Counted from the first letter of the stretch, positions 1 through 64,000 are shown. The stretch: 64,000 bases of DNA from Planctomycetales bacterium (GCA_027449865.1 DAIDKV010000224.1:1-64000), one strand, 5' to 3'. Made by a program: numbers and translations. Notes: generated by a model from the sequence alone, not told the origin.

Positions 1-397
1 TGAGGATCGTCTGGATACGCATCCTGGGGCACTCCCGGTCTTGATGAAGTGTGGTAACTCCATCATGTCCCAGGGATGTCCCAGGATGCGATCCTTTCCT
101 TCAAAGGCCGTCCCCGCTTCCACAGATTCTGCGGGAGAGCCGTTAAAAAAGGGGTGCGAAGGGGGCTGGAGGTCTGGAGATCCGTCCAGAAACCAAGACC
201 TCTTGCCGATGCCACCTTCCGGCGGATATTATTAGGATCTTTCTCGCCCCGATGGGATCGCGGGCCGAGAACCCCACGGTCGAACCCAACCCGATCGGAC
301 GCAGCGATCAAGGGACAGCCGCCGGCGGCACGATCCCGGCCCCGTCGTACCACCCCACCGCCGCCGCTCCGTCCCGGACTGCAGGAGTCAGTGTAGG
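1..397. other. intergenic region upstream of rplU
   Basis: I see no convincing gene here. The stretch holds an inverted repeat near the left edge (listed separately) and presumably the rplU promoter, but no clear -35/-10 pair stands out. Short open frames in this stretch have no recognisable protein character. Confidence 0.5.
13..94. repeat. imperfect inverted repeat with an inner direct repeat
   Basis: GGATACGCATCCTGGG (13-28) is matched in inverse orientation by CCCAGGATGCGATCC (80-94), with one extra base. Inside it ATGTCCCAGG occurs twice, at 65-74 and 76-85. This could be an RNA hairpin or a degenerate palindromic repeat. No protein is attached to it. Confidence 0.45.
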
Positions 398-718
398 ATG
401 TATGCTATCATCGAGGACGGGAGCCACCAGTTCCGGGTGCGCGAGGGCGATCGAATCACGGTCGACCGGCGCGACGGCCAGGCTGGCGATGAGCTCCAGT
501 TCTCCAAGGTTCTCTTCATCGGCGGCGGCGACGGCAGCCCCACCATCGGCACCCCCATGATCGAGGGCGCCCGCGTCGTCGCGAAGATCGTCAACCAGTT
601 CAAAGCCAAGAAGATCATCATTCAGAAGTTCCGTCGCCGCAAGAACATGCGGCGCAAGAACGGCCATCGCCAGCCCTACACCGTCGTCCAGATCACCAGC
701 CTGGCCCTCCCGGCCTGA
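398..718 (+). CDS. rplU: 50S ribosomal protein L21
   Basis: This is a 106-residue structural protein of the large ribosomal subunit that contacts 23S rRNA. The start (MYAIIEDG) and the basic segment around residues 70-90 (KKIIIQKFRRRKNMRRKNGHRQ) are typical of bL21, and the length matches the family. An AGGAG lies about 10 bases before the ATG. rpmA (L27), the usual next gene, is not adjacent; a terminator-like hairpin follows and then ribonucleotide reductase. Identification is secure. Confidence 0.97.
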   Translation: MYAIIEDGSHQFRVREGDRITVDRRDGQAGDELQFSKVLFIGGGDGSPTIGTPMIEGARVVAKIVNQFKAKKIIIQKFRRRKNMRRKNGHRQPYTVVQITSLALPA

Positions 719-723
719 GTCGA

Positions 724-1201
724 TCTGCTGGACGACGAATCTTGGCGATCTTGCCAGGCCGCACCATCTTACCGGTTTTCCCGGCGAGGGCGCGGCCTTT
801 TTCTTTGCGCCCTGGTACGATGGTTGTATCGAATTCACGATCCGATGGCTGCGCGCTCGGGTCGCCCCTGGCCGGCGGATCCTTCACAAATGGCGCACTT
901 GGGGCACGAAATGGCGTGCTGGTTCCCTGGGCGTCGTGGGAAGATGCGTTAGACTGGTAACGTCCATATCCTGGAGAAGGTGCGGGATGGTGGCCCGGGC
1001 GGTTGCCTTCCTCGGCGAGAATCGATCGGCGAGGATTCCGTCTCGGCCCTCACGTTTTCGAGGACGCGGGCCGATCTGGAAATTCGGGCCCAGATTTCTC
1101 TGGACACCAGTACACACCGTGTGATATCAGGACGACCAGATCGCGTCGTGGGCAGGCGGTCGACGAGCGGGATCAGGATCGTTGGAGCGTGGAGGCGGAC
1201 C
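724..1201. other. rplU-nrdJ intergenic region
   Basis: Beyond the terminator, this region is the likely nrdJ leader. A short palindrome, CACACCGTGTG (1113-1123), sits about 80 bases before the nrdJ ATG and could be an operator. It only loosely resembles an NrdR box, and I could not make out a cobalamin riboswitch. The nrdJ frame is open back to 980, but the upstream part lacks family character and the good Shine-Dalgarno site is at 1191-1195. Confidence 0.35.
757..806 (+). terminator. probable Rho-independent terminator after rplU
   Basis: AGGCCGC at 756-762 pairs with GCGGCCT at 792-798, with a loop of about 29 bases, and TTTTTCTTT follows at 798-806. It lies 38 bases after the rplU stop. 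The stem is short and the loop long, so strength is uncertain, but the U-rich tail is unusual for this GC-rich sequence. Confidence 0.5.
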
Positions 1202-4200
1202 ATGGCGACGGCTGGCGAGCAGGCATCGGGCGTTCCGGCATCGGGTGTGGCGACGGAGGGGAAGCCCGCGACGAGGGCGCGGGGGCGGCTTGGGATGCTG
1301 GTCCCCCGGGTCTTCAGCCGAGAGGGGGTCAGCCCGTTCGACGAGGTCGACTGGGATCTCCGCACCGCCGAGATCAAGGACGAGCGGGGGCGGGCGATCT
1401 TCCAGCAGGTGGATTGCGAGATTCCCCGGACCTGGAGCCAGCTCGCCACGAACGTCGTGGTCAGCAAGTATTTTTATGGGGACGTCGCGGCGGGCAATGG
1501 CAGTCCGGCGGATGGGAAGCGGGAATACTCGGTTCGGCAACTGGTCGACCGGGTGACCCGGACCATCGCCGACTGGGGCAAGGCCGACGGCTACTTCGCC
1601 ACCACCGAGGACGCCGACCGCTTTTACGACGAGCTGACCGCGCTCTGCCTGCACCAGCATGGTTCGTTCAACTCGCCGGTCTGGTTCAACGTCGGGCTGT
1701 ATCACCAGTATGGGATCGCCGGTCCGGCCAACAACTACCGGTGGGACGAGGAAACCCGGACCGTCATCAAGGCGGAGAGCGCCTACGAGTATCCCCAGTC
1801 GTCGGCCTGCTTCATCCAGAGCGTCAGCGACGACATGGATGGGATCATGAAGCTGGCGACCAGCGAGGCCATGCTCTTCAAGTTTGGCTCGGGGACCGGA
1901 ACCGACCTCTCGACCCTCCGATCCAGCCGAGAGAAGCTCTCCGGCGGCGGCAAGCCGTCGGGGCCGGTTAGCTTCATGAGGGTCTACGACGCGATCGCCT
2001 CGGTGATCAAGTCGGGCGGCAAGACCCGGCGCGCCGCCAAGATGCAGACCCTCAAGTGCTGGCACCCCGATATCCTCGAATTCATCGAGTGCAAGACCAA
2101 CGAGGAAAAGAAGGCTCAAACCCTGATCCATGCCGGATACGAGGCCAATTTCAACGGCGCCGCGTATAGCTCGGTGATGTTCCAGAACGCCAACCTCTCG
2201 GTCCGCTGCTCCGATGCCTTCCTCCGCGCCGCCGAGACCCACGCCGACTGGACCACCCGCTCCGTCACCACCGGCCGGCCCATGGAGACCTACAAGGCCC
2301 GCACCCTCCTCGACAAGATCGCCGAGGGAACCTGGCTCTGCGGCGACCCCGGCGTCCAGTACGAGGACACCATCCAGCGCTGGCATACCTGCCCCAATAC
2401 GGCACCCATCAATTCATCCAATCCTTGTTCCGAATACATGTTCGTTGATGATTCGGCGTGCAATCTGGCGTCGATCAACCTGATGAAGTTCGTCCGGGAG
2501 GACGGCGGGTTCGACGTGGACCGGTTCCGGGCGGCGTGCCGGATCTTCATCACGGCGCAGGAGATTCTGGTCGACCACGCGAGCTACCCGACGGAGAAGA
2601 TCGCGTCGAACAGCCACAAGTTCCGGCCGCTGGGGCTGGGTTACGCGAACCTGGGCAGCCTGATCATGGCGTCGGGATTGCCCTACGACTCGGAGCAGGG
2701 GCGTGGGCTGGCCGGGGCGATCACGGCGATCATGCACGGGCAGGCGTATCTGACCAGCTCGGAGCATGCGGCGCACGTTGGGGCATTCGAGGGCTTCGCG
2801 GTGAATCGCGAGCCGATGCTTCGGGTGATGGAGATGCACCGCGACGCCATCGCCGGGATCGACGCCTCGGCGCCGGCGGATCTGATTGAGGCGGCCCGGT
2901 CGATCTGGGCCGAATGCCTCGAATCGGGCCGCGAGCACGGGTATCGCAATAGCCAGGTGACCGTTCTGGCCCCGACCGGAACCATCGCGTTCATGATGGA
3001 CTGCGACACGACCGGAATCGAGCCCGACATCGCCCTGGTGAAGTACAAGCAGCTCGCCGGCGGCGGGATGCTCAAGATCGTCAATCGAACCGTCCCGATG
3101 GCGCTGAAGAAGCTGGGGTACGACGAGCCTCAAATTCGCGGCGTTCTCGATCACATCGACGCGAACGACACGATCGAGGGCGCGCCTGGGCTGAAGGAAT
3201 CGGACCTTCCGGTCTTTGACTGTGCCTTCGCGCCGCCGCAGGGGGGCCGGAGCATTCACTACCGGGGCCACCTCGGTATGATGTCGGCGGTACAGCCGTT
3301 TCTCTCGGGTGCGATCTCGAAGACGGTGAACATGCCGACCGAGGCGACCGTCTCGGAGATCCGAGACGCCTACCTCGAAGGCTGGCGGATGGGCCTGAAG
3401 GCCCTGGCGATCTACCGAGACGGTTCCAAGGGGAGCCAGCCCGTGAGCACCAAGTCGGAATCGTCGAAGGAGTCGGCCGCGTCGCCCTCGCCGGTGTCGG
3501 GATCGGGGTCCGAGGCGGGAGTGGTGGTGCGTCCGATCGAGCCGGCCCCGGCCTCCGTTCCGGTGCCGACGGCCGGCCAGCCGAGGCGTGAGCGTCTGCC
3601 GTACACCCGGCGGAGCCTCACGCACAAGTTCGACATCCAGGGGCACGAGGGATACATCAACGTCGGCTTTTACCCCGACGGCCGCCCCGGCGAGCTCTTC
3701 ATCACGATGGCGAAGGAGGGCTCGACGATCGGCGGACTGATGGATGTGCTCGGCACGGCGATCTCGATCGGGCTGCAATACGGGGTTCCGCTGGAGGTCT
3801 TCGTCAACAAGTTCGCGCACAGCCGGTTTGAGCCGGCGGGCTTCACGAAGAACCCGGACATCCCGATCGCCAAGAGCATCGCCGACTACATCTTCCGGTG
3901 GATGGGGATGGAGTTCATCGCGGGCTACCGCGAGGCCAACGCGCCCAAGCGGTCGACCCCCGAGCCCGAGCCGACGCCCGTGATGCCGGTGCTGAAGGTC
4001 AACGGCCACCGGACCGCGACCATCGCCGATCTGGAGCACGCCGAGGCCGAGATGGGGACGAGCCGACATCACGCGGATCCCCCCGAGTCGAGCGAATCGC
4101 GACTGGCTGCCGGTGAACTGAGCGTGGACGCGGGCCTCGGCGAACAGGACCGCCAGTTCGCCCACTTCCAGAGCGACGCCCCGCCCTGCGACAATTGCGG

Positions 4201-4270
4201 CGCATTGACCGTCCGCTGCGGCACCTGCTACCGCTGCTTCAACTGCGGCAATAGCATGGGATGCTCGTGA
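1202..4270 (+). CDS. nrdJ: adenosylcobalamin-dependent (class II) ribonucleotide reductase
   Basis: This 1022-residue cytosolic enzyme reduces ribonucleotides to deoxyribonucleotides using a B12-derived thiyl radical. The ten-stranded barrel is recognisable from SACFIQSVSDDMDGI, from NPCSEY (cysteine near residue 409) and from VLAPTGTIAFMMDCDTTGIEP. After a Ser/Pro-rich linker (about residues 745-800) comes a TSCPD-type domain (KFDIQGHEGYINVGF onward). The C-terminus is a seven-cysteine zinc-ribbon-like tail (CDNC...CGTCYRCFNCG...GC, about 996-1022) that probably re-reduces the active site. ATG 1202 was chosen because GGAGG lies at 1191-1195, although the frame is open further upstream. It appears monocistronic. 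Confidence 0.95.
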   Translation: MATAGEQASGVPASGVATEGKPATRARGRLGMLVPRVFSREGVSPFDEVDWDLRTAEIKDERGRAIFQQVDCEIPRTWSQLATNVVVSKYFYGDVAAGNGSPADGKREYSVRQLVDRVTRTIADWGKADGYFATTEDADRFYDELTALCLHQHGSFNSPVWFNVGLYHQYGIAGPANNYRWDEETRTVIKAESAYEYPQSSACFIQSVSDDMDGIMKLATSEAMLFKFGSGTGTDLSTLRSSREKLSGGGKPSGPVSFMRVYDAIASVIKSGGKTRRAAKMQTLKCWHPDILEFIECKTNEEKKAQTLIHAGYEANFNGAAYSSVMFQNANLSVRCSDAFLRAAETHADWTTRSVTTGRPMETYKARTLLDKIAEGTWLCGDPGVQYEDTIQRWHTCPNTAPINSSNPCSEYMFVDDSACNLASINLMKFVREDGGFDVDRFRAACRIFITAQEILVDHASYPTEKIASNSHKFRPLGLGYANLGSLIMASGLPYDSEQGRGLAGAITAIMHGQAYLTSSEHAAHVGAFEGFAVNREPMLRVMEMHRDAIAGIDASAPADLIEAARSIWAECLESGREHGYRNSQVTVLAPTGTIAFMMDCDTTGIEPDIALVKYKQLAGGGMLKIVNRTVPMALKKLGYDEPQIRGVLDHIDANDTIEGAPGLKESDLPVFDCAFAPPQGGRSIHYRGHLGMMSAVQPFLSGAISKTVNMPTEATVSEIRDAYLEGWRMGLKALAIYRDGSKGSQPVSTKSESSKESAASPSPVSGSGSEAGVVVRPIEPAPASVPVPTAGQPRRERLPYTRRSLTHKFDIQGHEGYINVGFYPDGRPGELFITMAKEGSTIGGLMDVLGTAISIGLQYGVPLEVFVNKFAHSRFEPAGFTKNPDIPIAKSIADYIFRWMGMEFIAGYREANAPKRSTPEPEPTPVMPVLKVNGHRTATIADLEHAEAEMGTSRHHADPPESSESRLAAGELSVDAGLGEQDRQFAHFQSDAPPCDNCGALTVRCGTCYRCFNCGNSMGCS

Positions 4271-4506
4271 TCGCCACCGAAGAATGCGGCTCCCGGGGTG
4301 GCGCGGGCCACCTCGGGATCTCTCATTGTTTTGCATTGATGCGTGAAATGTGGATAAACTCGGCCGGAAATAAGCCCCGCTCGCTTTCCAGACGGTCCGG
4401 GATCGCGTGGGCCGTCTCGGATTGCGGTCGGATGATCCAGGAGAGGCCCTCACGATCCGCCAACGCGTCGGCTTGACGGACCGTGCTCTTCCGCGGAGAA
4501 CCTTCC

Positions 4507-4698
4507 ATGGAGAAGGTGGTTCGGATCTTCAAATCGTTCGAGGAGAGTGATCGCGCCGACAGGAACCACTACCGGAAGCTGACGCCCGAACAGCGCCTGG
4601 GAATCCTCTGCGAACTGAACCTTCAGTGGCCGGGGAGAGCTGAGAATGCGACTTCCGAAAGACTTGCGAGAGTTTATCGAATTATTAAATTCTCATGA
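4507..4698 (+). CDS. small conserved protein paired with a nucleotidyltransferase-like gene
   Basis: This 63-residue protein (MEKVVRIFKSFEESDRADRN...) ends in SERLARVYRIIKFS. It resembles short proteins often encoded just before minimal nucleotidyltransferase (MNT-like) genes, with a conserved pattern of F.SFE.AD.AD..YY..LTP.QRL..L. A GGAG lies 8-9 bases before the ATG. The last 53 bases overlap the start of the next gene, so the two are translationally coupled. Its function is unknown; an antitoxin-like or partner role is only inference. Confidence 0.6.
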   Translation: MEKVVRIFKSFEESDRADRNHYRKLTPEQRLGILCELNLQWPGRAENATSERLARVYRIIKFS

Positions 4699-5304
4699 TG
4701 TTCGCTATCTCATCGTCGGCGGCTATGCCGTCGCTTATCACGGCTTCCCCCGGACGACCGGCGACATCGACTCTTCATCGAAGCCTCGCTGGAGAACGCG
4801 GCCAGATTGCAGGAGGTCCTGGTCCAGTTCGGCTTTGGCAGTCTGGGCCTGACTGTCGGGGATTTTCTGGAGCCGGGCACGATCATCCAGCCTGGATATC
4901 CCCCGCATCGGATCGATCTGGTGACCTCGATCAGCGGAGTGACGTTCGCGGATGCCTGGGCCCGCCGCGTCTCGGCAAGCATCGACGATCTGCCCATGAG
5001 CTTTATCGACCGAGAGAGCCTTCTGGCGAACAAGGCCGCCGCGGGAAGGCCGAAGGATCTCCTCGACATCGACTCGCACTCTCGATTGAATCCCGGCGAC
5101 GTGCGAAACGCTTCCACCTCGGGCAGGTGGGGTGGATCGCGTTGCGGAGTGCCAATGAGTTCGGGGCGGCCGGCGAAGTCACGCGGGCCTCGGCCGGGGA
5201 CGAGGCCCGCTGGGGTTTTGCGTGGGAGGATGGACCGGCGCGACGATCCAGGCGGCTGGGTCCGTCAGCTTGCGGAGGTCCGCCCAGCGCGTCGGCGGGT
5301 ATAG
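4646..5304 (+). pseudogene. frameshifted minimal nucleotidyltransferase
   Basis: The start at 4646 has a good GGAGAG site and encodes LREFIELLNSHDVRYLIVGG, then HGFPRTTGDID, the glycine and aspartate motifs of a minimal nucleotidyltransferase fold. At 4771 the frame breaks. Reading on in the -1 frame restores LFIEASLENAARLQEVLVQF and then FIDRESLLANKAAAGRPKDL, the usual end of this family. Supplying one C at 4771 (GACTCTTC to GACCTCTTC) gives a continuous product. The normal stop after GRPKDLLDID is also missing, and the frame runs on to 5304, 40 bases into the convergent PEP-CTERM gene. It is either a decayed gene or an assembly error. Confidence 0.65.
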
Positions 5305-6332
5305 CCGACGCCCAGAATGACCCCGATCCCGAGCAGCAGCATCGAGCCAGGCTCGGGCACCGCGGCGAAGGCCACGAAGCCGTGGGCGACTCCGTTGCCG
5401 TCGGTGTAGAAGCCCGTGATCTCACCCGAATTGGTGATCCCGGTGATCTGCGTGACCTCGACTCCGTTGTGGAACGCGGCGTTCGGGTCGTCGAGGAAGG
5501 TGTACTTCCCGGTGATGGTATTGTACAGAAAGCCGTGCTGGCTGGTGGTCGAGTCGCCATAGTATCCCACCGCGAGGCCGCTATCGTTGACCCCCAAAAT
5601 CTGGGAGAAGACGAACGTCGCTCCCGGCTCACCGGGAACGTTCGGGATCGTCGGGTCCAGAACCGTCAACCCCGTGATGTGACCGCTCGACGCCGACGAC
5701 GTGCTCGCCGTGAAACCGTGGTCCTGCCCGTCGTTGCCCAGGTAGAAGCCCACAATCAGCCCGTTGTTGTTGATCCCCTGGGCGTTGACAATGTCCGACT
5801 TCGACCCGGTCGGCGCGTCGATGGTCGTCAGCGCGACGCCGTTCAGCAGGAAGCCCGGCGTCGACGCGCCGGTCGTGTACTGGCCGACGATCATCCCCTT
5901 GTCGTTGATCCCAAAGGCCATCGCGGGCGTGTAGCCGCCGCCGATCAGCGGTGAGGCTGTGCCGTTGACCAGGGAGAATCCGTTGTTATTCCCGTCGAAC
6001 CCGACGATGGTTCCGGTGCTGTTGATCCCGTTCGCCATCGCGGCCGTCGAATTGTTGATGTTCAGGATCGTCGCCGACGTGCCCGTCCCGGGGTTCGCGG
6101 TGAAGTTCGTCAGATTGCCGTTGGCGGCCGTCGTGAACCCGACCACAGTGCCGTTGTTCGAGATCCCATCGATCGTGGTCCCCCCCGTGTTGGGCGTCGG
6201 ACCATCGAAGTTGAGGAACGTGTAGCCGTTCGCGGTCACGGTTTTGATCGGGGTGATGTTCGCGGCGCCGGCCGAGGAGCCCAGGATCAAGGCCGCCAAA
6301 CCGGCGAGGGTGCCCATGCGAATCGTCGTCAT
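5265..6332 (-). CDS. PEP-CTERM secreted protein with HAF-like repeats
   Basis: This 355-residue exported protein has a signal peptide (MTTIRMGTLAGLAALILGSS, cleavage near SSAGAA). The body consists of repeated GI(N/S)N.G.IVGF.T..G...GF units (for example GINSTGTIVGF, GINDKGMIVGQY, GINNNGLIVGFY), as in HAF/DUF3466-type extracellular beta repeats. The C-terminus has a PEP-CTERM anchor: VPEPGSMLLLG, a hydrophobic helix, then a basic tail RRRAGR. This implies exosortase-dependent sorting to the envelope. ATG 6332 has GAGGAG about 7 bases upstream, while a start at 6353 has none. The substrate or binding partner is unknown. Confidence 0.9.
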   Translation of the reverse strand: MTTIRMGTLAGLAALILGSSAGAANITPIKTVTANGYTFLNFDGPTPNTGGTTIDGISNNGTVVGFTTAANGNLTNFTANPGTGTSATILNINNSTAAMANGINSTGTIVGFDGNNNGFSLVNGTASPLIGGGYTPAMAFGINDKGMIVGQYTTGASTPGFLLNGVALTTIDAPTGSKSDIVNAQGINNNGLIVGFYLGNDGQDHGFTASTSSASSGHITGLTVLDPTIPNVPGEPGATFVFSQILGVNDSGLAVGYYGDSTTSQHGFLYNTITGKYTFLDDPNAAFHNGVEVTQITGITNSGEITGFYTDGNGVAHGFVAFAAVPEPGSMLLLGIGVILGVGYTRRRAGRTSAS

Positions 6333-6622
6333 CGAGAATCTCCTCAGGTGCATGATGGTGCGCACGTCGAACCCGAGGTGCGTCACGCGTCCAGGGGCCA
6401 TTCTGGTCTCGGAGTGCCCAGAACGCCGATTCGCGCCGCCCGGGCTCTCCAGGGAGAGGCGAGCGACTCCGACGCCAGCGAGACCACAGGGCCTTCGACG
6501 GCCGTCCCTGCTCTTCGTCCATTGCCACTGGCCGGAGGAAACGGACAAAATTCTCGAATCTTTCCGAATCTTCTCGTCTCACGACAATCGAGGAGGACCA
6601 AACGGACGAAACCCCGAGAAGT

Positions 6623-8179
6623 TCAGTCGGCCGGGCTGGGCCTCTGGTTGCGGTCGGGAGTGGGTTTGGTCCATCCGACCTCGTAGACCTCGACCGAGGA
6701 TCGGTCCGCGTCTCGGCTCCATACCTTCTCCACGCGGTCGGGAAAGCGGTCGACGTACCGGGTGAGCGGGCTGACGGGGGCGTTCTGGTAGCGTCGGCGG
6801 TCGATCAGGAGGAAGGCGACCCGATATTGATCCACCATGCTGGCGATCGCGAGCGGATCGGCGTCGCGGTCGCCGGACCGCTCGGTGGAGGCGACCGCCA
6901 GTCCCGTCCGACCCGTCATCCAGAAGACCTCGCCCGGGTGCCGGCTCAGAACCGGGCCAGGCCGATCGAGCCGCGAGGCCACGTAGGCACAGGCTGCGTC
7001 GTAGTCGCGCTGGTCGGCCTCAACGGCGCGGGCCCGGGCGCGGATCAGTGAGTAAGACGAGTAGGGGAGGGTCATACCGAGTACGATCAGGGCGGCGACG
7101 GTTCGACGTCGAACCCCCAGCCCTCGAACACACCGGACCACCCACCGAGAGCCCGCGAGTCCCTCGACCCCTCCCACCAGAAGGCAGGGAATCATCGGGA
7201 TCAAAAACCGGCCCGCCTCGGTAAACGGCCAGACCAGCAAGATCAGCAACGTCGAAAGCGGAACCAGTGCCGCGAGTCGACGCTGGGGACGAACGTACGC
7301 GCGTTTCCATCCGAATCCCACCACTCCGGCCGAGAGACCGACCCATAGGCCAACGGCCATGTCCAGCCTCCACGATCGGCCGGCGAGCGTCGTCGCGACC
7401 TCGACGAACGGCCCCGTGATCTGGTCTGGGAGGCGTCTCAGGTAAAAGGCGAGCTGGCTGACGAGGCGGTCGGACCAGGGATCAGCGCCGGCGACCGCCA
7501 GCGCGGCCTGGGTTTGGCCCACCCTCGCCTGCCAGATCAGCCAGGGGGAGACGAGCAGGGCGGCCGTCGCGGCAAGGAGAAACGCCGATCGCCGGCCGCG
7601 CCGGAGGGCCAGGTCGATGAAAATCGCCAGGAATAGCCCGATGGCGATCTGGCGAGTGAGGAAACCGAAGGCGAGCAGGGCCCCCAGCACCCCCGGTCCG
7701 GCGCCCCGCGACGCGAAGAGGATCGCGAGCTGGCCGAGCAGCATGTAAAGGGGTTCGGACTGGATGGCGCCGCCGGTTCGGGCCCATTGCCAGTTGATCG
7801 CCAGGGCGATTGAGAGCAGAAAGGCGGCGTGCCTTGGCATCATGCCGAGGAACCAGAGCCAGGCCGCGAGGGTCGCGCCGATCGTACAGGCGATCGAGAC
7901 GGCGTGGGCGGCCGGCGCCGAGACGCCGGCCACCCGCCAGGTGGCCGCGAGCAAGAGCGGGTATCCGGGCGGGAAATGGGCGTGGCGAGGCCGGTCGGGA
8001 TGGTCGATCGCCCGGTATCCCTCGCCCTCGAGGATGGCCCGCGCCAAAACAGCATAACCCGCGCCGTCGTATCGGGGCGGTGCGGACCAGGTGGCATGCC
8101 GGGCCGCGGCAAGGCCCGCGATCGCCGCAATCGTCGCGGCGGGAAGGATCATTCTGGCGGCTCGACCCGCTGGCCTCAT
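6623..8179 (-). CDS. polytopic membrane glycosyltransferase (GT39/ArnT-like)
   Basis: This 518-residue inner-membrane protein has about ten hydrophobic helices. An early periplasmic loop has the acidic-substrate pattern YDGAGYAVLARAILEGEGY and then HAHFPPGYPLLLA, typical of the PMT/ArnT dolichyl- or polyprenyl-phosphate-sugar transferase superfamily. The C-terminal third (about 380-510) is a soluble periplasmic domain. The family would transfer a sugar from a lipid carrier to an acceptor; the acceptor cannot be predicted. ATG 8179 is used, with GTG 8182 immediately before it. It is transcribed in the same direction as the sigma factor upstream, with a gap of about 110 bases. Confidence 0.82.
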   Translation of the reverse strand: MRPAGRAARMILPAATIAAIAGLAAARHATWSAPPRYDGAGYAVLARAILEGEGYRAIDHPDRPRHAHFPPGYPLLLAATWRVAGVSAPAAHAVSIACTIGATLAAWLWFLGMMPRHAAFLLSIALAINWQWARTGGAIQSEPLYMLLGQLAILFASRGAGPGVLGALLAFGFLTRQIAIGLFLAIFIDLALRRGRRSAFLLAATAALLVSPWLIWQARVGQTQAALAVAGADPWSDRLVSQLAFYLRRLPDQITGPFVEVATTLAGRSWRLDMAVGLWVGLSAGVVGFGWKRAYVRPQRRLAALVPLSTLLILLVWPFTEAGRFLIPMIPCLLVGGVEGLAGSRWVVRCVRGLGVRRRTVAALIVLGMTLPYSSYSLIRARARAVEADQRDYDAACAYVASRLDRPGPVLSRHPGEVFWMTGRTGLAVASTERSGDRDADPLAIASMVDQYRVAFLLIDRRRYQNAPVSPLTRYVDRFPDRVEKVWSRDADRSSVEVYEVGWTKPTPDRNQRPSPAD

Positions 8180-8288
8180 CACGTCGCGCGCCTCACGCCC
8201 GGGGTCGATCCGGCCCGCGCCACGCCGGCCGTGGGGACGATTGGATCACCGAGCTGCCGGGGAACGCAAGAGACAATTGCCCGGGCCG

Positions 8289-9182
8289 TCAGCAGCCGAC
8301 CGTGGCGGCCTTCCGTGTGGAGACGCGTCGCGAGGGCGAGGGAGTCGCGGGTGCGGGGCCCTGGCCGTCGTCGAGTTTGCGAACGGCCCGCATCTCGATC
8401 TTGCGGACCCACTCGCGAGTCACGCCGAGCTGGCGGCCGATCTCTTTGAGGGTCAACGGCGTGGCCCCTTCCAGGCCGTATCGGAGGGCCAGAATCGTCC
8501 GCTCGCGCTCGTCCAGGCGAGAGAGCCGACGGAGGAGCTGGGCGCGGTCGTCCTCGGCCTCGACCGAGGCGCCCGGGCGGTCGGCATCGTCAATGGCTTC
8601 CTCGGGCGACCATCGGTTGATGTCGCCGGAAAGACCGCTCTCCAGCTTGAGCTGCCGCGCCTTCTGAGCCCGCGAGACGAGCATTCTTTGCATCGAGGTC
8701 AGGCCCATGGTCGTCGCGATCTCCTCGAAGGTCGGCGTTCGCCTGAGCTCCTTCGCCAGGGCGCGTTCGGTCCGCCGCCACCGGGTCATCAGGCCCACCA
8801 TGTGCGCGGGGAGTCGGATGGTGGTGGTCGTGTTGATCAGCGCGTGGCGAATCGCCTGCTTGATCCAGTAGCTGGCGTAGGTGCTGAACCGGGTGCCGAA
8901 CTGCGGATCGTACTCCTTCGCGGCGCGGATAAGTCCGAGGTTTCCCTCGCCGATCAGGTCGTCGATCGGAATACCACGGCCGACATAGTCGCGGGCGATT
9001 TTCACGACCAGCCGGAGGTTGGCCTCGATCATCCGCTGCCGTGCGGCTTCATTTCCCTGGGCGATCTCCGCCGCGAGCTCGCGCTCCTCGGCGGCGGTCA
9101 GCAGTGCGTCGTCCTTTATGTCCTTGAGATAGAGGTACAACCCCGTCGTGACACCCATTTCCCGGGATCGCATGACGCTCAT
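8289..9182 (-). CDS. sigma-70 family RNA polymerase sigma factor (group 2/3, RpoD-like)
   Basis: The protein has 297 residues. A short region 1.2 (GLYLYLKDIKDDALLTAAEE) is followed by region 2 with RMIEANLRLVVKIARDYVGRG, DLIGEGNLGLIRAAKEYDP and FSTYASYWIKQAIRHAL, which is very close to the primary-sigma consensus. Region 3 follows (RRTPTFEEIATTMGL), then region 4.2 with LTLKEIGRQLGVTREWVRKIE. It lacks the long region 1.1, so it is an alternative rather than the housekeeping factor. The start at 9182 has AGGGAG about 8 bases upstream. A 550-base intergenic region separates it from a divergent ECF sigma gene. Confidence 0.93.
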   Translation of the reverse strand: MSVMRSREMGVTTGLYLYLKDIKDDALLTAAEERELAAEIAQGNEAARQRMIEANLRLVVKIARDYVGRGIPIDDLIGEGNLGLIRAAKEYDPQFGTRFSTYASYWIKQAIRHALINTTTTIRLPAHMVGLMTRWRRTERALAKELRRTPTFEEIATTMGLTSMQRMLVSRAQKARQLKLESGLSGDINRWSPEEAIDDADRPGASVEAEDDRAQLLRRLSRLDERERTILALRYGLEGATPLTLKEIGRQLGVTREWVRKIEMRAVRKLDDGQGPAPATPSPSRRVSTRKAATVGC

Positions 9183-9733
9183 CGAAGTCGCTCCCTGTAT
9201 CATCATCCATCGATCGAATGGGGTCCGCGCCGCCCCGAGCCTCCTCATCCGGACCCCGCGCGTTGGACATCTGGCGCGGGGAATCGTCCGTGATTGGTCA
9301 CGGTGCCGCGGCGGGCTCCATGAGGTGGGCCATCCGGGGCCCTTCTCCTCAACCTCGAATGCCCGTGCGAAACCGTGCTTCCATCCCCTTAGTTGAGATC
9401 CCGGCGCGGATCCGGCGGGGTTGCCGAAAATTTTTCAGAAGGCGTGCTATGCTGACTCCCGAAGTCACAATAAGAAGGACGGAGGTTGCCGGAACTTCCT
9501 AAACTCGCCCGGACTGTCGCTTTGCCAGCCTCTGGTCTTTAATAAAACAAAAAGAGAATGGGCGCCCGAGGTCTTTCTCGGCATAATGATGGAGAGGGTT
9601 TCGATGTCACGGTGGCATTGGCCCATGGCCAGGAGTGCCACGGATCGAGGATGAGCGGAGGGAAGTGGCGTCTGAAGGGATCAGACGCGAGCGTGGTCGA
9701 GGTAGAGGCGCCGGGAAGCGGGGGGCACCGGTC
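9183..9733. other. intergenic region between divergent sigma-factor genes
   Basis: No gene is supported here. The region must carry promoters in both directions. A locally AT-rich patch (9425-9480, including the run of AAAATTTTTC) and another at 9535-9555 (TTTAATAAAACAAAAAG) stand out from the GC-rich background as promoter candidates for the ECF operon. No clean -35/-10 spacing was found. Confidence 0.4.
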
Positions 9734-10330
9734 ATGGATCGCGACGACGCCGGAGAGAAGTTTCACGAATTGATGTCGCGGGCTCGCGCCGGTGATCCGG
9801 AGGCTGTGCGCGACTTTCTGGGTCGGTTCGAGCGTGAGGTTCGGGTGATGGTGCGGGCGCGGCTGCCGAAGCGGCTGCGGACCCGATTTGACTCCGGAGA
9901 CTTCGTCCAGGCGGTCTGGCAGAGTTTCTTCACCGGATCGTCTGGGAGCGCGCCCGAGTTTCAGAACGAGGAACACCTGCGCGGTTTCCTTCGTGGCGTG
10001 GTGCGGAACAAGGTGGGCGAGGAGCATCGCCGGCAAACACGCACGGCCCGCCGCGACCTGGGACGCGAGGAGCCGCTGTACGTGGCCCGGGGCGACCAGG
10101 AGGTGGCGCGCGAGGTTCCATCGCCCGACCCCTCACCCAGCGAAAATGTGCAGGCCGACGATCGATTCGAGCAATTAATGGCGGGATTTGGAGCCCGCGA
10201 GGTGCGGGTCCTGGCCTTGAGGCGGCAGGGTTTGACCTACGCCGAGGTTGCCGAGCGAACGGGGATGCACGAGCGATCGGTCCGTCGGATCATCGACCTG
10301 TTCCGGTTGCGACTGGAGAGCCGGCCATGA
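9734..10330 (+). CDS. ECF-type RNA polymerase sigma factor coupled to a kinase
   Basis: The protein has 198 residues. Region 2 covers FHELMSRARAGDPEAVRDFL through FDSGDFVQAVWQSFF. After a polar linker comes region 4, VLALRRQGLTYAEVAERTGM with an HTH ending SVRRIIDLFRLRL. Factors of this type in planctomycetes often neighbour Ser/Thr kinases. Here the stop overlaps the kinase start as ATGA (10327-10330), so both are made from one transcript. ATG 9734 follows a G-rich Shine-Dalgarno-like stretch. Phosphorylation-controlled activity is an inference from context. Confidence 0.9.
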   Translation: MDRDDAGEKFHELMSRARAGDPEAVRDFLGRFEREVRVMVRARLPKRLRTRFDSGDFVQAVWQSFFTGSSGSAPEFQNEEHLRGFLRGVVRNKVGEEHRRQTRTARRDLGREEPLYVARGDQEVAREVPSPDPSPSENVQADDRFEQLMAGFGAREVRVLALRRQGLTYAEVAERTGMHERSVRRIIDLFRLRLESRP

Positions 10331-13300
10331 GCGTCCGCGCCGGTCCTTTCGGGACGAAGGCCGAGGACGGCCGGAATCGCGTCGATGCCGACGCGGGGAG
10401 CACGATCCGACGGCGCAGCTCGGCGTCGGGCGATGACGCGTACAGCTCGTCGATACTGCCGGTGGTCCACGAGTTTACCGCCGCCTGGGAGCGTTGCGAG
10501 GCGCCGGCGGTGGAAGACTACCTGACCCGGCTGGCGCCCGATGACGAGCAGGGAGCCGTCGACCTGATTTATCGGGCGTATTGCCTGGCCGAGTCGGACG
10601 GTGAGTCGCCGGTGGCCGAGGAGTATGTGGCGCGGTTCTCGCGATACGCGGAGCCGCTTCGGAGCCTTTTCCGGTTCCACGGCGCCTGCACGCCCTCGCT
10701 CCTGGGTCGGCTGCTGGGTCCGCTGCCGTCGCTGGAGGGTGAGGAGCTTCGCGCCTCGAGCGGCATCCGGCTGAAAGCCGGCGACCGGGTCGGGCCGTAC
10801 CGGCTCCGTCGCGAGCTGGGAAGCGGGAGCTTCGCCCGGGTCTTTCTCGCCGAGCAGGCCGACCTCTCGGACCGGCTGGTGGTGGTGAAGATCGCGGAGC
10901 GGTCGACTCGCGAGCCCTGGCTGATGGCCCGGGCGCGGCACGCGCATATTGTCGAGATTCTCTCGCACGCGGAGGTCGACGACGGCGAGCTTCAACTGAT
11001 CGCGATGCCGTTCTGGGGAGGCGCGACGCTCGCCGCGGTGCTGGCCGAGGTTTCGAGACGATGGGCCCCGGGCCGGGGCGTGCCGGCCCGAGGCGTTGAC
11101 CTGCTCGCGGCGCTCGACGCCGTGGCGGCGCCCGAGTATCCGTCGGCACCACCGGTCCGGCCGGCGCGCGAGCTGATGGCGGCCCTCTCGTACGATCGGG
11201 CGATCGCCTGGGTGGTGGCGCGGCTCTCGGAGGCGCTCGACCACGCCGAGGTCCGCGGCGTGGCCCACGGCGACGTCAAGCCGTCGAACGTTTTGCTCTC
11301 GGCCGACGGCAACCCGATGCTGCTGGACTTCAACCTGGCACGAGACGCGGCGCCGGCGGTGGGTCTCTCGGGCCATGCGATTGACCCGGGAGGAACGCTC
11401 GCCTACATGGCCCCCGAGCGACTCCGGGCGCTGGCCTCGGCGTGCACGCGGCCGAAGGGGCTGGAGGAGGATGCGTCGAGCCTCGACTTCCCCGATCCGG
11501 AGGCGGAGGAAGCCTCGATCGACAGGTCGGCACACATGGCCGACCTTTACTCGATGGGGATGGTCCTGCTGGAAGCCCTGACCGGCCGCGCGCCCAGCGC
11601 GGCGGTGCCGGCTGTGCCGGGAGCCAGGCGGCTGACCTCGCAGGCGACCGCGTACGCCGAGGCTCGCGAACGACCGGCCTCGGCAATCGTGGCCGATACC
11701 GAGACCGCCTCGGGACGCCGGATCGCGCCGGCGCTTCGGGCGATCCTGGCGCGTTGCCTCGACCCGGACCCTTCGCGTCGTTACCGACGGGCGCTGGAGC
11801 TGGCCGAGGACCTCGATCGATGGCGGACGGACCGTCCGCTGGCCTACACCGACGAGCCGTTCTGGGGGCATTCGGTACCGCGATGGTTACGGGTCCGCCG
11901 CCGTCGGCTGGCGATTGCCGCCGCCTGGCTGCTCGTCGCTGGGCTGAGTGCCGTCGCGGTCGAACAGGTGGCCTCGAAACGGATGCTGGTCGGCGAGCAG
12001 AAGGCGTCGGCGATCGGGATGCTGGCCCTGAGGTGGGACACCCCCGACTCGACCGCGTTCCTGGGGAACCAGCGGTTGTCGTCGCCGCATTACTGGAATC
12101 CCGACGATCCGGAGGCGTTCGACGCGGCGCGGCGGGCGCTGATGGATTACGGCGTGATCGCCCGGGTCGTCGGCGAGGAGCCGGGCGACTGGCGGTTGCG
12201 TGACGACCTGCGCAATCTTCCGCCGACGGACCGCGAGGATCTGGAGGTCTGGCTGCTGGAGCGGGCCTATCGCTATGCCCGTGCGCTGGCCGCGCAGGCG
12301 GGGGCGGTCGCCGACTGGAGGCAGGCGGCCGAGGCCCTTGATCGAGCGGCCGGCTCGCAGTCGATCACCGCGTTCGCGTCGCTGCGCCGAGAGCTGGCGT
12401 CGCGTCCGGGCGTGGTGGTGCCGCCGGTGGCGGTATCCGGGCCAATCCGGCCGTCGCCAGGCTGGCTCGACGAGCACCTGCTGGGTTTCGCCGCCGAATG
12501 CCAGCCGAGCCAGCCCATCACCGGCGACCCCGATGCGGCGGGCCGGACCGCCGTCGAGCGGGCGCTGGAGCACTACGGCCGATCGCTGGCGTACCGTCCC
12601 GAATCGTTCTGGGGACACTACCGGGCGGCCTCGGCCTGGTTTGGTCTGGGCCGCGAGCACATGGCCGAGTCGGCGCGCCACCTGGAATACTGCCTGTCCC
12701 GTCGGCCCGAGAACGCGGAGATCCTCGACCAGCTCGCCGGCCGGCTGGTCGATCTGAAGCAGTATGCCCGGGCCATGGAATACTGCGACCGCGGCCTGCG
12801 CCGGACCCCCCGGTTCGCCGAACTGTACCGGACTCGGATTTTCGCCCGGGTCGACTCGGGTCAGACCGCCGGAATCGACGACGACCTGAGGCAGTTCGAA
12901 AAGCTCCACGGGATTGTCTCGCCGACATGGTGGAACGGCCGGCCCAGACGCGTGGCCGAGACCGAGGCTCTCTCGATCGCGACCCCCCTCGTGCCGGGGT
13001 CTGCCCCCGCCTTCGAGCCCCGCCGTCCGGATCGCGTGGGGGACGATGAGATCGCCACGCGAACCGGACTGGCCGAGAAACTTCACGTCGCCGGGCGCCC
13101 CGAGCTGGCCCTCAAGGAGCTGGAAAAGGTGATCATGGAGCTGGCCCCGGACCAGCTCGTTTCGCGGGTGTTTCGGGCTCAGCTCGCGATCGAGGACGGG
13201 CGGTTCGACGAGGCGCGCCGCGACCTGGAGGTGGTGTTCCACCAGCAATCTCGGCTGGAGACCCAGATCCGTCGGGATCCCCGCTGGCTCGACTCGCTCT

Positions 13301-13650
13301 TCATCAGCGCCCGGGCCCTCCTGCACGCCCAACGCCCCGGTGACGCGCGATGGGTGATCGACAAGGCGCGTGAGATGGCGATTCAGTCCCAGCAGCGGGT
13401 GGGGCGAGCGCACTACTTCTCGGCCGAGGTTTACGCGGTCCTCGCGGCCACCGACCCGACCTATCTCGATCAGGCGGTGTTTCAACTGTACCGGGCCGCG
13501 GTGGCGAATCCGGAATTCCTCGCCTGGTTCCGCGACCCGAACGCATTTTTCGACCCGGTCCGCGATCCGATCAACCGAGAACTGGCCCGCCGCGAAGACC
13601 CGGCCGTCGTCCACCGCCGGCTTTCCCGGCCTCGGGTCGCCGGGCGCTAA
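10327..13650 (+). CDS. transmembrane Ser/Thr kinase-like protein with C-terminal TPR region
   Basis: The protein has 1107 residues. The N-terminal part (about 40-125) looks like the short helical domain found before planctomycete kinases. The kinase domain (about 155-500) has LGSGSFARVFLA, a lysine in VVVKIAE, HGDVKPSNVLL near 315 and MAPE near 360. The catalytic loop reads HGD instead of HRD, and the metal-binding DFG reads DFN (LLDFNLARD near 333), so activity may be reduced or altered. One membrane helix (about 526-545) separates it from an extracytoplasmic TPR-like C-terminal half (about 730-1000). It is translationally coupled to the ECF sigma gene before it, suggesting signal relay from outside to transcription. 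Confidence 0.9.
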   Translation: MSVRAGPFGTKAEDGRNRVDADAGSTIRRRSSASGDDAYSSSILPVVHEFTAAWERCEAPAVEDYLTRLAPDDEQGAVDLIYRAYCLAESDGESPVAEEYVARFSRYAEPLRSLFRFHGACTPSLLGRLLGPLPSLEGEELRASSGIRLKAGDRVGPYRLRRELGSGSFARVFLAEQADLSDRLVVVKIAERSTREPWLMARARHAHIVEILSHAEVDDGELQLIAMPFWGGATLAAVLAEVSRRWAPGRGVPARGVDLLAALDAVAAPEYPSAPPVRPARELMAALSYDRAIAWVVARLSEALDHAEVRGVAHGDVKPSNVLLSADGNPMLLDFNLARDAAPAVGLSGHAIDPGGTLAYMAPERLRALASACTRPKGLEEDASSLDFPDPEAEEASIDRSAHMADLYSMGMVLLEALTGRAPSAAVPAVPGARRLTSQATAYAEARERPASAIVADTETASGRRIAPALRAILARCLDPDPSRRYRRALELAEDLDRWRTDRPLAYTDEPFWGHSVPRWLRVRRRRLAIAAAWLLVAGLSAVAVEQVASKRMLVGEQKASAIGMLALRWDTPDSTAFLGNQRLSSPHYWNPDDPEAFDAARRALMDYGVIARVVGEEPGDWRLRDDLRNLPPTDREDLEVWLLERAYRYARALAAQAGAVADWRQAAEALDRAAGSQSITAFASLRRELASRPGVVVPPVAVSGPIRPSPGWLDEHLLGFAAECQPSQPITGDPDAAGRTAVERALEHYGRSLAYRPESFWGHYRAASAWFGLGREHMAESARHLEYCLSRRPENAEILDQLAGRLVDLKQYARAMEYCDRGLRRTPRFAELYRTRIFARVDSGQTAGIDDDLRQFEKLHGIVSPTWWNGRPRRVAETEALSIATPLVPGSAPAFEPRRPDRVGDDEIATRTGLAEKLHVAGRPELALKELEKVIMELAPDQLVSRVFRAQLAIEDGRFDEARRDLEVVFHQQSRLETQIRRDPRWLDSLFISARALLHAQRPGDARWVIDKAREMAIQSQQRVGRAHYFSAEVYAVLAATDPTYLDQAVFQLYRAAVANPEFLAWFRDPNAFFDPVRDPINRELARREDPAVVHRRLSRPRVAGR

Positions 13651-13694
13651 ACAATCGCCGCGCCGAATCCCGTCCGACGCAGCCGAGCCCCACG

Positions 13695-14078
13695 TCACCA
13701 GATGGGGATCGAATCACCGAGGTAGGGGGTCTGACTCTCGGCGATTCCGTCGCGGGACGACCGGGACTCCGCGGTCGCCGCCTGGACAAACTCCGGGCTG
13801 AAGGGAGTGACGAATCGCACGGCCAGTTCCCTCGGCCCGGCCGAGCGGACAACCTCCGCATCGATCCAACCCAGCTCCGGGACATCGTGGACCAGAATCC
13901 GGAGACGCCGCTGCTCGGTGATGCCTCGATCCGAACGGATCAAGGCGCCCCCGGCACTGATGTTGAGTAGCTTCCCGGGCCTCATCCAGCCGGCGCTCTC
14001 GACCATGATGAGAAGGTTGCATCCCAGGGCGCCCGGTTCGGTTCTGGGAGACGTTCGACGTTCGGCGGCGAGTACCAT
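13695..14078 (-). CDS. PilZ-domain protein
   Basis: This 127-residue soluble protein begins AAERRTSPRTEPG and continues with GKLLNISAGGALIRSD, which matches the RxxxR...(D/N)xSxxG pattern of PilZ domains, here with N in place of the usual D. A central RILVHDVPELGWIDAEVVRS and AVRFVTPFSPEF complete the beta barrel. PilZ domains commonly bind cyclic di-GMP; binding here is inferred. GGAG lies 7 bases before the ATG. It faces the kinase gene convergently. Confidence 0.85.
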   Translation of the reverse strand: MVLAAERRTSPRTEPGALGCNLLIMVESAGWMRPGKLLNISAGGALIRSDRGITEQRRLRILVHDVPELGWIDAEVVRSAGPRELAVRFVTPFSPEFVQAATAESRSSRDGIAESQTPYLGDSIPIW

Positions 14079-14299
14079 GGGACCGCTCCGGATGGGGATC
14101 GGGATCTCTCGGGAAGCACAAGAGACTCCACTACGTATGAAATCCTAGAACGCGATCCGAGAAGCGGTCGGCGCAAAGGGAAAACGAGGGCTCGGGGAGA
14201 TGCAAGGAACGGGATGCTGGATTCGGGATGGGAGATTCCAGATGGCAGAAATCCAGATCACTCTACCGCTACGACTTTCCTCGAATCTTTCCGTCGCGC

Positions 14300-14857
14300 T
14301 CACCGCCGGGCCTTCAGCCCGCATGATGAACACCCTCCGCCCGTTCCGCAGCCTCCGCCCGATCCACAGCCGGAGGGCTCCGCGACCGGCTCGCCACCGA
14401 TCGGCTCGAGAACGACGTCAAGATCACACGTCATCCGGAACCGAGCCCGGAGCGCTGAGGGATCGGGATGGGGCGGACCGAGGTACTGAATCACGGTCAG
14501 CCCCCCCTCGATCATCAACTCCACGTCGAGGATCTCCCAGGGCCATCCGGCCTCGTCCAGAACACGACGGCAAACCGCGAGGCGGTCCGGACGGGTCGCC
14601 TCGGCGACTCGGGCACGCGCCAGATCGTCGGGTCCAGCCGGGCGGATCGCCTCCTGAAGCTCGGCCGGCTTTGCCCGGGCGGCGCCGGCCTCGTCGAGCG
14701 GGACAAGGATTTCTCCCAGCTCGATTCCGCGGTCGGACCGGATCACCACCGACTGGCCTCGTCGGAGCGGTCCCGACACCTCACACGCCGCCGAGGCGCG
14801 GAACCGTCCCACGTACCCCATCGATCCGTAACGAATCAGGTATCCCGGATCGGACAC
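14300..14857 (-). CDS. PSP1-like protein with Gly/Cys-rich tail
   Basis: A GTG start at 14857 is preceded by GGAGGG eight bases upstream and gives 185 residues. The N-terminal third (DPGYLIRYGSMGYVGRF, then GQSVVIRSDRGIELGEILVP) matches the PSP1/YaaT-type fold, a family linked to regulatory complexes in Bacillus. The C-terminus is a flexible tail rich in Gly and Cys (CGSGGGCGTGGGCSSCG), which could bind metal or be a zinc/iron-sulfur-like cluster. The frame is open upstream to 15124, but that part has no family character. The function in planctomycetes is unknown. Confidence 0.75.
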   Translation of the reverse strand: MSDPGYLIRYGSMGYVGRFRASAACEVSGPLRRGQSVVIRSDRGIELGEILVPLDEAGAARAKPAELQEAIRPAGPDDLARARVAEATRPDRLAVCRRVLDEAGWPWEILDVELMIEGGLTVIQYLGPPHPDPSALRARFRMTCDLDVVLEPIGGEPVAEPSGCGSGGGCGTGGGCSSCGLKARR

Positions 14858-15130
14858 CGCGTCGTCCCTCCCTCCTTGCCTCGAATCCACGAAGAAATCT
14901 CCCTCGCTGAGCCGACTTCTGGAAGTACCCGCTTTCGCTGGCCATCGGGACACAGCCGAGAATGTCGCGAAAAACGCCGAGGATGACCATCCACGACCGC
15001 GGTGAGGATCGGCCCCTGTCGGAGAGAGCTTCCGCTCCCGATCCGCTCGCGGCCTATCGGGACGCGAAGATCGCCGGCTGGTGCCGGCTCCGACACAGGC
15101 CATCGACACGGTCGCGGCCCCCAAAAAGTC

Positions 15131-16183
15131 TCAGCGCCGGCCCATCAGCTCATTCAGGATGTACATCTCAAGCTGCTCGTAACGGCGATGGGTGCGGAAC
15201 TCCTCGATCTTCGCGCGGTCGAGGCCACGGACGACGTCGAGAAGACGGAGGAACATCGTCTTCGAGTGCGCGAGGTGGTACATCGACTCCTCAAACGAGG
15301 TCGTTCGCATCGCCTTGACGTCCAGGCCGACGCACTCGCCATTCTTGCCGTAACCGGATTCTTCCAGCACCCGCACCTGGTTGAAGGCGCGGCGGAGGTC
15401 CACCGAGCCGAAAACCTTGTCCTGATCGTACTTCAGGCCGTTCTGGTCGTTGAGGTGAACGCTCCAGAGCTTCTCGTGGTGGAGGGCATAGGCCATGTCG
15501 TCGGCCGGGTCGAGGCCCGCCAGGATCGAGTGGGCGCTCTCGATCAAAACGCCCGATCGCGCGGGGTCGGCCGTCTTGTAGCAGACGCCAATCATGTGGC
15601 CGACCGTCGGCAGATAAGCCTGGTCCATCGGCTCGTTCGGCTTGGCCTCGCCAAGGACGCGGATCTCGGGGTCGTGCTCCAGAATCGCGTTCCAGGCGTC
15701 GACGATTCGAGAGACGGCGGTCTTCGCGCACTTGGCCTCGCGGATGTAGGTTCCCTCGCGAGCCAGCCAGAGGACGTAATTCTTGCAGCCAACCTCGCGG
15801 GCCAGGTCGACGCATCGCTTCGAGCGGTCGATGGCGTACTTTCGCTCGGCCGGATCGTTCGAGGTAAAGGCGCCGTCGACGGTTCGCGGATCCTCCCAGA
15901 GTCTCGGGGCGATGATCTCGACGAAGAGACCCTCGCCGTCGAGAATCTTCTTGACCTCGGCGACGCCCTTCAGGGTCGCCTGCCAGTCGAGGTCGGCGGG
16001 AACGATGTCGTCGTCGTGGAACTGGACGGCGTCGAAGCCGAGTTCCCTGTACGCCTTGAGTTTGCGGGCGTACTCCATCTCCTTGCGGGCGGGCGGCCCA
16101 AAGGGATCGGCGCCGGTGCTGATGTTCCAGGGGCCGAACGAGAAGCGATAGGACGTTGGGCTCGGGGTCGTGGCGGCGGGCAT
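15131..16183 (-). CDS. xylA: xylose isomerase (short, actinobacterial-type) or related TIM-barrel isomerase
   Basis: This 350-residue cytosolic TIM barrel has FHDDDIVP (catalytic His and Asp), EAKPNEP, LPTVGH, and HLNDQNGLKYDQDKVFG, all signature segments of xylose isomerase, including acidic metal ligands in each. The reaction would be D-xylose to D-xylulose with two divalent cations. The length fits the shorter subgroup. ATG 16183 has GGAG about 9-11 bases upstream. A substrate other than xylose is possible because no xylulokinase or transporter is nearby. Confidence 0.88.
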   Translation of the reverse strand: MPAATTPSPTSYRFSFGPWNISTGADPFGPPARKEMEYARKLKAYRELGFDAVQFHDDDIVPADLDWQATLKGVAEVKKILDGEGLFVEIIAPRLWEDPRTVDGAFTSNDPAERKYAIDRSKRCVDLAREVGCKNYVLWLAREGTYIREAKCAKTAVSRIVDAWNAILEHDPEIRVLGEAKPNEPMDQAYLPTVGHMIGVCYKTADPARSGVLIESAHSILAGLDPADDMAYALHHEKLWSVHLNDQNGLKYDQDKVFGSVDLRRAFNQVRVLEESGYGKNGECVGLDVKAMRTTSFEESMYHLAHSKTMFLRLLDVVRGLDRAKIEEFRTHRRYEQLEMYILNELMGRR

Positions 16184-16427
16184 GTTGCGTCGATCTCCGT
16201 CGGTTCGAGGCGGGAGGAGAGCAGCGCGCCTCCCGGGACTTCCAGAGATACCCGAAACGCGGGATCCCCTCAACGGGCGCGTCTCCCCCCGGAGCGTGGG
16301 GGCGGTTGACATCCGACCTGGCACGTCGCCCTAATATTGCAGGGCACCCGGCTGCTCGCGATGAATGCATCGGGCCGGGTCAAAAACATTCCGGGCGGTT
16401 CTGGCGCAACCAGAGGACCGGGTTTCG

Positions 16428-16727
16428 ATGCGGCTCTGGCATCTTTTCGTCTTCATTTTCATTCTGGGCCTTTGCCTGGCGATTGGCCGAGATATCGTCG
16501 GCCGCGTGGCCCTGATCGTCTTTTTGACGGCCCTCGGCGAGGTTGTCATCGGTGTCACCGCGATCATGGCGCTTTTTCAGACGATTGGCTCGTTCGGCGA
16601 GGCCCGAGACCTCGTCGCGCACGCCGAGGCCGTCGCCACCACCACTCTCGTCCTGATCCTGGCCGTTGCCTTGATGTCCTCCTGGCTGTTCGCCGGTGCC
16701 TGGCTGGTCCAGGCGACGGTCCCCTGA
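16428..16727 (+). CDS. small three-helix membrane protein
   Basis: This 99-residue protein has three strongly hydrophobic segments (about 4-20, 27-50 and 72-97) and little else (MRLWHLFVFIFILGLCLAIG...). A GAGGA lies upstream of the ATG. It ends 26 bases before the M3 peptidase start, so the two may be cotranscribed. No family was recognised; a membrane-partner role is speculation. Confidence 0.6.
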   Translation: MRLWHLFVFIFILGLCLAIGRDIVGRVALIVFLTALGEVVIGVTAIMALFQTIGSFGEARDLVAHAEAVATTTLVLILAVALMSSWLFAGAWLVQATVP

Positions 16728-16753
16728 CCCGAGCATGGAAGGAGATCCCTACG

Positions 16754-18475
16754 TTGACCATCCAGGAGTACCGACCCCAGCCGTTCCCACACGAGTGGCT
16801 GCCGGAAGGCGTCGAGCTGAAGACCTGGGACCAGATCGAACCCTGGTACGTCCGGCTGATGGACGAGCCGATCGAGTCGCCCGCCGACCTCGAGCGCTGG
16901 GTGCGCGCGGCCGGCGAGCTCAGCGCGGTGGTCGGACAGGTGGGGGTCGAGCGCTACATCGCGATGACCTGCCAGACCGACGACCCCCAGCGCGAGGCGG
17001 CGTACCTCGAATACGTCCGCGAGATCGAGCCGAAGCTCAAGCCGATCCACGACGCGATCCGGCGTCGATATCTCGACTCGCCCCACCGCGCCGGTCTGCC
17101 GCGCGACCGATACTTCGTCTACGACCGGGCGATGGAGAACCGTCGGGCGATCTATCGAGAGGCCAACATCGCTCGCGAGACGGCCCTCGCCGAACTGGAG
17201 CAGCAGTACCAGAAGCTCATTGGCGCCATGACCGTGACCTATCGCAACCAGGAACGAACCCTCGCCCAGATGGCCCCGTTCCTGGAGGAGACGGATCGCG
17301 CGGTCCGAAAAGAGGCGTGGGAGCTCTCCGCCGCGCGTCGGCTGCAAGACCGGGAGGCGCTCGACGATCTCTTCGACCAGATGCTCGTCCTGCGTGGCGA
17401 GGTGGCGAGTGAGGCTGGGTTTGAGAATTATGTGGAGTACGCCTTCCGCAACCGCGAGCGGTTCGACTATGGGATCGAGGACGCGGTGAAGTTCCAGAAC
17501 TCGGTCGAGCGGGTGGTTGTCCCGCTGATGCGCGAGATTCAGGAGCACCACCGCCAGATGATGGGCGTGGAATGGCTCCGGCCGTGGGATCTCTCGGTCG
17601 ACCCGCTCGGCCGGGCGCCCCTTCACCCGTTCGACGACGTCGAGAAGCTCGCCGAGGGCACCGAGATCGTCTTCCGCGAGGTCGATCCCGAACTGGGCGC
17701 GCAGTTCGCGTTCCTCCGGGCGCAAAACCTGCTCGATCTCGCGAACCGCAAGGGAAAGGCGCCCGGCGGGTATCAGACGACGCTCGAAGAGAAACGGCTG
17801 CCGTTCATCTTCATGAACGCGGTCGGTCTCGACGGCGATGTCCGAACGCTCCTGCACGAGGGCGGCCACGCCTTCCACACGCTCGCCGCGCGGGCCGAGC
17901 CGCTGCCGGCGTATCGCGAGGCCCCGCTGGAGTTCTGCGAGGTCGCCTCGATGAGCATGGAACTGCTCGGCGCCCGTCGCCTCGGCCCATTCTACGACGA
18001 CGCCGACGCCGACCGATCGGCCCGCAAGCTCCTGGAAGGGATCGTGACCATCCTCCCCTGGATCGCCACGGTCGATGCCTTTCAGCACTGGATCTACAAC
18101 CACCCCGGCCACACGCGCGACGAACGGCGAGCCGCCTGGCGCGGGCTTTTGGAACGATTCGGCGGCGCGGTGGACTGGTCGGGATACGAGGAGTCGCGCG
18201 ATCACTCCTGGCATCGACAGCTCCACATCTTCCTGTACCCGTTCTACTACATCGAATACGGGATCGCGCAGCTCGGCGCGTTGCAGATCTGGCAGCGGTC
18301 GCTGACGGATCGCGCGGGAGCGGTCGGAGCGTACAAGAAGGCACTGGCGCTGGGCGGCTCTCGGCCATTGCTCGAGCTCTTCGAGGCGGCCGGCACGCGG
18401 TTCGACTTCGGCGACGAATTGATCGCCTCGCTGATGAAGACCGTCCGGACCGAGCTAGATAAGCTGGCGCCTTGA
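16754..18475 (+). CDS. M3-family oligoendopeptidase (PepF-like)
   Basis: This 573-residue zinc metallopeptidase is predicted to be cytosolic. LLHEGGHAFH (His368, Glu369, His372) is the HExxH zinc site, and the downstream EFCEVASMSMELL supplies the third ligand. The N-terminal helical part (about 1-190) is typical of M3 enzymes that cut short peptides. The start is TTG at 16754, chosen because AAGGAG lies about 9 bases upstream and the frame before it has no homology-like character. It converges on hpnE. The short-peptide-turnover role is from family knowledge. Confidence 0.9.
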   Translation: MTIQEYRPQPFPHEWLPEGVELKTWDQIEPWYVRLMDEPIESPADLERWVRAAGELSAVVGQVGVERYIAMTCQTDDPQREAAYLEYVREIEPKLKPIHDAIRRRYLDSPHRAGLPRDRYFVYDRAMENRRAIYREANIARETALAELEQQYQKLIGAMTVTYRNQERTLAQMAPFLEETDRAVRKEAWELSAARRLQDREALDDLFDQMLVLRGEVASEAGFENYVEYAFRNRERFDYGIEDAVKFQNSVERVVVPLMREIQEHHRQMMGVEWLRPWDLSVDPLGRAPLHPFDDVEKLAEGTEIVFREVDPELGAQFAFLRAQNLLDLANRKGKAPGGYQTTLEEKRLPFIFMNAVGLDGDVRTLLHEGGHAFHTLAARAEPLPAYREAPLEFCEVASMSMELLGARRLGPFYDDADADRSARKLLEGIVTILPWIATVDAFQHWIYNHPGHTRDERRAAWRGLLERFGGAVDWSGYEESRDHSWHRQLHIFLYPFYYIEYGIAQLGALQIWQRSLTDRAGAVGAYKKALALGGSRPLLELFEAAGTRFDFGDELIASLMKTVRTELDKLAP

Positions 18476-18518
18476 TCCGCCCCAGAGTTTCACGCAGAGA
18501 AGGCTGGGAAACCTGAGA

Positions 18519-18657
18519 AGAGTTTCACGCAGAGACGCAGAGGGGCGCAGAGACGCAGAGAAGACCAGGATTTTCCCGACCAATCGGACCCCGATGCTGA
18601 CGCCGATCCGATCAGGGTTGATCTTTTCAAGATTTCTGCGTCTCTGCGTGAAACTCT
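18519..18657. repeat. 23-bp perfect inverted repeat with CGCAGAGA-type units
   Basis: AGAGTTTCACGCAGAGACGC... at 18519-18541 is matched exactly in inverse orientation at 18635-18657, with 93 bases between the arms. A third partial copy (AGAGTTTCACGCAGAGA) lies at 18484-18500. The left arm continues into further CGCAGAGA-like units to about 18562. It fills the space between the convergent M3 peptidase and hpnE. It could act as a bidirectional terminator hairpin or be a dispersed repeat; I recall similar GTTTCACGCAGAGACGC repeats in other bacterial genomes. Confidence 0.85.
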
Positions 18658-18663
18658 CTCGGA

Positions 18664-20115
18664 TCAGGTACGCGGCGGGCGGTAGTCGGATGAGCCGAAG
18701 ATCCATCGGGCGAGCGTCCCGGAGGGAAGTCCCGGGCGGATGAACCGGGCGGGGCGGTCGAGGTCCTGAAGGATTCCCTGCGCGGCCAGGTATCCGCTCC
18801 GGACAGCGCCTTCCATCGTCGCCGGCCATCCGGTGTCGGTCCAGTCGCCGGCCAGGAAGAGGCCGTCGATCGGCGTTCGCTGCGGCGGGCGGATCGACTC
18901 GACCCCCGGCCGGACCGCGAACGTCGCGCCGTGCTCGGTGACGACCCACCATCGCAAAAGCGTTGCGTCGCGGGCCTCGGGCCAGATCTCGCCCAGTTCG
19001 TTGAGCACGCGATCGCGGATCGCATTCTTGTCGAGCGGCAGCAGGTCGTACGAGGCGCTGATGACCAGTTGCAGATACTGACCGCCCCCCTCGGCCGCCG
19101 ATCGGCCCTGGATCGCCGTGTGGTTGAAAACCCACTGGATCAGCCGCCCCGGCGTGACCACGTGATCGAACGGGCAGACCGGCCGGTCGAACCACAGATG
19201 CACGCCCGTGATCGGTGAAGACTCCATCTTTTCCAGACCCGAGAGCGCCGGCATCCGGTCGCGGAACCCCGGCGGGATCATCGCGCCGGCGCGGTCGAAC
19301 GGGACGGCCAGGACCACGAAGTCGGCCGCGATCGACTCGCCCGTTCGCAGGACCACGCCGCCGAGGGCGCCGTCGTCGTCGGTCTCGATCGATCGGACGC
19401 CGGTCGTGAGCCGGACCTCGACCTCGTGGATATCCAGCCAGCGCTCCAGACGCCGGCCGTAAAGCTCGCCGAGCGGGGCCGTCGGCAGTTCGAGCTGGAA
19501 CCCGGCCCGGTTGCGGAGGAAGCCGTCGAGGAAGACCTTGCGCGCGTGGCCGACGTCCATCTGTTCCAGCCGCTCGTTGAGCGCCGAGACCAGCACCGGC
19601 CCCCAGAACATCTCGATCGCGCGATCGGTCTGATGATGGCGGCGGAGCCAGTCGAGGAGCGATTCGCCGGGCAGATCCGCGCGGTCGAACGCCAGCCCCG
19701 CCAGCCCGCGAGCCACGGCGAGCTTGTCCTCAAAGGCGAGGAATCGGGCCTTCAGGAAGCTGCCGGTCAGGTGCAGCGGCGCCGGACCCGAACCCGCGCG
19801 GAATCGAGACGTCCGCCCCTCAAGGTCGAGAAAGACCAGTTCGGGCTCTCGGCGGAAGAGGTCGCTGATGCCGACCCGCCGGCAGAAATCGGCGAGGTTG
19901 GTACAGCAGGCCATGCTGACATGTTGACAATTGTCGACCAGTTCGCCGGTGGCCGGGTCGACGAACGAGCTGGCGCGGCCGCCGAGTCTGGGTCGGCTTT
20001 CGAGGAGGGTGATTCGGAGGCCGCGATCGACCAGGCAGGAGGCGGCGGCCAGCCCCGCCAGCCCGCCGCCGACGATCACGACCCGAGGTGGTGGAGGACG
20101 GTGGACTCTCGACAT
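18664..20115 (-). CDS. hpnE: hydroxysqualene dehydroxylase HpnE
   Basis: This 483-residue FAD-dependent amine-oxidase-fold enzyme completes squalene synthesis by reducing hydroxysqualene. The Rossmann dinucleotide motif is VVIVGGGLAGLAAA, followed by ESRPRLGGRASSF. The C-terminal FAD motif is DGLFLAGDWTDTGWPATMEGAVRSG, and NCQHVSM is characteristic of HpnE. ATG 20115 was selected; alternative upstream starts exist but their residues look like leader. It is the last gene of a minus-strand run hpnC-hpnD-antitoxin-PIN-hpnE and probably depends on read-through from that run. Confidence 0.93.
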   Translation of the reverse strand: MSRVHRPPPPRVVIVGGGLAGLAAASCLVDRGLRITLLESRPRLGGRASSFVDPATGELVDNCQHVSMACCTNLADFCRRVGISDLFRREPELVFLDLEGRTSRFRAGSGPAPLHLTGSFLKARFLAFEDKLAVARGLAGLAFDRADLPGESLLDWLRRHHQTDRAIEMFWGPVLVSALNERLEQMDVGHARKVFLDGFLRNRAGFQLELPTAPLGELYGRRLERWLDIHEVEVRLTTGVRSIETDDDGALGGVVLRTGESIAADFVVLAVPFDRAGAMIPPGFRDRMPALSGLEKMESSPITGVHLWFDRPVCPFDHVVTPGRLIQWVFNHTAIQGRSAAEGGGQYLQLVISASYDLLPLDKNAIRDRVLNELGEIWPEARDATLLRWWVVTEHGATFAVRPGVESIRPPQRTPIDGLFLAGDWTDTGWPATMEGAVRSGYLAAQGILQDLDRPARFIRPGLPSGTLARWIFGSSDYRPPRT

Positions 20116-20159
20116 CGTTCTCGTGGGGTGGGGCTCGTCGTCGATCCCGGGGAGCGCCT

Positions 20160-20588
20160 TCAACGGGACCAGTCCTCGACCTGCAATCCGGGGACCTTTC
20201 GGAAATCCGACAGGTTCCTGGTAAGTATCGGGACCCCTCGGGTGAGGGCGATGGCCGCGATCCGGAGATCCATCGATCCGATCCGGATTTTCATCTGTCG
20301 GAGCCGCTGGTACTCCGCGGCGGCCTCCTCGTCGAAGTCAAGGATCTCCATCAGACCGAAGTCGTGCAGGCTCTCGCGTAGCTTCCGATAAGCCTGGATT
20401 TCCTGGCCGACGTTCCGGGCCCGCGAGATCCTGGCCAACCAACCTCGCGTCTGCTCCTCATACGTGATGATCGTGGTGCAAAGCTGCCGGACGTGCTCGG
20501 CGACGAGGCGCTCCACAATCCGGTCGGCGGCCTCCGAGTCAGGGAAGAGGAGCAGGCTCAGGTGGTCGGTATCAAGGATCACCAGCAT
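20160..20588 (-). CDS. PIN-domain ribonuclease toxin (VapC-like)
   Basis: The protein has 142 residues. The PIN signature is visible: an N-terminal Asp strand (MLVILDTDHLSLLLF, Asp6/Asp8), an acidic helix (TYEEQTRGWLARI), a central GSMDLRIAAIALT with Asp, and the ending ILTRNLSDFRKVPGLQVEDW. These acidic residues would coordinate Mg2+ for RNA cleavage. The first 17 bases overlap the preceding small gene, the usual arrangement for an antitoxin/toxin pair. The module lies inside the squalene operon, 44 bases before hpnE. Confidence 0.88.
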   Translation of the reverse strand: MLVILDTDHLSLLLFPDSEAADRIVERLVAEHVRQLCTTIITYEEQTRGWLARISRARNVGQEIQAYRKLRESLHDFGLMEILDFDEEAAAEYQRLRQMKIRIGSMDLRIAAIALTRGVPILTRNLSDFRKVPGLQVEDWSR

Positions 20589-20895
20589 CGACAACCCCCG
20601 CCTTCCGACGCCTTGGCTTCGGCCGAAACGATTCCCGCCACTCTCGGCCGAGTCGCATCGCTTCCTTGAAATCCTCGGGGCTATCGGCGCAGCTCCCGAT
20701 CAGGGTGTGCCATGCCGCCCAGTGGCCTTGACTCCCATTGGTCATGGCCTGCAAGCGGTCTGCCCGTTCCTGGATGTCCTGGATCCGTTTCTCTCGCTGG
20801 GCCGGGGTCATGCTTTCGGGCTCTGATCCCGCCTCATTCACTTCGGCCGCGGAAGCGCCATTGGCGGGCTTCAGCGGTGTTTTCTTCGCGGCCAT
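20572..20895 (-). CDS. putative antitoxin partner of the PIN toxin
   Basis: This 107-residue hydrophilic protein has an Ala/Pro/Lys-rich start (MAAKKTPLKPANG), a helical centre beginning TPAQREKRIQDIQERADRLQ, and a basic tail (FRPKPRRRKAG). I recognise no DNA-binding fold, so the antitoxin call rests on size and position: it starts 14 bases after hpnD, has GGAG seven bases before the ATG, and overlaps the PIN gene by 17 bases. An alternative is an unrelated small operon protein. Confidence 0.6.
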   Translation of the reverse strand: MAAKKTPLKPANGASAAEVNEAGSEPESMTPAQREKRIQDIQERADRLQAMTNGSQGHWAAWHTLIGSCADSPEDFKEAMRLGREWRESFRPKPRRRKAGVVDAGDP

Positions 20896-20908
20896 GATCT
20901 CACTCCGT

Positions 20909-21832
20909 TCAGGGGACCAATCGATCCGCGTCGCGATCGCGGCTGGGCTCTTCCATTCTACCGGCGACCGCCCGGATCGCGATGGCGAGCTTGCGCCAGG
21001 CGGAGAGCGAGATCCGGCCGTCGAGGACGTTGTAATCGCGCCGGACGATCTCGTCGAGCAGCGATCGGTAGATCCCGACAATTGCCCGAAGCACCGGTCG
21101 ACCGACCGGGTCGACCAGCGGGACCAGCCGGCACGCCTCGTCGTAGAACTGGTACGCGCGGTCGGCCTCGAAGGCCAGCAGCTCGCGGACGCGATCATCC
21201 GGCGGACCGGTTTTCGAGAGGTCATCCGGCTCGACACCGAACCGCGAGAGGTCCTCGCGCGGCAGGTAAATCCGGCCGGAGCGGGCGTCGTCGCGGACGT
21301 CGCGGACGATGTTCGTCAACTGGAGAGCGAGGCCACAGTGCTCGGCCAGGCGTTCGGCCTCGCCGTTTTCCGATCGATATCCCCAGATACAAAGGCAGCA
21401 GAGACCGACGACCGAGGCGACGCGGTAGCAGTAGTCGGTCAGCTCGTGGAAGGTTGCGAAGCCGATCGGTTCGAGGTCCATCGAGACGCCCTCGATCACC
21501 TCGTGGAGGAGTCGCGAGGGGATCGCGTGGCGGGCGACGGTGTCGGCCAGGGCGGGGAAGCCGGGCCACGAGTTCGGCGGGATCTCGCCATCGAGCGCGG
21601 CGTCGAGCGCCCGGCCCCAGTCGGCCAGTGCCCGGGCCTTCTGATCGGATGGGCCGGGCTCGTCGGCAAGGTCGTCGGTGTGGCGGAGATAGGCGTAGAG
21701 CGCGCACATCGACCGGCGGCGGTTGGCGGGCAGCAAGAGGAATGCATAATAGAAATTTTTCGCCTGGCGTCGCGAGAGCGAGGCGCAGAATCGGTAGCTT
21801 TCGCGGAGCGCCCGGGGATCGATGGTCGTCAC
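20909..21832 (-). CDS. hpnD: presqualene diphosphate synthase HpnD
   Basis: This 307-residue all-alpha prenyl synthase condenses two farnesyl diphosphates to presqualene diphosphate. The first Asp-rich motif is LRHTDDLADE and the second is DVRDDARSGRIYLP; YYAFLLLPANRRRSMCALYA is the characteristic N-terminal helix. The start is GTG 21832, overlapping the hpnC stop as GTGA, which indicates translational coupling. Its products feed HpnC, then HpnE. Confidence 0.95.
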   Translation of the reverse strand: MTTIDPRALRESYRFCASLSRRQAKNFYYAFLLLPANRRRSMCALYAYLRHTDDLADEPGPSDQKARALADWGRALDAALDGEIPPNSWPGFPALADTVARHAIPSRLLHEVIEGVSMDLEPIGFATFHELTDYCYRVASVVGLCCLCIWGYRSENGEAERLAEHCGLALQLTNIVRDVRDDARSGRIYLPREDLSRFGVEPDDLSKTGPPDDRVRELLAFEADRAYQFYDEACRLVPLVDPVGRPVLRAIVGIYRSLLDEIVRRDYNVLDGRISLSAWRKLAIAIRAVAGRMEEPSRDRDADRLVP

Positions 21833-22779
21833 GGGGCGACCTCCGGTCTCGGCGGCCCGTTGAGGCCCTCTCGGATTCGGGCCACGGTCATCGAGGTGGC
21901 GGCGCGGGCGAGCAGGCGGGCCTTCGTCCATTTCGAGAGCGAGGGCCGGGCGGTCAGCACGTCGAAGCCGCGTGCCTCGATTCGGTCGAGGATCGCCGTC
22001 CCGCCTCGCGAGAAGAGATCGACGTCGACGGCCAGTTCTCTCGGCATCCTCGGCACCAGGAGCCGGCCCTTGTTGAAGAGGTGGCGAGCCCGATGGACCT
22101 CGAAGCGCATCAGCTCGGCGAACTCAGTAGTGAACCGGAGGCCGCGGAGCGAGGGCTCGTCGACGCCGAACCGCTCGCGATCCTCGCGCGGAAGGTAGAT
22201 CCGTCCGATCGCCAGATCGCGCGCGACGTCCTGCCAGAAGTTCGCGAGCTGGAGCGCCGTGCAGGTCGCGTCGGAGAGGCGGGTGTTCTCGGCTTCATAG
22301 GCCCCGGCGACGTGCAGGACCAGGTGCCCGACCGGGTTCGCCGACCGCGTGCAGTAGTCGAGCAACTGATCGTAGGTTTCGTATTCGTGGATCGATTGAT
22401 CCTGCTCGAAGGCGGAGATGAGGGCCTCGAAGGGGGCGAGTGGGATGTCGTACTGCTCGACCGTCTCTCGAAGGGCGATCATCACGGGATGGCGAGGGCG
22501 GCCGTCGTAACAGGCGAGGAGCTCGTCTCGCCACCAGGCGAGGAGCTCGAGCGATCGGCGCGGGTCGCCGACCTCGTCACCAAGGTCATCGGACCACCGG
22601 CAGAAGGCGTAGATGCTTCGGAACGCGGGCCGGTGGCGTGGGGGCGTCAGCCGGGTGACGACGCTGAAGTTTTCGTAGTGAGTCGCCGTGAGCCGGGCGC
22701 AGTAGTCGAGTGCCTCGTTGCGGGAGGGCCGCTCCGAGGATCCGGGACCGAACCGGCTCAGATCGTCCGCGAAGGCCAT
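21829..22779 (-). CDS. hpnC: hydroxysqualene synthase HpnC
   Basis: This 316-residue squalene/phytoene-synthase-family enzyme converts presqualene diphosphate to hydroxysqualene. Motifs include FCRWSDDLGDE and the second Asp motif NFWQDVARDLAIGRIYLP; HYENFSVV is typical of HpnC. It is the first gene of the squalene operon. The intergenic space to the divergent DUF1080 gene (22780-22977) would hold the promoter. No squalene-hopene cyclase lies in the window. Confidence 0.94.
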   Translation of the reverse strand: MAFADDLSRFGPGSSERPSRNEALDYCARLTATHYENFSVVTRLTPPRHRPAFRSIYAFCRWSDDLGDEVGDPRRSLELLAWWRDELLACYDGRPRHPVMIALRETVEQYDIPLAPFEALISAFEQDQSIHEYETYDQLLDYCTRSANPVGHLVLHVAGAYEAENTRLSDATCTALQLANFWQDVARDLAIGRIYLPREDRERFGVDEPSLRGLRFTTEFAELMRFEVHRARHLFNKGRLLVPRMPRELAVDVDLFSRGGTAILDRIEARGFDVLTARPSLSKWTKARLLARAATSMTVARIREGLNGPPRPEVAP

Positions 22780-22977
22780 GCTGCGAATCGTCCGACGGGC
22801 CAGGGGTAAGGGATTGGATTCCCGGTCGCACGCCGGGGCTGGACGATTTTACTCGCCGGAGCAGGGAAACGTAAGCCGACAGCCGCGCCCGACGATTGAC
22901 GAGCCCCGACCGCACCGGCACAATCGACCCGCATCGTGAGGCTCCCTCCCACCACCCCGCATCCGAGGAAACACCCG

Positions 22978-23610
22978 ATGATCCGACCGCGATATCGCCG
23001 CGTGATGGCCCTTTCGTCGGCCCTGATCCTGGGCCTTGCCGTTCAGGCCCCCGCGCAGGAGTCGAAGGGCTTCCGCCCGCTCTTCAACGGCAAGGACCTG
23101 ACTGGCTGGGTGAAGCCCGACGTTCCGGGTCTCTTCACCGTCGAGGACGGCCAGATCGTCGGCCGGACCGGCGCCGAGAAGCTCAAGAAGAACGAATTCC
23201 TCGTCACCGACCGGCCCTACAAGGACTTCGTCCTGAAGGCGAAGGTGAAGATCCGGAACGGGAACTCGGGGATTCAGTTCCGCAGCAAGCGGGCGGCCAA
23301 CGGGGCTGTCTCGGGGCCGCAGGCCGACGTGGCCGACGGCTACTGGGGCCTGCTCTACGAGGAGCGCGATCGGGGCATCCTGGAGCGCTATCCCGAGAAG
23401 AAGGCCAACGCCCTGGTCAAGAAGGGCGACTGGAACGAGTTCGTCATCACGGCGAAGGGAACGCACGTGACGATCGACTTCAACGGCACCCGGATCATCG
23501 ACCGCGACGACCCCCACTTCGCCGCCGAAGGGATCATCGCGCTGCAATTGCACGTCTGGCCGCAGCCGATGGAGGTCCGGTTCAAGGATATCGAGATTCA
23601 GGAGCTTTGA
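22978..23610 (+). CDS. secreted DUF1080-family (3-keto-disaccharide hydrolase-like) protein
   Basis: This 210-residue protein has a signal peptide (about 1-27, ending APAQ) followed by the DUF1080 concanavalin-like sandwich: FRPLFNGKDLTGWV, GNSGIQFRSK, GDWNEFVITAKG, and a terminal strand VRFKDIEIQEL. Such domains are abundant in planctomycetes and have been linked to sugar binding or keto-glycoside hydrolysis. GAGGAAA lies six to seven bases upstream of the ATG. The specific substrate is unknown. Confidence 0.92.
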   Translation: MIRPRYRRVMALSSALILGLAVQAPAQESKGFRPLFNGKDLTGWVKPDVPGLFTVEDGQIVGRTGAEKLKKNEFLVTDRPYKDFVLKAKVKIRNGNSGIQFRSKRAANGAVSGPQADVADGYWGLLYEERDRGILERYPEKKANALVKKGDWNEFVITAKGTHVTIDFNGTRIIDRDDPHFAAEGIIALQLHVWPQPMEVRFKDIEIQEL

Positions 23611-23645
23611 GCGCCGGGCAGGTCGACCTGGAAGGGTCGATCTGC

Positions 23646-24110
23646 ATGGTTTACCCTGGATCGAGGGAGGTCGGGCAGCGCCCCCGCGGGCCGAACCCCC
23701 ATGGCAAAAAGCGGTACGGGCACGCGAGCGGATCGGAATCGGCGCGACCGGCGAGCCTCTATCGCTTCGTCGATGTCGCCTCGTTCACCGAGGATTGGTC
23801 GGATCGAGGGCTCGAGGACGAGGCGCTTCGAGAGCTGGAGGACGCGATCGCGCGGAACCCAACGCGAGCGCCCGTCGTGCCGGGCGGGGGCGGGGCCCGG
23901 AAGATCCGACGGCCTGATCCGGGCTCGGGAAAGGGGAAGAGCGGCGGATTCCGTGTCCTCGATTCTTTCCTGCCGGATCACGGGACCGTGCTCCTGCTCG
24001 CGGCCTGGCCCAAGTCGGAGCGAGAGGACCTGGAGCCGCAGGATTACCGGGCGATCGGGAAGGTCATCGCCCGGATCCAGAAGCTGCTGGACGAAGAGAA
24101 AATCCGATGA
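23646..24110 (+). CDS. RelE/HigB-like toxin
   Basis: This 154-residue protein, from about residue 38 on, matches RelE-superfamily mRNA interferase-type toxins: LYRFVDVASFTEDW, ARKIRRPDPGSGKGKSGGFR and GTVLLLAAWPKSEREDL. The N-terminal 37 residues are an unusual low-complexity extension. ATG 23646 is the only standard start in frame and has GGAAGGG nine bases upstream. Its stop overlaps the next gene as ATGA. This is a toxin-first order, as in HigBA modules. Confidence 0.85.
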   Translation: MVYPGSREVGQRPRGPNPHGKKRYGHASGSESARPASLYRFVDVASFTEDWSDRGLEDEALRELEDAIARNPTRAPVVPGGGGARKIRRPDPGSGKGKSGGFRVLDSFLPDHGTVLLLAAWPKSEREDLEPQDYRAIGKVIARIQKLLDEEKIR

Positions 24111-24457
24111 GCAAAGCCGGGCTATCATCGCGGGGGGCACGGATCGTCGAGGCGCTCGAGGAGCTGGCATCCGACCTGGAAGCAGGGGCCTCGATCGAGT
24201 CCCTGCCGACCGCAAGGACGGTCCGCGTCTTCCCCGAGCCAACTTCCTATTCCCCGGCCCGGGTGCGAGCCGTCCGGGAATCCCTCGGAGCCAGCCGGGA
24301 AGTTTTCGCTCAGTTGCTAGCGGTCAGCCCGATGACGGTCCGATCGTGGGAACAGGGGACGCGCCAACCTTCCCCGATCGCACGCCGGTTCCTTGACGAG
24401 ATCGCGATGGCGCCCGGACACTTCCGGGGGAGGATCATCGCCGCGGCCGTCCCCTGA
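24107..24457 (+). CDS. XRE-family antitoxin (HigA-like)
   Basis: This 116-residue protein has a C-terminal helix-turn-helix: YSPARVRAVRESLGASREVF, then VSPMTVRSWEQGTRQPS, the recognition helix typical of XRE/Cro regulators. It is translationally coupled to the upstream RelE-like toxin through ATGA. It probably neutralises the toxin and represses the pair; that follows from the family and the layout, not from a visible operator. Confidence 0.86.
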   Translation: MSKAGLSSRGARIVEALEELASDLEAGASIESLPTARTVRVFPEPTSYSPARVRAVRESLGASREVFAQLLAVSPMTVRSWEQGTRQPSPIARRFLDEIAMAPGHFRGRIIAAAVP

Positions 24458-25212
24458 TCGACCTTCCCGGATCAACAGCCCCTTCGCAGGCCCTCCGAAA
24501 GGGAAGGGCGCCGCCTCGCCCGAACCCCTTCCCACCGCACTCGATCGAACCACCTCCTCAGGCAGTGCGGCCTGGATTTTCACCTCGATTGTCGAAAATC
24601 CTCAATCGAGTCGGACGGAATGCCGACAAATGATCTGGTACTCCTTGTCGACTCCTAGTAAAAGGGGCCCACCGCGGTGAACGCGACCCCTTCGGGATCT
24701 TGCGCGTCCCAGGCCGGAGGCCCGGGAAGGTCGGAAGCCAGGAGGGTTCGAACAACCACGGGACCATCGGACGGTCCGCCCGGATTTGCCGGAACCCTCG
24801 GCGTCGCCGTTGGGGGTCGCTGGCCAGCCCGAGGCCCGATCGATGGGACGCGATGCGCCATGAAGGTGCGTCGCGGGGCCTTTCACGCGAGGCACGCCGC
24901 CCAAGGAAGGGTCGAGGACACCGGTCCCCGACACATCGCCATTCTCCTCGTCGTACATCCACTTCTTTCGGCGAACGGGACCACTACCCTGGTTCCCGCG
25001 CGTCTTCGACGTCCCCTCCGCGCCTGCCCTGGGCTGCCGGATGGGCCGACGGAGATCGCACCCGCCTCGCTCCCGATGGCCCAGCCCACAGATCGTGATC
25101 CGCCTCGTCTCGGGGCGAGAAACACCGAGCTGGCCCCGCCCGCGTTTTGGTCCGTCGCCGCCCGGCCGACCGACCCACGCCGGCGATCCCGAGGGAAAGG
25201 AGTCCTTGCGGT
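24458..25212. other. intergenic region of about 750 bp with no supported gene
   Basis: Both strands have open stretches here (for example plus 24677-25216, minus 24602-25228), but they are Arg/Pro/Gly-rich, overlap each other, lack Shine-Dalgarno sites and resemble no family. I treat them as GC-rich chance frames. AAAGGAG at 25197-25203 serves the next gene. Confidence 0.5.
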
Positions 25213-26841
25213 ATGACCCTTGCTTCAACGCTTCTGCTCGCCCTACTCACCGCCGCGAATCCTTCATCCGACGGCGGCGCCCCTGAGGCCATCCTGCTCG
25301 ACTTCCAGGCCGACTGGTGCGGGCCCTGCCGACAGATGGCCCCCGCCATCGACCGCCTCGGCCGACAGGGCTACCCCATCCGGAAGATCAACATCGATCG
25401 CTCCCCCGCGATGGCGCAGAAGTACGGCGTCGAGGCCGTCCCAACCTTCATCGTGGTCGACGCCGACGGCCGCGAGATCGACCGGACCAGCGGCCTTCAA
25501 CCCGCCTCAGCCCTCGAACAGTTTTACCTCAACGCCCGCGATCGCAGCCGCGCGAAAGCCCAGGCCCAGGCCCCCGATGAGGCCCGCGACGATCAGCCCG
25601 AAATCGAGGTCGAACGCCCCGCCCGTCCCGTGCGCAGGACCGCCCGACAGCCCGAGCCCGACGACCAGCCCAACCCCGACAACAATCGAACCCGCCTCGA
25701 AACCGACGACGATCAGCCCGAGACCCAGGCAAAAACGTTCACCAATCCGCACCCGGTCGAGACCACGGTCCGAATCAAGGTGCAGGCGCCTCACTCGGTC
25801 GGGTTCGGCTCGGGAACCATCATCTACAGTTCGCCCGAGATCTCGATCGTGCTGACGTGTGCCCATATTTTCAAGCAAGAAGGTCGGTCGCGACAGGCGG
25901 CGCCCGGGCAGTTCCCGCTTCCGATCACGATCGAGCTGTTCGACGGCAAGCTGCACGCGCAGCCGTCGGGACCGCCGAAGGCGCGATGTGTCGCGGCGTT
26001 CCCGGGCAAGGCGCTCGATTACGATTTCAACCTCGACGTTGGCCTGATCGTCTTCCGTCCGGGCCGGAAGCTGCCTTCGAGCCGGGTGGTGCCGACCTAC
26101 TGGCAGCCGCAAAGCAAGCCGCTCCCGATGAAGATGCTGACCGTCGGCTGCTCGGAGGGAGACGACGCGACCGCCTGGTACACCCGGGTGATGAACCCGA
26201 GGCTGAAGGGATTCCTCCAGGGCCAGCCGTCGTACGAGGCGATCGAGTGCGAGCACGCCCCGAAGCAGGGTCGATCCGGAGGCGGACTCTTCACCACGAA
26301 CGGATACATCGCGGGCGTCTGCAACTTCGCCGAGCCGCAGGGCGATCACGGACTCTACGCCACGCCGCGATCCATCTACTCGATCCTCGACCGGAACAAC
26401 CTCGCGGCGCTGTATGCTCCGGTCTCGGCCGGCACGGGCACCTTGCTCGCCGACCGTGGACGGCCATCGCCCGCACCCGCGCCGACGCGCGTGGCGCGAA
26501 CGCAGTCGCCGGATGTCGAGGAGGAGCCGAATCCCGAGCCGAGCGAGGGCGGAAATCGAAGCCAAAGCCGAAGCCGTCGTACGGCCGAGGCCGAGACGGG
26601 CGACATCCTGCTCCCGCATTACCGGAGGCTGGGGATCGAGGAGCCGGTCGGCACCGATGGCGAGGCCGCCCCGGCGCCCTCGCGATCGGCCCGCCGCGTC
26701 GCCTGGCACCCGAACCATACCACCGGCGCACCGCGGCCCGAAGCCGAACCGAAGGCCGAGCCCCGCGTCGAGACCTCCGGCTCCGCCACCACGGAACCGA
26801 CCCGAAGGAGCTGGCGGCCCGTGCATGACGCCGGCCAGTAA
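25213..26841 (+). CDS. secreted thioredoxin-domain / trypsin-like protease fusion
   Basis: The protein has 542 residues. A short signal sequence (MTLASTLLLALLTAA) leads into a thioredoxin fold with DFQADWCGPCRQMAPAI (CGPC, Cys36/Cys39) and GVEAVPTFIVV. A polar linker rich in Asp/Arg/Pro (about 115-185) follows, then a trypsin-like domain with TCAHIF (His218), LDVGLIVF (Asp275) and GRSGGGLF (Ser355). The tail beyond about 415 is disordered. The triad order and spacing fit a S1 protease. The thioredoxin part could oxidise or reduce substrates handled by the protease. No close partner gene is present. The fusion is continuous in one frame. Confidence 0.87.
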   Translation: MTLASTLLLALLTAANPSSDGGAPEAILLDFQADWCGPCRQMAPAIDRLGRQGYPIRKINIDRSPAMAQKYGVEAVPTFIVVDADGREIDRTSGLQPASALEQFYLNARDRSRAKAQAQAPDEARDDQPEIEVERPARPVRRTARQPEPDDQPNPDNNRTRLETDDDQPETQAKTFTNPHPVETTVRIKVQAPHSVGFGSGTIIYSSPEISIVLTCAHIFKQEGRSRQAAPGQFPLPITIELFDGKLHAQPSGPPKARCVAAFPGKALDYDFNLDVGLIVFRPGRKLPSSRVVPTYWQPQSKPLPMKMLTVGCSEGDDATAWYTRVMNPRLKGFLQGQPSYEAIECEHAPKQGRSGGGLFTTNGYIAGVCNFAEPQGDHGLYATPRSIYSILDRNNLAALYAPVSAGTGTLLADRGRPSPAPAPTRVARTQSPDVEEEPNPEPSEGGNRSQSRSRRTAEAETGDILLPHYRRLGIEEPVGTDGEAAPAPSRSARRVAWHPNHTTGAPRPEAEPKAEPRVETSGSATTEPTRRSWRPVHDAGQ

Positions 26842-26898
26842 ACGCCGACCAATGGCCCCGGTCACGCGATCGAAACTCGGACCTGGGCTAATCGAGGT

Positions 26899-26936
26899 GG
26901 TGGGTGGCAGCACCCAGGGCGGGGGCGCCACCCACC
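26899..26936. repeat. 10-bp perfect inverted repeat, hairpin
   Basis: GGTGGGTGGC (26899-26908) and GCCACCCACC (26927-26936) form a GC-only-loop stem with an 18-base loop. It lies 57 bases after the protease-fusion stop and has no U tract, so it may be a transcription pause or a dispersed repeat rather than a classic terminator. Confidence 0.7.
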
Positions 26937-27048
26937 CATCGGAACAACGGACGCATGGCACATTCGGCCGCCGAGCCCGGTGAGCGGTCCGGTATGTGAG
27001 CCATGCCGAGGAGTCGCAGTCCTGTCTGACACTCAGGAGACGGCGATC

Positions 27049-27090
27049 GACGCGTCTGCTATAATCATGGACGCCTCGGATATAATCATA
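27049..27090. repeat. 21-bp tandem repeat containing TATAAT twice
   Basis: Two adjacent copies, GACGCGTCTGCTATAATCATG (27049-27069) and a second differing at four positions (27070-27090), each contain TATAATCAT. They lie 150 bases before the sensor-kinase ATG. They could be duplicated -10 elements or operator half-sites, although no matching -35 was seen. Confidence 0.5.
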
Positions 27091-27239
27091 GCTGACTGAT
27101 CTGGATTGGCCCCGGTCCTGCACGGAGATCCGAGAAGATCTCGTCGCGGTCCACCACCTGTTGCTCGACGTTCCGAGCTTGTGGCAGGACTCGGACCAGC
27201 CGGCCCAGTCACGGGGCCGTCCCTGGTCAGGAGAGCCGG

Positions 27240-29393
27240 ATGCCATTCTGCGTGCTGGTAGTCGCCGACGATCTGGACACCCGGGCCACTCTCAGCGCGC
27301 TGCTGGAACGCGATGGCTACCAGGTCGATTCCGTCGGGACGGCGGCCGAGGTGCTGGCCCGCGATGACTGGGGTCGGTACGGGGCGATCCTGCTCGACTG
27401 CCGACTGCCGGACGGGACCGCCGAGGAGCTGCTCCCCAGGCTCAGGGAGCGAGCGCCGGACACGGCCGTCGTCGTGGTGACCGAGCATGCCGACGTCCGC
27501 GGTGCGATCGAGGCCTTCCGCCTCGGGGCCGCCGATTACGCGCTCAAGCCGATTGACCCAGACGAGCTACGGGCGCGGCTCGGGCGGATTGTCGAGCACC
27601 GTCGGGCGCGTGAGGCGTTGCAGCATCGGGAAGAGGAACTGCAAGCCGTCCTGGATGCCCTGCCGGTTGGGGTCTGGCTTACCGACGCCGAAGGACAAAT
27701 CGAATACGGCAACCCGGCCGCCCGGGCGATCTGGGGAAGGGCCTCGCACGCCGAGGTCGATGGGGGCGAGGGGCCCAAGGAATGGCGGTCCGGGACCGAC
27801 CGGCCGGACACCCCCGACGGCCGGGCGCTGGCCCGGGCGCTTCGGGGCGAGCCGGTGCTGGGCGAGGTCGTCGATATCGAGGTGGCGGGCGCAACCCGGA
27901 AGCTCGTCCTCACCTCGGCCGTCCCGCTCCGGGCTGACGACGGGGGTGTTCGCGGGGCGGTGGTCATCAACCAGGACCTGACCGAGCGGAGGCGCGCGGA
28001 GGCGGCGTTCCGCGAGTCGGAACGGCGGTTTCGCGAGTTACTGGAGAAGGTCAAGCTCGTCGCCGTCATGCTCGACGCGGAGGGCCGAGTCGCGTTCTGC
28101 AACGACTACCTGCTCCAGCTCACCGGGTGGGGTCGCGAGGAGGTGGAGAGGAAGAGCTGGTTCACCCTTTTCATCCCCGAGGAGGTGAGGGCCGAGGTTC
28201 AGCGCATTTTCTTCGACCCCGCGCTCCGCGAGCAGATCCCCACCCAGTTCGAGAATGAGATTCTGACGCGCACGGGCGAACGCAGGCTGATCGCCTGGAA
28301 CAATACCGTCCTGCGAGACTCCGAGGGTGGGGTCATCGGCGTGACCAGCCTCGGCGAGGACATCACCAAGCGCAGGCGGGCGGAAGAGGGGTTGCGAGAG
28401 AGTGAGGCGAGGCTCGTCGCCATCCTGAACACCGCGTCCGAAGCCATCATCACCGTCGACAACCGAGGGATCATCCAGACGGTCAACCCGGCCGCCGCGG
28501 CTCTCTTCGACTACACGGCGGGCGAGATGATCGGCCAGAAGCTCCGGATGTTGATGCCGCCCACGTTTCGCGATGATCACGACGAGGACCTCGCGCAGTT
28601 CCTCGACAACCGCCAGGCCAGGATCATTGGAACCGACCGGGAGATGGCCGCCCGGCGGAAGGATGGGACGGTATTCCCGATCGGGCTGGCCGTGAGCCCG
28701 ATCAACCACCTGGGGCAGTTCACCGTCATCATCCGGGATCTCACCCAGCGGAAGGAGCTCGAGCGGGAAGTGCTCGAGGTCGCCTCCCGGGAGCAGCGAC
28801 GCATCGGCCAGGACATTCACGACACCGTCGGACAGGAGCTAACCGCCCTGAACATCCTGGCCCGGGACCTTGCCGACACCCTGCCGACCGACCCGACGGC
28901 CGCGGCCAACCTGGCCGAGCGGCTGACCCGGGGCCTCAGGCGGAGCCAGCAGCAACTCCGGGTGGTGATACGTGGGCTCCTCCCGGTTCCGGTCGACCGA
29001 GACGGGCTGATGGCGGCGCTGGCGGACCTCGCGGATCGCACCAGCCAGGACAGTCCGGTAGCGTGCGCGTTTCACTGTCCCGAGCCGGTCTCCGTGGCGG
29101 ACAACCTGACAGCGACCCACCTGTACCTGATCGCTCAGGAGGCTGTTCACAATGCGGTCAAGCACGCCCGACCCCGGCACATCCGAATCACTCTGACCAA
29201 CGGCAACGGCCTGGTCCTTCGGGTGCGGGACGACGGCGTCGGACTCCCCTCGCCCCCCGAGGAGGGCCGGGGGCTGGGACTGCGAATCATGGATAACCGC
29301 GCCGCGATCATCGGCGCCCGGCTGACCGTCGAGCCAGCTTCCTCCGCCGGCACGGTCGTCACTTGCGAGCTGACGCGGACATCCAAGATTTGA
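27240..29393 (+). CDS. sensor histidine kinase with N-terminal receiver and three PAS domains
   Basis: The protein has 717 residues. Its receiver domain (1-125) has the acidic pair at 10-11, phosphoacceptor Asp53 in ILLDCRLPDGT and the conserved Lys in ALKPID. PAS domains follow at about 137-250, 265-385 and 392-510, then a HisKA_3-type dimerisation helix with RRIGQDIHDTVGQEL (His near 526), and an HATPase with EAVHNAVKHARP and DDGVGLP. The C-terminal type matches NarX/DegS-like kinases. The receiver at the N-terminus and the absence of a membrane helix suggest a cytosolic, phosphorelay-controlled kinase. The response-regulator partner is not adjacent. Confidence 0.92.
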   Translation: MPFCVLVVADDLDTRATLSALLERDGYQVDSVGTAAEVLARDDWGRYGAILLDCRLPDGTAEELLPRLRERAPDTAVVVVTEHADVRGAIEAFRLGAADYALKPIDPDELRARLGRIVEHRRAREALQHREEELQAVLDALPVGVWLTDAEGQIEYGNPAARAIWGRASHAEVDGGEGPKEWRSGTDRPDTPDGRALARALRGEPVLGEVVDIEVAGATRKLVLTSAVPLRADDGGVRGAVVINQDLTERRRAEAAFRESERRFRELLEKVKLVAVMLDAEGRVAFCNDYLLQLTGWGREEVERKSWFTLFIPEEVRAEVQRIFFDPALREQIPTQFENEILTRTGERRLIAWNNTVLRDSEGGVIGVTSLGEDITKRRRAEEGLRESEARLVAILNTASEAIITVDNRGIIQTVNPAAAALFDYTAGEMIGQKLRMLMPPTFRDDHDEDLAQFLDNRQARIIGTDREMAARRKDGTVFPIGLAVSPINHLGQFTVIIRDLTQRKELEREVLEVASREQRRIGQDIHDTVGQELTALNILARDLADTLPTDPTAAANLAERLTRGLRRSQQQLRVVIRGLLPVPVDRDGLMAALADLADRTSQDSPVACAFHCPEPVSVADNLTATHLYLIAQEAVHNAVKHARPRHIRITLTNGNGLVLRVRDDGVGLPSPPEEGRGLGLRIMDNRAAIIGARLTVEPASSAGTVVTCELTRTSKI

Positions 29394-29439
29394 GACTCCC
29401 GGCGCCTGAAAGCGGGGAATCTTTATTCACAGCGGATTC

Positions 29440-31734
29440 TCAAGATCCGTCTTCGTTCGTGTCGTTCGTGGTTCGTCCGAATCGGTCGTTCACAACGATT
29501 CCCAGTTCGCGGAGGGCCTTGCGGAAGGGTTCGAGGTGGTCGTCGGGGAGGTCGACCGCGGTCGGCCCGAGGCGGTCGCCCAGCCATCGCGATGTGGTCG
29601 GGTGTTGCAACAATCCGTCGAGCATCCAGGGCTCGGGGAGTGTCAGGACCACCCTTCGCGTCGGGACCGGCGGCGCGATCGGCGCCCCGGTCACCGAGGC
29701 GAGCAGCAGCCGGACGGCAGCCGGGACCTCGCTCGCGGCTCGTCGGGAATACCAGTCGGCCAGGGTCTCGGCCGTAAGTCCCCGATCCACCCCGCGTCGC
29801 AGCGAACCGAGCGTCACCGCGAAAAGCCTCGGCGGCGGAACCGTGTCGTCCGGTAAGGCCGGGGGCACCGGCCGCTCGTCGGCAAACCGGGCGATCTCCG
29901 CGTCGACCAGCAGGTCCGACCGCGACCGGTCCAGACGCATCGTCACGCCGTCCGGCTCGACCGAGATGCAGGGCTCCGACTCGTCGCGATAGTCTCGCGC
30001 CCGGCGCTGGGTGAACAAACCCGAGGGGATCGTCGACTCGTCCTCGACCAGCAGGAACCGGTCGGCCACCGCGATCGGCGCGGATCCGGGGGCGGATTCG
30101 TCGTCGGTCGGAGGCCAGGCGGCCAGGGCGCGGGCGCGGTCCTCGGGCGATTCGAATTCCAGGAGGGTGGCGCCGGCGTAATAGGTGACCCGCTCACGAT
30201 GGGTGGCCCAGTTGCGGACCGCGTCGACCACGCCCGCGGGCAGCTCGCGCTGGCTGTGACGGCGGAGGACCTCGAGCATCGCCTTCGGGGTCAGGCCGCC
30301 GTCGAGTCCGAGGAGGATCGATTCGCGGGTCATCCGCAGTTCGATCGCGGCGCCGATCTGCGACCACCAGGCGAATCGGCTCAATCGCCCGACGACCTGC
30401 GGCGTGAGCCCCTGTCGATAGGCGATGACCTCGAAGTTTGGCTGAACAAAAAGGAACTGATCGAACGATGGCCGGGGAGGTGGAGTCGGCCCGGCGGCCA
30501 GAACGTATCGCCCGAGCGGGGTAAGCTGGACGACCCGTCGCCCCGATCCACGTTCCTCGGCCGCGCGGACCAGTCCGAGCGGATAGGCCGCGCCGAGCAG
30601 CATTGTCTCCAGCAGCGCGACGCCCCGCGAAGGGCCGGGAATCGGTCGTCCCTTGCGTCGCGAGGAAGCGGGCGTTGTCCCGGCGGGCGGTTCGAATTCG
30701 AGGGCGAGGGTGGGGCGGTCCCAGCCTGGGGCGATGGCATCGAGGAAGGCGGCCAGGTCGTCGACAGCCGTCCACTCCGACTCCTCTCGCGTGGCCAGCC
30801 AGAGAAAGATCGGAGGGCGGAGGTAGGGCGAGGCGGGCTCGTCGCCCTCGGCGACCGGTTCGACGGCCGCCTCCTGCCAGTCGCGGAGCCCGAGCCAGCC
30901 GGTGGCGATCATCTGCGGGAGGTGCAGGGCGTTCTCCGACCAGAATTCGGGCGAGGCGGCCGTCAGCTTCTGGCCCGACGCATCCGACTCGACCAGCCCG
31001 ACCCTGCGCGCCAGGGCGAGCCAGAGCCCGGCTGGGTTGGGCAGGGGGGTCAGGGCATCGGCGATCGGCCCGGCCAGCGCGGGGTCTTCCATCACCCGCT
31101 CGCGGTCGCGTTTGTAAAGAGCCCCTTGCTGCGTCTGCCGGATTGGCTCGGCGCCGGCGCGCTGCCAGAGGGCGCCCAGGCGAACGATCGGCTCCAGACC
31201 GTCGGCCTCACGGACCACCGCCACCTCGCCTGAAACCGCGGGCGGGCCGCCCTCGGGCCGGACCGGGCGCGTGACCCGGAGCGCCGTCGGATGCGCGGCG
31301 ACCCGCGCCCTCGGAGAGGCGAGCGCCGAGGCCAGATCGTCAACGGGTCCGATTTCGGGGTCGGGCTCGATCGCGAGCAGTCCGATCGCCAGCATGGGGA
31401 GGATGGCGTCGGCCGGGGCCACGCCCAGCAATTCGAGTTCGCGGGCGAGCCCGGCGACGGGCATTGCGGTGGACTCGGCGACGGCCATCAAGCTCATCGC
31501 GAGTCGAGCACCGTGCGGCAGACCGGCCGCCAGCGCCCGGGACGTCGCGGGCTGGTCCAGCCGCTCGGCCAGTTCCTCCGCCGCGGCGGCGGGGCGCAAA
31601 CGGTCCTCGGCGGGCGGCAGGCCCATCGCCTCGCGGATCGCCGCGAGCCGGGGTCCGCGGTATCGCGCCAGGGCCAACCGGAACGCCTGGCGCGGGTCGC
31701 TCGGGCGCGGGCTCGGCGTCGTTCCGGTGGCCAT
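29440..31734 (-). CDS. helicase-associated protein of the XPB operon
   Basis: This protein of about 764 residues has no Walker motifs. The N-terminal half (RLALARYRGPRLAAIREAMGLPP...) and the C-terminal half (SFDQFLFVQPNFEVIAYRQG; LSRFAWWSQIGAAIELRMT) match the helicase-associated/XPB-like family encoded beside bacterial XPB genes, for example next to the mycobacterial homologue. It probably partners the XPB helicase two genes upstream. The start is ATG 31734 or GTG 31752. Confidence 0.8.
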   Translation of the reverse strand: MATGTTPSPRPSDPRQAFRLALARYRGPRLAAIREAMGLPPAEDRLRPAAAAEELAERLDQPATSRALAAGLPHGARLAMSLMAVAESTAMPVAGLARELELLGVAPADAILPMLAIGLLAIEPDPEIGPVDDLASALASPRARVAAHPTALRVTRPVRPEGGPPAVSGEVAVVREADGLEPIVRLGALWQRAGAEPIRQTQQGALYKRDRERVMEDPALAGPIADALTPLPNPAGLWLALARRVGLVESDASGQKLTAASPEFWSENALHLPQMIATGWLGLRDWQEAAVEPVAEGDEPASPYLRPPIFLWLATREESEWTAVDDLAAFLDAIAPGWDRPTLALEFEPPAGTTPASSRRKGRPIPGPSRGVALLETMLLGAAYPLGLVRAAEERGSGRRVVQLTPLGRYVLAAGPTPPPRPSFDQFLFVQPNFEVIAYRQGLTPQVVGRLSRFAWWSQIGAAIELRMTRESILLGLDGGLTPKAMLEVLRRHSQRELPAGVVDAVRNWATHRERVTYYAGATLLEFESPEDRARALAAWPPTDDESAPGSAPIAVADRFLLVEDESTIPSGLFTQRRARDYRDESEPCISVEPDGVTMRLDRSRSDLLVDAEIARFADERPVPPALPDDTVPPPRLFAVTLGSLRRGVDRGLTAETLADWYSRRAASEVPAAVRLLLASVTGAPIAPPVPTRRVVLTLPEPWMLDGLLQHPTTSRWLGDRLGPTAVDLPDDHLEPFRKALRELGIVVNDRFGRTTNDTNEDGS

Positions 31735-31962
31735 CGGTCGCGAGGCCCTCACTTGTGTGGTGAGATCGATCGTTCGGTCAAGCGGGCGGCTCGCGCGTGC
31801 CCGCGGGGCAGACGACTCCCAATTACATATTCCCGATTTTCGATGCGTGAAAACTCAGGATCGGCCCGAACCCGATGGTCGGGGATCGCCTTCGGGAATC
31901 CGGAGTCGAGACTCGGGAATCCGCATCCTTGCCATGGCTCGGTCCTGAGTTCCCGGCCTGGC

Positions 31963-32199
31963 TCATCGGACCACCCTCGGCGTCTGGCCGATGCGCCGGA
32001 GTTCCTCGACGACAGCCTCGGACTCACCCGGCCGGACCAGAAGGACCGTTTCGGAAAGCCGGCCGACGACCCAGCGCGCCAGCGACTTCCGGGCGAGCAG
32101 TTCCTCGGCCGTCAGGGGTTCGGCGGTCCGGATCAGCGCCACGTTCTTGTGGACGCGGACCCGGATGCGTTTCTTTTCGGTCTCGGCGAGTCGGGTCAT
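31963..32199 (-). CDS. small basic protein between XPB and its partner
   Basis: This 78-residue protein (MTRLAETEKKRIRVRVHKN...) is rich in Arg, Lys and Glu. It starts 15 bases after the XPB stop and lies before the helicase-associated gene. It resembles no family I recognise. Its position suggests a third component of the helicase operon. The Shine-Dalgarno site is weak. Confidence 0.6.
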   Translation of the reverse strand: MTRLAETEKKRIRVRVHKNVALIRTAEPLTAEELLARKSLARWVVGRLSETVLLVRPGESEAVVEELRRIGQTPRVVR

Positions 32200-32214
32200 C
32201 GCGGGTCCGGGGGG

Positions 32215-33939
32215 TTAGTCGTTGCAGGAGGCGCCGGGACGGGCCAGGCCGTGGTCGGCCACATCGGCCTCGTCGAGGATTTCGTAGCTGTAGCCCTGTT
32301 CGGTCAGGAAGAGCTGTCGGTGGTGGGCGAAGTCCATCTCGCGGGTATCGCGGGTGACCAGCGAGTAGAAGCTCGTCGGCCGCTCGCCTTCCTTGGGGCG
32401 GAGGATCCGGCCGAGCCGCTGCGCCTCCTCCTGCCGGCTGCCGAACGTCCCCGAGACCTGGATCATGATATTCGCGTCCGGGAGGTCGATCGCGAAGTTC
32501 CCGACTTTTGAGAGCACCAGCCGGCGGATCCGGCCGCGGCGAAAGTCTTCGTAGAGGACCTCTCGCTCCGAGTTTGGCGTCGAGCCGGTGATCAGCGGGA
32601 CATCAAATCGCTCGGCGATCCGGCGAAGTTGCTTGAGGTACTGACCGATGACCAGGACGCGGTCGTCGGGGTGGTCGAACCGCTTGAGCAGGACCTCGAC
32701 GAGGTCGTCCTTGAGCGGGTTCTCACTGGCGAGCCGGAATTTCTCGCGCCACTCGGCGAGGGCATATTCCATCCGGAGCGCGCCGGAGAGCCCGAGCCGG
32801 ACCTCGTGGCACTGCGCCTCGGCGATCCACCCCTTCGATTCGAGGACGCGCCAGGGGACATCATACTTCTTCGGACCGATCAGGCTGAAGACGTCCTCCT
32901 CGCGGTGGTCCTCGCGGACGAGGGTGGCAGTCAGGCCGAGTCGCCGACGCGCCTGGATGTCGGCCGTGATCCGGAACACCGGCGCCGGCAGGAGGTGAAC
33001 CTCATCATAAACGATCAGGCCCCAGTTTCGGCCGTCGAAGAGGTGGAAGTGGGGGAAGTCGCCGTCCTTCTTCGGCCGGTAGGTGACGATCTGGTAGGTC
33101 GCCAGCGTGACCGGAGCGAGGTTCTTGGAATCGCCGGTGTAGGTGCCGACCAGGGCCGGGTCGAGATCCGTCTTATCGAGGATCTCACGCCGCCACTGCT
33201 CGACGGCGGTGGTGCTGGTGGTCAAAACGAGGGTCTCGGTCTGGAGCGCCGCCATCGCGGTGATGCCGACGACCGTCTTGCCGGCCCCGCAGGGAAGGAC
33301 AACCACGCCCGATCCGCCCCGGGCGTCGCCACCAGCGTAGAACGCCGCGACGGCGCCTTCCTGATAATCGCGAACCTGGAACGGAGCCCCGCCGGCCGTC
33401 ACCTTGCGGAGGGCCATCGGCAGCGCGGCGCCGGTGGTATAGCCGGCGAGATCCTCGGCCGGGTAGCCAACGGCGATCAGCCCCTGCTTCAAAACACCCC
33501 GATGAATGTCGTCAACGGCGAAGCTGGTCTCATCCACCCGCTCGCCGAGATAATCGCGAACGCCGCGCTGGCGGGCGAGTTCTTCGAGCAGGGGGCGGTC
33601 GGTGGTGACGAGCCGAAGCTGGCCGTCGACCCGCTGGAGCCGGACGCGTCCGTAGCGACTCACCAGCTCGCGGAGGTCGGGCGGAAGGTTTCCGGGGAGC
33701 GGGAACTTTGAAAAGGACTCCAGCGCCTGGACCATCGCGTCGGCGGTCATGCCGGCGGCGGCGGCGTTCCAGAGCGAGAGCGGAGTGAGGCGGTAGGTGT
33801 GGATGTGCTCCGGGCTCTTCTCCAGCTCGGCGAACGGAGCGATGGCGTCGCGGGCCTCGGCGTGCAGCGGGTTGTCGACTTCCAGCAAGATCGTGCGATC
33901 TCCCTGCACGATCAGCGGATTGGCGGGATTGTACTGCAT
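32215..33939 (-). CDS. XPB-family DNA repair helicase
   Basis: This 574-residue SF2 helicase has an N-terminal damage-recognition-like domain (about 1-180), then LPCGAGKTVVGI (Walker A), VYDEVHLLPAP (DEVH), LTATLVRED with the RED motif following, and the C-terminal helicase domain ending QEEAQRLGRILRPKEGE (motif VI). XPB proteins unwind or open DNA during nucleotide excision repair. ATG 33939 was chosen because MQYNPANPLIVQGDRTILLE is the family N-terminus. It leads the three-gene minus-strand operon. Confidence 0.95.
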   Translation of the reverse strand: MQYNPANPLIVQGDRTILLEVDNPLHAEARDAIAPFAELEKSPEHIHTYRLTPLSLWNAAAAGMTADAMVQALESFSKFPLPGNLPPDLRELVSRYGRVRLQRVDGQLRLVTTDRPLLEELARQRGVRDYLGERVDETSFAVDDIHRGVLKQGLIAVGYPAEDLAGYTTGAALPMALRKVTAGGAPFQVRDYQEGAVAAFYAGGDARGGSGVVVLPCGAGKTVVGITAMAALQTETLVLTTSTTAVEQWRREILDKTDLDPALVGTYTGDSKNLAPVTLATYQIVTYRPKKDGDFPHFHLFDGRNWGLIVYDEVHLLPAPVFRITADIQARRRLGLTATLVREDHREEDVFSLIGPKKYDVPWRVLESKGWIAEAQCHEVRLGLSGALRMEYALAEWREKFRLASENPLKDDLVEVLLKRFDHPDDRVLVIGQYLKQLRRIAERFDVPLITGSTPNSEREVLYEDFRRGRIRRLVLSKVGNFAIDLPDANIMIQVSGTFGSRQEEAQRLGRILRPKEGERPTSFYSLVTRDTREMDFAHHRQLFLTEQGYSYEILDEADVADHGLARPGASCND

Positions 33940-34265
33940 GGGCTCCTGGCCGGATCGAGGAAACCGGGCCGCCGGACGCTCCCCTGGCTCCATAACGTCC
34001 CAACGCCCCGCGGGCGAATTTTCCATCGTAGGAGCCCGAGGCCGTTCCCGCAAGCGCAGGGTGCGCGCCATTCAGGGCGGCGTCTGCCTTTCGCCCGTCA
34101 CTCCAGCGGATCAAGCCCCATGCATTCGGAGCGGAGATCGATCCGTTCGATCGTATTCATAGCGAGCCCACGAGTCGTGGCCCGACCCGTGGAGGTGAGC
34201 CCGCAATACTCGCGGGCATCTCCCTCCCGCGCGGCGCCGGACGAGAGCGGACGTCGTCGCGTCCA

Positions 34266-34535
34266 TCAGGGCGTGCGCACCTCGGCGAGAACCCGTCGGG
34301 CTTTCGCCTGGAGGATCGCCAGGAAATCGACGAACCGCACATAAGTCTCGTATTCGGCCCGTTCTTCCGGAGTGAGCTGCCCCTCGTTGCACCGTTCGGC
34401 GAGCGCGTTGATCCGATCCTGAACCTCAGAATCCGCTCGGAGGACAACCAGTTGCCTCGCGAACTCCGGGGTCAGGATGCGGGCCATCGGCTCGAATAGA
34501 CGATCCAGCACGGATATCTCTTCGGGGGTTCCCAT
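34266..34535 (-). CDS. small conserved protein of unknown function
   Basis: This 89-residue protein has a helical pattern: ISVLDRLFEPMARILTPEF, LAERCNEGQLTPEERAEYE and FVDFLAILQAKARRVL. This looks like a small family I have seen in planctomycetes and other phyla, with the LxxxxxxGxLTxxExxEYExY pattern. No function is known to me. No adjacent partner is obvious, and the Shine-Dalgarno site is weak. Confidence 0.6.
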   Translation of the reverse strand: MGTPEEISVLDRLFEPMARILTPEFARQLVVLRADSEVQDRINALAERCNEGQLTPEERAEYETYVRFVDFLAILQAKARRVLAEVRTP

Positions 34536-35124
34536 GGATATCAGACTACCCCGGCGCCCAGGGAGGGTCAATCCGATCGGAATGAGACCGGGCGGCGTTG
34601 CGGCCCGGCCGAATTAAGGACCCCGCCCTTCATCTGGTCTGTTCCCCATGTGGCTGGTACGCGGCGGACCGGATGACCTTCCGGCCGCCAACGCCCTGCC
34701 CGGAGAAGTAGCTGAGCGCAGTTCTTCGATTGCACACACACAGAATATCATGCTGATTGTCTGCGTACACACGGATGGCGCATCTTCGGCGCATTCCGCC
34801 GGATGCTCCTGCAGCTCCTTGTCCCGTCAAGGGGCCAAAACCACGCGGGATCGCGACTGGTTTGCCTCGTCGTGCCCGCGATGCGTCCTCAACGACTGCA
34901 CCTTCGTTCGACATGACGACTCACTTCGGTGCAGAGGACTCATGACCCGCTCACGTTGTTCGGAGCATGACGCCAACGGAGGGCCTCTATTTCCTCGCCG
35001 TCGTGGATGTTAATGTGGGGAGCCACCCCCATCGGCCTGGCCCGAAACTCGTTAGCGATCCGAGCGACGGCGTTCGGGGCCGGGTCGAGGCTGCGGGGTG
35101 GCTGCTTACTTGCGATTCATTGCG
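34536..35124. other. intergenic region of about 590 bp
   Basis: No gene is supported. Overlapping open frames on both strands (for example plus 34648-35013, minus 34630-34914) lack any family character. It probably holds the promoter of the following ECF sigma gene. Confidence 0.45.
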
Positions 35125-35700
35125 ATGAGCGACGTCTCGTACATCCTCTCGGCGATTGAGGGGGGTGACCTGCAGGCTGCCGAGAAGCTCCTGCCCCTGG
35201 TCTACAAGGAACTGCGCCGGTTGGCCGCCCAGAGGCTCGCCCGCGAGGCCCCCGGGCTGAGCCTTCAGTCTTCCGATCTGGTCCACGAGGCGTATCTCAG
35301 GCTCGTCGGCGGGGGTGCCCCGCCGCAGTGGGACAGCCATGCTCACTTCTTCGCGGCGGCCGCGGAGGCCATGCGCCGAATCCTGGTCGAGAACGCTCGC
35401 CGCAAGAATCGCCGCAAGCATGGTGGCGGTCTCCTGCGCGTCGAGCTGGAGGCCGTGGGTTTCCTGGCGGAGGAACCATCCGTAGACCTCGAAACCCTCG
35501 ACGAGGCCCTCATCAGACTGGCAGAGGAAGACCCGGCGAAGGCCGAACTGGTCAAGCTCCGCTACTTCGCCGGTCTGACCATGCCCGAGATCGCCCAAGT
35601 GCTCAAGATCTCGCTGGCAACCGCCGAGCGACACTGGACTTACGCCCGCACCTGGCTCTTCGCCGAGCTCAAGGACCAGGACGATTCCGCGAGTTCTTGA
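35125..35700 (+). CDS. ECF-type RNA polymerase sigma factor
   Basis: This 191-residue protein belongs to the Sigma70_ECF2-like group. It has [55 protein letters not shown] and a region 4 with [27 protein letters not shown]. These factors in planctomycetes often accompany kinases. The next gene starts 17 bases later. The ATG at 35125 was chosen over an upstream alternative at 35098. Confidence 0.92.
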
Positions 35701-35717
35701 AGAGGGTAGGTGCAGCC

Positions 35718-37610
35718 ATGTCGAAACGACATTATGGTTTTACACTCATCGAACTTTTGGTCGTGATCACGATCATCTCGGTTTTGATGGCCTTGCTCTT
35801 GCCCGCGGCGCAGGCCGCACGCGAGGCGGCGCGCCGCGCGCAGTGCGCCAACAACCTGAAGCAACTAGGACTGGGCCTCGCCAATTACGAGTCGGCCGAG
35901 AACTGCCTGCCGATTGGCGTGGTCTACGCAGTCAATGGCGTCAGCGGCATGCCTGGTGCGGTCTGCACGTCGCCCTACGGCAACAACTGCCAGAACACGC
36001 CCTGGTTCGTCCTGATGCTGCCGTATCTCGAGCAGGCGCTGCTCTACAACGCCTTCAACGCCTCGATCGGCATTGAAGGGCCTGCCTTGCTCGGCTTTGT
36101 CATCAACAGCACGGTCATGACGTCGAGGATCGCCTCCTTCCAGTGCCCCAGCGATCACATCCAGACTTTCAGCATGGCGGCCGTGAGCAATGCCACCGGC
36201 GGGTTCGTCCCCGCCTATCCCTGGATGGCGTCGAAGGGGAATTACGGCGTCAATTGGGGAAACCTGGATTTTGGCCAGGGCGTGCTCAGTCCGGTCTTGC
36301 CCCGCAACCTGTTTCTTCAGTCGCCGTTCGGCCTCGCCACGACCGGCCTGGGCCCCATCACGATGCGGTCGGCCTCGTTCACGGATGGGACCAGCAATAC
36401 GCACGTCGCCGCGGAGCTGTTGCAAGGGGCGCCCGACGACCTCCGCGGGACGATCTGGGACTGCCACGCGGGTGCTGGTTCCTATATGACGCGATTCGCC
36501 CCGAACGGATATCAGGACCTTCTGCCCATCTGGCTGTCCCTCTCCAACCCTGGGGCCCTGGCGGGCATCAGCGGGGCCCTGGCCTTCGACAACTACGACA
36601 ACATCGGCACGGTCGGTGGTCCTTCGAAACCGGGCTCCAGCCCCCCCAATCCCGGCTCCCTCTGCGACAGCCAGCCCGCCCAGATGCTTGGCTGCAACGA
36701 CCAGGCAACCGATTCGGGCTCGTACGCGGGCACGCGGTCCCGCCACCCCGGTGGGGTCGACGGCCTCTTCGGCGACGGCTCCGTCCACTTCATCAAGAAC
36801 TCGATCAACGGGCCGACCTGGATCCAGCTCGGCTCGATCGACGACGGCGAGGTCATCAGCTCCGATCAGTATGGAAATGGATGTTCAGTTATAAGTCCTG
36901 GCGAGGCGGAAACCGACGAAGGAGGTCCGGTCCGCCGGCACGTCCCCGAGACGGTACGCCGAGCGGACGAACGCCGGAAGACCGGCGAACGTCCCGCCCC
37001 GAAGGAGACGAGGGACATCATCAATTGTTGGACCCACCTTCCCAGGCTGATAGGTCCCGGAACGATCCTGGCACCATTCGAGCACATTGCCCAGCATATC
37101 GAACAAGCCCAGATCGTTCGGGAAAAGGCTGCCACACTTCCAGGCATGGTCTTTACTGTTGGCTTGATATCGTGCATAAGCCTCGAGCAGGTTAATCGAA
37201 AGGCCATAAGATCTGCTGGTCATCGCCCCCGCGCGGCAGGCGTATTCCCATTCCGCCTCGGTGGGGAGGCGGTAGCCGGTGCGCCGCAAGGCATCGGCGG
37301 GGATGGTCATCCCCTTGTCGTACTGCCCCTGCGCGTTGGGCAGGTAGCACCATTGGTCCTTGGGCAGGCCCTCCTGCTCGCTGAGCCAGTTGCAGTAGCC
37401 CGCGGCATGATACCAGGTCACTTGATTCATGGGGCCTTTCGGATCGGGACTGTGCCGGTCGCTCTGAGCGTGATCGACCCCGGGGTTGGCCTGGACGAAC
37501 TCTTGATATTGCTCGACGGTCACCTCCTTGGTCGCGATGGCAAAGCGGTGGGAGATGACCCGGCGATCGGGCGTTTCGTTGTAAGCCCGCTCTGGCTCAT
37601 TCTCAGGTGA
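35718..37610 (+). CDS. DUF1559 prepilin-like protein with aberrant antisense extension
   Basis: The first 385 residues are a normal DUF1559 protein: the type IV pilin-like cleavage and helix [19 protein letters not shown], then [38 protein letters not shown], and the terminal ISSDQY that usually precedes a stop. Here no stop follows. Twelve bases after the TAT codon (36870-36872) the opposite-strand kinase gene ends, and the frame stays open for another 245 codons antisense to it, reaching 37610. A deletion across the intergenic space probably removed the stop. The extended tail (36873-37610) has no protein character. DUF1559 proteins are usually envelope-associated pseudopilins. Confidence 0.85.
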
Positions 37611-40600
37611 GCCCATGAGGAACTCGACCGGGCCCTCGATTTTGGCGAAGGTCTGTCGCCGGCTATTGACGAACCAGCGCCGCTGCCCCGGATCCTTGAG
37701 CTGGCTCAGCTCGGCATCGACGGCCTCGAGGGTGTCGTCTTGCTTCCACTGGCGCAGGACCCATTCGGCTGAGCCGTGGATGCCGGCGTCGGGGTCGTTG
37801 CAATAGAGGTCGAGTAGCCTGGGGATCAGGGGCTGGCGGTCACCGGGGGAGAAGGTATCGGCACCGTAAGTTCCCAGGGCCAGGATCAGGGCGCGGCGGA
37901 CTGAGGTCTCGGGATGGAAGAGGATCTCTTGGGTGGTGGGTGGCAGGTGGAGGGTGGCGGGAGAATCCAGTCGGGCGAGCTCGCTGGCCACCGTCCGCGG
38001 ATCGGCACCAAGGGGCGGGAGCCAGTTGACGATGAAGCTCCGTAGCCGGGGATCGGCGCTGTGCCGCAACAAGGGCCAGATCCGATCGGCATTGCCCAGC
38101 CGGACCAGGGCGATGGCCGCCCGCGCCTGCCGCTGGGCCAGCCGGTCCCTGGCCTCTTCCGATCCCTCTTCGTTCCCGCTCGCCATGCGCTTGGCGATCT
38201 CCGCCTGGAGCACCGGCAGCACCCCGGCCGCCTGCTGCCGGGCGACCGGAAAGAGGCTGGCATACGCCTTCGGGCCGGCGTCCATGAGCAGATCGGCCAG
38301 CAGACGGGGGTCGTCGCTGGCGTAGTCGATCAGGATGGTGGAGGCAAAGGTCCGCTCACTCTCGAATCGGCCAGTGTCCCGGAAGACTCGCGCCAGGGGA
38401 GCCAGCAGCGGCTTGCGGATCGGTCGCAGGGTCTCGATCAGCGTCGCGTAATCACCGGGGTTCTTGATCGCGGCTCCGAGGAATTGGTCGGTGATCAACG
38501 AAGCGGCGTTGTCCCAGCGGTTCGGGATCTGGGCGAAATCGGTGTTGGCCAGGGCACAGGCCGCGCGAAAGCGTGGCTCCCTGTCGGCTTTGGCATCGTC
38601 CAGCAAGGGCCATAACCGCTGCTCGATGGCCGGATCGTGCTTCCGCAGGATGCCCCAGATCACCGGGAGCTCGGCGGGTGAAGACCCCAGCAGGCGGTCG
38701 TACAAATAGCCGGCCTGGCTTCGGTCGCCGGGCCACAAGGCGAGGTGGGCCAGGCTGGCTCGGAGATGCTGATCGCGGTCATTCTCCGTGCTCGCGAGCA
38801 ATCCCGCCAGGGGACGGCCGGCCCACCGGCGGTAGGTCCGGAGCTGTTCGATCCGGGCCGGGACATCCCGGATATTGGCGGTCCTCAGCGAGTCGATCAG
38901 ATGCGCCTCTTGCAGAGATCCATAGCCCTCAAGGGAGCCCCAGCTCAGCAGGGCGATCAGGATTGCCAGGCCCAGGCCCCGCAAGCCATGTACCCGGGCG
39001 GCCCGCCCCATCATCCGGCGCTGCGGCTCACTCCAATCCTGGCGACGAGTCAGCAGGCGGATGTTGGCCCACTCCAGCACCGAGGGCAGGCGCCTGTTCT
39101 CCGGTTTGTGGTGCCAGAGCGCGGCGCGTTCCGCCAGCCGCAGCTCGGCCCGACCGCGACGGGTCTCACACTGCTTGCGGGTCAGCCAGTCGCGCAACGA
39201 GTGGACCAGGTAGTCGTGGGTGAGCTGATAGTAACGGGTGGGGTGTGGAGTGTGGAGTGTGGAGGGATCGATCGTGGAGCGGGTGGAGGGATCGCTGGTG
39301 GTCAAGCCTCCAGGCGTTTTTCTAGTGCCTTGCGTAGGCCGCTGAGCATCCTGGAGATGCGGTCGGTCAGCGCCAACAGACCATCGAGCTCCGCTTGCTG
39401 GAGCAACGCGACCCTCTGACTCAGCATCAGGCGCGTCTCCAGCTCCATTAGTGATCCCCGTGCGATGCTCAGATGTTTGAGGAACTCCTTCGTGTGATCC
39501 CTCCCCTGACCCTCGGCGATGTTGGCCTGGATGGATGACGCCGCCCGCCGGATCTGGCTCGTCAGGCCGAATAACTCCTCTCTCGGGAAGCCTTTCGTCG
39601 CCTGATAACACTTCTCCGCCAGCTCCATGGCGTACTGCCAAACCTCCAGTTGCCGGTAACTCTGCACAATCATCCGAAATCCCTCCCTCCACCCTCGACC
39701 TTCCACCTTCCACCCCCGAAGGATCGGTCGGCGTGATCAGACGCAGATCGCGGTCGAGAATGCGGACCAGTTCGTCGAAATCGCGCGGCTGATCGGCGTA
39801 GCCTGAGGCCTCGCGCAGCTCGGCCTCCGAGTGCATCTGGCCCTTGATGTCGGCTCCCGTTTGGGGCATCAGCGCTTTCAACACGGCCTGGGCCGCCTTC
39901 TGATGCAGGCGATGCTTGGGGTTGGCCTGCGGAGAGTTGAAGGTCTCTTCGAGGAAGGTCATGCCGACTCCTTCCGTACCGCCGACCTCCTGCAGCGCCG
40001 CGGTGGTCCACGCCTTCCCCTTGACCATCTCGGCGAACAGTGCCAGCCGTACCGAGATCACCCTGCCATCCTGGGCCAGCCCCGCGACGGCCTGGCTCAG
40101 GAAGGATTCCTGCTCCCGGGACCAGTCCCGATGGCGGTCGGGCCATTTCCCGTACGCCCTGCCGAAAGCGGTCAGGACCTTGTGGGCATGCTGAAGATCG
40201 AACAGGTCGACCAGGGCGATATTTGCGTTCGGTTCCAGGTCGATCTCCAGCTCGCGCATGAATCGGCTGGCGGCCAGCCAGAAATCATCCCGGACCAGCA
40301 CGATCGCCTGGAGATGCTCGCCGTCGCACTGCCGCAGGGCGGCAACCAGCTTGGTGTTCTCTTGGCCCTGCTGGGCGAAGAGCCATTGCTCGAACTGGTC
40401 GAGCACCAGGAGCACCTTCTGGCCCGGGCGGAGCGTCCGCCCCCGCCGCAGCGCGGCCAGGGCCTCCACCAGGCCCAACTCGGGGCTCAGCTCCGGAGCC
40501 GCCTTGCGCACCCCTTTGAGCAGCCGGGCCTCGGTCTCCGCCGCGGTCGCCTCGATGTAGACCGTCCGCACCTCCTGGCTCAGCCGGGGAAGCAACCCCG

Positions 40601-42044
40601 CCTTCACCAGCGACGACTTGCCGCAACCCGAGGGACCATAGATCAGACCGACCCGGAAGCTGGAATCCGCGTCGATCGACTCAATCCGGGTCTTCCAGAA
40701 CCGAAGACTCTCGGGCAGGCCATCGCGATCGCGCGGGCCGGGCAGGAGCTCCAGGAAGAAGTGGGCATCGTGCTGGTCGAACGACCGCAGTCCCTTGGGG
40801 ATGATCGGGACCGGTTCCACCGAGGACGGATCCTGGGCGGAGCCAGGCGGTGGGTTGACCGGGCCCGGAGTGGAGGCGGACAGGCCGGCCGCCGCCTCGG
40901 TGTGAAGGAAGAGTCGCAGGTCCTCGGCCAGATCCCGCGCCGTGGTGTACCGCTCCGACGCACGCTTCGCCATCGCCTTCTGGCAGATCCGTTCCAGCTC
41001 CCGGGGGATCGTGTCGTCGATCTGCCGAGGGGGACGGGGTTCCAGGGTGGCGACCTGATCCATGATCTCGGTATGCGAATTGCCCCGAAACGGACGACGT
41101 CCCGTGAGCAGCTCATAGAAAACAACGCCCAGGCTGAAGAGATCCGAGCGGCCATCGACCAGGTGGCCCTCGCCCCGGGCCTGCTCGGGGCTCATGTAGG
41201 CCGGAGTTCCGGCTTGCCGCGCTTCCTTACCAGAGTCCTCCTCCCTCAGCACCAGCCCGAAGTCGACGACGACCGGCCTGTCCGTCGAGTCGAGCAAGAT
41301 ATTGGCGGGCTTGATGTCGCGGTGGACCAGGTCCCGCGTATGGGCGTAATGCAGCGCCTCGGCGACCGTCGCCACCAGCTCGGCCGAGTTTCCAAAGGAC
41401 ATTCGACCCTGACCGAGCCGGTCGGCCAGGTTGGTACCCTCGATGTACCTGGAGACCACGTAACACAGGCCGGCCTCGGTCTGGCCCACGTCGTAGACGG
41501 GCACGATGTGGGGATGGTCGAGCTGGGCGAGGACCTGGGCCTCGGCCAGGTAGCTCGCGACGTTCTCGGGGCCGGCGACCCTCTCTGGGTTGGGCACCTT
41601 GATCGCGACCGGCCGGCGGAGCGCGTCGTCCTGAGCCAGGTAGACCGTTCCGAACCCGCCTCGACCCAGCAGCCGAATGACCCGGTAGCGGCCGATGGTC
41701 GCGGGAAGGCCGCCGCTGACTTCCTCGGAGTCGAGTCGCTCGACCTCACGTCGCTCCACCGCGGGCTGGGCCAGGAACTCCATTGCCTGGGGATGGGCGA
41801 TCAGGAGCCGCTCCACGCGAAGGCGCAAGCTCGCGTTGTCGCCGCAGGCACGAGCCAGGTAATCGGCTCGCGCCGCTGCCGTTTTCTCGTTCAGCGCGGC
41901 AAAGAAGATCGCTTCGACCTGCGACGGAGTGTACGGCGAGCCCCTGATACCAGAGAGGTTGTTCGCTTCATCCGAGGAGCGACCTGAGCCCTTAACGGGC
42001 CCTCCTGAGCCTTCGGCCTCGGACACGTTCGTTGTCTCGTCCAT
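36885..42044 (-). CDS. giant Ser/Thr kinase / nSTAND-like NTPase / HEAT / FGE-sulfatase protein
   Basis: The protein has 1719 residues. The order is: N-terminal helical region; kinase (about 119-380) with [13 protein letters not shown], Lys149, [11 protein letters not shown] and DFG intact; NTPase with [17 protein letters not shown] (P-loop near 470) and [13 protein letters not shown]; an interruption of about 157 residues encoded by an inserted element (about 777-933); [17 protein letters not shown]; one membrane helix (about 1015-1035); HEAT-like repeats; and a C-terminal formylglycine-generating-enzyme-like domain ([35 protein letters not shown]). ATG 42044 has AGGA upstream. It resembles planctomycete multidomain signalling proteins. 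The insertion lies in a linker, so the protein could still fold. Confidence 0.92.
39243..39714 (-). mobile_element. S23/IVP-like insertion element inside the giant kinase gene
   Basis: The segment separates [10 protein letters not shown] from [12 protein letters not shown], which are contiguous in related proteins by recollection. On the plus strand its left end has three GTGTGGA heptamers (39243-39263) and GGGTGGAGGG (39281-39290). The right end has CCCTCCACCC (39685-39694) and four heptamers, CTCCACC, CTCGACC, TTCCACC, TTCCACC (39687-39714). The arms are inverted complements over 10 perfect bases. Between them lies one complete gene. No target-site duplication was identified, so exact ends are approximate. 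Confidence 0.7.
39302..39673 (-). CDS. four-helix-bundle protein, S23/IVP (23S rRNA intervening-sequence) family
   Basis: The protein has 123 residues and starts [20 protein letters not shown], with [40 protein letters not shown] and a C-terminal amphipathic helix. These are the hallmark segments of the small basic S23/IVP family, related to Avd of diversity-generating retroelements. A strong Shine-Dalgarno (GGAGGGAGGG) lies seven bases before the ATG, within the flanking inverted repeat. It is read on the same strand as the kinase but in a different frame, and both frames remain open. Its function is unknown; RNA or DNA binding is family-based inference. Confidence 0.9.
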   Translation of the reverse strand: MIVQSYRQLEVWQYAMELAEKCYQATKGFPREELFGLTSQIRRAASSIQANIAEGQGRDHTKEFLKHLSIARGSLMELETRLMLSQRVALLQQAELDGLLALTDRISRMLSGLRKALEKRLEA

Positions 42045-42806
42045 CGTTCGGTCCTGCAAGCCGACCAGTCTCCCTTCCGGAACAGACTCTCAGCGTAGCG
42101 AAGTCATTGGTCCTGGGCGAGGGCGTGGGTCCATCCCGACGAACCGCAACGACCGCGGGCGGAGTTCCGGATTGCGAGAACGCGGGTGGAGAAATCCAAC
42201 GATCGGGCGGAACCCACACGCGGCAAGCACGCGGGGTTGAGTTGATCCCCCGAATGGTTTCTGGCCCTGGTCGTCCTGGAAGCGGCACGAAGTAACGGCG
42301 AACTCGACGCCTGGCGATGGGATTGCGCGTTGCCCGAGCGGGTGTTGCCAGAACGCAAGGACAGGTCAGCCTGATCGTGGGGCTGGCGCATCAACGGGCG
42401 AGCGCCGAGAAATATTCGTGAGCCGTGAGGGGTTTGTCGCGGATTCCTCGCATTGAGGACAGACAGCGACAGTGCCCGCATCAGCCGTTGGTGTTCGAGG
42501 GCCGGAGAAACCCAGGGCGATGGATGCAAGTCGATCGATACCGGGTCGCCGCCGATGTGCCGGGCTTCACCCCGAAGCCGCGACCTCGACGGAAATCTCA
42601 CCTTGGTAGGCCGTCGCTGGTGCGCGAGACCGCCATGTTCGGCCAGCAAGGGGAGCATACCGTTCGTGACGACATGAAAGCTGTTTTTTTAACGACTCGA
42701 TTGTGATCGTCGGTGAGTCTTGCCGGAGCGAGCCTGTCACGCTCCCCCCGGCAACCATCCGCTCCGTCCCATTCCCGGGGCACCTCTCGACAGCGAAGGA
42801 CGTGCC
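42045..42806. other. intergenic region of about 760 bp
   Basis: No gene is supported. Several open frames occur (minus 42104-42658, plus 42425-42706), but none has family-like residues or ribosome binding sites. Promoters for the kinase and for the WD40 gene must lie here. Confidence 0.45.
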
Positions 42807-43865
42807 GTGAAGCGAGACAACGAGCGAGACTTCGGCAAAAGAGACATACGTGCCGGACGACCGGTGTTCCGTATCTTGACCCGCGGTCGGGCGACCCTGC
42901 TGCTGGCCGCGGCGATCGTACTTCCCTCGCTCCCCAGCGACGATCCCACGCCGGAGGGCCTGCCGATGCTTCGGTACCGCGGCCATTCCGGAGTTGTAAT
43001 CTGGCACTTCGCGCTCAGCCCCGACGGCCAGAACATCGCGACGACCGACGAAATGGGTCGGCTGAGATTGCGGCCAGTCGGTCAGGGTAAGGGCATCGAG
43101 CGAGACCTCGACGTCTCCGGCCTGGCGCAGGATCTGGCCTTCTCTCCCGACAGCCGTTTCCTGGCTGTCGGCAGGGTTGAATCCGACGTCCTCCTCTTCG
43201 ATCTACGCAAAAACAACAAGCAACGCTCTCTGGGGATTCCTATCCGGGATATCCGCCACCTGCGTTTTGCGCCTGACGGGCAGACCCTGGCGGTGACGAG
43301 CGGCCACGCCACCCAGATCCTCCTGTGGGATATCAAGGCGGGGCAACCGCGGATGATCCTGCGGGGCCACTCCGTGCCGGTGAACAACATGGTTTTCGCC
43401 CCCGATGGGCAGATGCTGGCCTCGTCGGCGGGATTGCCGGACCAGATCATCCTCGTGTGGGATCTCGCCACCGGCCGGCCTCGACATCGCCTGATCGCGA
43501 AGTCGGCTTTCGCCCTTGCCTACTCACCCGATGGCCGCCTGCTGGCCGCCGCGAATGGAAAGGAGAAGACAGTCCGGATCTGGGACGCCCGGACCGGCCG
43601 GCCGCTCCCGCCGATCTCCCGTTATGTGTGGCCCGTTCGTTCGATGGCCTTCTCGCCGGACGGACGGTTGATGGCGACGGCGGCCGGTGACGGGACGGCG
43701 AGCCTCTGGTGCGTCGCCACCGGCCGCGAACTCCGCCGTCTCGACGCGGGGGCCGACATGCTTCGCCACATCACCTTCTCACCCGACGGCCGCTCGCTGA
43801 TGGCCACCGGGAACGACGCTGACATCCGTCTCTGGGACCTGGGCCATCTGAAGGGCTCTGAATGA
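42807..43865 (+). CDS. WD40-repeat beta-propeller protein
   Basis: This 352-residue protein starts at GTG 42807, with GAAGGA six bases upstream. It begins with a basic segment and a hydrophobic helix (ATLLLAAAIVLPSLP, about 30-44), then about seven WD-type blades: VIWHFALSPDGQNIAT, LAFSPDSRFLAV, LRFAPDGQTLAV, MVFAPDGQMLAS, LAYSPDGRLLAA, MAFSPDGRLMAT and ITFSPDGRSLMA. The hydrophobic helix suggests export or membrane anchoring. WD40 propellers in planctomycetes often serve as scaffolds near kinases. No partner is certain. Confidence 0.9.
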   Translation: MKRDNERDFGKRDIRAGRPVFRILTRGRATLLLAAAIVLPSLPSDDPTPEGLPMLRYRGHSGVVIWHFALSPDGQNIATTDEMGRLRLRPVGQGKGIERDLDVSGLAQDLAFSPDSRFLAVGRVESDVLLFDLRKNNKQRSLGIPIRDIRHLRFAPDGQTLAVTSGHATQILLWDIKAGQPRMILRGHSVPVNNMVFAPDGQMLASSAGLPDQIILVWDLATGRPRHRLIAKSAFALAYSPDGRLLAAANGKEKTVRIWDARTGRPLPPISRYVWPVRSMAFSPDGRLMATAAGDGTASLWCVATGRELRRLDAGADMLRHITFSPDGRSLMATGNDADIRLWDLGHLKGSE

Positions 43866-43912
43866 AGCCGCGCCGGACAGAGCCTGATCGGCCCATGGGC
43901 CGACTTCCGTGA

Positions 43913-44240
43913 TTGTCGATGGGTGGCATCCCCACGTCCTTATCACCCGAGGATTCCAACACCTCACACGGCCGACGATCCGGGCCGTTCCTCCTCGGCT
44001 CGCCGATTCTGGCCGTGGTCGAGGCCAGGAATGAGAATATCCCGGGCCACCTCGGCCAGTGCGTCGCCGAAATGATCGCCGTTCGCATCCTCAACGAGCG
44101 CAAGGGCCATCCAATCCCAGTCGTCCACGGCGCGGTCACCACCGGCGCGGAATGGCTGTTCCTCCGGTTGGAGGCCGATGCGGTCACCTTCGACCTCCGC
44201 GAGCGCTTTCTCGACGATGTCGGCCGGATCGTGCCTACCT
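43913..44240 (+). pseudogene. fragment of a restriction-nuclease-like protein
   Basis: Reading from about 43990, the translation SPILAVVEARNENIPGHLGQ, then CVAEMIAVRILNERKGHPIP and VVHGAVTTGAEWLFLRLEAD, matches the central and C-terminal part of a family of PD-(D/E)xK-like proteins (ILAVVEAK...QCVAEM...GAVTTG.W.FL.L). The N-terminal half and usual end are missing, and the frame runs into unrelated sequence. It looks like a remnant, perhaps of a mobile or defence gene. Confidence 0.55.
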
Positions 44241-44275
44241 CACCGGCCTCGGACGCTGATTCGCCCTGTCCAACA

Positions 44276-45181
44276 TCACCCCAGGCGATGCCAATGTCCC
44301 GCCTCGATCGCCTGGGCCGGGTGGTGGGCCGTTCGGACGTGTTCCCGGGCGAGGGCATGAATCACCCGGTGCAAGGCCCGGGGATGCCGGACAGACCGGG
44401 CGAAGCCGCGATGATGGCGAGCACGGGTCGGCATCGGCGTGGTCGAGAAGGCCGATGGCGCGAGCGACGGGGCCTGGCCCTCGTTCGGGGACGGCGTCGA
44501 TGTGGGCGACGTCGCGGAGCCAATCCCGCCGATATTACCGGATGCACCGGGAGTCGGCGCCGTCACGCCACCCGGTGAGGAGCCCGATCCCGTCGTCGTC
44601 AGGTTCGGGATATAATGGTAGATGACACTGATGGTCGCCGCGGTGTCCGTCTGGAACGATCCGGTGGCCTGGCCGGTCGAGGTCGTCCCCTCGGCGTGCC
44701 CGCTAATCGCGACCGGGAGGCGAAAGTGGCCGGTGAACGCGGCCAGTTCGGCGGGGGTGGTCAAAACGGTCGTCTGGGGCGTCGAGTCGCTGGTCACCGA
44801 CGGACCGTTGAGATTCTGCGAAACGGTCGGGATCGTCACCGCAATCGGACCGGTGGGAAGGCCGATGGAAAGGTTCGCCGAGGTCGAACCGGCGACCGTC
44901 GCATTCTGGTTCGCGCCCAAAAACTGCGAGGTGAACGAGCCGGAAGTCACGACGTCGACCTCGGTGAGCGTCCCCATCGCGGGGCTGAAGTAGAGCAAAC
45001 CCTGGGTCGCCAGGGTGGGATTCACTTCGAGATCCGGAAACGTGGCCGTCTGGCTCATCATGGCCGAGGCGGTCAGCAGGCGTCGATCCTCCAGCGCCGA
45101 GGGCGTGGGGACGAGGGCGCGTCGGGCTCGTCGGCAAGACGTGGAGGTATCCAGGAAGGCAAAGATCGCGGGTCGATCCAT
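44276..45181 (-). CDS. secreted choice-of-anchor-like protein (LExR-type leader)
   Basis: The protein has 301 residues. Its N-terminus has ALEDRRLLTAS, a motif seen at the start of many planctomycete secreted proteins. The body (LLYFSPAMGTLTEVDVVTSG, ANLSIGLPTGPIAVTIPTVS, ISVIYHYIP) resembles the beta-rich choice-of-anchor E fold. The C-terminal part is Pro/Ser/Thr-rich, then basic. GAAGGA precedes the ATG. It is a paralogue of the genes at 51910 and 53423. Location is probably cell envelope. Confidence 0.75.
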   Translation of the reverse strand: MDRPAIFAFLDTSTSCRRARRALVPTPSALEDRRLLTASAMMSQTATFPDLEVNPTLATQGLLYFSPAMGTLTEVDVVTSGSFTSQFLGANQNATVAGSTSANLSIGLPTGPIAVTIPTVSQNLNGPSVTSDSTPQTTVLTTPAELAAFTGHFRLPVAISGHAEGTTSTGQATGSFQTDTAATISVIYHYIPNLTTTGSGSSPGGVTAPTPGASGNIGGIGSATSPTSTPSPNEGQAPSLAPSAFSTTPMPTRARHHRGFARSVRHPRALHRVIHALAREHVRTAHHPAQAIEAGHWHRLG

Positions 45182-45684
45182 GATGGCAGTCCTTCACGCA
45201 GGCGAGGCCGATACGGGCCGGGATCGGCGGCGCGGACGATCCGCGGCCGAAGCCCGGCGGGGGCTCGCCAAATCCTGGTCGGGGGATGCTCGATCGGGGG
45301 AACGGATGCGGTCCAGATCGACGACCCGACGGGCGGGCCCCTGGGCCGCGACGGAATCCCGGACGCCTCTCTCGTCGGCTCGGGCCCCGGCGGTCACGCC
45401 GGGCGGTTTGAAGGCGGGATCAGCCCCGACCCGGAATGGGATCGAAGAAATCTCCCCTCTTCATGAGATAACCTAGGTCGCCTTTGCGTTGCCGTCAAAA
45501 TCCATCTCACGGCCTGCCTGGCGACCCGCTCTCATCGACGTCCGTGTCCGGCTCTGGGTCATCTCCGGGAGCATGAATATCCGGTAAGTCGATTCGCGTC
45601 AACCCATGTCTGGTTGAAAACCACCGGAGGTTCGAATATGTCTTCGATACGCAACATCTATCGGGCCAACCAGGAAAGGACGCC
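45182..45684. other. intergenic region of about 500 bp
   Basis: No supported gene. A minus-strand open frame (45507-46025) overlaps the real membrane-protein gene and lacks family character. The region should contain divergent promoters. Confidence 0.45.
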
Positions 45685-46212
45685 ATGAAATCCCTGTCGA
45701 TCATTGGTCTCTGCATTGCGTCGGCGGTGCTGTACGGGATTCTCCACGACCAGATCACGGCGCGGGTCTGCGTGGAATACTTCACGATCGGCCATCCGCC
45801 GATCTTCCCGACCGAGTCGCCGACGCTGATCGGCTTGGGCTGGGGGATCGTCGCGACGTGGTGGGCGGGGCTGATCCTGGGTGTCCCGCTCGCGATCGCG
45901 GCGCGCGTGGGACGCCGGCCAAAACGCGAGGCCCGGTCGCTGGTCCGCCCGATCGCCGGGCTCTTGCTAGTGATGGCCATCGGCGCCGCCATATCGGGCG
46001 TCGTGGGATACCTTCTGGCCATCAATGATGGAATCCGGCTGGTGGACTGGCTGGCCGAACGTGTCCCGCCCGATCGGCACGCGCGGTTCCTTGCCGACGG
46101 CGCCGCACACCTGGCAAGCTACGGACTCGGGTTCCTCGGCGGGGCGGTGGTGATCGTCCGTGTCTGGCGATTACGCGGGCGTCTCGACACCACCAGCCAG
46201 GCCAGGGCGTAA
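45685..46212 (+). CDS. membrane protein of unknown function, four helices
   Basis: This 175-residue protein has four likely transmembrane helices (about 3-20, 50-72, 87-110, 145-165) and a short soluble segment between the third and fourth. The start MKSLSIIGLCIASAVLYG is hydrophobic, and AGGAAAGG precedes the ATG. I recognise no family. It lies before the P-type ATPase pair but is separated by 413 bases. Confidence 0.7.
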   Translation: MKSLSIIGLCIASAVLYGILHDQITARVCVEYFTIGHPPIFPTESPTLIGLGWGIVATWWAGLILGVPLAIAARVGRRPKREARSLVRPIAGLLLVMAIGAAISGVVGYLLAINDGIRLVDWLAERVPPDRHARFLADGAAHLASYGLGFLGGAVVIVRVWRLRGRLDTTSQARA

Positions 46213-46625
46213 CATCGCGTGCCGGTCGCGCGGAATTTTCCGCAAACCAAACGCAATCGCCCCACTTTCGCCGCCCAGGACCGCCGCGTTGCATGGCATG
46301 GGGGGTATAATCGGAGGTACGAAAACGTCTCCATCAGGTTTGCCCTCGATCGAGACATTCTCTCCCTCTCCAAGCCGGCCGGGCGACATCCCTCCGGCTC
46401 CCCCGTATGAGATCGACGGAGAGCACCACGGCGAAGGCGGAAGCCCGATCGGCACGCCATTCGCCAGGTGGTCTCCGCCTTCATGGGGTGAGCCGCTGGA
46501 ACGCCTCCTGGCCAGTCCTGACCAGAGACAGAGGAACGGACCTCGTCGCGGGGCGAATGAGTGGCCCCATCGGTTCGACGCGGATGGATGCTTTATTCCG
46601 GTTGAAGCAGCAGGATCGATCACCG
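46213..46625. other. leader region of the P-type ATPase pair
   Basis: No gene is required here. TATAAT occurs at 46306-46311 and could be a -10 element, although no well-spaced -35 was found. The ATPase frame is open from 46407, so an upstream start is possible (46557 or 46584), but family-like residues begin at MDIAVSF. Confidence 0.35.
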
Positions 46626-49600
46626 ATGGATATCGCCGTCTCCTTCCCGGCCGAGGGCCGCATCCGATTACAGAGCCGCTACCTCTTCAGCGATCCGACC
46701 GCCGATCACTGCCGAAAGTTCGTCGAGCGACTTCTCGACGCCGATGAGGTCAGCGCCGTCACGATTCGTGGCGAGGGCTACTTCTTCGGGGCCAACGTGG
46801 CCGAGATTCGTTACTGTCCGAAGTCGTACTCCCGGCGCGAGGCCATCGCCGCGATTTATCAGCGGCTCTCCGGTGATCGTCTGGCCAACGGTCACGCGAA
46901 CGGCAACGGCCATCACGCCAACGGAAATGGTCACGCGAACGGCAACGGCCATCACGCCAGCGGCAACGGCCATTCCGCGGCCCGTGTGAAGCCGACCGGC
47001 GAGTCGAGGAGTCGAGGGCTCAAGGACCAGGGAGGTCTGCTGAGCAAGCTGCTGAAGCTGCGGGTTGGGCGTCGGCAGGCCGCGGAGATCGTCCCGAATT
47101 CGGAGTGGAAGCTGCTCCACGAGGCGCCGGGCCGGCTCCGCTTTCAGAACGACAAGCTGCATCGTCGGCGCGAGGTCTGCCAGGCGATCGAGCGCGAGTT
47201 GATGAGCATCCTCGGGATCGACAACTACCGGACCAGCACGCTCACCGGTACGGTCCTGATCCAGTACGACCCGCGGCAGCTCAGCAAGGCCCAGGTGGTC
47301 GAGATTCTTGACTCGGCCCTGGCGCCGATCGAGGTTCCGGCGAAGAAGGACAAGGTCGACCTGCAACTGCCCCTCTGCACGCTCTCGCTCCCGCTCGCGG
47401 CGACGGCGCAGTTCGTGATGCCTCCCTTGATGCCGGTGGCCGCGGGCCTGTTCCTCTACACGTCGATCCCGACGTTCAAGGCCGCGCGTGAGGTGCTCTT
47501 CGAGGAGAAGCGGCTGGGCGTTGATGTGCTCGACGCGATCGTGGTGGTCGGCTGCATCAGCACGTTGCAGGTCTTCCCGGGCTCGGTTCTCTGCTGGTGC
47601 CTGGGCTTCGGCCGGGTGCTGGTGAAGAAGACGCAGGACGATTCGAAGCGATTGCTGCTCAACGCATTCGGCAAGCAGCCGAGGTACGTCTGGCTGTATC
47701 GCGACGGCGTCGAGGTGCAGGTCTCGATGGACCGGCTCCAGGCCGGCGACGTGATCGTCGTGAACACTGGCGAGGTCGTTCCGGTGGACGGATTCATCAA
47801 GGAAGGCATGGCGATGATCGATCAGCACGCCCTCACCGGTGAATCCACGCCGGCCGAGAAGGGGGTGGGCGATCGTGTTTTTGCCTCGACGGTGATGGTC
47901 GCGGGGAAGGTTTTCGTTGAGGTGGAGAAGGCGGGGAACGAGACGGCCTCGGCCAAGATTAGCCAGATTCTCAACGACACGGCCGGCTACAAGCTCACCT
48001 CGCAGCACAAGGGGGAGCGGCTGGCCGACAAGGCGGTGATCCCGACGCTCGCGCTGGCGAGCCTGGGCATGGCGACCCTCGGCCCCGCGGGCGCGGTCGC
48101 GATTCTCAACAGCGACTTCGGCACAGGGATCCGGATGGCGGCCCCGCTGGCGATGCTCTCGTCGCTGGCGCTTTGCGCCCACAAGGGCATTCTGGTGAAG
48201 GATGGCCGGGCGCTCGAATTGATGAACGAGGTCGACACCGTTCTCTTCGACAAGACCGGAACCCTCACCCGCGAGCGTCCCGAGGTCGGCCGCGTGATCG
48301 CCTGCGAGGGCCACGACCCGGCCTCGATCCTTCGTTATGCCGCCGCGGCCGAGGCGAAGTTTGCCCACCCGATCGCCAAGGCGATTCTGCACGCCTTCGA
48401 GGCGACCGGCGATCCGCTTCCGCCGATCGACGACTCACGCTATCACGTCGGCTATGGGATCACCGTGCAGGTCGAGGGGCACACGATCCGGGTCGGCAGC
48501 GCCCGGTTCATGGACCTGGAGAACATCCCGATCACCGACGACGTCAAGCAGGCCCTCGACGAGGCCCATCGCGAGGGCAACACCCTCGTTATGGTCGGCG
48601 TCGACGACCGGCTCGGCGGGGCCCTCGAATTGCAGGCCGCGGTCCGTCCCGAGGTCCGCTCGATCATCGAGGGTCTCCGGAAGCGCGGGATCAAGCACAT
48701 CGCGATCATCTCCGGCGATCACGACGCTCCCACCCGAAAGCTCGCCGAGTCGCTCGGCATGGACCGATACTTCGCCCAGGTTCTCCCGGCCGACAAGGCC
48801 GAATATGTCGAGCGGCTTCAGAAGGAGGGGAAGAAGGTCTGCTTCGTCGGCGATGGGATCAACGATTCGATCGCCTTGAAGAAGGCGAACGTCTCGATTT
48901 CGCTTCGAGGTGCCACCTCGATCGCGACCGACACGGCGCACATCGTCTTCATGGAAGAGGGTCTCTCGAAACTGTGCGACCTTCGCGACATCGCCCGCGA
49001 TCTGGACAGGAACGTCAAGCGAAGCTGGCAGTTGATTCTGGCTCCGAATGGGCTCTGCATCGCGGGCGCGTTCACGATGGGCTTCGGCGTGATGACGTCG
49101 GTGTTGACGAACAACGTGGCCGCCCTGGCGGCGCTGGCCAACGGGATGCTCCCGCTCCGCCGGATCGCGCAGGCCCAGGCCGAGAGCCAGCTTGAACAGG
49201 AAAAGCGAGTCGCCGAGGGACTGGCGAACCAGGAGTCAGGCGGCCGGAACGAAACGCTGGGAACCGTGCTGGCCGAGGTCGCGCTGACTGAGGTCGAGGT
49301 GGACGTCGACGATCCCGAGGCGGTTCTGAACGCGATGACCGAGGAGGCGCCGATCGTCCTCCACACGAATCCGTCCGACCCATCGGCGATCGAGATCGAG
49401 ATTGAGCGGGAGCCGACGATTCCCGAGGCCCCGTCGCCGCGATTCGAGCATCTCGGCGAATGCCTGTACGAGCGTCCGTTGAGGCGGCCGATCGACGACG
49501 GAATGAAGCGGGCGATCCTCGACGCGGCCGAGCGTCGGAGCGACCAGCTCCCGTTCCAGGCCGGGTTTCGATGGCACTCGGCCGAGCCGGTGTTGATGTT

Positions 49601-49757
49601 CCAGTCGAACCTGCTGCCCCTCTCGGCGGTCTTCGCCTCGGGACGGCTGGCGATCCACGCGAAGCTCTCGATGGCCACGCGGATGCTCGTGACCGAGGGG
49701 AATCGCCGCCGGGCGATCCGGTTCATCGAGGAGATCGCCGATGAACTCGACCTTTGA
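46626..49757 (+). CDS. P1B-like heavy-metal P-type ATPase with His/Asn-rich segment
   Basis: The protein has about 1043 residues. An N-terminal HMA-like domain (about 1-75) is followed by a Gly/Asn/His-rich spacer (about 86-116), a second HMA-like domain beginning LHEAPGRLRFQ, membrane helices, TGES (about 403-406), the phosphorylated Asp542 in FDKTGTLTRERP and GDGIND (742-747). The usual CPx metal motif in the core helix is replaced by NSDFGTG. A C-terminal domain (about 960-1043) is extra. It is complete and probably active, but the metal cannot be predicted. It overlaps the next gene by 17 bases. Confidence 0.9.
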   Translation: MDIAVSFPAEGRIRLQSRYLFSDPTADHCRKFVERLLDADEVSAVTIRGEGYFFGANVAEIRYCPKSYSRREAIAAIYQRLSGDRLANGHANGNGHHANGNGHANGNGHHASGNGHSAARVKPTGESRSRGLKDQGGLLSKLLKLRVGRRQAAEIVPNSEWKLLHEAPGRLRFQNDKLHRRREVCQAIERELMSILGIDNYRTSTLTGTVLIQYDPRQLSKAQVVEILDSALAPIEVPAKKDKVDLQLPLCTLSLPLAATAQFVMPPLMPVAAGLFLYTSIPTFKAAREVLFEEKRLGVDVLDAIVVVGCISTLQVFPGSVLCWCLGFGRVLVKKTQDDSKRLLLNAFGKQPRYVWLYRDGVEVQVSMDRLQAGDVIVVNTGEVVPVDGFIKEGMAMIDQHALTGESTPAEKGVGDRVFASTVMVAGKVFVEVEKAGNETASAKISQILNDTAGYKLTSQHKGERLADKAVIPTLALASLGMATLGPAGAVAILNSDFGTGIRMAAPLAMLSSLALCAHKGILVKDGRALELMNEVDTVLFDKTGTLTRERPEVGRVIACEGHDPASILRYAAAAEAKFAHPIAKAILHAFEATGDPLPPIDDSRYHVGYGITVQVEGHTIRVGSARFMDLENIPITDDVKQALDEAHREGNTLVMVGVDDRLGGALELQAAVRPEVRSIIEGLRKRGIKHIAIISGDHDAPTRKLAESLGMDRYFAQVLPADKAEYVERLQKEGKKVCFVGDGINDSIALKKANVSISLRGATSIATDTAHIVFMEEGLSKLCDLRDIARDLDRNVKRSWQLILAPNGLCIAGAFTMGFGVMTSVLTNNVAALAALANGMLPLRRIAQAQAESQLEQEKRVAEGLANQESGGRNETLGTVLAEVALTEVEVDVDDPEAVLNAMTEEAPIVLHTNPSDPSAIEIEIEREPTIPEAPSPRFEHLGECLYERPLRRPIDDGMKRAILDAAERRSDQLPFQAGFRWHSAEPVLMFQSNLLPLSAVFASGRLAIHAKLSMATRMLVTEGNRRRAIRFIEEIADELDL
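46891..46959 (+). repeat. in-frame 39-bp-period tandem repeat encoding NGH-rich segment
   Basis: A 30-base unit (46891-46920) recurs exactly at 46930-46959, so the repeat period is 39 bases, or 13 codons. It encodes NGHANGNGHH-type sequence that may bind metal ions or act as a flexible linker. The perfect match suggests recent duplication. Confidence 0.8.
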
Positions 49758-51849
49758 TCGATCGTCGGCGCCCGCGTCGGCCTGGCGGATCGCCAGCGCA
49801 ATCCCGGGACGGCTACGAGTCCGCCACGAGGCGATCCGCGACGCTGGCCGGGCGCACAGGATCGAAGCCGAGATTGCGTCGACGCACGGCGTGATTTCGG
49901 CGCACGCTCGTCCGCTCACGTCGGGGCTTCTGATCCGGTACGACCCCTCGGCGATCGCCGAGCGGCAGTTGCTCCGGATCCTCGAGGAATGGACGGCGCC
50001 GACGGCCGCGAAGGTCGTGGCTCCGGACGATTCGGCGATTCCGCCGGTATCCTTCACGATCGCGAACGGGACGCTCGTACTGGCCGCGGCGGGTGAGCTG
50101 GCGGTGCCGGCGCTATTGCCTCCGACGGCCTTGCTCCTGGTTTTCAACAGCCGGAAGACGCTACGGGAGGCCTGGCGGGAGGCGCGATCGCGGCGGATCG
50201 GGCTGCCGACGCTCTTCGCGACGATCCTGATGGGAACGTTGCTCTCGGGGCAGTTCCTGGCGGCCGCGCTGATGGCCTGGACCTACCAGTTCTGGCGACA
50301 TCGGCACCGGCTGGCGCAGCACCGGCTGCGCCGCGAGTTGCTGCCGTCGATGACCCAGCGATCGAGGTTCGCGCGGCTTTGCGTCGCGGACGCCGAGGTC
50401 GAGGTGCTCGCCGAGCGACTCCGGCCAGGAGACCGGATCGTGGTCGAGGAAGGGGAGATGGTCCCGGCCGACGGCTGGCTGGCCGGCGGCTTCGCGGTGG
50501 TCGACGAGCGTCTGGTTCGTGGTGTGGCGGGGCTCTCGCGGAAGGAAGCCGGCGACCCGATCCACGCCGGCTCGTTTGCCCGGCAGGGACGGCTCTTCGT
50601 CGAGGTCACGGGGCAGGGGGGCGCCAGCCGGGCGCTCCGGCTCGGCCGCGAGCTGGCCGCCGCCGCGACGCCGCCGCCGGCCCCGTTCGCCCTGAATGTC
50701 CACGGTGAGGAGATCGGCCGGAAGGCGGTCGGCCCGACCCTCGCGATCGCCGGGCTGGGCCTGGCGGTCGGCGACCTGGCCGCCGCCGGCGCGATCCTCC
50801 GCCCCGACTACGCGACCGGCCCCGGGCTGGGCGTCTCGCTGGAATCCCTGCGCGACATCGGCGAATCGGCGCGCGAGGGAGTGGTCGTGCGCGATCCCTC
50901 CGCGTTCCGACGGATCGCCGAGGCCGATGTCTTCCTCTTCGACCACGTCCCCACGCTGGGGCGAGAGGGACTGGAAGTGCGCTCCGTCGAACCGCTGGAC
51001 GGCGTCGCCGAGGACGACCTGCTCCGATTGGCGGCCTCTGCGTTCGCCGGTCTGGCCGACGACCGCGCGCCGGCCCTGAGCGCGGCCTGTGCCTCGCGCC
51101 GGATCATCGTTCGCCGGCAGCCGAGAGCCGACTACCGAGGCCCCGAGATCGCCATCGACGACGGCGGCCTTCGGTTGACCTTTCGCGATCGCCCGGCCCG
51201 CTCATCGGCCACGGCGTACGTCGAAACGCCTCCAGAACTTTTGGTCTCCGCCGAGGGGCGTCCCGTCGGCCGGATCGCCTTCGACCGGTCGACTCGCCCG
51301 AAAGCCACCGAGGCCCTGCGCGCCCTCCGCGACCACGGACCAATCGCCATCGGTCTCCTCTCGGGCCGCGCCGAAGCCGAGGCTGGACCGATCGCCGAGG
51401 CACTCGAAGTCGACTTCCACCTGGCGAACCTCGATGCCTCGGGCAAGGTCGAGGCGGTGCGAGCCTGCCGTCGACGCGGGCTGAAGGTCGCCTACATCGG
51501 CGACGGCCAGCGCGATCCCGAAGCCGCCCGCGCCGCGGATGTCGCGATCTCGATCGGCTTCGACGAGCCCGACCCGGCGCGCGACCCCTCCGCGGTGCTG
51601 GTCCTCCGGTCGGACCTGGCCTGGATCGCCGGCCTGCGCGAGCGGTCGCGCGAGCATCTCGCCTGCCTTCGAGCCGTGAATCAATTCGTTCTTATTCCCA
51701 ATCTTTTCTGCATCGCCGGCGCGTTCTTCCTGGGCTTCACCAGTCTTTCCAGCGTGGTGGTGACCAACCTGGGAACGCTCGCCGTCTACACCGGCCTTCC
51801 CAGACGCCGGAAACGGCGGACGAGCGCGATCGATCCGGCCCGGCGCTGA
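49741..51849 (+). CDS. degenerate P-type ATPase paralogue
   Basis: The protein has 702 residues. An HMA-like domain (WRIASAIPGRLRVRHEA) is followed by helices, an actuator-like domain, a core helix with PDYATG (parallel to NSDFGTG in its neighbour) and an HAD-like domain. The catalytic motifs are altered: DKTGT reads DHVPT (Asp401 kept, KTG lost), TGES reads RGVA (260-263), and only GDGxxD (GDGQRD, 587-592) remains. It is therefore unlikely to hydrolyse ATP normally. GAGGAG lies seven bases upstream of the ATG, and the start overlaps the active ATPase by 17 bases. It may form a heteromer with, or regulate, that ATPase. Confidence 0.85.
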   Translation: MNSTFDRSSAPASAWRIASAIPGRLRVRHEAIRDAGRAHRIEAEIASTHGVISAHARPLTSGLLIRYDPSAIAERQLLRILEEWTAPTAAKVVAPDDSAIPPVSFTIANGTLVLAAAGELAVPALLPPTALLLVFNSRKTLREAWREARSRRIGLPTLFATILMGTLLSGQFLAAALMAWTYQFWRHRHRLAQHRLRRELLPSMTQRSRFARLCVADAEVEVLAERLRPGDRIVVEEGEMVPADGWLAGGFAVVDERLVRGVAGLSRKEAGDPIHAGSFARQGRLFVEVTGQGGASRALRLGRELAAAATPPPAPFALNVHGEEIGRKAVGPTLAIAGLGLAVGDLAAAGAILRPDYATGPGLGVSLESLRDIGESAREGVVVRDPSAFRRIAEADVFLFDHVPTLGREGLEVRSVEPLDGVAEDDLLRLAASAFAGLADDRAPALSAACASRRIIVRRQPRADYRGPEIAIDDGGLRLTFRDRPARSSATAYVETPPELLVSAEGRPVGRIAFDRSTRPKATEALRALRDHGPIAIGLLSGRAEAEAGPIAEALEVDFHLANLDASGKVEAVRACRRRGLKVAYIGDGQRDPEAARAADVAISIGFDEPDPARDPSAVLVLRSDLAWIAGLRERSREHLACLRAVNQFVLIPNLFCIAGAFFLGFTSLSSVVVTNLGTLAVYTGLPRRRKRRTSAIDPARR

Positions 51850-51909
51850 TTCGAGCCGCGGGACGTGGCGGGAACTCCCGCGCCTCGTCCCGCGCCGGGA
51901 TCCGTCCTG

Positions 51910-53100
51910 TCACGAATGATGAGAACGCCGCGTCGCCAATCGCCCGGAGAAATGCACGATGTGTCCATTGCGGACCGGAACAAAATTCCCCTGGTGATCG
52001 TGAAATCCGATCAGCGAATACTTCGATCCGAATCGCTGGCTGACCACGTCGGTATCGCCATTGGAGCAGGGAAGTGTCAGCCTCAGCGTGTCATGGTAAT
52101 GAACGTTGAGCCGGATCGAGGGGCGAAGCGTCACCGAATTCGTGGATGGATTGTAGGTCGCGGAGAGGATCGGGATTCGTCGGCCGTCGCGAGCGATGAC
52201 CAGGTAATCCGATCGGTTGGATGCCCGGGTCGGGTCGACCACGCCCTGAAACGGTACGATCAGCAGCGTCTTTTGCTGATGAACGCCGATCCGGCCGATC
52301 TTGCCGATCGTCGGGCAGGCGACCGCGGGCGACGCCGCCGGGATGTACGTATAGATGATCGCGACAGTTGCCGAGGTCGTCGTCGTGTTGTTCCGGAGCA
52401 GGTTCGAGGAGGGGGACGTCGAGAAGCCCTGGCCTGTCGCGGACATCGTCGGGACGATGGACGACCGGCCCGAAGTGGCCGTGAAGAAGGCGAGGTCGGC
52501 GGGGTTGGTGTACGTGTTCGTCGAGGATTGTTCGAGCCGAAGCTGCGGGAAGTTCACGGTGTCGGTCGAGGAGCCGAGCGGCCCGGCGGTGATCGGCTGG
52601 CTCGAGACCGATCGACTCGGGCCGTTGATCGTCTGGCTCAGGCCGTTGATCTGGTAGTTGCCCGAGAGCGTCGCCGTGATCGACGCCGAGGCGTTCGGAT
52701 CGAGGTTCTGTGCCGAGATGTCGCCGAGGAAGGTCACCGATTGCGCCACCGTCACCGAGGTCAAAGTCCCCAGCGCTGGGTTGAACAGCGCCAGCGAGGG
52801 CGAAAGCGGTTGATTCTGGAAGTTGGTTAGCGTCGGCGCCAGGGTCAGAGTCTGTACCGGGAGCGACTCGGGCGCCGATGCCGCGTCGGAGAGTGCGGCC
52901 GGAGGGTTCGAGAGGGTTGGAGCCTCGCGGTGGGCCTGCCGTACGGCCCTGGCATCCAGGGCCGTACGGCGTGGCGCACCGACGCTCATCAGCGCGATGG
53001 ATTCCATCGCCTCGATCACCGGCGCGAACGCCCTGCGCCGAGGGCTTCCCAGAAACCGGACCGGCCCCGTCCACGACCACCACTTCGAGGTGCGCAACAT
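51910..53100 (-). CDS. secreted choice-of-anchor-like protein
   Basis: The protein has 396 residues. It starts at ATG 53100 after a G-rich site. The N-terminus has a basic stretch and IEAMESIALMS, comparable to the LExR leader motif. The body has LFNPALGTLTSVTVAQSVTF and repeated beta strands, similar to its paralogues at 44276 and 53423. The C-terminal half (IGRIGVHQQKTLLIVPFQG..., DTLRLTLPCSNGDTD) is additional and unidentified. Envelope or extracellular location is likely. Confidence 0.72.
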   Translation of the reverse strand: MLRTSKWWSWTGPVRFLGSPRRRAFAPVIEAMESIALMSVGAPRRTALDARAVRQAHREAPTLSNPPAALSDAASAPESLPVQTLTLAPTLTNFQNQPLSPSLALFNPALGTLTSVTVAQSVTFLGDISAQNLDPNASASITATLSGNYQINGLSQTINGPSRSVSSQPITAGPLGSSTDTVNFPQLRLEQSSTNTYTNPADLAFFTATSGRSSIVPTMSATGQGFSTSPSSNLLRNNTTTTSATVAIIYTYIPAASPAVACPTIGKIGRIGVHQQKTLLIVPFQGVVDPTRASNRSDYLVIARDGRRIPILSATYNPSTNSVTLRPSIRLNVHYHDTLRLTLPCSNGDTDVVSQRFGSKYSLIGFHDHQGNFVPVRNGHIVHFSGRLATRRSHHS

Positions 53101-53422
53101 CGAAGACCCCCGCGTCGTGCCGGCCCCGACGCGACGAGGCGCGGGGCCCGTTTCCTTCGAGGAAAGCGGCTCCCACGGCTCCGCCGAGCGAGCGGCGGGT
53201 CGATTTCCCCTACCTGGGCGGGGACCCGCCTGCATCCCGTCGCCGGCCCTTCGGCCAGCCATCCCCCAGATCCGCCGAGCGACCCGCGCGATCGTCCTCG
53301 GCTCCGGACCAATTCACCCGTTCTCTCCGGGGTTCACACACTTCCTGATATCGGCGTCAGAACTTCCCAGCATGAGAAGGGTTGTGAATCTCTCCCAGAC
53401 TCCAATCGATCCTCTCCTTGCC
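53101..53422. other. intergenic region of about 320 bp
   Basis: The region lies between two minus-strand genes for secreted proteins. No gene is supported. I see no clear promoter or repeat. Confidence 0.4.
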
Positions 53423-54262
53423 TCAGGCCCATCCGTCGCGACCGGCCACCCGGGGCCGCCGCCCGGCCGAAAGCCCCAGCCCCACAACCATCGACATCCC
53501 CAGGCCAAGCAGAACAAACCCCGACGGCTCGGGAACCACCGAGCCGGTCGATATCGTCGTGTAGAGATACTGGACCGTCACCAGGGCGTCCGCCTCGGTC
53601 AGTACGGCCCCGCCGCCATTGCCGCTGTTCGAGTAAAAGCTGGAATGCGCCACCGCCAGAACCGGCAGATCGATCGTCCCAGGACCAATAAACGCCGAGA
53701 GCAGCGCAAGAACCGAACGGTCAATGGTCTGCGAGAGCCGAAAAGTCGCCTGGTCGGGCGCGAGGTAATACGGGTCGGTGATGGCATCCCTGGACGAATA
53801 CGTGCCGGACGACGCCTTCATCGAGACGACGTCGACAGGCATGGTGGTCGCCGGCCCGCCGAAAAGCATCAACCCGGCCGGACCGCCCAGCGCGATCGAG
53901 GGACCATCCGCGAGCTGCTGCGCCAGCGTCAAGTTGGCCAGCACGCCCGGGTCGGGAGCCTCGGTCGTCGCCACATAGAGCGTGGTCGGTGTCGGGGTTG
54001 ACGCAAAATTCAGGAGGAAATCATTGCGGATCGTCGCCGTGAAGGTGAGCTCGACCCCCGTCAGGTTCCCCAGCGTCGGGTCAAACTTCGAGAACGTCAG
54101 CGGACCCCCCAGCGCGGGCATGCCTGACCCGCCGCTCACCGGAGTCATCGCGATCGACCGGCTCTGTACGGCGGTGCCAAGGGTTCCGCCAACCGTGGCC
54201 CGGGGCACGATCGCCCCCGCCACCGTGATCACCAGCGCGCAGGCGAGAATCCTCCCGTTCAT
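53423..54262 (-). CDS. PEP-CTERM choice-of-anchor E-like protein
   Basis: This 279-residue secreted protein has a signal peptide (MNGRILACALVITVAGAIV), a beta-sandwich body with LTFSKFDPTLGNLTGVELTF, and a C-terminal PEP-CTERM anchor (VVPEPSGFVLLGLG, helix, RRPR). GGAGGAGAG lies before the ATG. It is a paralogue of the two neighbours and is predicted to be sorted by an exosortase. Its ligand is unknown. Confidence 0.85.
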   Translation of the reverse strand: MNGRILACALVITVAGAIVPRATVGGTLGTAVQSRSIAMTPVSGGSGMPALGGPLTFSKFDPTLGNLTGVELTFTATIRNDFLLNFASTPTPTTLYVATTEAPDPGVLANLTLAQQLADGPSIALGGPAGLMLFGGPATTMPVDVVSMKASSGTYSSRDAITDPYYLAPDQATFRLSQTIDRSVLALLSAFIGPGTIDLPVLAVAHSSFYSNSGNGGGAVLTEADALVTVQYLYTTISTGSVVPEPSGFVLLGLGMSMVVGLGLSAGRRPRVAGRDGWA

Positions 54263-54653
54263 GGGCTCTCTCCTCCAGGGCTGGCCGACGATGGCCCGCC
54301 GACATCCCCTTCGAATCGGGTACACGCCATCTCCCAGAGATGATCTCGGTCGATGCCAATCCAGGCCGTGCGCAGGGCCCAGCCGCCAGTCAGAGGCGCC
54401 CGGCCTCGTATCGTCATCGGCTGGTGTAGCTAGCAATTTATGTGCCAATAGGCGGAAGAGTTGATAGGCGCAGGCGTGACGTCAGGCGAAGAAGCGAGGA
54501 ATGATCAGGTGAGAGGGGATTTGCCGGACTTCCGGGCGAGATTTGGGGATTCGGGCCTCGCGCGCGGAGAGGTTCCCGGATCCCCAGTTCGGCGAGGCTG
54601 TCTCGGCCTGGAATCGGGGATCCGGGTGCGGATGGTGGGGTGCGACCAGGCGC
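54263..54653. other. intergenic region of about 390 bp
   Basis: No gene supported. A locally AT-rich stretch (54426-54470) around TAGCTAGCAATTTATGTG could hold the promoter for the minus-strand secreted-protein gene. Confidence 0.4.
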
Positions 54654-55520
54654 TCACTCTTCCTCGTCGGCGCCTCGAAGGTCGACCTCGGCGAGCCCCA
54701 TGTGACGTGCGACGCCGTTCAACTGGTCGCGGATCTCAAACATGCCGGCGGGGCGGCGGGTCGGGTCGATGCTCAGGCAGGAGACGATGATCTCGTTGAG
54801 CGTCCCGGGAATCCGGGTGTTGATCTTGATCGGAGGGACGAGCTTGCGATCCTCGCCAGGCTTGGGAATGCCCTGCTGAGGAAATCGACCAGTAAACATG
54901 CGATACATCGTCGCGCCGAGATTGTAGACATCGGTTCGGTCATTGACGACCTTCTCGGTGGCCTGTTCGGGGGCGATGTACTGGGGTGTGCCCTGGATTC
55001 GGGCCTTGTCCTGGCCGCGGACCCAGGCGGTGCCGAAGTCGATCAGCTTCACCTGGCCGTTCTTGGCGAGCATGATGTTCGACGGCTTGAGGTCACCGTG
55101 GTAGACGCCCCTACGGTGCATGTGGGCCATCGCCGAGGCGACCTGAGCGAAGATCAGGACGAGCTGGCCAAGTTCGGGGGCTTCGATCTCGTCGAGGGCC
55201 TTGCCGTCGACGTATTCCATCAACAGGTCGACGCCCTTGACCTTGAACCACGACTTGCGAACCTTGCAGTCGTAAATCCTGGCGATGGCTGGGTGGTTGA
55301 GCTTCTTGGCGGCCTCGAACTCGGTGAGGGCCTGCTGGACGTAGACGTCGTCCTCGGGGTCCTGCTTGCGGACGGTCTTGAGGGCGAAGCGTTTGCCGCC
55401 CGAGTTCTTGTCGCTGATGAGCAGAATGGTACTGCCGGCGCCGGTGCCCAGGGTGTTGACCACTCGGTACTTGATCGTGGAGAAACTGGGGGTGGCCGCC
55501 GTTGTCGCCGCTTTCGCCAT
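54654..55520 (-). CDS. cytosolic Ser/Thr protein kinase
   Basis: This 288-residue protein consists of a kinase domain with almost no flanks: YRVVNTLGTGAGSTILLIS, ALKTVRK (Lys), YHGDLKPSNIML, LIDFGTAWVRG, QYIAPEQATEK. The catalytic loop reads HGD rather than HRD, while DFG is intact. The glycine loop is atypical (LGTGAGSTI). No membrane helix. It lies 57 bases downstream of an FKBP gene on the same strand, suggesting an operon. Confidence 0.9.
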   Translation of the reverse strand: MAKAATTAATPSFSTIKYRVVNTLGTGAGSTILLISDKNSGGKRFALKTVRKQDPEDDVYVQQALTEFEAAKKLNHPAIARIYDCKVRKSWFKVKGVDLLMEYVDGKALDEIEAPELGQLVLIFAQVASAMAHMHRRGVYHGDLKPSNIMLAKNGQVKLIDFGTAWVRGQDKARIQGTPQYIAPEQATEKVVNDRTDVYNLGATMYRMFTGRFPQQGIPKPGEDRKLVPPIKINTRIPGTLNEIIVSCLSIDPTRRPAGMFEIRDQLNGVARHMGLAEVDLRGADEEE

Positions 55521-55577
55521 GCGGTTGCTTCACTCCTTTCGTCGGGTCGGTGGGGAGGTGCCGGGAGTTGCGTCGGA

Positions 55578-56183
55578 TCAGGGGCCGATGATGCTGGTCA
55601 GCTCAACCTCGAAGGTGAGCGTGGCGCCGGGGGGAATCTTGTTCTGGAAGCCCTGCGTGCCGTAACCCTGGTCGGGTGGAATGGTCAGCTTGCGGAGTTC
55701 GCCGACCTTCATGCCGGGGAGGGCCTGGGCCCATCCCTTGATGACCATCCCGCTGGTCGGATCGACCTTGAAGGGCTGGGCGTCGGCCTTGCGGTTGGTG
55801 TCGAAGACGGTGCCGTCCTGAAGCTTGCCGACATAGAGGAACGCGCCGACCTGCCCGGCCTTGAGCTCGGGACCTGACCCTTCCTTGAGCGTCTCGTACT
55901 TCACTCCGGCGGGGGTGGTCTTCGTCTCACCCTTGGCGGTCGGCGGAGCGGGTGGCGGGGGCGATTCCTTGCCGGGCTCCGCGGGTGTTTTCGAGGAGGT
56001 CGGCATTTCGCCGAGAGCCTGGGGCGGCTCCGCGGCCGGATCCTTGCGCAGAACCGGCGCGCCGGGCGGCGCGATGGGCTGGATATCCGGCGGCGTGTCG
56101 CAACCGATGAGCATCCAGCCGAGCACTCCGGCCGGGACGACCCGCCCCCACCGCACCCCGCTCCCCCCAAACTTCCCGATCAT
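55578..56183 (-). CDS. FKBP-type peptidyl-prolyl isomerase lipoprotein
   Basis: The protein has 201 residues. The leader ends with MLIGC, a lipobox, so it should be a lipoprotein. A Pro-rich linker (about 35-90) precedes an FKBP domain: GVKYETLKEGSG, DGTVFDTNR, VIKGWAQALPGMKVGELRKL, IPPDQGYGTQG and IPPGATLTFEVEL. It would assist folding of exported proteins at the envelope. A GGAG lies about nine bases before the ATG. Confidence 0.92.
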   Translation of the reverse strand: MIGKFGGSGVRWGRVVPAGVLGWMLIGCDTPPDIQPIAPPGAPVLRKDPAAEPPQALGEMPTSSKTPAEPGKESPPPPAPPTAKGETKTTPAGVKYETLKEGSGPELKAGQVGAFLYVGKLQDGTVFDTNRKADAQPFKVDPTSGMVIKGWAQALPGMKVGELRKLTIPPDQGYGTQGFQNKIPPGATLTFEVELTSIIGP

Positions 56184-56594
56184 GGATGATCTCTCCCGAG
56201 CCAACTCGCACGAAGATCAATGAAGACGAGAGCCGGAAGCCGGTCCCGGCCGCGATTCTCCCCATTATGGCACGCGCGGGCCGACCGGGGCCAGACCCTT
56301 CGGACTTCACCTTCACCGGCGGGGGAACCACCGTGGGCCAGCAAGGGAACGCGGTCGGCCTCACACCGAACCAGGGAAGACAGGCCGCGCCGCTTCCACC
56401 TTCCTCGGGCAGGAAACGCTCGCTTCAGAACACGCAGATTGCCCAGTTTCGCAAGAAACAGGATCAAGGGGCGGGATCGGGAAAAAGTGTCGGGAAGGTG
56501 ACGGGGATGGTTGTCCCGTTGGGGATGTCCGGAGGTCCTGTCCGGCGCGAACTGAGTCTTTTTCTTCCGGCCTTGGCACCGGGAGCGGGTGGAA
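56184..56594. other. divergent intergenic region of about 410 bp
   Basis: No gene supported. This should contain the promoters for the minus-strand FKBP-kinase operon and the plus-strand GAF-HlyD cluster. No clear -35/-10 pairs were found. Confidence 0.4.
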
Positions 56595-58724
56595 ATGGAA
56601 GAGACCATTGATCCTGGGCTACTGGAGCAGACGAAGAACCAGATCCGCAAGCTGGTGGCCGAGATCGCCGATCTGGCGGAATCGGACATCCAGCCGGGGG
56701 ACTTCTACGTCGAGTTCCTGAACCGGTCGGTGGCGGCGGTGGCCGCGACCGGCGGCGCGTTCTGGCTGCTGGACGGCCGGGGCGGGCTTCGGCTGCAATA
56801 CCAGGTCGAGTTCGGCGCGACGGGGCTGATGGACGGCCGCGTTCAGACGGCGCCGCACGACGCGCTTCTGGGGTGCATGCTTCAGGCGTCGCAGGCCCAG
56901 ATCATCCCGCCGGGGGCGGTGATCGAGGGGATGCCGCAGGCGTTCAATCCCACCGAATTCGCGCTGATCCTGGCTCCGCTGACCGTCGACAAGCAGGTCG
57001 TCGGGCTGCTGGAGATCCTGATGGATCCGACGCGACGGGCGGCGCAGCAGAAGAGCACGCTCCGGTTCGTGAGCGATCTTTGCGACCTCGCGGCGACGTA
57101 TTTGAAGAACCGCCAGATGCGGCAGATGATGTCGCAGCAGCGGTTGTGGAACCAGCTTGAGGGTTTCACGCACCAGGTTCACGGCTCGCTCGACCTGAAA
57201 GAAGCTTCGTATGCCGTGGTCAACGACGGGAAGCGGCTGGTCGGCTGCGACCGGCTGAGCGTGGCGCTGAAAATCTCGGGCCGAACGATGGTCGAGGCGG
57301 TCAGCGGGCAGGAGATCGTCGAGCAACGGTCGAACCTGGTCCGCGAGCTGACTCGTCTCTGCAAGGCCGTGATTCGGTCGGGCGAGGATCTGGTTTACAC
57401 GGGGAGCACCGAGGGGTTTGCCCCCGACCTTCGCGACGCGCTGGAAATGTACGTCGACGAGTCGGGCTCGAAGGTGGTGATCGTCACACTCCTGCACAAG
57501 CCGGACACGATTCAGGCCGACGGCGACGAGAAGCAGAACCGCGAGAAGGTTCCGTTCGGCTGCCTGGTCGCCGAGCAGATCGGCGACGAACTGGCGCCGA
57601 CCGACATGCACGCCCGGACCGAGGTCGTGGCACGGCACTCCTCGACGGCCCTCTGGAATGCGCAGGAGCACCACAAAATCTTCCTGAAGCCCGTCCTCAA
57701 GGCGATGGGCTCTCCCTGGCGGATGTTCCGCGGGCGGACACTCGCGAAGATCGCCGCAGTTCTGGCGGCGGTCGTGGTCTTTGTGCTGGCGATGGCGTTC
57801 GTCCCCTGCACGCTGACGATCGAGGGGCACGGCTCACTCCTCCCCGAGGAACGGTGCAAGATTTACGCGCCGCCGGTGATCGGGTCGAAGGTGCGCGCGG
57901 TGCTGGTCGACCATGGCGACCACGTCAAGAAGGGAGACGTGCTGCTCCGGCTTGAGAGCGAGGAGCTCATCAAGGAGCTTCGGACCCTTCAGCTCGACGA
58001 GGGGAAAGCCGCGACCCAGGCCAAGACGATCCAGGCGCAGTTGCAGCAGGCCAGTCAGCACCAGTCCGGCCAGGGAGCCGACAGTCCCGAGGTTCTGCAA
58101 GGCCAGCTCTACGAGGCCCGGCTCACCGAGAAAAGTGCCCGGCAGCGGATTGAGATTATCGAGGAGCAGATGGAGTCGCTCACCATCCGCTCGCCGCAAG
58201 ATGGGATCGTCACGACCTGGGAAGCGAAGAAGAACCTGTTGGGCCGCCCGGTCGATGTCGGGACCGAACTGCTCGCGATCGCCTCGACCGGTGGTGAATG
58301 GCTGCTCGAGGTCGAGGTTCCCGACGACGACATGGGCCCCATCCTCGGCGCGAGGCGCAAGCTCGAAGAGGACATCAAGGCCGGGCGACGGAAGGAAGGC
58401 GAGACTCTCTCCTCGTACTTCGTCACCATGACCGACCCCGAGCACCGCTATAACGGCTTCGTCCGCAAGATCGCCCCCAGCGCCGAGAACGTCGCCGAGA
58501 GCGAGCAGTACAAGAACCGACACGTCGTCAAGGTGACCGTCGGCATTCCGGACGAGGAGTTACAGGACTACCTCAAGCGGAACCAGATCAAGGAACCTCG
58601 CCCCGGCGCCGAGGTTCGCGCTCGAATCAACTGCGGCTCGACCAACCTGGCCTATTACCTGCTCCGCAAGCCGATCCAGGTGATTCACGAGTCGCTCCTG
58701 TTCCGCTGGCCCTTCTTGCGATGA
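56595..58724 (+). CDS. GAF-domain membrane protein with HlyD-type adaptor domain
   Basis: The protein has 709 residues. The first about 370 residues are two GAF-like sensory domains, then one membrane helix (about 390-412, AAVLAAVVVFVLAMAFV), then a periplasmic adaptor with a lipoyl/barrel-sandwich motif (GSKVRAVLVDHGDHVKKGDVLLRL), a coiled-coil hairpin (about 450-520) and beta-barrel strands. ATG 56595 has a GGTGGAA-type site. It begins a three-gene cluster, each carrying an adaptor-like part. The GAF half may control assembly in response to a ligand. Confidence 0.88.
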   Translation: MEETIDPGLLEQTKNQIRKLVAEIADLAESDIQPGDFYVEFLNRSVAAVAATGGAFWLLDGRGGLRLQYQVEFGATGLMDGRVQTAPHDALLGCMLQASQAQIIPPGAVIEGMPQAFNPTEFALILAPLTVDKQVVGLLEILMDPTRRAAQQKSTLRFVSDLCDLAATYLKNRQMRQMMSQQRLWNQLEGFTHQVHGSLDLKEASYAVVNDGKRLVGCDRLSVALKISGRTMVEAVSGQEIVEQRSNLVRELTRLCKAVIRSGEDLVYTGSTEGFAPDLRDALEMYVDESGSKVVIVTLLHKPDTIQADGDEKQNREKVPFGCLVAEQIGDELAPTDMHARTEVVARHSSTALWNAQEHHKIFLKPVLKAMGSPWRMFRGRTLAKIAAVLAAVVVFVLAMAFVPCTLTIEGHGSLLPEERCKIYAPPVIGSKVRAVLVDHGDHVKKGDVLLRLESEELIKELRTLQLDEGKAATQAKTIQAQLQQASQHQSGQGADSPEVLQGQLYEARLTEKSARQRIEIIEEQMESLTIRSPQDGIVTTWEAKKNLLGRPVDVGTELLAIASTGGEWLLEVEVPDDDMGPILGARRKLEEDIKAGRRKEGETLSSYFVTMTDPEHRYNGFVRKIAPSAENVAESEQYKNRHVVKVTVGIPDEELQDYLKRNQIKEPRPGAEVRARINCGSTNLAYYLLRKPIQVIHESLLFRWPFLR

Positions 58725-58733
58725 TGCTTTTTT

Positions 58734-58871
58734 GTAATTGGTAATTTGTAATTAGTAATTCGTAATGGATGATTGGTTCCTGGTCATGCGCCGCAACCCA
58801 GGCGACGACCAACGCTCATCACAAAGAACCAATTACCAATTACTAATAACAAATTACTAATTACAAATAAC
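58734..58871. repeat. inverted arrays of 7-bp AT-rich repeats
   Basis: Five direct heptamers of the form GTAATTN (58734-58768) face six of the form NAATTAC (58830-58871), the inverse complement, around a 61-base GC-rich spacer. They lie between the two HlyD genes. The AT content is far below the surrounding GC. Such heptamer arrays are seen by recollection in other bacteria. No protein gene lies between the arms here. Confidence 0.85.
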
Positions 58872-58892
58872 AAGACACCGGAGCCCCAGGCG

Positions 58893-59882
58893 ATGAAGAC
58901 GAAGACGCGGACGAGCATGAAGAGGAAGTCGCTCGCGGGCCTCTTGGCCGGGGCGCTTTTGATGATGGTGGTGGGGGCGGCGGCGACAGCCCAAGTGGGC
59001 GGCTCGGCGGCCGACGAACCGGGCGCCGGGTATCAGCGGCTGGTTCTCCCCGAGCTGGCGCACATCAACTGGCTGGAGGAGTCGGACGTGGCGGCGCTCC
59101 GCGAGGGAGTGCTGGAGAAGATGGAGCTAAAGGCCGGAATGCCGGTGAAGCGTGGCGGCGCGATCGGCTTCCTCCACCGGCGATCTGCCGAGCTGACCGT
59201 CGAGAAGGCGAAGCGGCAGGTCGAGGCCAACGGCCCGCGGGAGAAGGCCAACGCCGAGGTCGAGGTCGCCACGGCCGTCTGTGCTCGCGACCAGATCCTC
59301 AACAAGCGCCGGCAAGACATGGTCGCCGCCGAGGAGGTCGCGAAGCACCTCGGCGAGTTCAAGGTCGCGCGTGCCTCCGTCCAGGATGCCGAGGAGAAGC
59401 ACGAGATCGACAAGGCCGACCTCGACCTGGCCCAGCAGGCGCTCGACGAGCACACGATCCGCGCTCCCTACGACGGCGTGATCACCAAGGTCTGGAAGGA
59501 CCCGGGCGAGAGCGTCCGCGCGAATGAGGCGGTCGTGAAGATGGGGAACCTCAACCGGCTCGCCGCCGATTGTTACGTTCCGATCGACTACGCCGACCGG
59601 ATCAAGGAGGGGCTGGTCGTCGAGATCCAGCCGAAGAGCAAGGCCCGTGTCCCGCTCGCCGTGGAGAAGAAGCGGTTCCGCGGCAAGGTCACCTTCGTCG
59701 ACCCGCAGATTCAGGCGATCGGCGAGACCGCCGTACACATCCGGGCCGAGTTCGACAACCCCGGCTGGGAGCTTCGCCCCGGCCTCGAAGGGATTTTGAC
59801 GATCTACCTCCCGGCCGAGTCCGCCGCCGCTGGCAGCCCGCCGGCCGACAACAGCACCCGGACCGCCCGCAACAACCCGTAA
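58893..59882 (+). CDS. HlyD-family periplasmic adaptor protein
   Basis: The protein has 329 residues. Its signal anchor helix (SLAGLLAGALLMMVVGAAA) is followed by the lipoyl-type half (LREGVLEKMELKAGMPVKRGGAIGFL), a coiled-coil hairpin (about 75-185), the second half (TIRAPYDGVITKVWKDPGESV) and a beta barrel. It would bridge an inner-membrane pump to an outer-membrane channel, but neither a pump nor a channel gene is nearby. ATG 58893 lies after GGAGCCCC. Confidence 0.88.
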   Translation: MKTKTRTSMKRKSLAGLLAGALLMMVVGAAATAQVGGSAADEPGAGYQRLVLPELAHINWLEESDVAALREGVLEKMELKAGMPVKRGGAIGFLHRRSAELTVEKAKRQVEANGPREKANAEVEVATAVCARDQILNKRRQDMVAAEEVAKHLGEFKVARASVQDAEEKHEIDKADLDLAQQALDEHTIRAPYDGVITKVWKDPGESVRANEAVVKMGNLNRLAADCYVPIDYADRIKEGLVVEIQPKSKARVPLAVEKKRFRGKVTFVDPQIQAIGETAVHIRAEFDNPGWELRPGLEGILTIYLPAESAAAGSPPADNSTRTARNNP

Positions 59883-59907
59883 AGAATCCAAAGATCGGGG
59901 ATCTGTC

Positions 59908-59960
59908 TGGATTCGGAAATCTGGAATCCGGTTTCTCGAATCTGGATTTCAGAATCCGAG
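59908..59960. repeat. imperfect inverted repeats of GGATTC/GAATCC type
   Basis: GGATTCGG at 59910-59917 is followed by inverted copies GAATCC at 59925-59930 and 59953-59958, and several intervening GAATCTGGATTTC-like copies. It forms a weak hairpin in the 112-base gap before the M50 gene. A similar GGATTCGGGAT stretch occurs near 14220. Confidence 0.4.
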
Positions 59961-59994
59961 ACCGGACCGACCGCTTGCCCGAGGGCCCTGACCG

Positions 59995-62211
59995 ATGAGC
60001 GCCGCCCCCAGCCTTGCCCCCATCCAGCCGTTGGGCCAGGCCGCCGAGCACTTGCAAGTCCGGCTGCGCCCCGACCTGGTCGTCCAGCCCCAGTTTTACG
60101 AGGGGATGACGCACTATGTCATCAAGGACCCGCTGGCGCTGAAGTATTTTCGGTTCAAGATCGAGGAATACTTCCTGCTCCAGCAGTTCGACGGCAAGCA
60201 GACGCTCCAGGACGTCAAGAAGGCGTTCGAGAAGAAGTACCGGCCTCAGACGATCTCGATCGAGGACCTGACCCGGTTCGTCGCCCAGTTGCACGAGGCC
60301 GGGATCATTTTGATCGACAGCCCCGAGCAGGCGAAGGTACTCATTCGCCGCCGCAAGAAGAACCGATGGCGGCGGATCTGGAGCTTCTTCGCGAACATCC
60401 TCTTCATCAAGATTCCCGTGATCGACCCCGAGCGATTGCTCACCGGAATGTACCCGTACTTTCGATGGCTCTACACCAAAACGTTCATCGCCGTGAGCGT
60501 CCTCTCGATGCTGACGGCGCTCTCGCTGGTTCTCTTCAACTGGAAGACGTTCTACGACAAGCTCCCGGACTTCCAGAGCTTTTTCAACTGGTGGACGATC
60601 CTCAGCTTCTGGGTCTGCCTGGCGATTGTGAAGATCATCCACGAGTTCGGCCACGGCCTGACCGCCAAGCACTTCGGCGGCGAGGTTCACGAAATGGGGA
60701 TGCTCTTCCTCGTCCTCACGCCGGCCCTGTACTGCGACGTCACCGATAGCTGGCTCCTGCCCAACAAGTGGAGTCGAATCTGGATCTCGGCGGCCGGTAT
60801 TTACGTCGAGTGCTTCCTGGCAAGCCTCGCGACGTTCGTCTGGTGGTACAGCCAGCCCGGGCTCCTGAACAGCCTGGCGATGGCGACCATGTTTATCTGC
60901 TCGGTCAACACGATCCTGTTCAACGCCAACCCGCTGCTTCGGTACGACGGGTATTACGTGCTGGCCGACTGGCTGGAGATCCCGAACCTTCGGATCAAGA
61001 GCACTCAGTTCTTCGCCTACCTGATGCAGGAGAAGGTGCTGGGGCTGGAGGTTCCGGTGCAGAGCTACCTGCCGAAGTCGCGGCGGGCGCTCTTCGTAAC
61101 CTATGCGATTACCAGCTACGTTTACCGGTGGTTCGTGACGTTCGCGATCCTCTGGTTCCTCTCACAGGTTCTCAAGCCGTACAAGCTGGAGCAGGTCAGC
61201 TACCTGCTGGCGGTCGCCTCGCTGGTGCCGCTGGTGGGCACACCCGTCTATCAGATCGGGAAGTTCATCCGGACGCCCGGGAGGTTGCGCAAGGTGAAGA
61301 AAGTCCGAGTCACCGCGTTTGCCGTGGCCACCATCGCGATTGTCGCGGCCGTCCTCGCGATCCCGACGCCGCTCCGGGTCCAGGGGACGTTTGTGCTCCG
61401 CCTGGCGAACCCGGAAATCGTCTACGCCGAGGTCGAGGGCCAGCTCGTCGAGCTGGATGTCAAGAACGGCCAGTGGGTCACCAAGGAGACCGTGCTGGCG
61501 AAGCTAAGCAACCCGCAAAAGCAAAAGGAACTGATCGAGCGGCAGCTTGACCACGACGTCAACTTCGTCAAGGCACAGTATTTCCTGACCAACCCCGAAC
61601 GGGACAGCCGGGCCCAGGCGCTCCGACACCAGGAGATGGCCGACAAGACCGAGCCGATCATCAAGAACATCTCGGACCAGATCAGCAAGCTGACGCTCGT
61701 CGCCGATCGCGACGGCCAGGTCATCGGCGTTCCCGAGCGGTCGAAAATCGGAATGTGGTTCAAGCCGGGCAAGCCGGCCGACGCCGAGGAGCACGCGGAC
61801 AAGCTCTTCTTTTGCGAGATCGGCGACCCGCACAAGCTCGAAGCCCACATGATTCTCGAGCAGTCGGATATCAACCTGCTGACTCTCGGCAACAAGGCCT
61901 GGCTGAAGATCGACGGCAAGGCTGAAACGACCTATCGGGCCACGGTCGGCGTGATCGCCCCGAGGGCCAGCGACCAGGTTCCTCCCGAACTCACCAACCT
62001 GGCCGAGGGGCAAATCCCCGCCAAGCCCGACCCCAAAACCGGCGCGGTTCGGCCGCTGAACCCGGTCTACGAGGTCATCATCCCGATCGACAACGAGACG
62101 CTCGAATTGGAGCCGGGCCTCCGCGGCTTCGCCAAGATCGACGGCGGAACGTACACCCTCGCCTGGTGGCTGCTCCGCTGGTGGAACAAGGTCTTCAACT
62201 TCCAGCTCTGA
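59995..62211 (+). CDS. M50-type site-2 protease-like membrane protein with HlyD domain
   Basis: The protein has 738 residues. A PqqD-like winged domain (about 25-110, FLLQQFDGKQTLQDVKKAFE) precedes a polytopic M50 metalloprotease core with HEFGH (216-220) and the third ligand in NPLLRYDGYY (Asp318). Several membrane helices follow, then a C-terminal adaptor-like domain with EGQLVELDVKNGQWVTKE and a barrel. The M50 domain could cut membrane substrates, and the adaptor domain would link to the two upstream HlyD proteins. No ABC transporter or TolC is adjacent. Confidence 0.9.
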   Translation: MSAAPSLAPIQPLGQAAEHLQVRLRPDLVVQPQFYEGMTHYVIKDPLALKYFRFKIEEYFLLQQFDGKQTLQDVKKAFEKKYRPQTISIEDLTRFVAQLHEAGIILIDSPEQAKVLIRRRKKNRWRRIWSFFANILFIKIPVIDPERLLTGMYPYFRWLYTKTFIAVSVLSMLTALSLVLFNWKTFYDKLPDFQSFFNWWTILSFWVCLAIVKIIHEFGHGLTAKHFGGEVHEMGMLFLVLTPALYCDVTDSWLLPNKWSRIWISAAGIYVECFLASLATFVWWYSQPGLLNSLAMATMFICSVNTILFNANPLLRYDGYYVLADWLEIPNLRIKSTQFFAYLMQEKVLGLEVPVQSYLPKSRRALFVTYAITSYVYRWFVTFAILWFLSQVLKPYKLEQVSYLLAVASLVPLVGTPVYQIGKFIRTPGRLRKVKKVRVTAFAVATIAIVAAVLAIPTPLRVQGTFVLRLANPEIVYAEVEGQLVELDVKNGQWVTKETVLAKLSNPQKQKELIERQLDHDVNFVKAQYFLTNPERDSRAQALRHQEMADKTEPIIKNISDQISKLTLVADRDGQVIGVPERSKIGMWFKPGKPADAEEHADKLFFCEIGDPHKLEAHMILEQSDINLLTLGNKAWLKIDGKAETTYRATVGVIAPRASDQVPPELTNLAEGQIPAKPDPKTGAVRPLNPVYEVIIPIDNETLELEPGLRGFAKIDGGTYTLAWWLLRWWNKVFNFQL

Positions 62212-62279
62212 GCCGGGACGTCTCGACTCCCACCCCGACGGGCGGAGCGGCCGCCATCGCCCGCCCGTCGGAATCCTCT

Positions 62280-63140
62280 CTAAAGCGCGCCGGCAAGGCC
62301 GGTGGTGATGTCCGGGTAATCGGGCACTATCCCCAATCGTTCCCGCATCCGACGATTGCCAATCCGCTTGTTGGTGGCATCGCGGGCAGCCTCGGCACCA
62401 CCAGGCGCGAGAGGCTGAAACCGGGGCTCGGGCGCGCCGATCAACCGGGCCGCCACCGAATAATACTCGCGACGGCTCACCGGCCGATCGTCGGCGACGA
62501 GGTAGATCGGATCGGGGTTCTCGGCGTCAAGCGAGGCGGCGGCGGCGCGGGCGGCGTCGTCGATCTGGATCATGTTGAGGAACTTTTCGGGATCTCCAGG
62601 AATCGGCTCGCCGCGTTCGAGCATCGCGCGGCGGACGACCCGCCCGGGGCCATAAAGCCCCGCGAACCGAAGGACAACCGCCGAGGCCCCGCGCCTTCCT
62701 GCCCAATCCCGAACAACGCCCTCGGCGTCCAGGACAACGCGTCCGGATTCGTGCACCGGCTCGGTCGGCGAGTCCTCGTCGACCCACTCGCCGCCCGACT
62801 GTCCATAAACGCCGGTTGAACTCGCGTAGACGAGCCGACGAACCGACCCCGGCAGGCGATCGAGAACATTTCGGAGCCCGTCAACATAGACCTCGCGCAT
62901 CGAGTCCCCGGCCGATCGATCGAAGCCGACCGCGTAGAAAACGCGATCGACGTCGGGAAACTGATCTAGGCTCTCAGGCCTGAGTACATCGACGAGGACG
63001 GGCTCGATCCCGATCGCAGCGAGTTCCTCCGCTCGCTTTGGGGATCGGGCGGTCCCGAAAACTCGCCCGCCCTCGCCGATCAACCGGGCGCCCAGCCGAC
63101 GCCCCAGATATCCGCATCCGATAATTAGGGTGGTGTTCAC
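62280..63140 (-). CDS. NAD(P)-dependent epimerase/SDR-family protein (YeeZ-like)
   Basis: This 286-residue protein has an extended-SDR fold. It has LIIGCGYLGRRLGARL (Rossmann), YASSTGVYGQSGGEWVDE (Ser-Thr...Tyr part) and LRFAGLYGPGR. The Tyr-x3-Lys catalytic pair is not obvious, so it may be atypical like the YeeZ subgroup. The start is GTG 63140, after a weak AGGCGAG site. The substrate is unknown. Confidence 0.85.
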   Translation of the reverse strand: MNTTLIIGCGYLGRRLGARLIGEGGRVFGTARSPKRAEELAAIGIEPVLVDVLRPESLDQFPDVDRVFYAVGFDRSAGDSMREVYVDGLRNVLDRLPGSVRRLVYASSTGVYGQSGGEWVDEDSPTEPVHESGRVVLDAEGVVRDWAGRRGASAVVLRFAGLYGPGRVVRRAMLERGEPIPGDPEKFLNMIQIDDAARAAAASLDAENPDPIYLVADDRPVSRREYYSVAARLIGAPEPRFQPLAPGGAEAARDATNKRIGNRRMRERLGIVPDYPDITTGLAGAL

Positions 63141-63255
63141 GTTCTCGCCTGGTCCAGTGCTTCTTGAATCCGCTTCCTCTCCTCGAATACGGCGAGCATC
63201 GAGGGAAGACGGCAGGTATCAAAATGAAATAGAAACCGAGACCCTTCGGCATCGT

Positions 63256-64000
63256 TCAGGGCCCCTCCCAGCCGCGAGCGACAAGTTCAGCGGGCGAGAG
63301 CGCATCCTCATGGGACCACTCGAAAGGCCGGACCTTCACCGGCCCGCCGTCCTCACGAAAGAAATGGACGACGCGATCCGAGGCGAGGTAATTGATTAGC
63401 TCCGGATGATGCGAGACCAGCAAGCACTGCCCGCCGGTATCCTCAACTCGATCAGCCAACTGGACAAGCCAGGGCTGGATCCCACGGAGGGCGACGTAAA
63501 TATCCGGCTCGTCAATGCAGAGGGACATGTCCGGCCCGACAGCAACGTGAAGCATCATGTAAAGGCCGACGAGGGCACGCTGGCCGGTCGAGAGTTGACC
63601 CAGGCTGAGGGAATAGGGCTCGGCACCACGACAGGAATCTGAGGGGGGCGGATTAAATTGGAGCCAGAGCATGGACCTTCCCTGGTCAATATCCGCGAAA
63701 CGGAAGCCCCGAAAGTGGCCGAACACCTCGTCACGCAGGGTTTCGGAGAGCCCACGGATGATATCGGGCGTTTCTTGATCGAGATGGCGAATCCAGGAGG
63801 CCAGTTTATGGAGCCAGGAATCCGGATGAGCCAGCGAACCATCACTTTGGGAGCCCATTCGCAATGGGTCAGGGTAAAAGACAAAAATGCGGTCCAATCT
63901 CGATCGAAACCAGGTCAACTTATCCGTGCTCTGTCGATTCGAGAAGGTTGGTATCGCCGAATGCGACGACAACAAGATATCGGCTGGCCCCGGCGTTCTG
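63256..64000 (-). CDS. AAA-family ATPase, partial (runs off the right edge)
   Basis: The C-terminal part of the gene gives 240+ residues. It contains SLGQLSTGQRALVGLYMML (signature), LCIDEPDIYVAL (Walker B), LLVSHHPELINYLAS (H-loop) and VVHFFREDGGPVKVRPFEW. The N-terminus with Walker A lies outside the window, and the frame is open to its end. This is OLD/RecF-like; it might be part of a defence or repair system, but no partner is visible. Confidence 0.75.
   Translation of the reverse strand, partial: RTPGPADILLSSHSAIPTFSNRQSTDKLTWFRSRLDRIFVFYPDPLRMGSQSDGSLAHPDSWLHKLASWIRHLDQETPDIIRGLSETLRDEVFGHFRGFRFADIDQGRSMLWLQFNPPPSDSCRGAEPYSLSLGQLSTGQRALVGLYMMLHVAVGPDMSLCIDEPDIYVALRGIQPWLVQLADRVEDTGGQCLLVSHHPELINYLASDRVVHFFREDGGPVKVRPFEWSHEDALSPAELVARGWEGP

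Follow-up and report, generated by a model that had tools for sequence, protein, structure and literature searches.

A conserved non-catalytic P-type ATPase paralogue encoded beside a P1B-like pump in planctomycetes

The overlap of two P-type ATPase genes in planctomycete DNA, one with its catalytic motifs intact and one with those motifs degenerate, raises a question: what does a P-type ATPase without a working catalytic site do beside an intact one? The pair lies on the plus strand of the window, by which we mean the whole 64,000-nucleotide stretch analyzed here (Planctomycetales bacterium, GCA_027449865.1, DAIDKV010000224.1:1-64000). An earlier note on this DNA had taken the pair for one catalytic and one pseudo-member. 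That description stood: the two genes are conserved together across many planctomycetes, with purifying selection.

The upstream gene, A (46626..49757), runs from an ATG at 46626 to a TGA at 49757 and encodes a P-type ATPase of 1043 aa. The start codon is supported because the relatives begin at equivalent MDI/MDL..FPA..I residues. The protein is laid out as two N-terminal HMA-like modules with a His/Asn/Gly-rich linker between them, a P1B-like core and a C-terminal C1 domain. The repeat linker (NGHANGNGHH...; approximately 46875..46982) has NGH-type counterparts at the matching site in many A relatives, not all. Pfam detected E1-E2_ATPase, Hydrolase and HMA_2 domains; the last of these (PF19991, approximately 47091..47310) scored 38.6 bits against a cut-off of 30 and contains no CxxC. 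The C1 domain, placed at approximately 49458..49757 by alignment with free-standing C1 genes, is fused to A in the window's genome; most relatives encode it on its own, in a gene of about 104 aa.

Alignment recovered TGES, NSDFGTG, DKTGT, HP, GYG, SGD, PADK and GDGIND in A, among them the three motifs (TGES, DKTGT and GDGIND) that had been read there before. The phosphorylation motif, FDKTGT, lies at approximately 48247..48264. Across the aligned A sequences, the Asp, Thr, Gly and Thr of DKTGT are present in 48/48 and the Lys in 47/48; the Glu of TGES and the His of HP are each found in 48/48, and the Asn of GIND in 47/47. A scored 406.5 bits against TIGR01525 (heavy-metal P-type ATPases), above the cut-off of 346.25. 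On this score and the HP motif, we class A as a P1B-like ATPase and a putative metal pump. By its motifs and its N domain, it carries everything required for the P-type cycle. No M4 motif of the CPx, SPC or TPC type was found in the alignment of A; NSDFGTG (48109..48129) stands at the CPx position. Because of this replacement, we call A P1B-like and assign it to no known P1B subtype.

Gene B (49741..51849) encodes a paralogue of 702 aa, from an ATG at 49741, with GGAG 7 nt 5' of it, to a TGA at 51849. The coordinates agree with the previous observation that it begins 17 nt inside A. Two Pfam domains exceeded their cut-offs in B, PF00122 (E1-E2_ATPase, 58.4 bits) and PF00702 (Hydrolase, 40.1 bits). 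HMA_2 reached 24.6 bits, under the 30-bit cut-off; the HMA-like domain of B (approximately 49787..49974) is therefore divergent. HMA-like domains had been noted in both proteins, rightly so, with that of B below the Pfam cut-off. Against TIGR01525, B scored 158.8 bits, below the cut-off of 346. From the Pfam and TIGR01525 scores, both proteins therefore descend from P1B-like ATPases, and only A looks functional. A profile search with A reached CopA and ZntA as the nearest solved relatives, and the B profile reached the same structures. An AlphaFold model of B from four sequences had a pLDDT of 40, too low to be of use. Judged by the homology of its A domain, its P-domain remnant and its membrane core, B is a P-type ATPase by descent.

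The motifs of B aligned as RGVA, PDYATG, DHVPT, LSGRA, ASGK and GDGQRD, and HP was absent. RGVA in place of TGES and DHVPT in place of DKTGT (within FDHVPT, 50938..50955), both pointed out in the earlier note, were borne out by multiple alignment, which rules out a misreading of the motifs. The loss is family-wide: no B protein has the complete DKTGT (0/48) or its Lys (0/48), and the phosphorylation-site Asp persists in 24/48. The Glu of TGES is found in 1/46, the His of HP in 0/32 and the Asn of GIND in 0/46. By motif criteria, B is thus no active ATPase and has no working catalytic site. Retention of the Asp and of GDGxxD, as had also been claimed for B, is real in the window's protein; it does not extend to the family, where all three Asp (that of the DKTGT site and those of GDGxxD) are kept in 2/50 proteins. 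The retention is a local accident, and we rejected it as a clue to residual activity. Indeed, a congeneric B that is 91% identical to the window's reads DLVPA and GNGRRD. Several B lineages have a shortened stretch between the phosphorylation site and the C-terminal limit of the P domain, and with it have lost the nucleotide-binding (N) domain. The membrane motif tells a different story. That both proteins have a non-CPx motif there was upheld by alignment: the Asp at the CPx position is present in 48/48 A proteins (NSDFGTG) and in 48/48 B proteins (PDYATG or PDFATG). In the window's B, this motif is RPDYATG (50803..50823), and the residue after the Asp is Tyr or Phe in 48/48.

Is B being maintained? 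In the window's genus, in which the B proteins are 90-91% identical, dN/dS was 0.158-0.167 for B and 0.092-0.097 for A. Within B, the ratio was 0.03 for the last two helices, about 0.10-0.12 for the other membrane parts and about 0.2 for the P and N remnants. No stop codon interrupted any B match in the genomes searched. From the low ratios and uninterrupted frames, B is therefore maintained, its membrane part most strongly. Purifying selection acts on it, and it is no drifting pseudogene.

A and B occur together in about 50 genomes from five families of the window's class, mostly as neighbours. Together with the family-wide catalytic loss, this breadth answers the suggestion to search for the pair across planctomycetes, and it shows, along with the dN/dS of 0.16, that B is neither unique to one strain nor drifting. 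The pair is present in 30/45 genomes of f1, the window's own family (which we infer to be Isosphaeraceae-like), in 12/170 of f2, and in f3, f14 and f15. The families other than f1 came from a class sample of 249 genomes, with a later widening of f2 and further f15 genomes. In about 40 genomes, A and B are on the same contig, adjoining or separated by small C genes only; several f1 drafts have one gene of the pair as a contig-edge fragment. No genome had a clear A-type ATPase without B in a search with the B profile at E 1e-60, a profile that itself scores A at 420-520 bits. In one genome (G761), B lies at a contig edge and A is absent. A phylum sample of 392 genomes yielded no pair outside the class; its matches were the window's genome, one family member and four solo ATPases with intact DKTGT. 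The chromosomes of other phyla were covered by one peptide-pattern scan, which can miss distant relatives. The three plasmid relatives that matched B most widely (from Methylobacterium, Deinococcus and Rhodococcus) all have DKTGT, and in the two annotated records, those of Methylobacterium and Deinococcus, there is no neighbouring P-type ATPase.

When 104 proteins were placed in one tree, the B sequences all grouped into a single clade (SH-aLRT 100), distinct both from A and from the CPx ATPases that the window's genome encodes. Catalysis was therefore lost once, before the five families split. The B branches are long and their exact sister is uncertain, as the tree program warns of long-branch joins. 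Comparison of the distance matrices indicated that B has evolved about 4.4 times faster than A. The two matrices were correlated (r = 0.75, 36 pairs, 0/5000 permutations), an agreement that follows from shared vertical descent and is no proof of contact; likewise, adjacency and mirrored trees are expected from the vertical descent of any operon.

The surroundings of the pair are also conserved. Outside the window's genus, the gene order is U1-U2-A-C1-C2-C3-B-D, an operon that has not been described before. It encodes small proteins: U1 (about 115 aa), U2 (about 88 aa), C1 (104 aa), C2 (about 177 aa), C3 (about 69 aa, with one predicted helix) and D (about 110 aa, in one or two copies). U1, U2, C1, C2 and D matched no Pfam family, C3 had a FeoC-like match below the cut-off (E 0.003), and DUF1490 was matched by none of the six. 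Often found 3' of D is a gene for a Na/Ca exchanger (PF01699), an EcsC-like protein or a Phenol_MetA_deg-like barrel. In the window, where C1 is the C-terminal domain of A, B follows directly. This 17-nt overlap is confined to the window's genus; in most relatives, A and B are about 0.3-1.2 kb apart, with as many as three small genes in the gap. The proposal that coupled translation fixes the ratio of the two proteins is accordingly not supported for the family at large. In the window's genome, C2-C3 are found elsewhere (G000:C182:37873-38358), behind a second, younger dead ATPase, and throughout the genus A and B are still paired though C2-C3 have moved away.

That second dead ATPase is not an isolated case. 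In the A slot beside C2-C3, catalysis has been lost more than once where another A exists. A dead A copy stands beside C2-C3 in the window's genus and in G010, and the orthologue in G014 is still active by its motifs. Another dead A-slot copy is present in G614, and a second A copy in G222 has no N domain and reads DKTST. Within the window's genus, the dead A copies have dN/dS values of 0.29-0.45, indicating weaker constraint. The losses in the window's genus and G010, in G614 and in G222 show that this system has repeatedly produced non-catalytic P-type ATPases.

What, then, is B for? Our preferred reading, to which we assign a probability of roughly 55%, is that B is a non-catalytic partner or a regulator of A, the two being the large subunits of one metal-ion transport system. 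Its catalytic loss, the purifying selection on it, the membrane Asp in 48/48, its single clade, the correlated A and B distances, its co-occurrence with A and the persistence of the A-B pairing after C2-C3 had departed all count toward this reading. In the mechanism that we envisage, an ancestral planctomycete operon would encode both proteins. A would be the energy-using pump, binding ATP, becoming phosphorylated on the Asp of DKTGT and moving its ion through a site centred on DFGTG. B would go back to an early duplication of an A-like pump; it would have given up ATP binding, phosphorylation and dephosphorylation while keeping the membrane part, including the corresponding D(Y/F)ATG site, along with an HMA-like domain that has diverged. 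Lying beside A in the membrane, and presumably touching it, B may shape, gate or stabilize A, or pass the ion on. The potential ligands in DFGTG and DYATG are Asp, Thr and backbone oxygens, and Cys is absent. The substrate is therefore probably a cation bound by oxygen ligands, a harder one (e.g., Mn, Fe, Mg or Ca) being likelier than Cu or Cd; the nearby exchanger gene fits this weakly. A stricter version, which we advance tentatively and hold at somewhat less than even odds, is an obligate heteromer in which an active P1B-like pump is joined by a dedicated pseudo-ATPase that adds a second membrane ion site (DYATG), within a multi-gene operon of otherwise uncharacterized proteins whose catalytic subunits have repeatedly turned non-catalytic. 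P1B ATPases are generally held to act as monomers, which counts against a heteromer. In addition, given its faster evolution and the loss of parts of its P and N domains, B could be a sensor or scaffold and not a pump subunit.

Several other accounts of B must be weighed against partnership with A. That B is a decaying pseudogene or the neutral remnant of a tandem duplication is suggested by its missing catalytic residues and its faster evolution. However, a dN/dS of 0.16, frames open in every match, a single ancient origin retained in five families and an invariant membrane motif make this highly improbable. The chance that B is still an ATPase by way of another residue or motif is close to nil: although the window's B has the phosphorylation-site Asp and GDGxxD, half of the B proteins do not have this Asp, none has the Lys, and several are devoid of an N domain. 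Alternatively, B could be a free-standing membrane metal sensor or regulator, in which an ion at DYATG alters the cytoplasmic domains and a signal passes to A, C2 or C3. Such a role would accommodate a conserved membrane motif above cytoplasmic domains that are free to shrink, as well as an operon of small proteins outside Pfam, one of them with the weak FeoC-like match. Yet B has no signalling domain and, in the window's genus, stays with A and not with C2-C3; we consider a sensor unlikely, though deserving of serious attention.

If B instead kept an ion path and worked independently of ATP as a passive or secondary carrier or channel alongside A, the conservation of its membrane Asp and helices in the face of catalytic loss would be expected. 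This would leave unexplained why no genome searched has A without B, and we know of no P-type fold that acts as a channel in vivo without a toxin; the odds of such a carrier appear long to us. That B serves as a chaperone or scaffold, either of A or of several clustered pumps, strikes us as similarly doubtful. In its favour, the catalytic site has been lost repeatedly in the A slot, and U1, U2 and C3 recall the small PacL-style membrane proteins that gather P-type ATPases in mycobacteria (PMC13043812). A polytopic paralogue of 700 aa would nevertheless make a heavy scaffold, and its invariant membrane Asp suggests ion binding.

Should B prove to be a partner of A, its implications would reach beyond this operon. 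P-type ATPases are textbook single-polypeptide pumps, and a conserved dead paralogue beside an active one would be a natural case in which catalysis is separated from ion handling or regulation. The pair would allow one to ask what a P-type membrane domain does without ATP and whether P1B pumps act as heteromers. The operon defines several new protein families, and the repeated loss in the A slot provides a natural series for how pseudoenzymes arise.

How does the pair compare with known systems? We found no separate pseudo-P-type ATPase subunit described for bacteria in the open-access literature, and term searches of a 2023 review of open P-type ATPase questions returned no match for pseudo-subunits in the text that they reached (PMC10654040). 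The P1B ATPases of the ZntA and CopA type (TIGR01525) are the closest in kind: A is above the family cut-off, and CopA and ZntA are its nearest solved relatives. They have CPx where A has DFGTG and B has DYATG; moreover, the HMA domains of A and B are of the HMA_2 type without CxxC, and B, which is non-catalytic, scores far under the cut-off. FUPA family 24, reported by Chan et al. in 2010, is said to join a non-functional type I to a functional type II P-type ATPase in a single chain. It likewise brings a dead and a functional P-type ATPase together; by its description, it fuses two halves that differ in topological type, whereas the present genes are separate, both P1B-like and from another phylum. 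KdpFABC is a multi-subunit complex from a single operon and includes a P-type ATPase, but the partner of that ATPase is a subunit resembling a potassium channel, whereas here it is a dead P-type ATPase. In the PacL/Ctp effluxosomes of Mycobacterium, small membrane proteins encoded with P-type ATPases gather the pumps; PacL is a small DUF1490 protein and no pump paralogue (PMC13043812), and U2 of the present operon matches no Pfam family. None of FUPA24, KdpFABC and PacL is a separate, conserved, dead P1B-like subunit, and the pair appears to be undescribed. Pseudoenzymes paired with active paralogues are familiar from pseudokinases and degenerate ABC half-sites, and A and B resemble these in the retention of an active and an inactive homologue together; the interest of this pair is that it is old, conserved and testable.

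The window's genome holds a second degenerate P-type ATPase (G000:C182:39083-40234; positions 4502-6559 on the minus strand of extracted locus L079), which adjoins C2 and C3, two of the small genes of the conserved operon U1-U2-A-C1-C2-C3-B-D. Its degeneration is independent. The orthologue in genome G014 (locus L124) still has intact catalytic motifs, and intermediate stages of the degeneration are found in G010 and G019.

Catalytic parts were also lost elsewhere in the A slot, the operon position of the catalytic ATPase A. The protein in this slot in G614 (L156 5772-7805) has lost DKTGT, TGES and GDGIND; a second copy in G222 (L122 7125-9527) has lost its N domain and carries DKTST at the phosphorylation motif. 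In the A protein of G109 (L112 6693-9464), a single Lys-to-Asn change gives DNTGT, with all of the remaining catalytic motifs intact; this may be a sequencing error or a real change.

Between two HMA-like modules of A lies a His/Asn/Gly-rich repeat linker (window 46875-46982), and NGH-type linkers occur at the same place in many of its relatives. Such linkers may bind metal or may be simple low-complexity sequence.

The genes U1, U2, C1, C2, C3 and D around the ATPase pair (L047-L066 and other loci) encode several conserved small protein families that have no Pfam match. The D proteins have two helices, with LPG..G.P...GG..LWP, and their genes often stand in tandem copies.

Elsewhere in the window, the sequence of a 1724-aa protein (36885-42059, minus strand) suggests a Ser/Thr protein kinase, after which come an ATPase-like module, HEAT-like repeats and a C-terminus resembling formylglycine-generating enzymes. 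Three secreted-looking proteins surround the pair (44276-45181, 51910-53262 and 53423-54448, all minus strand); none matched Pfam, and all three share similar '..P(A/T)(L/M)G(T/N)LT.V..' segments. The end of the third resembles PEP-CTERM proteins.
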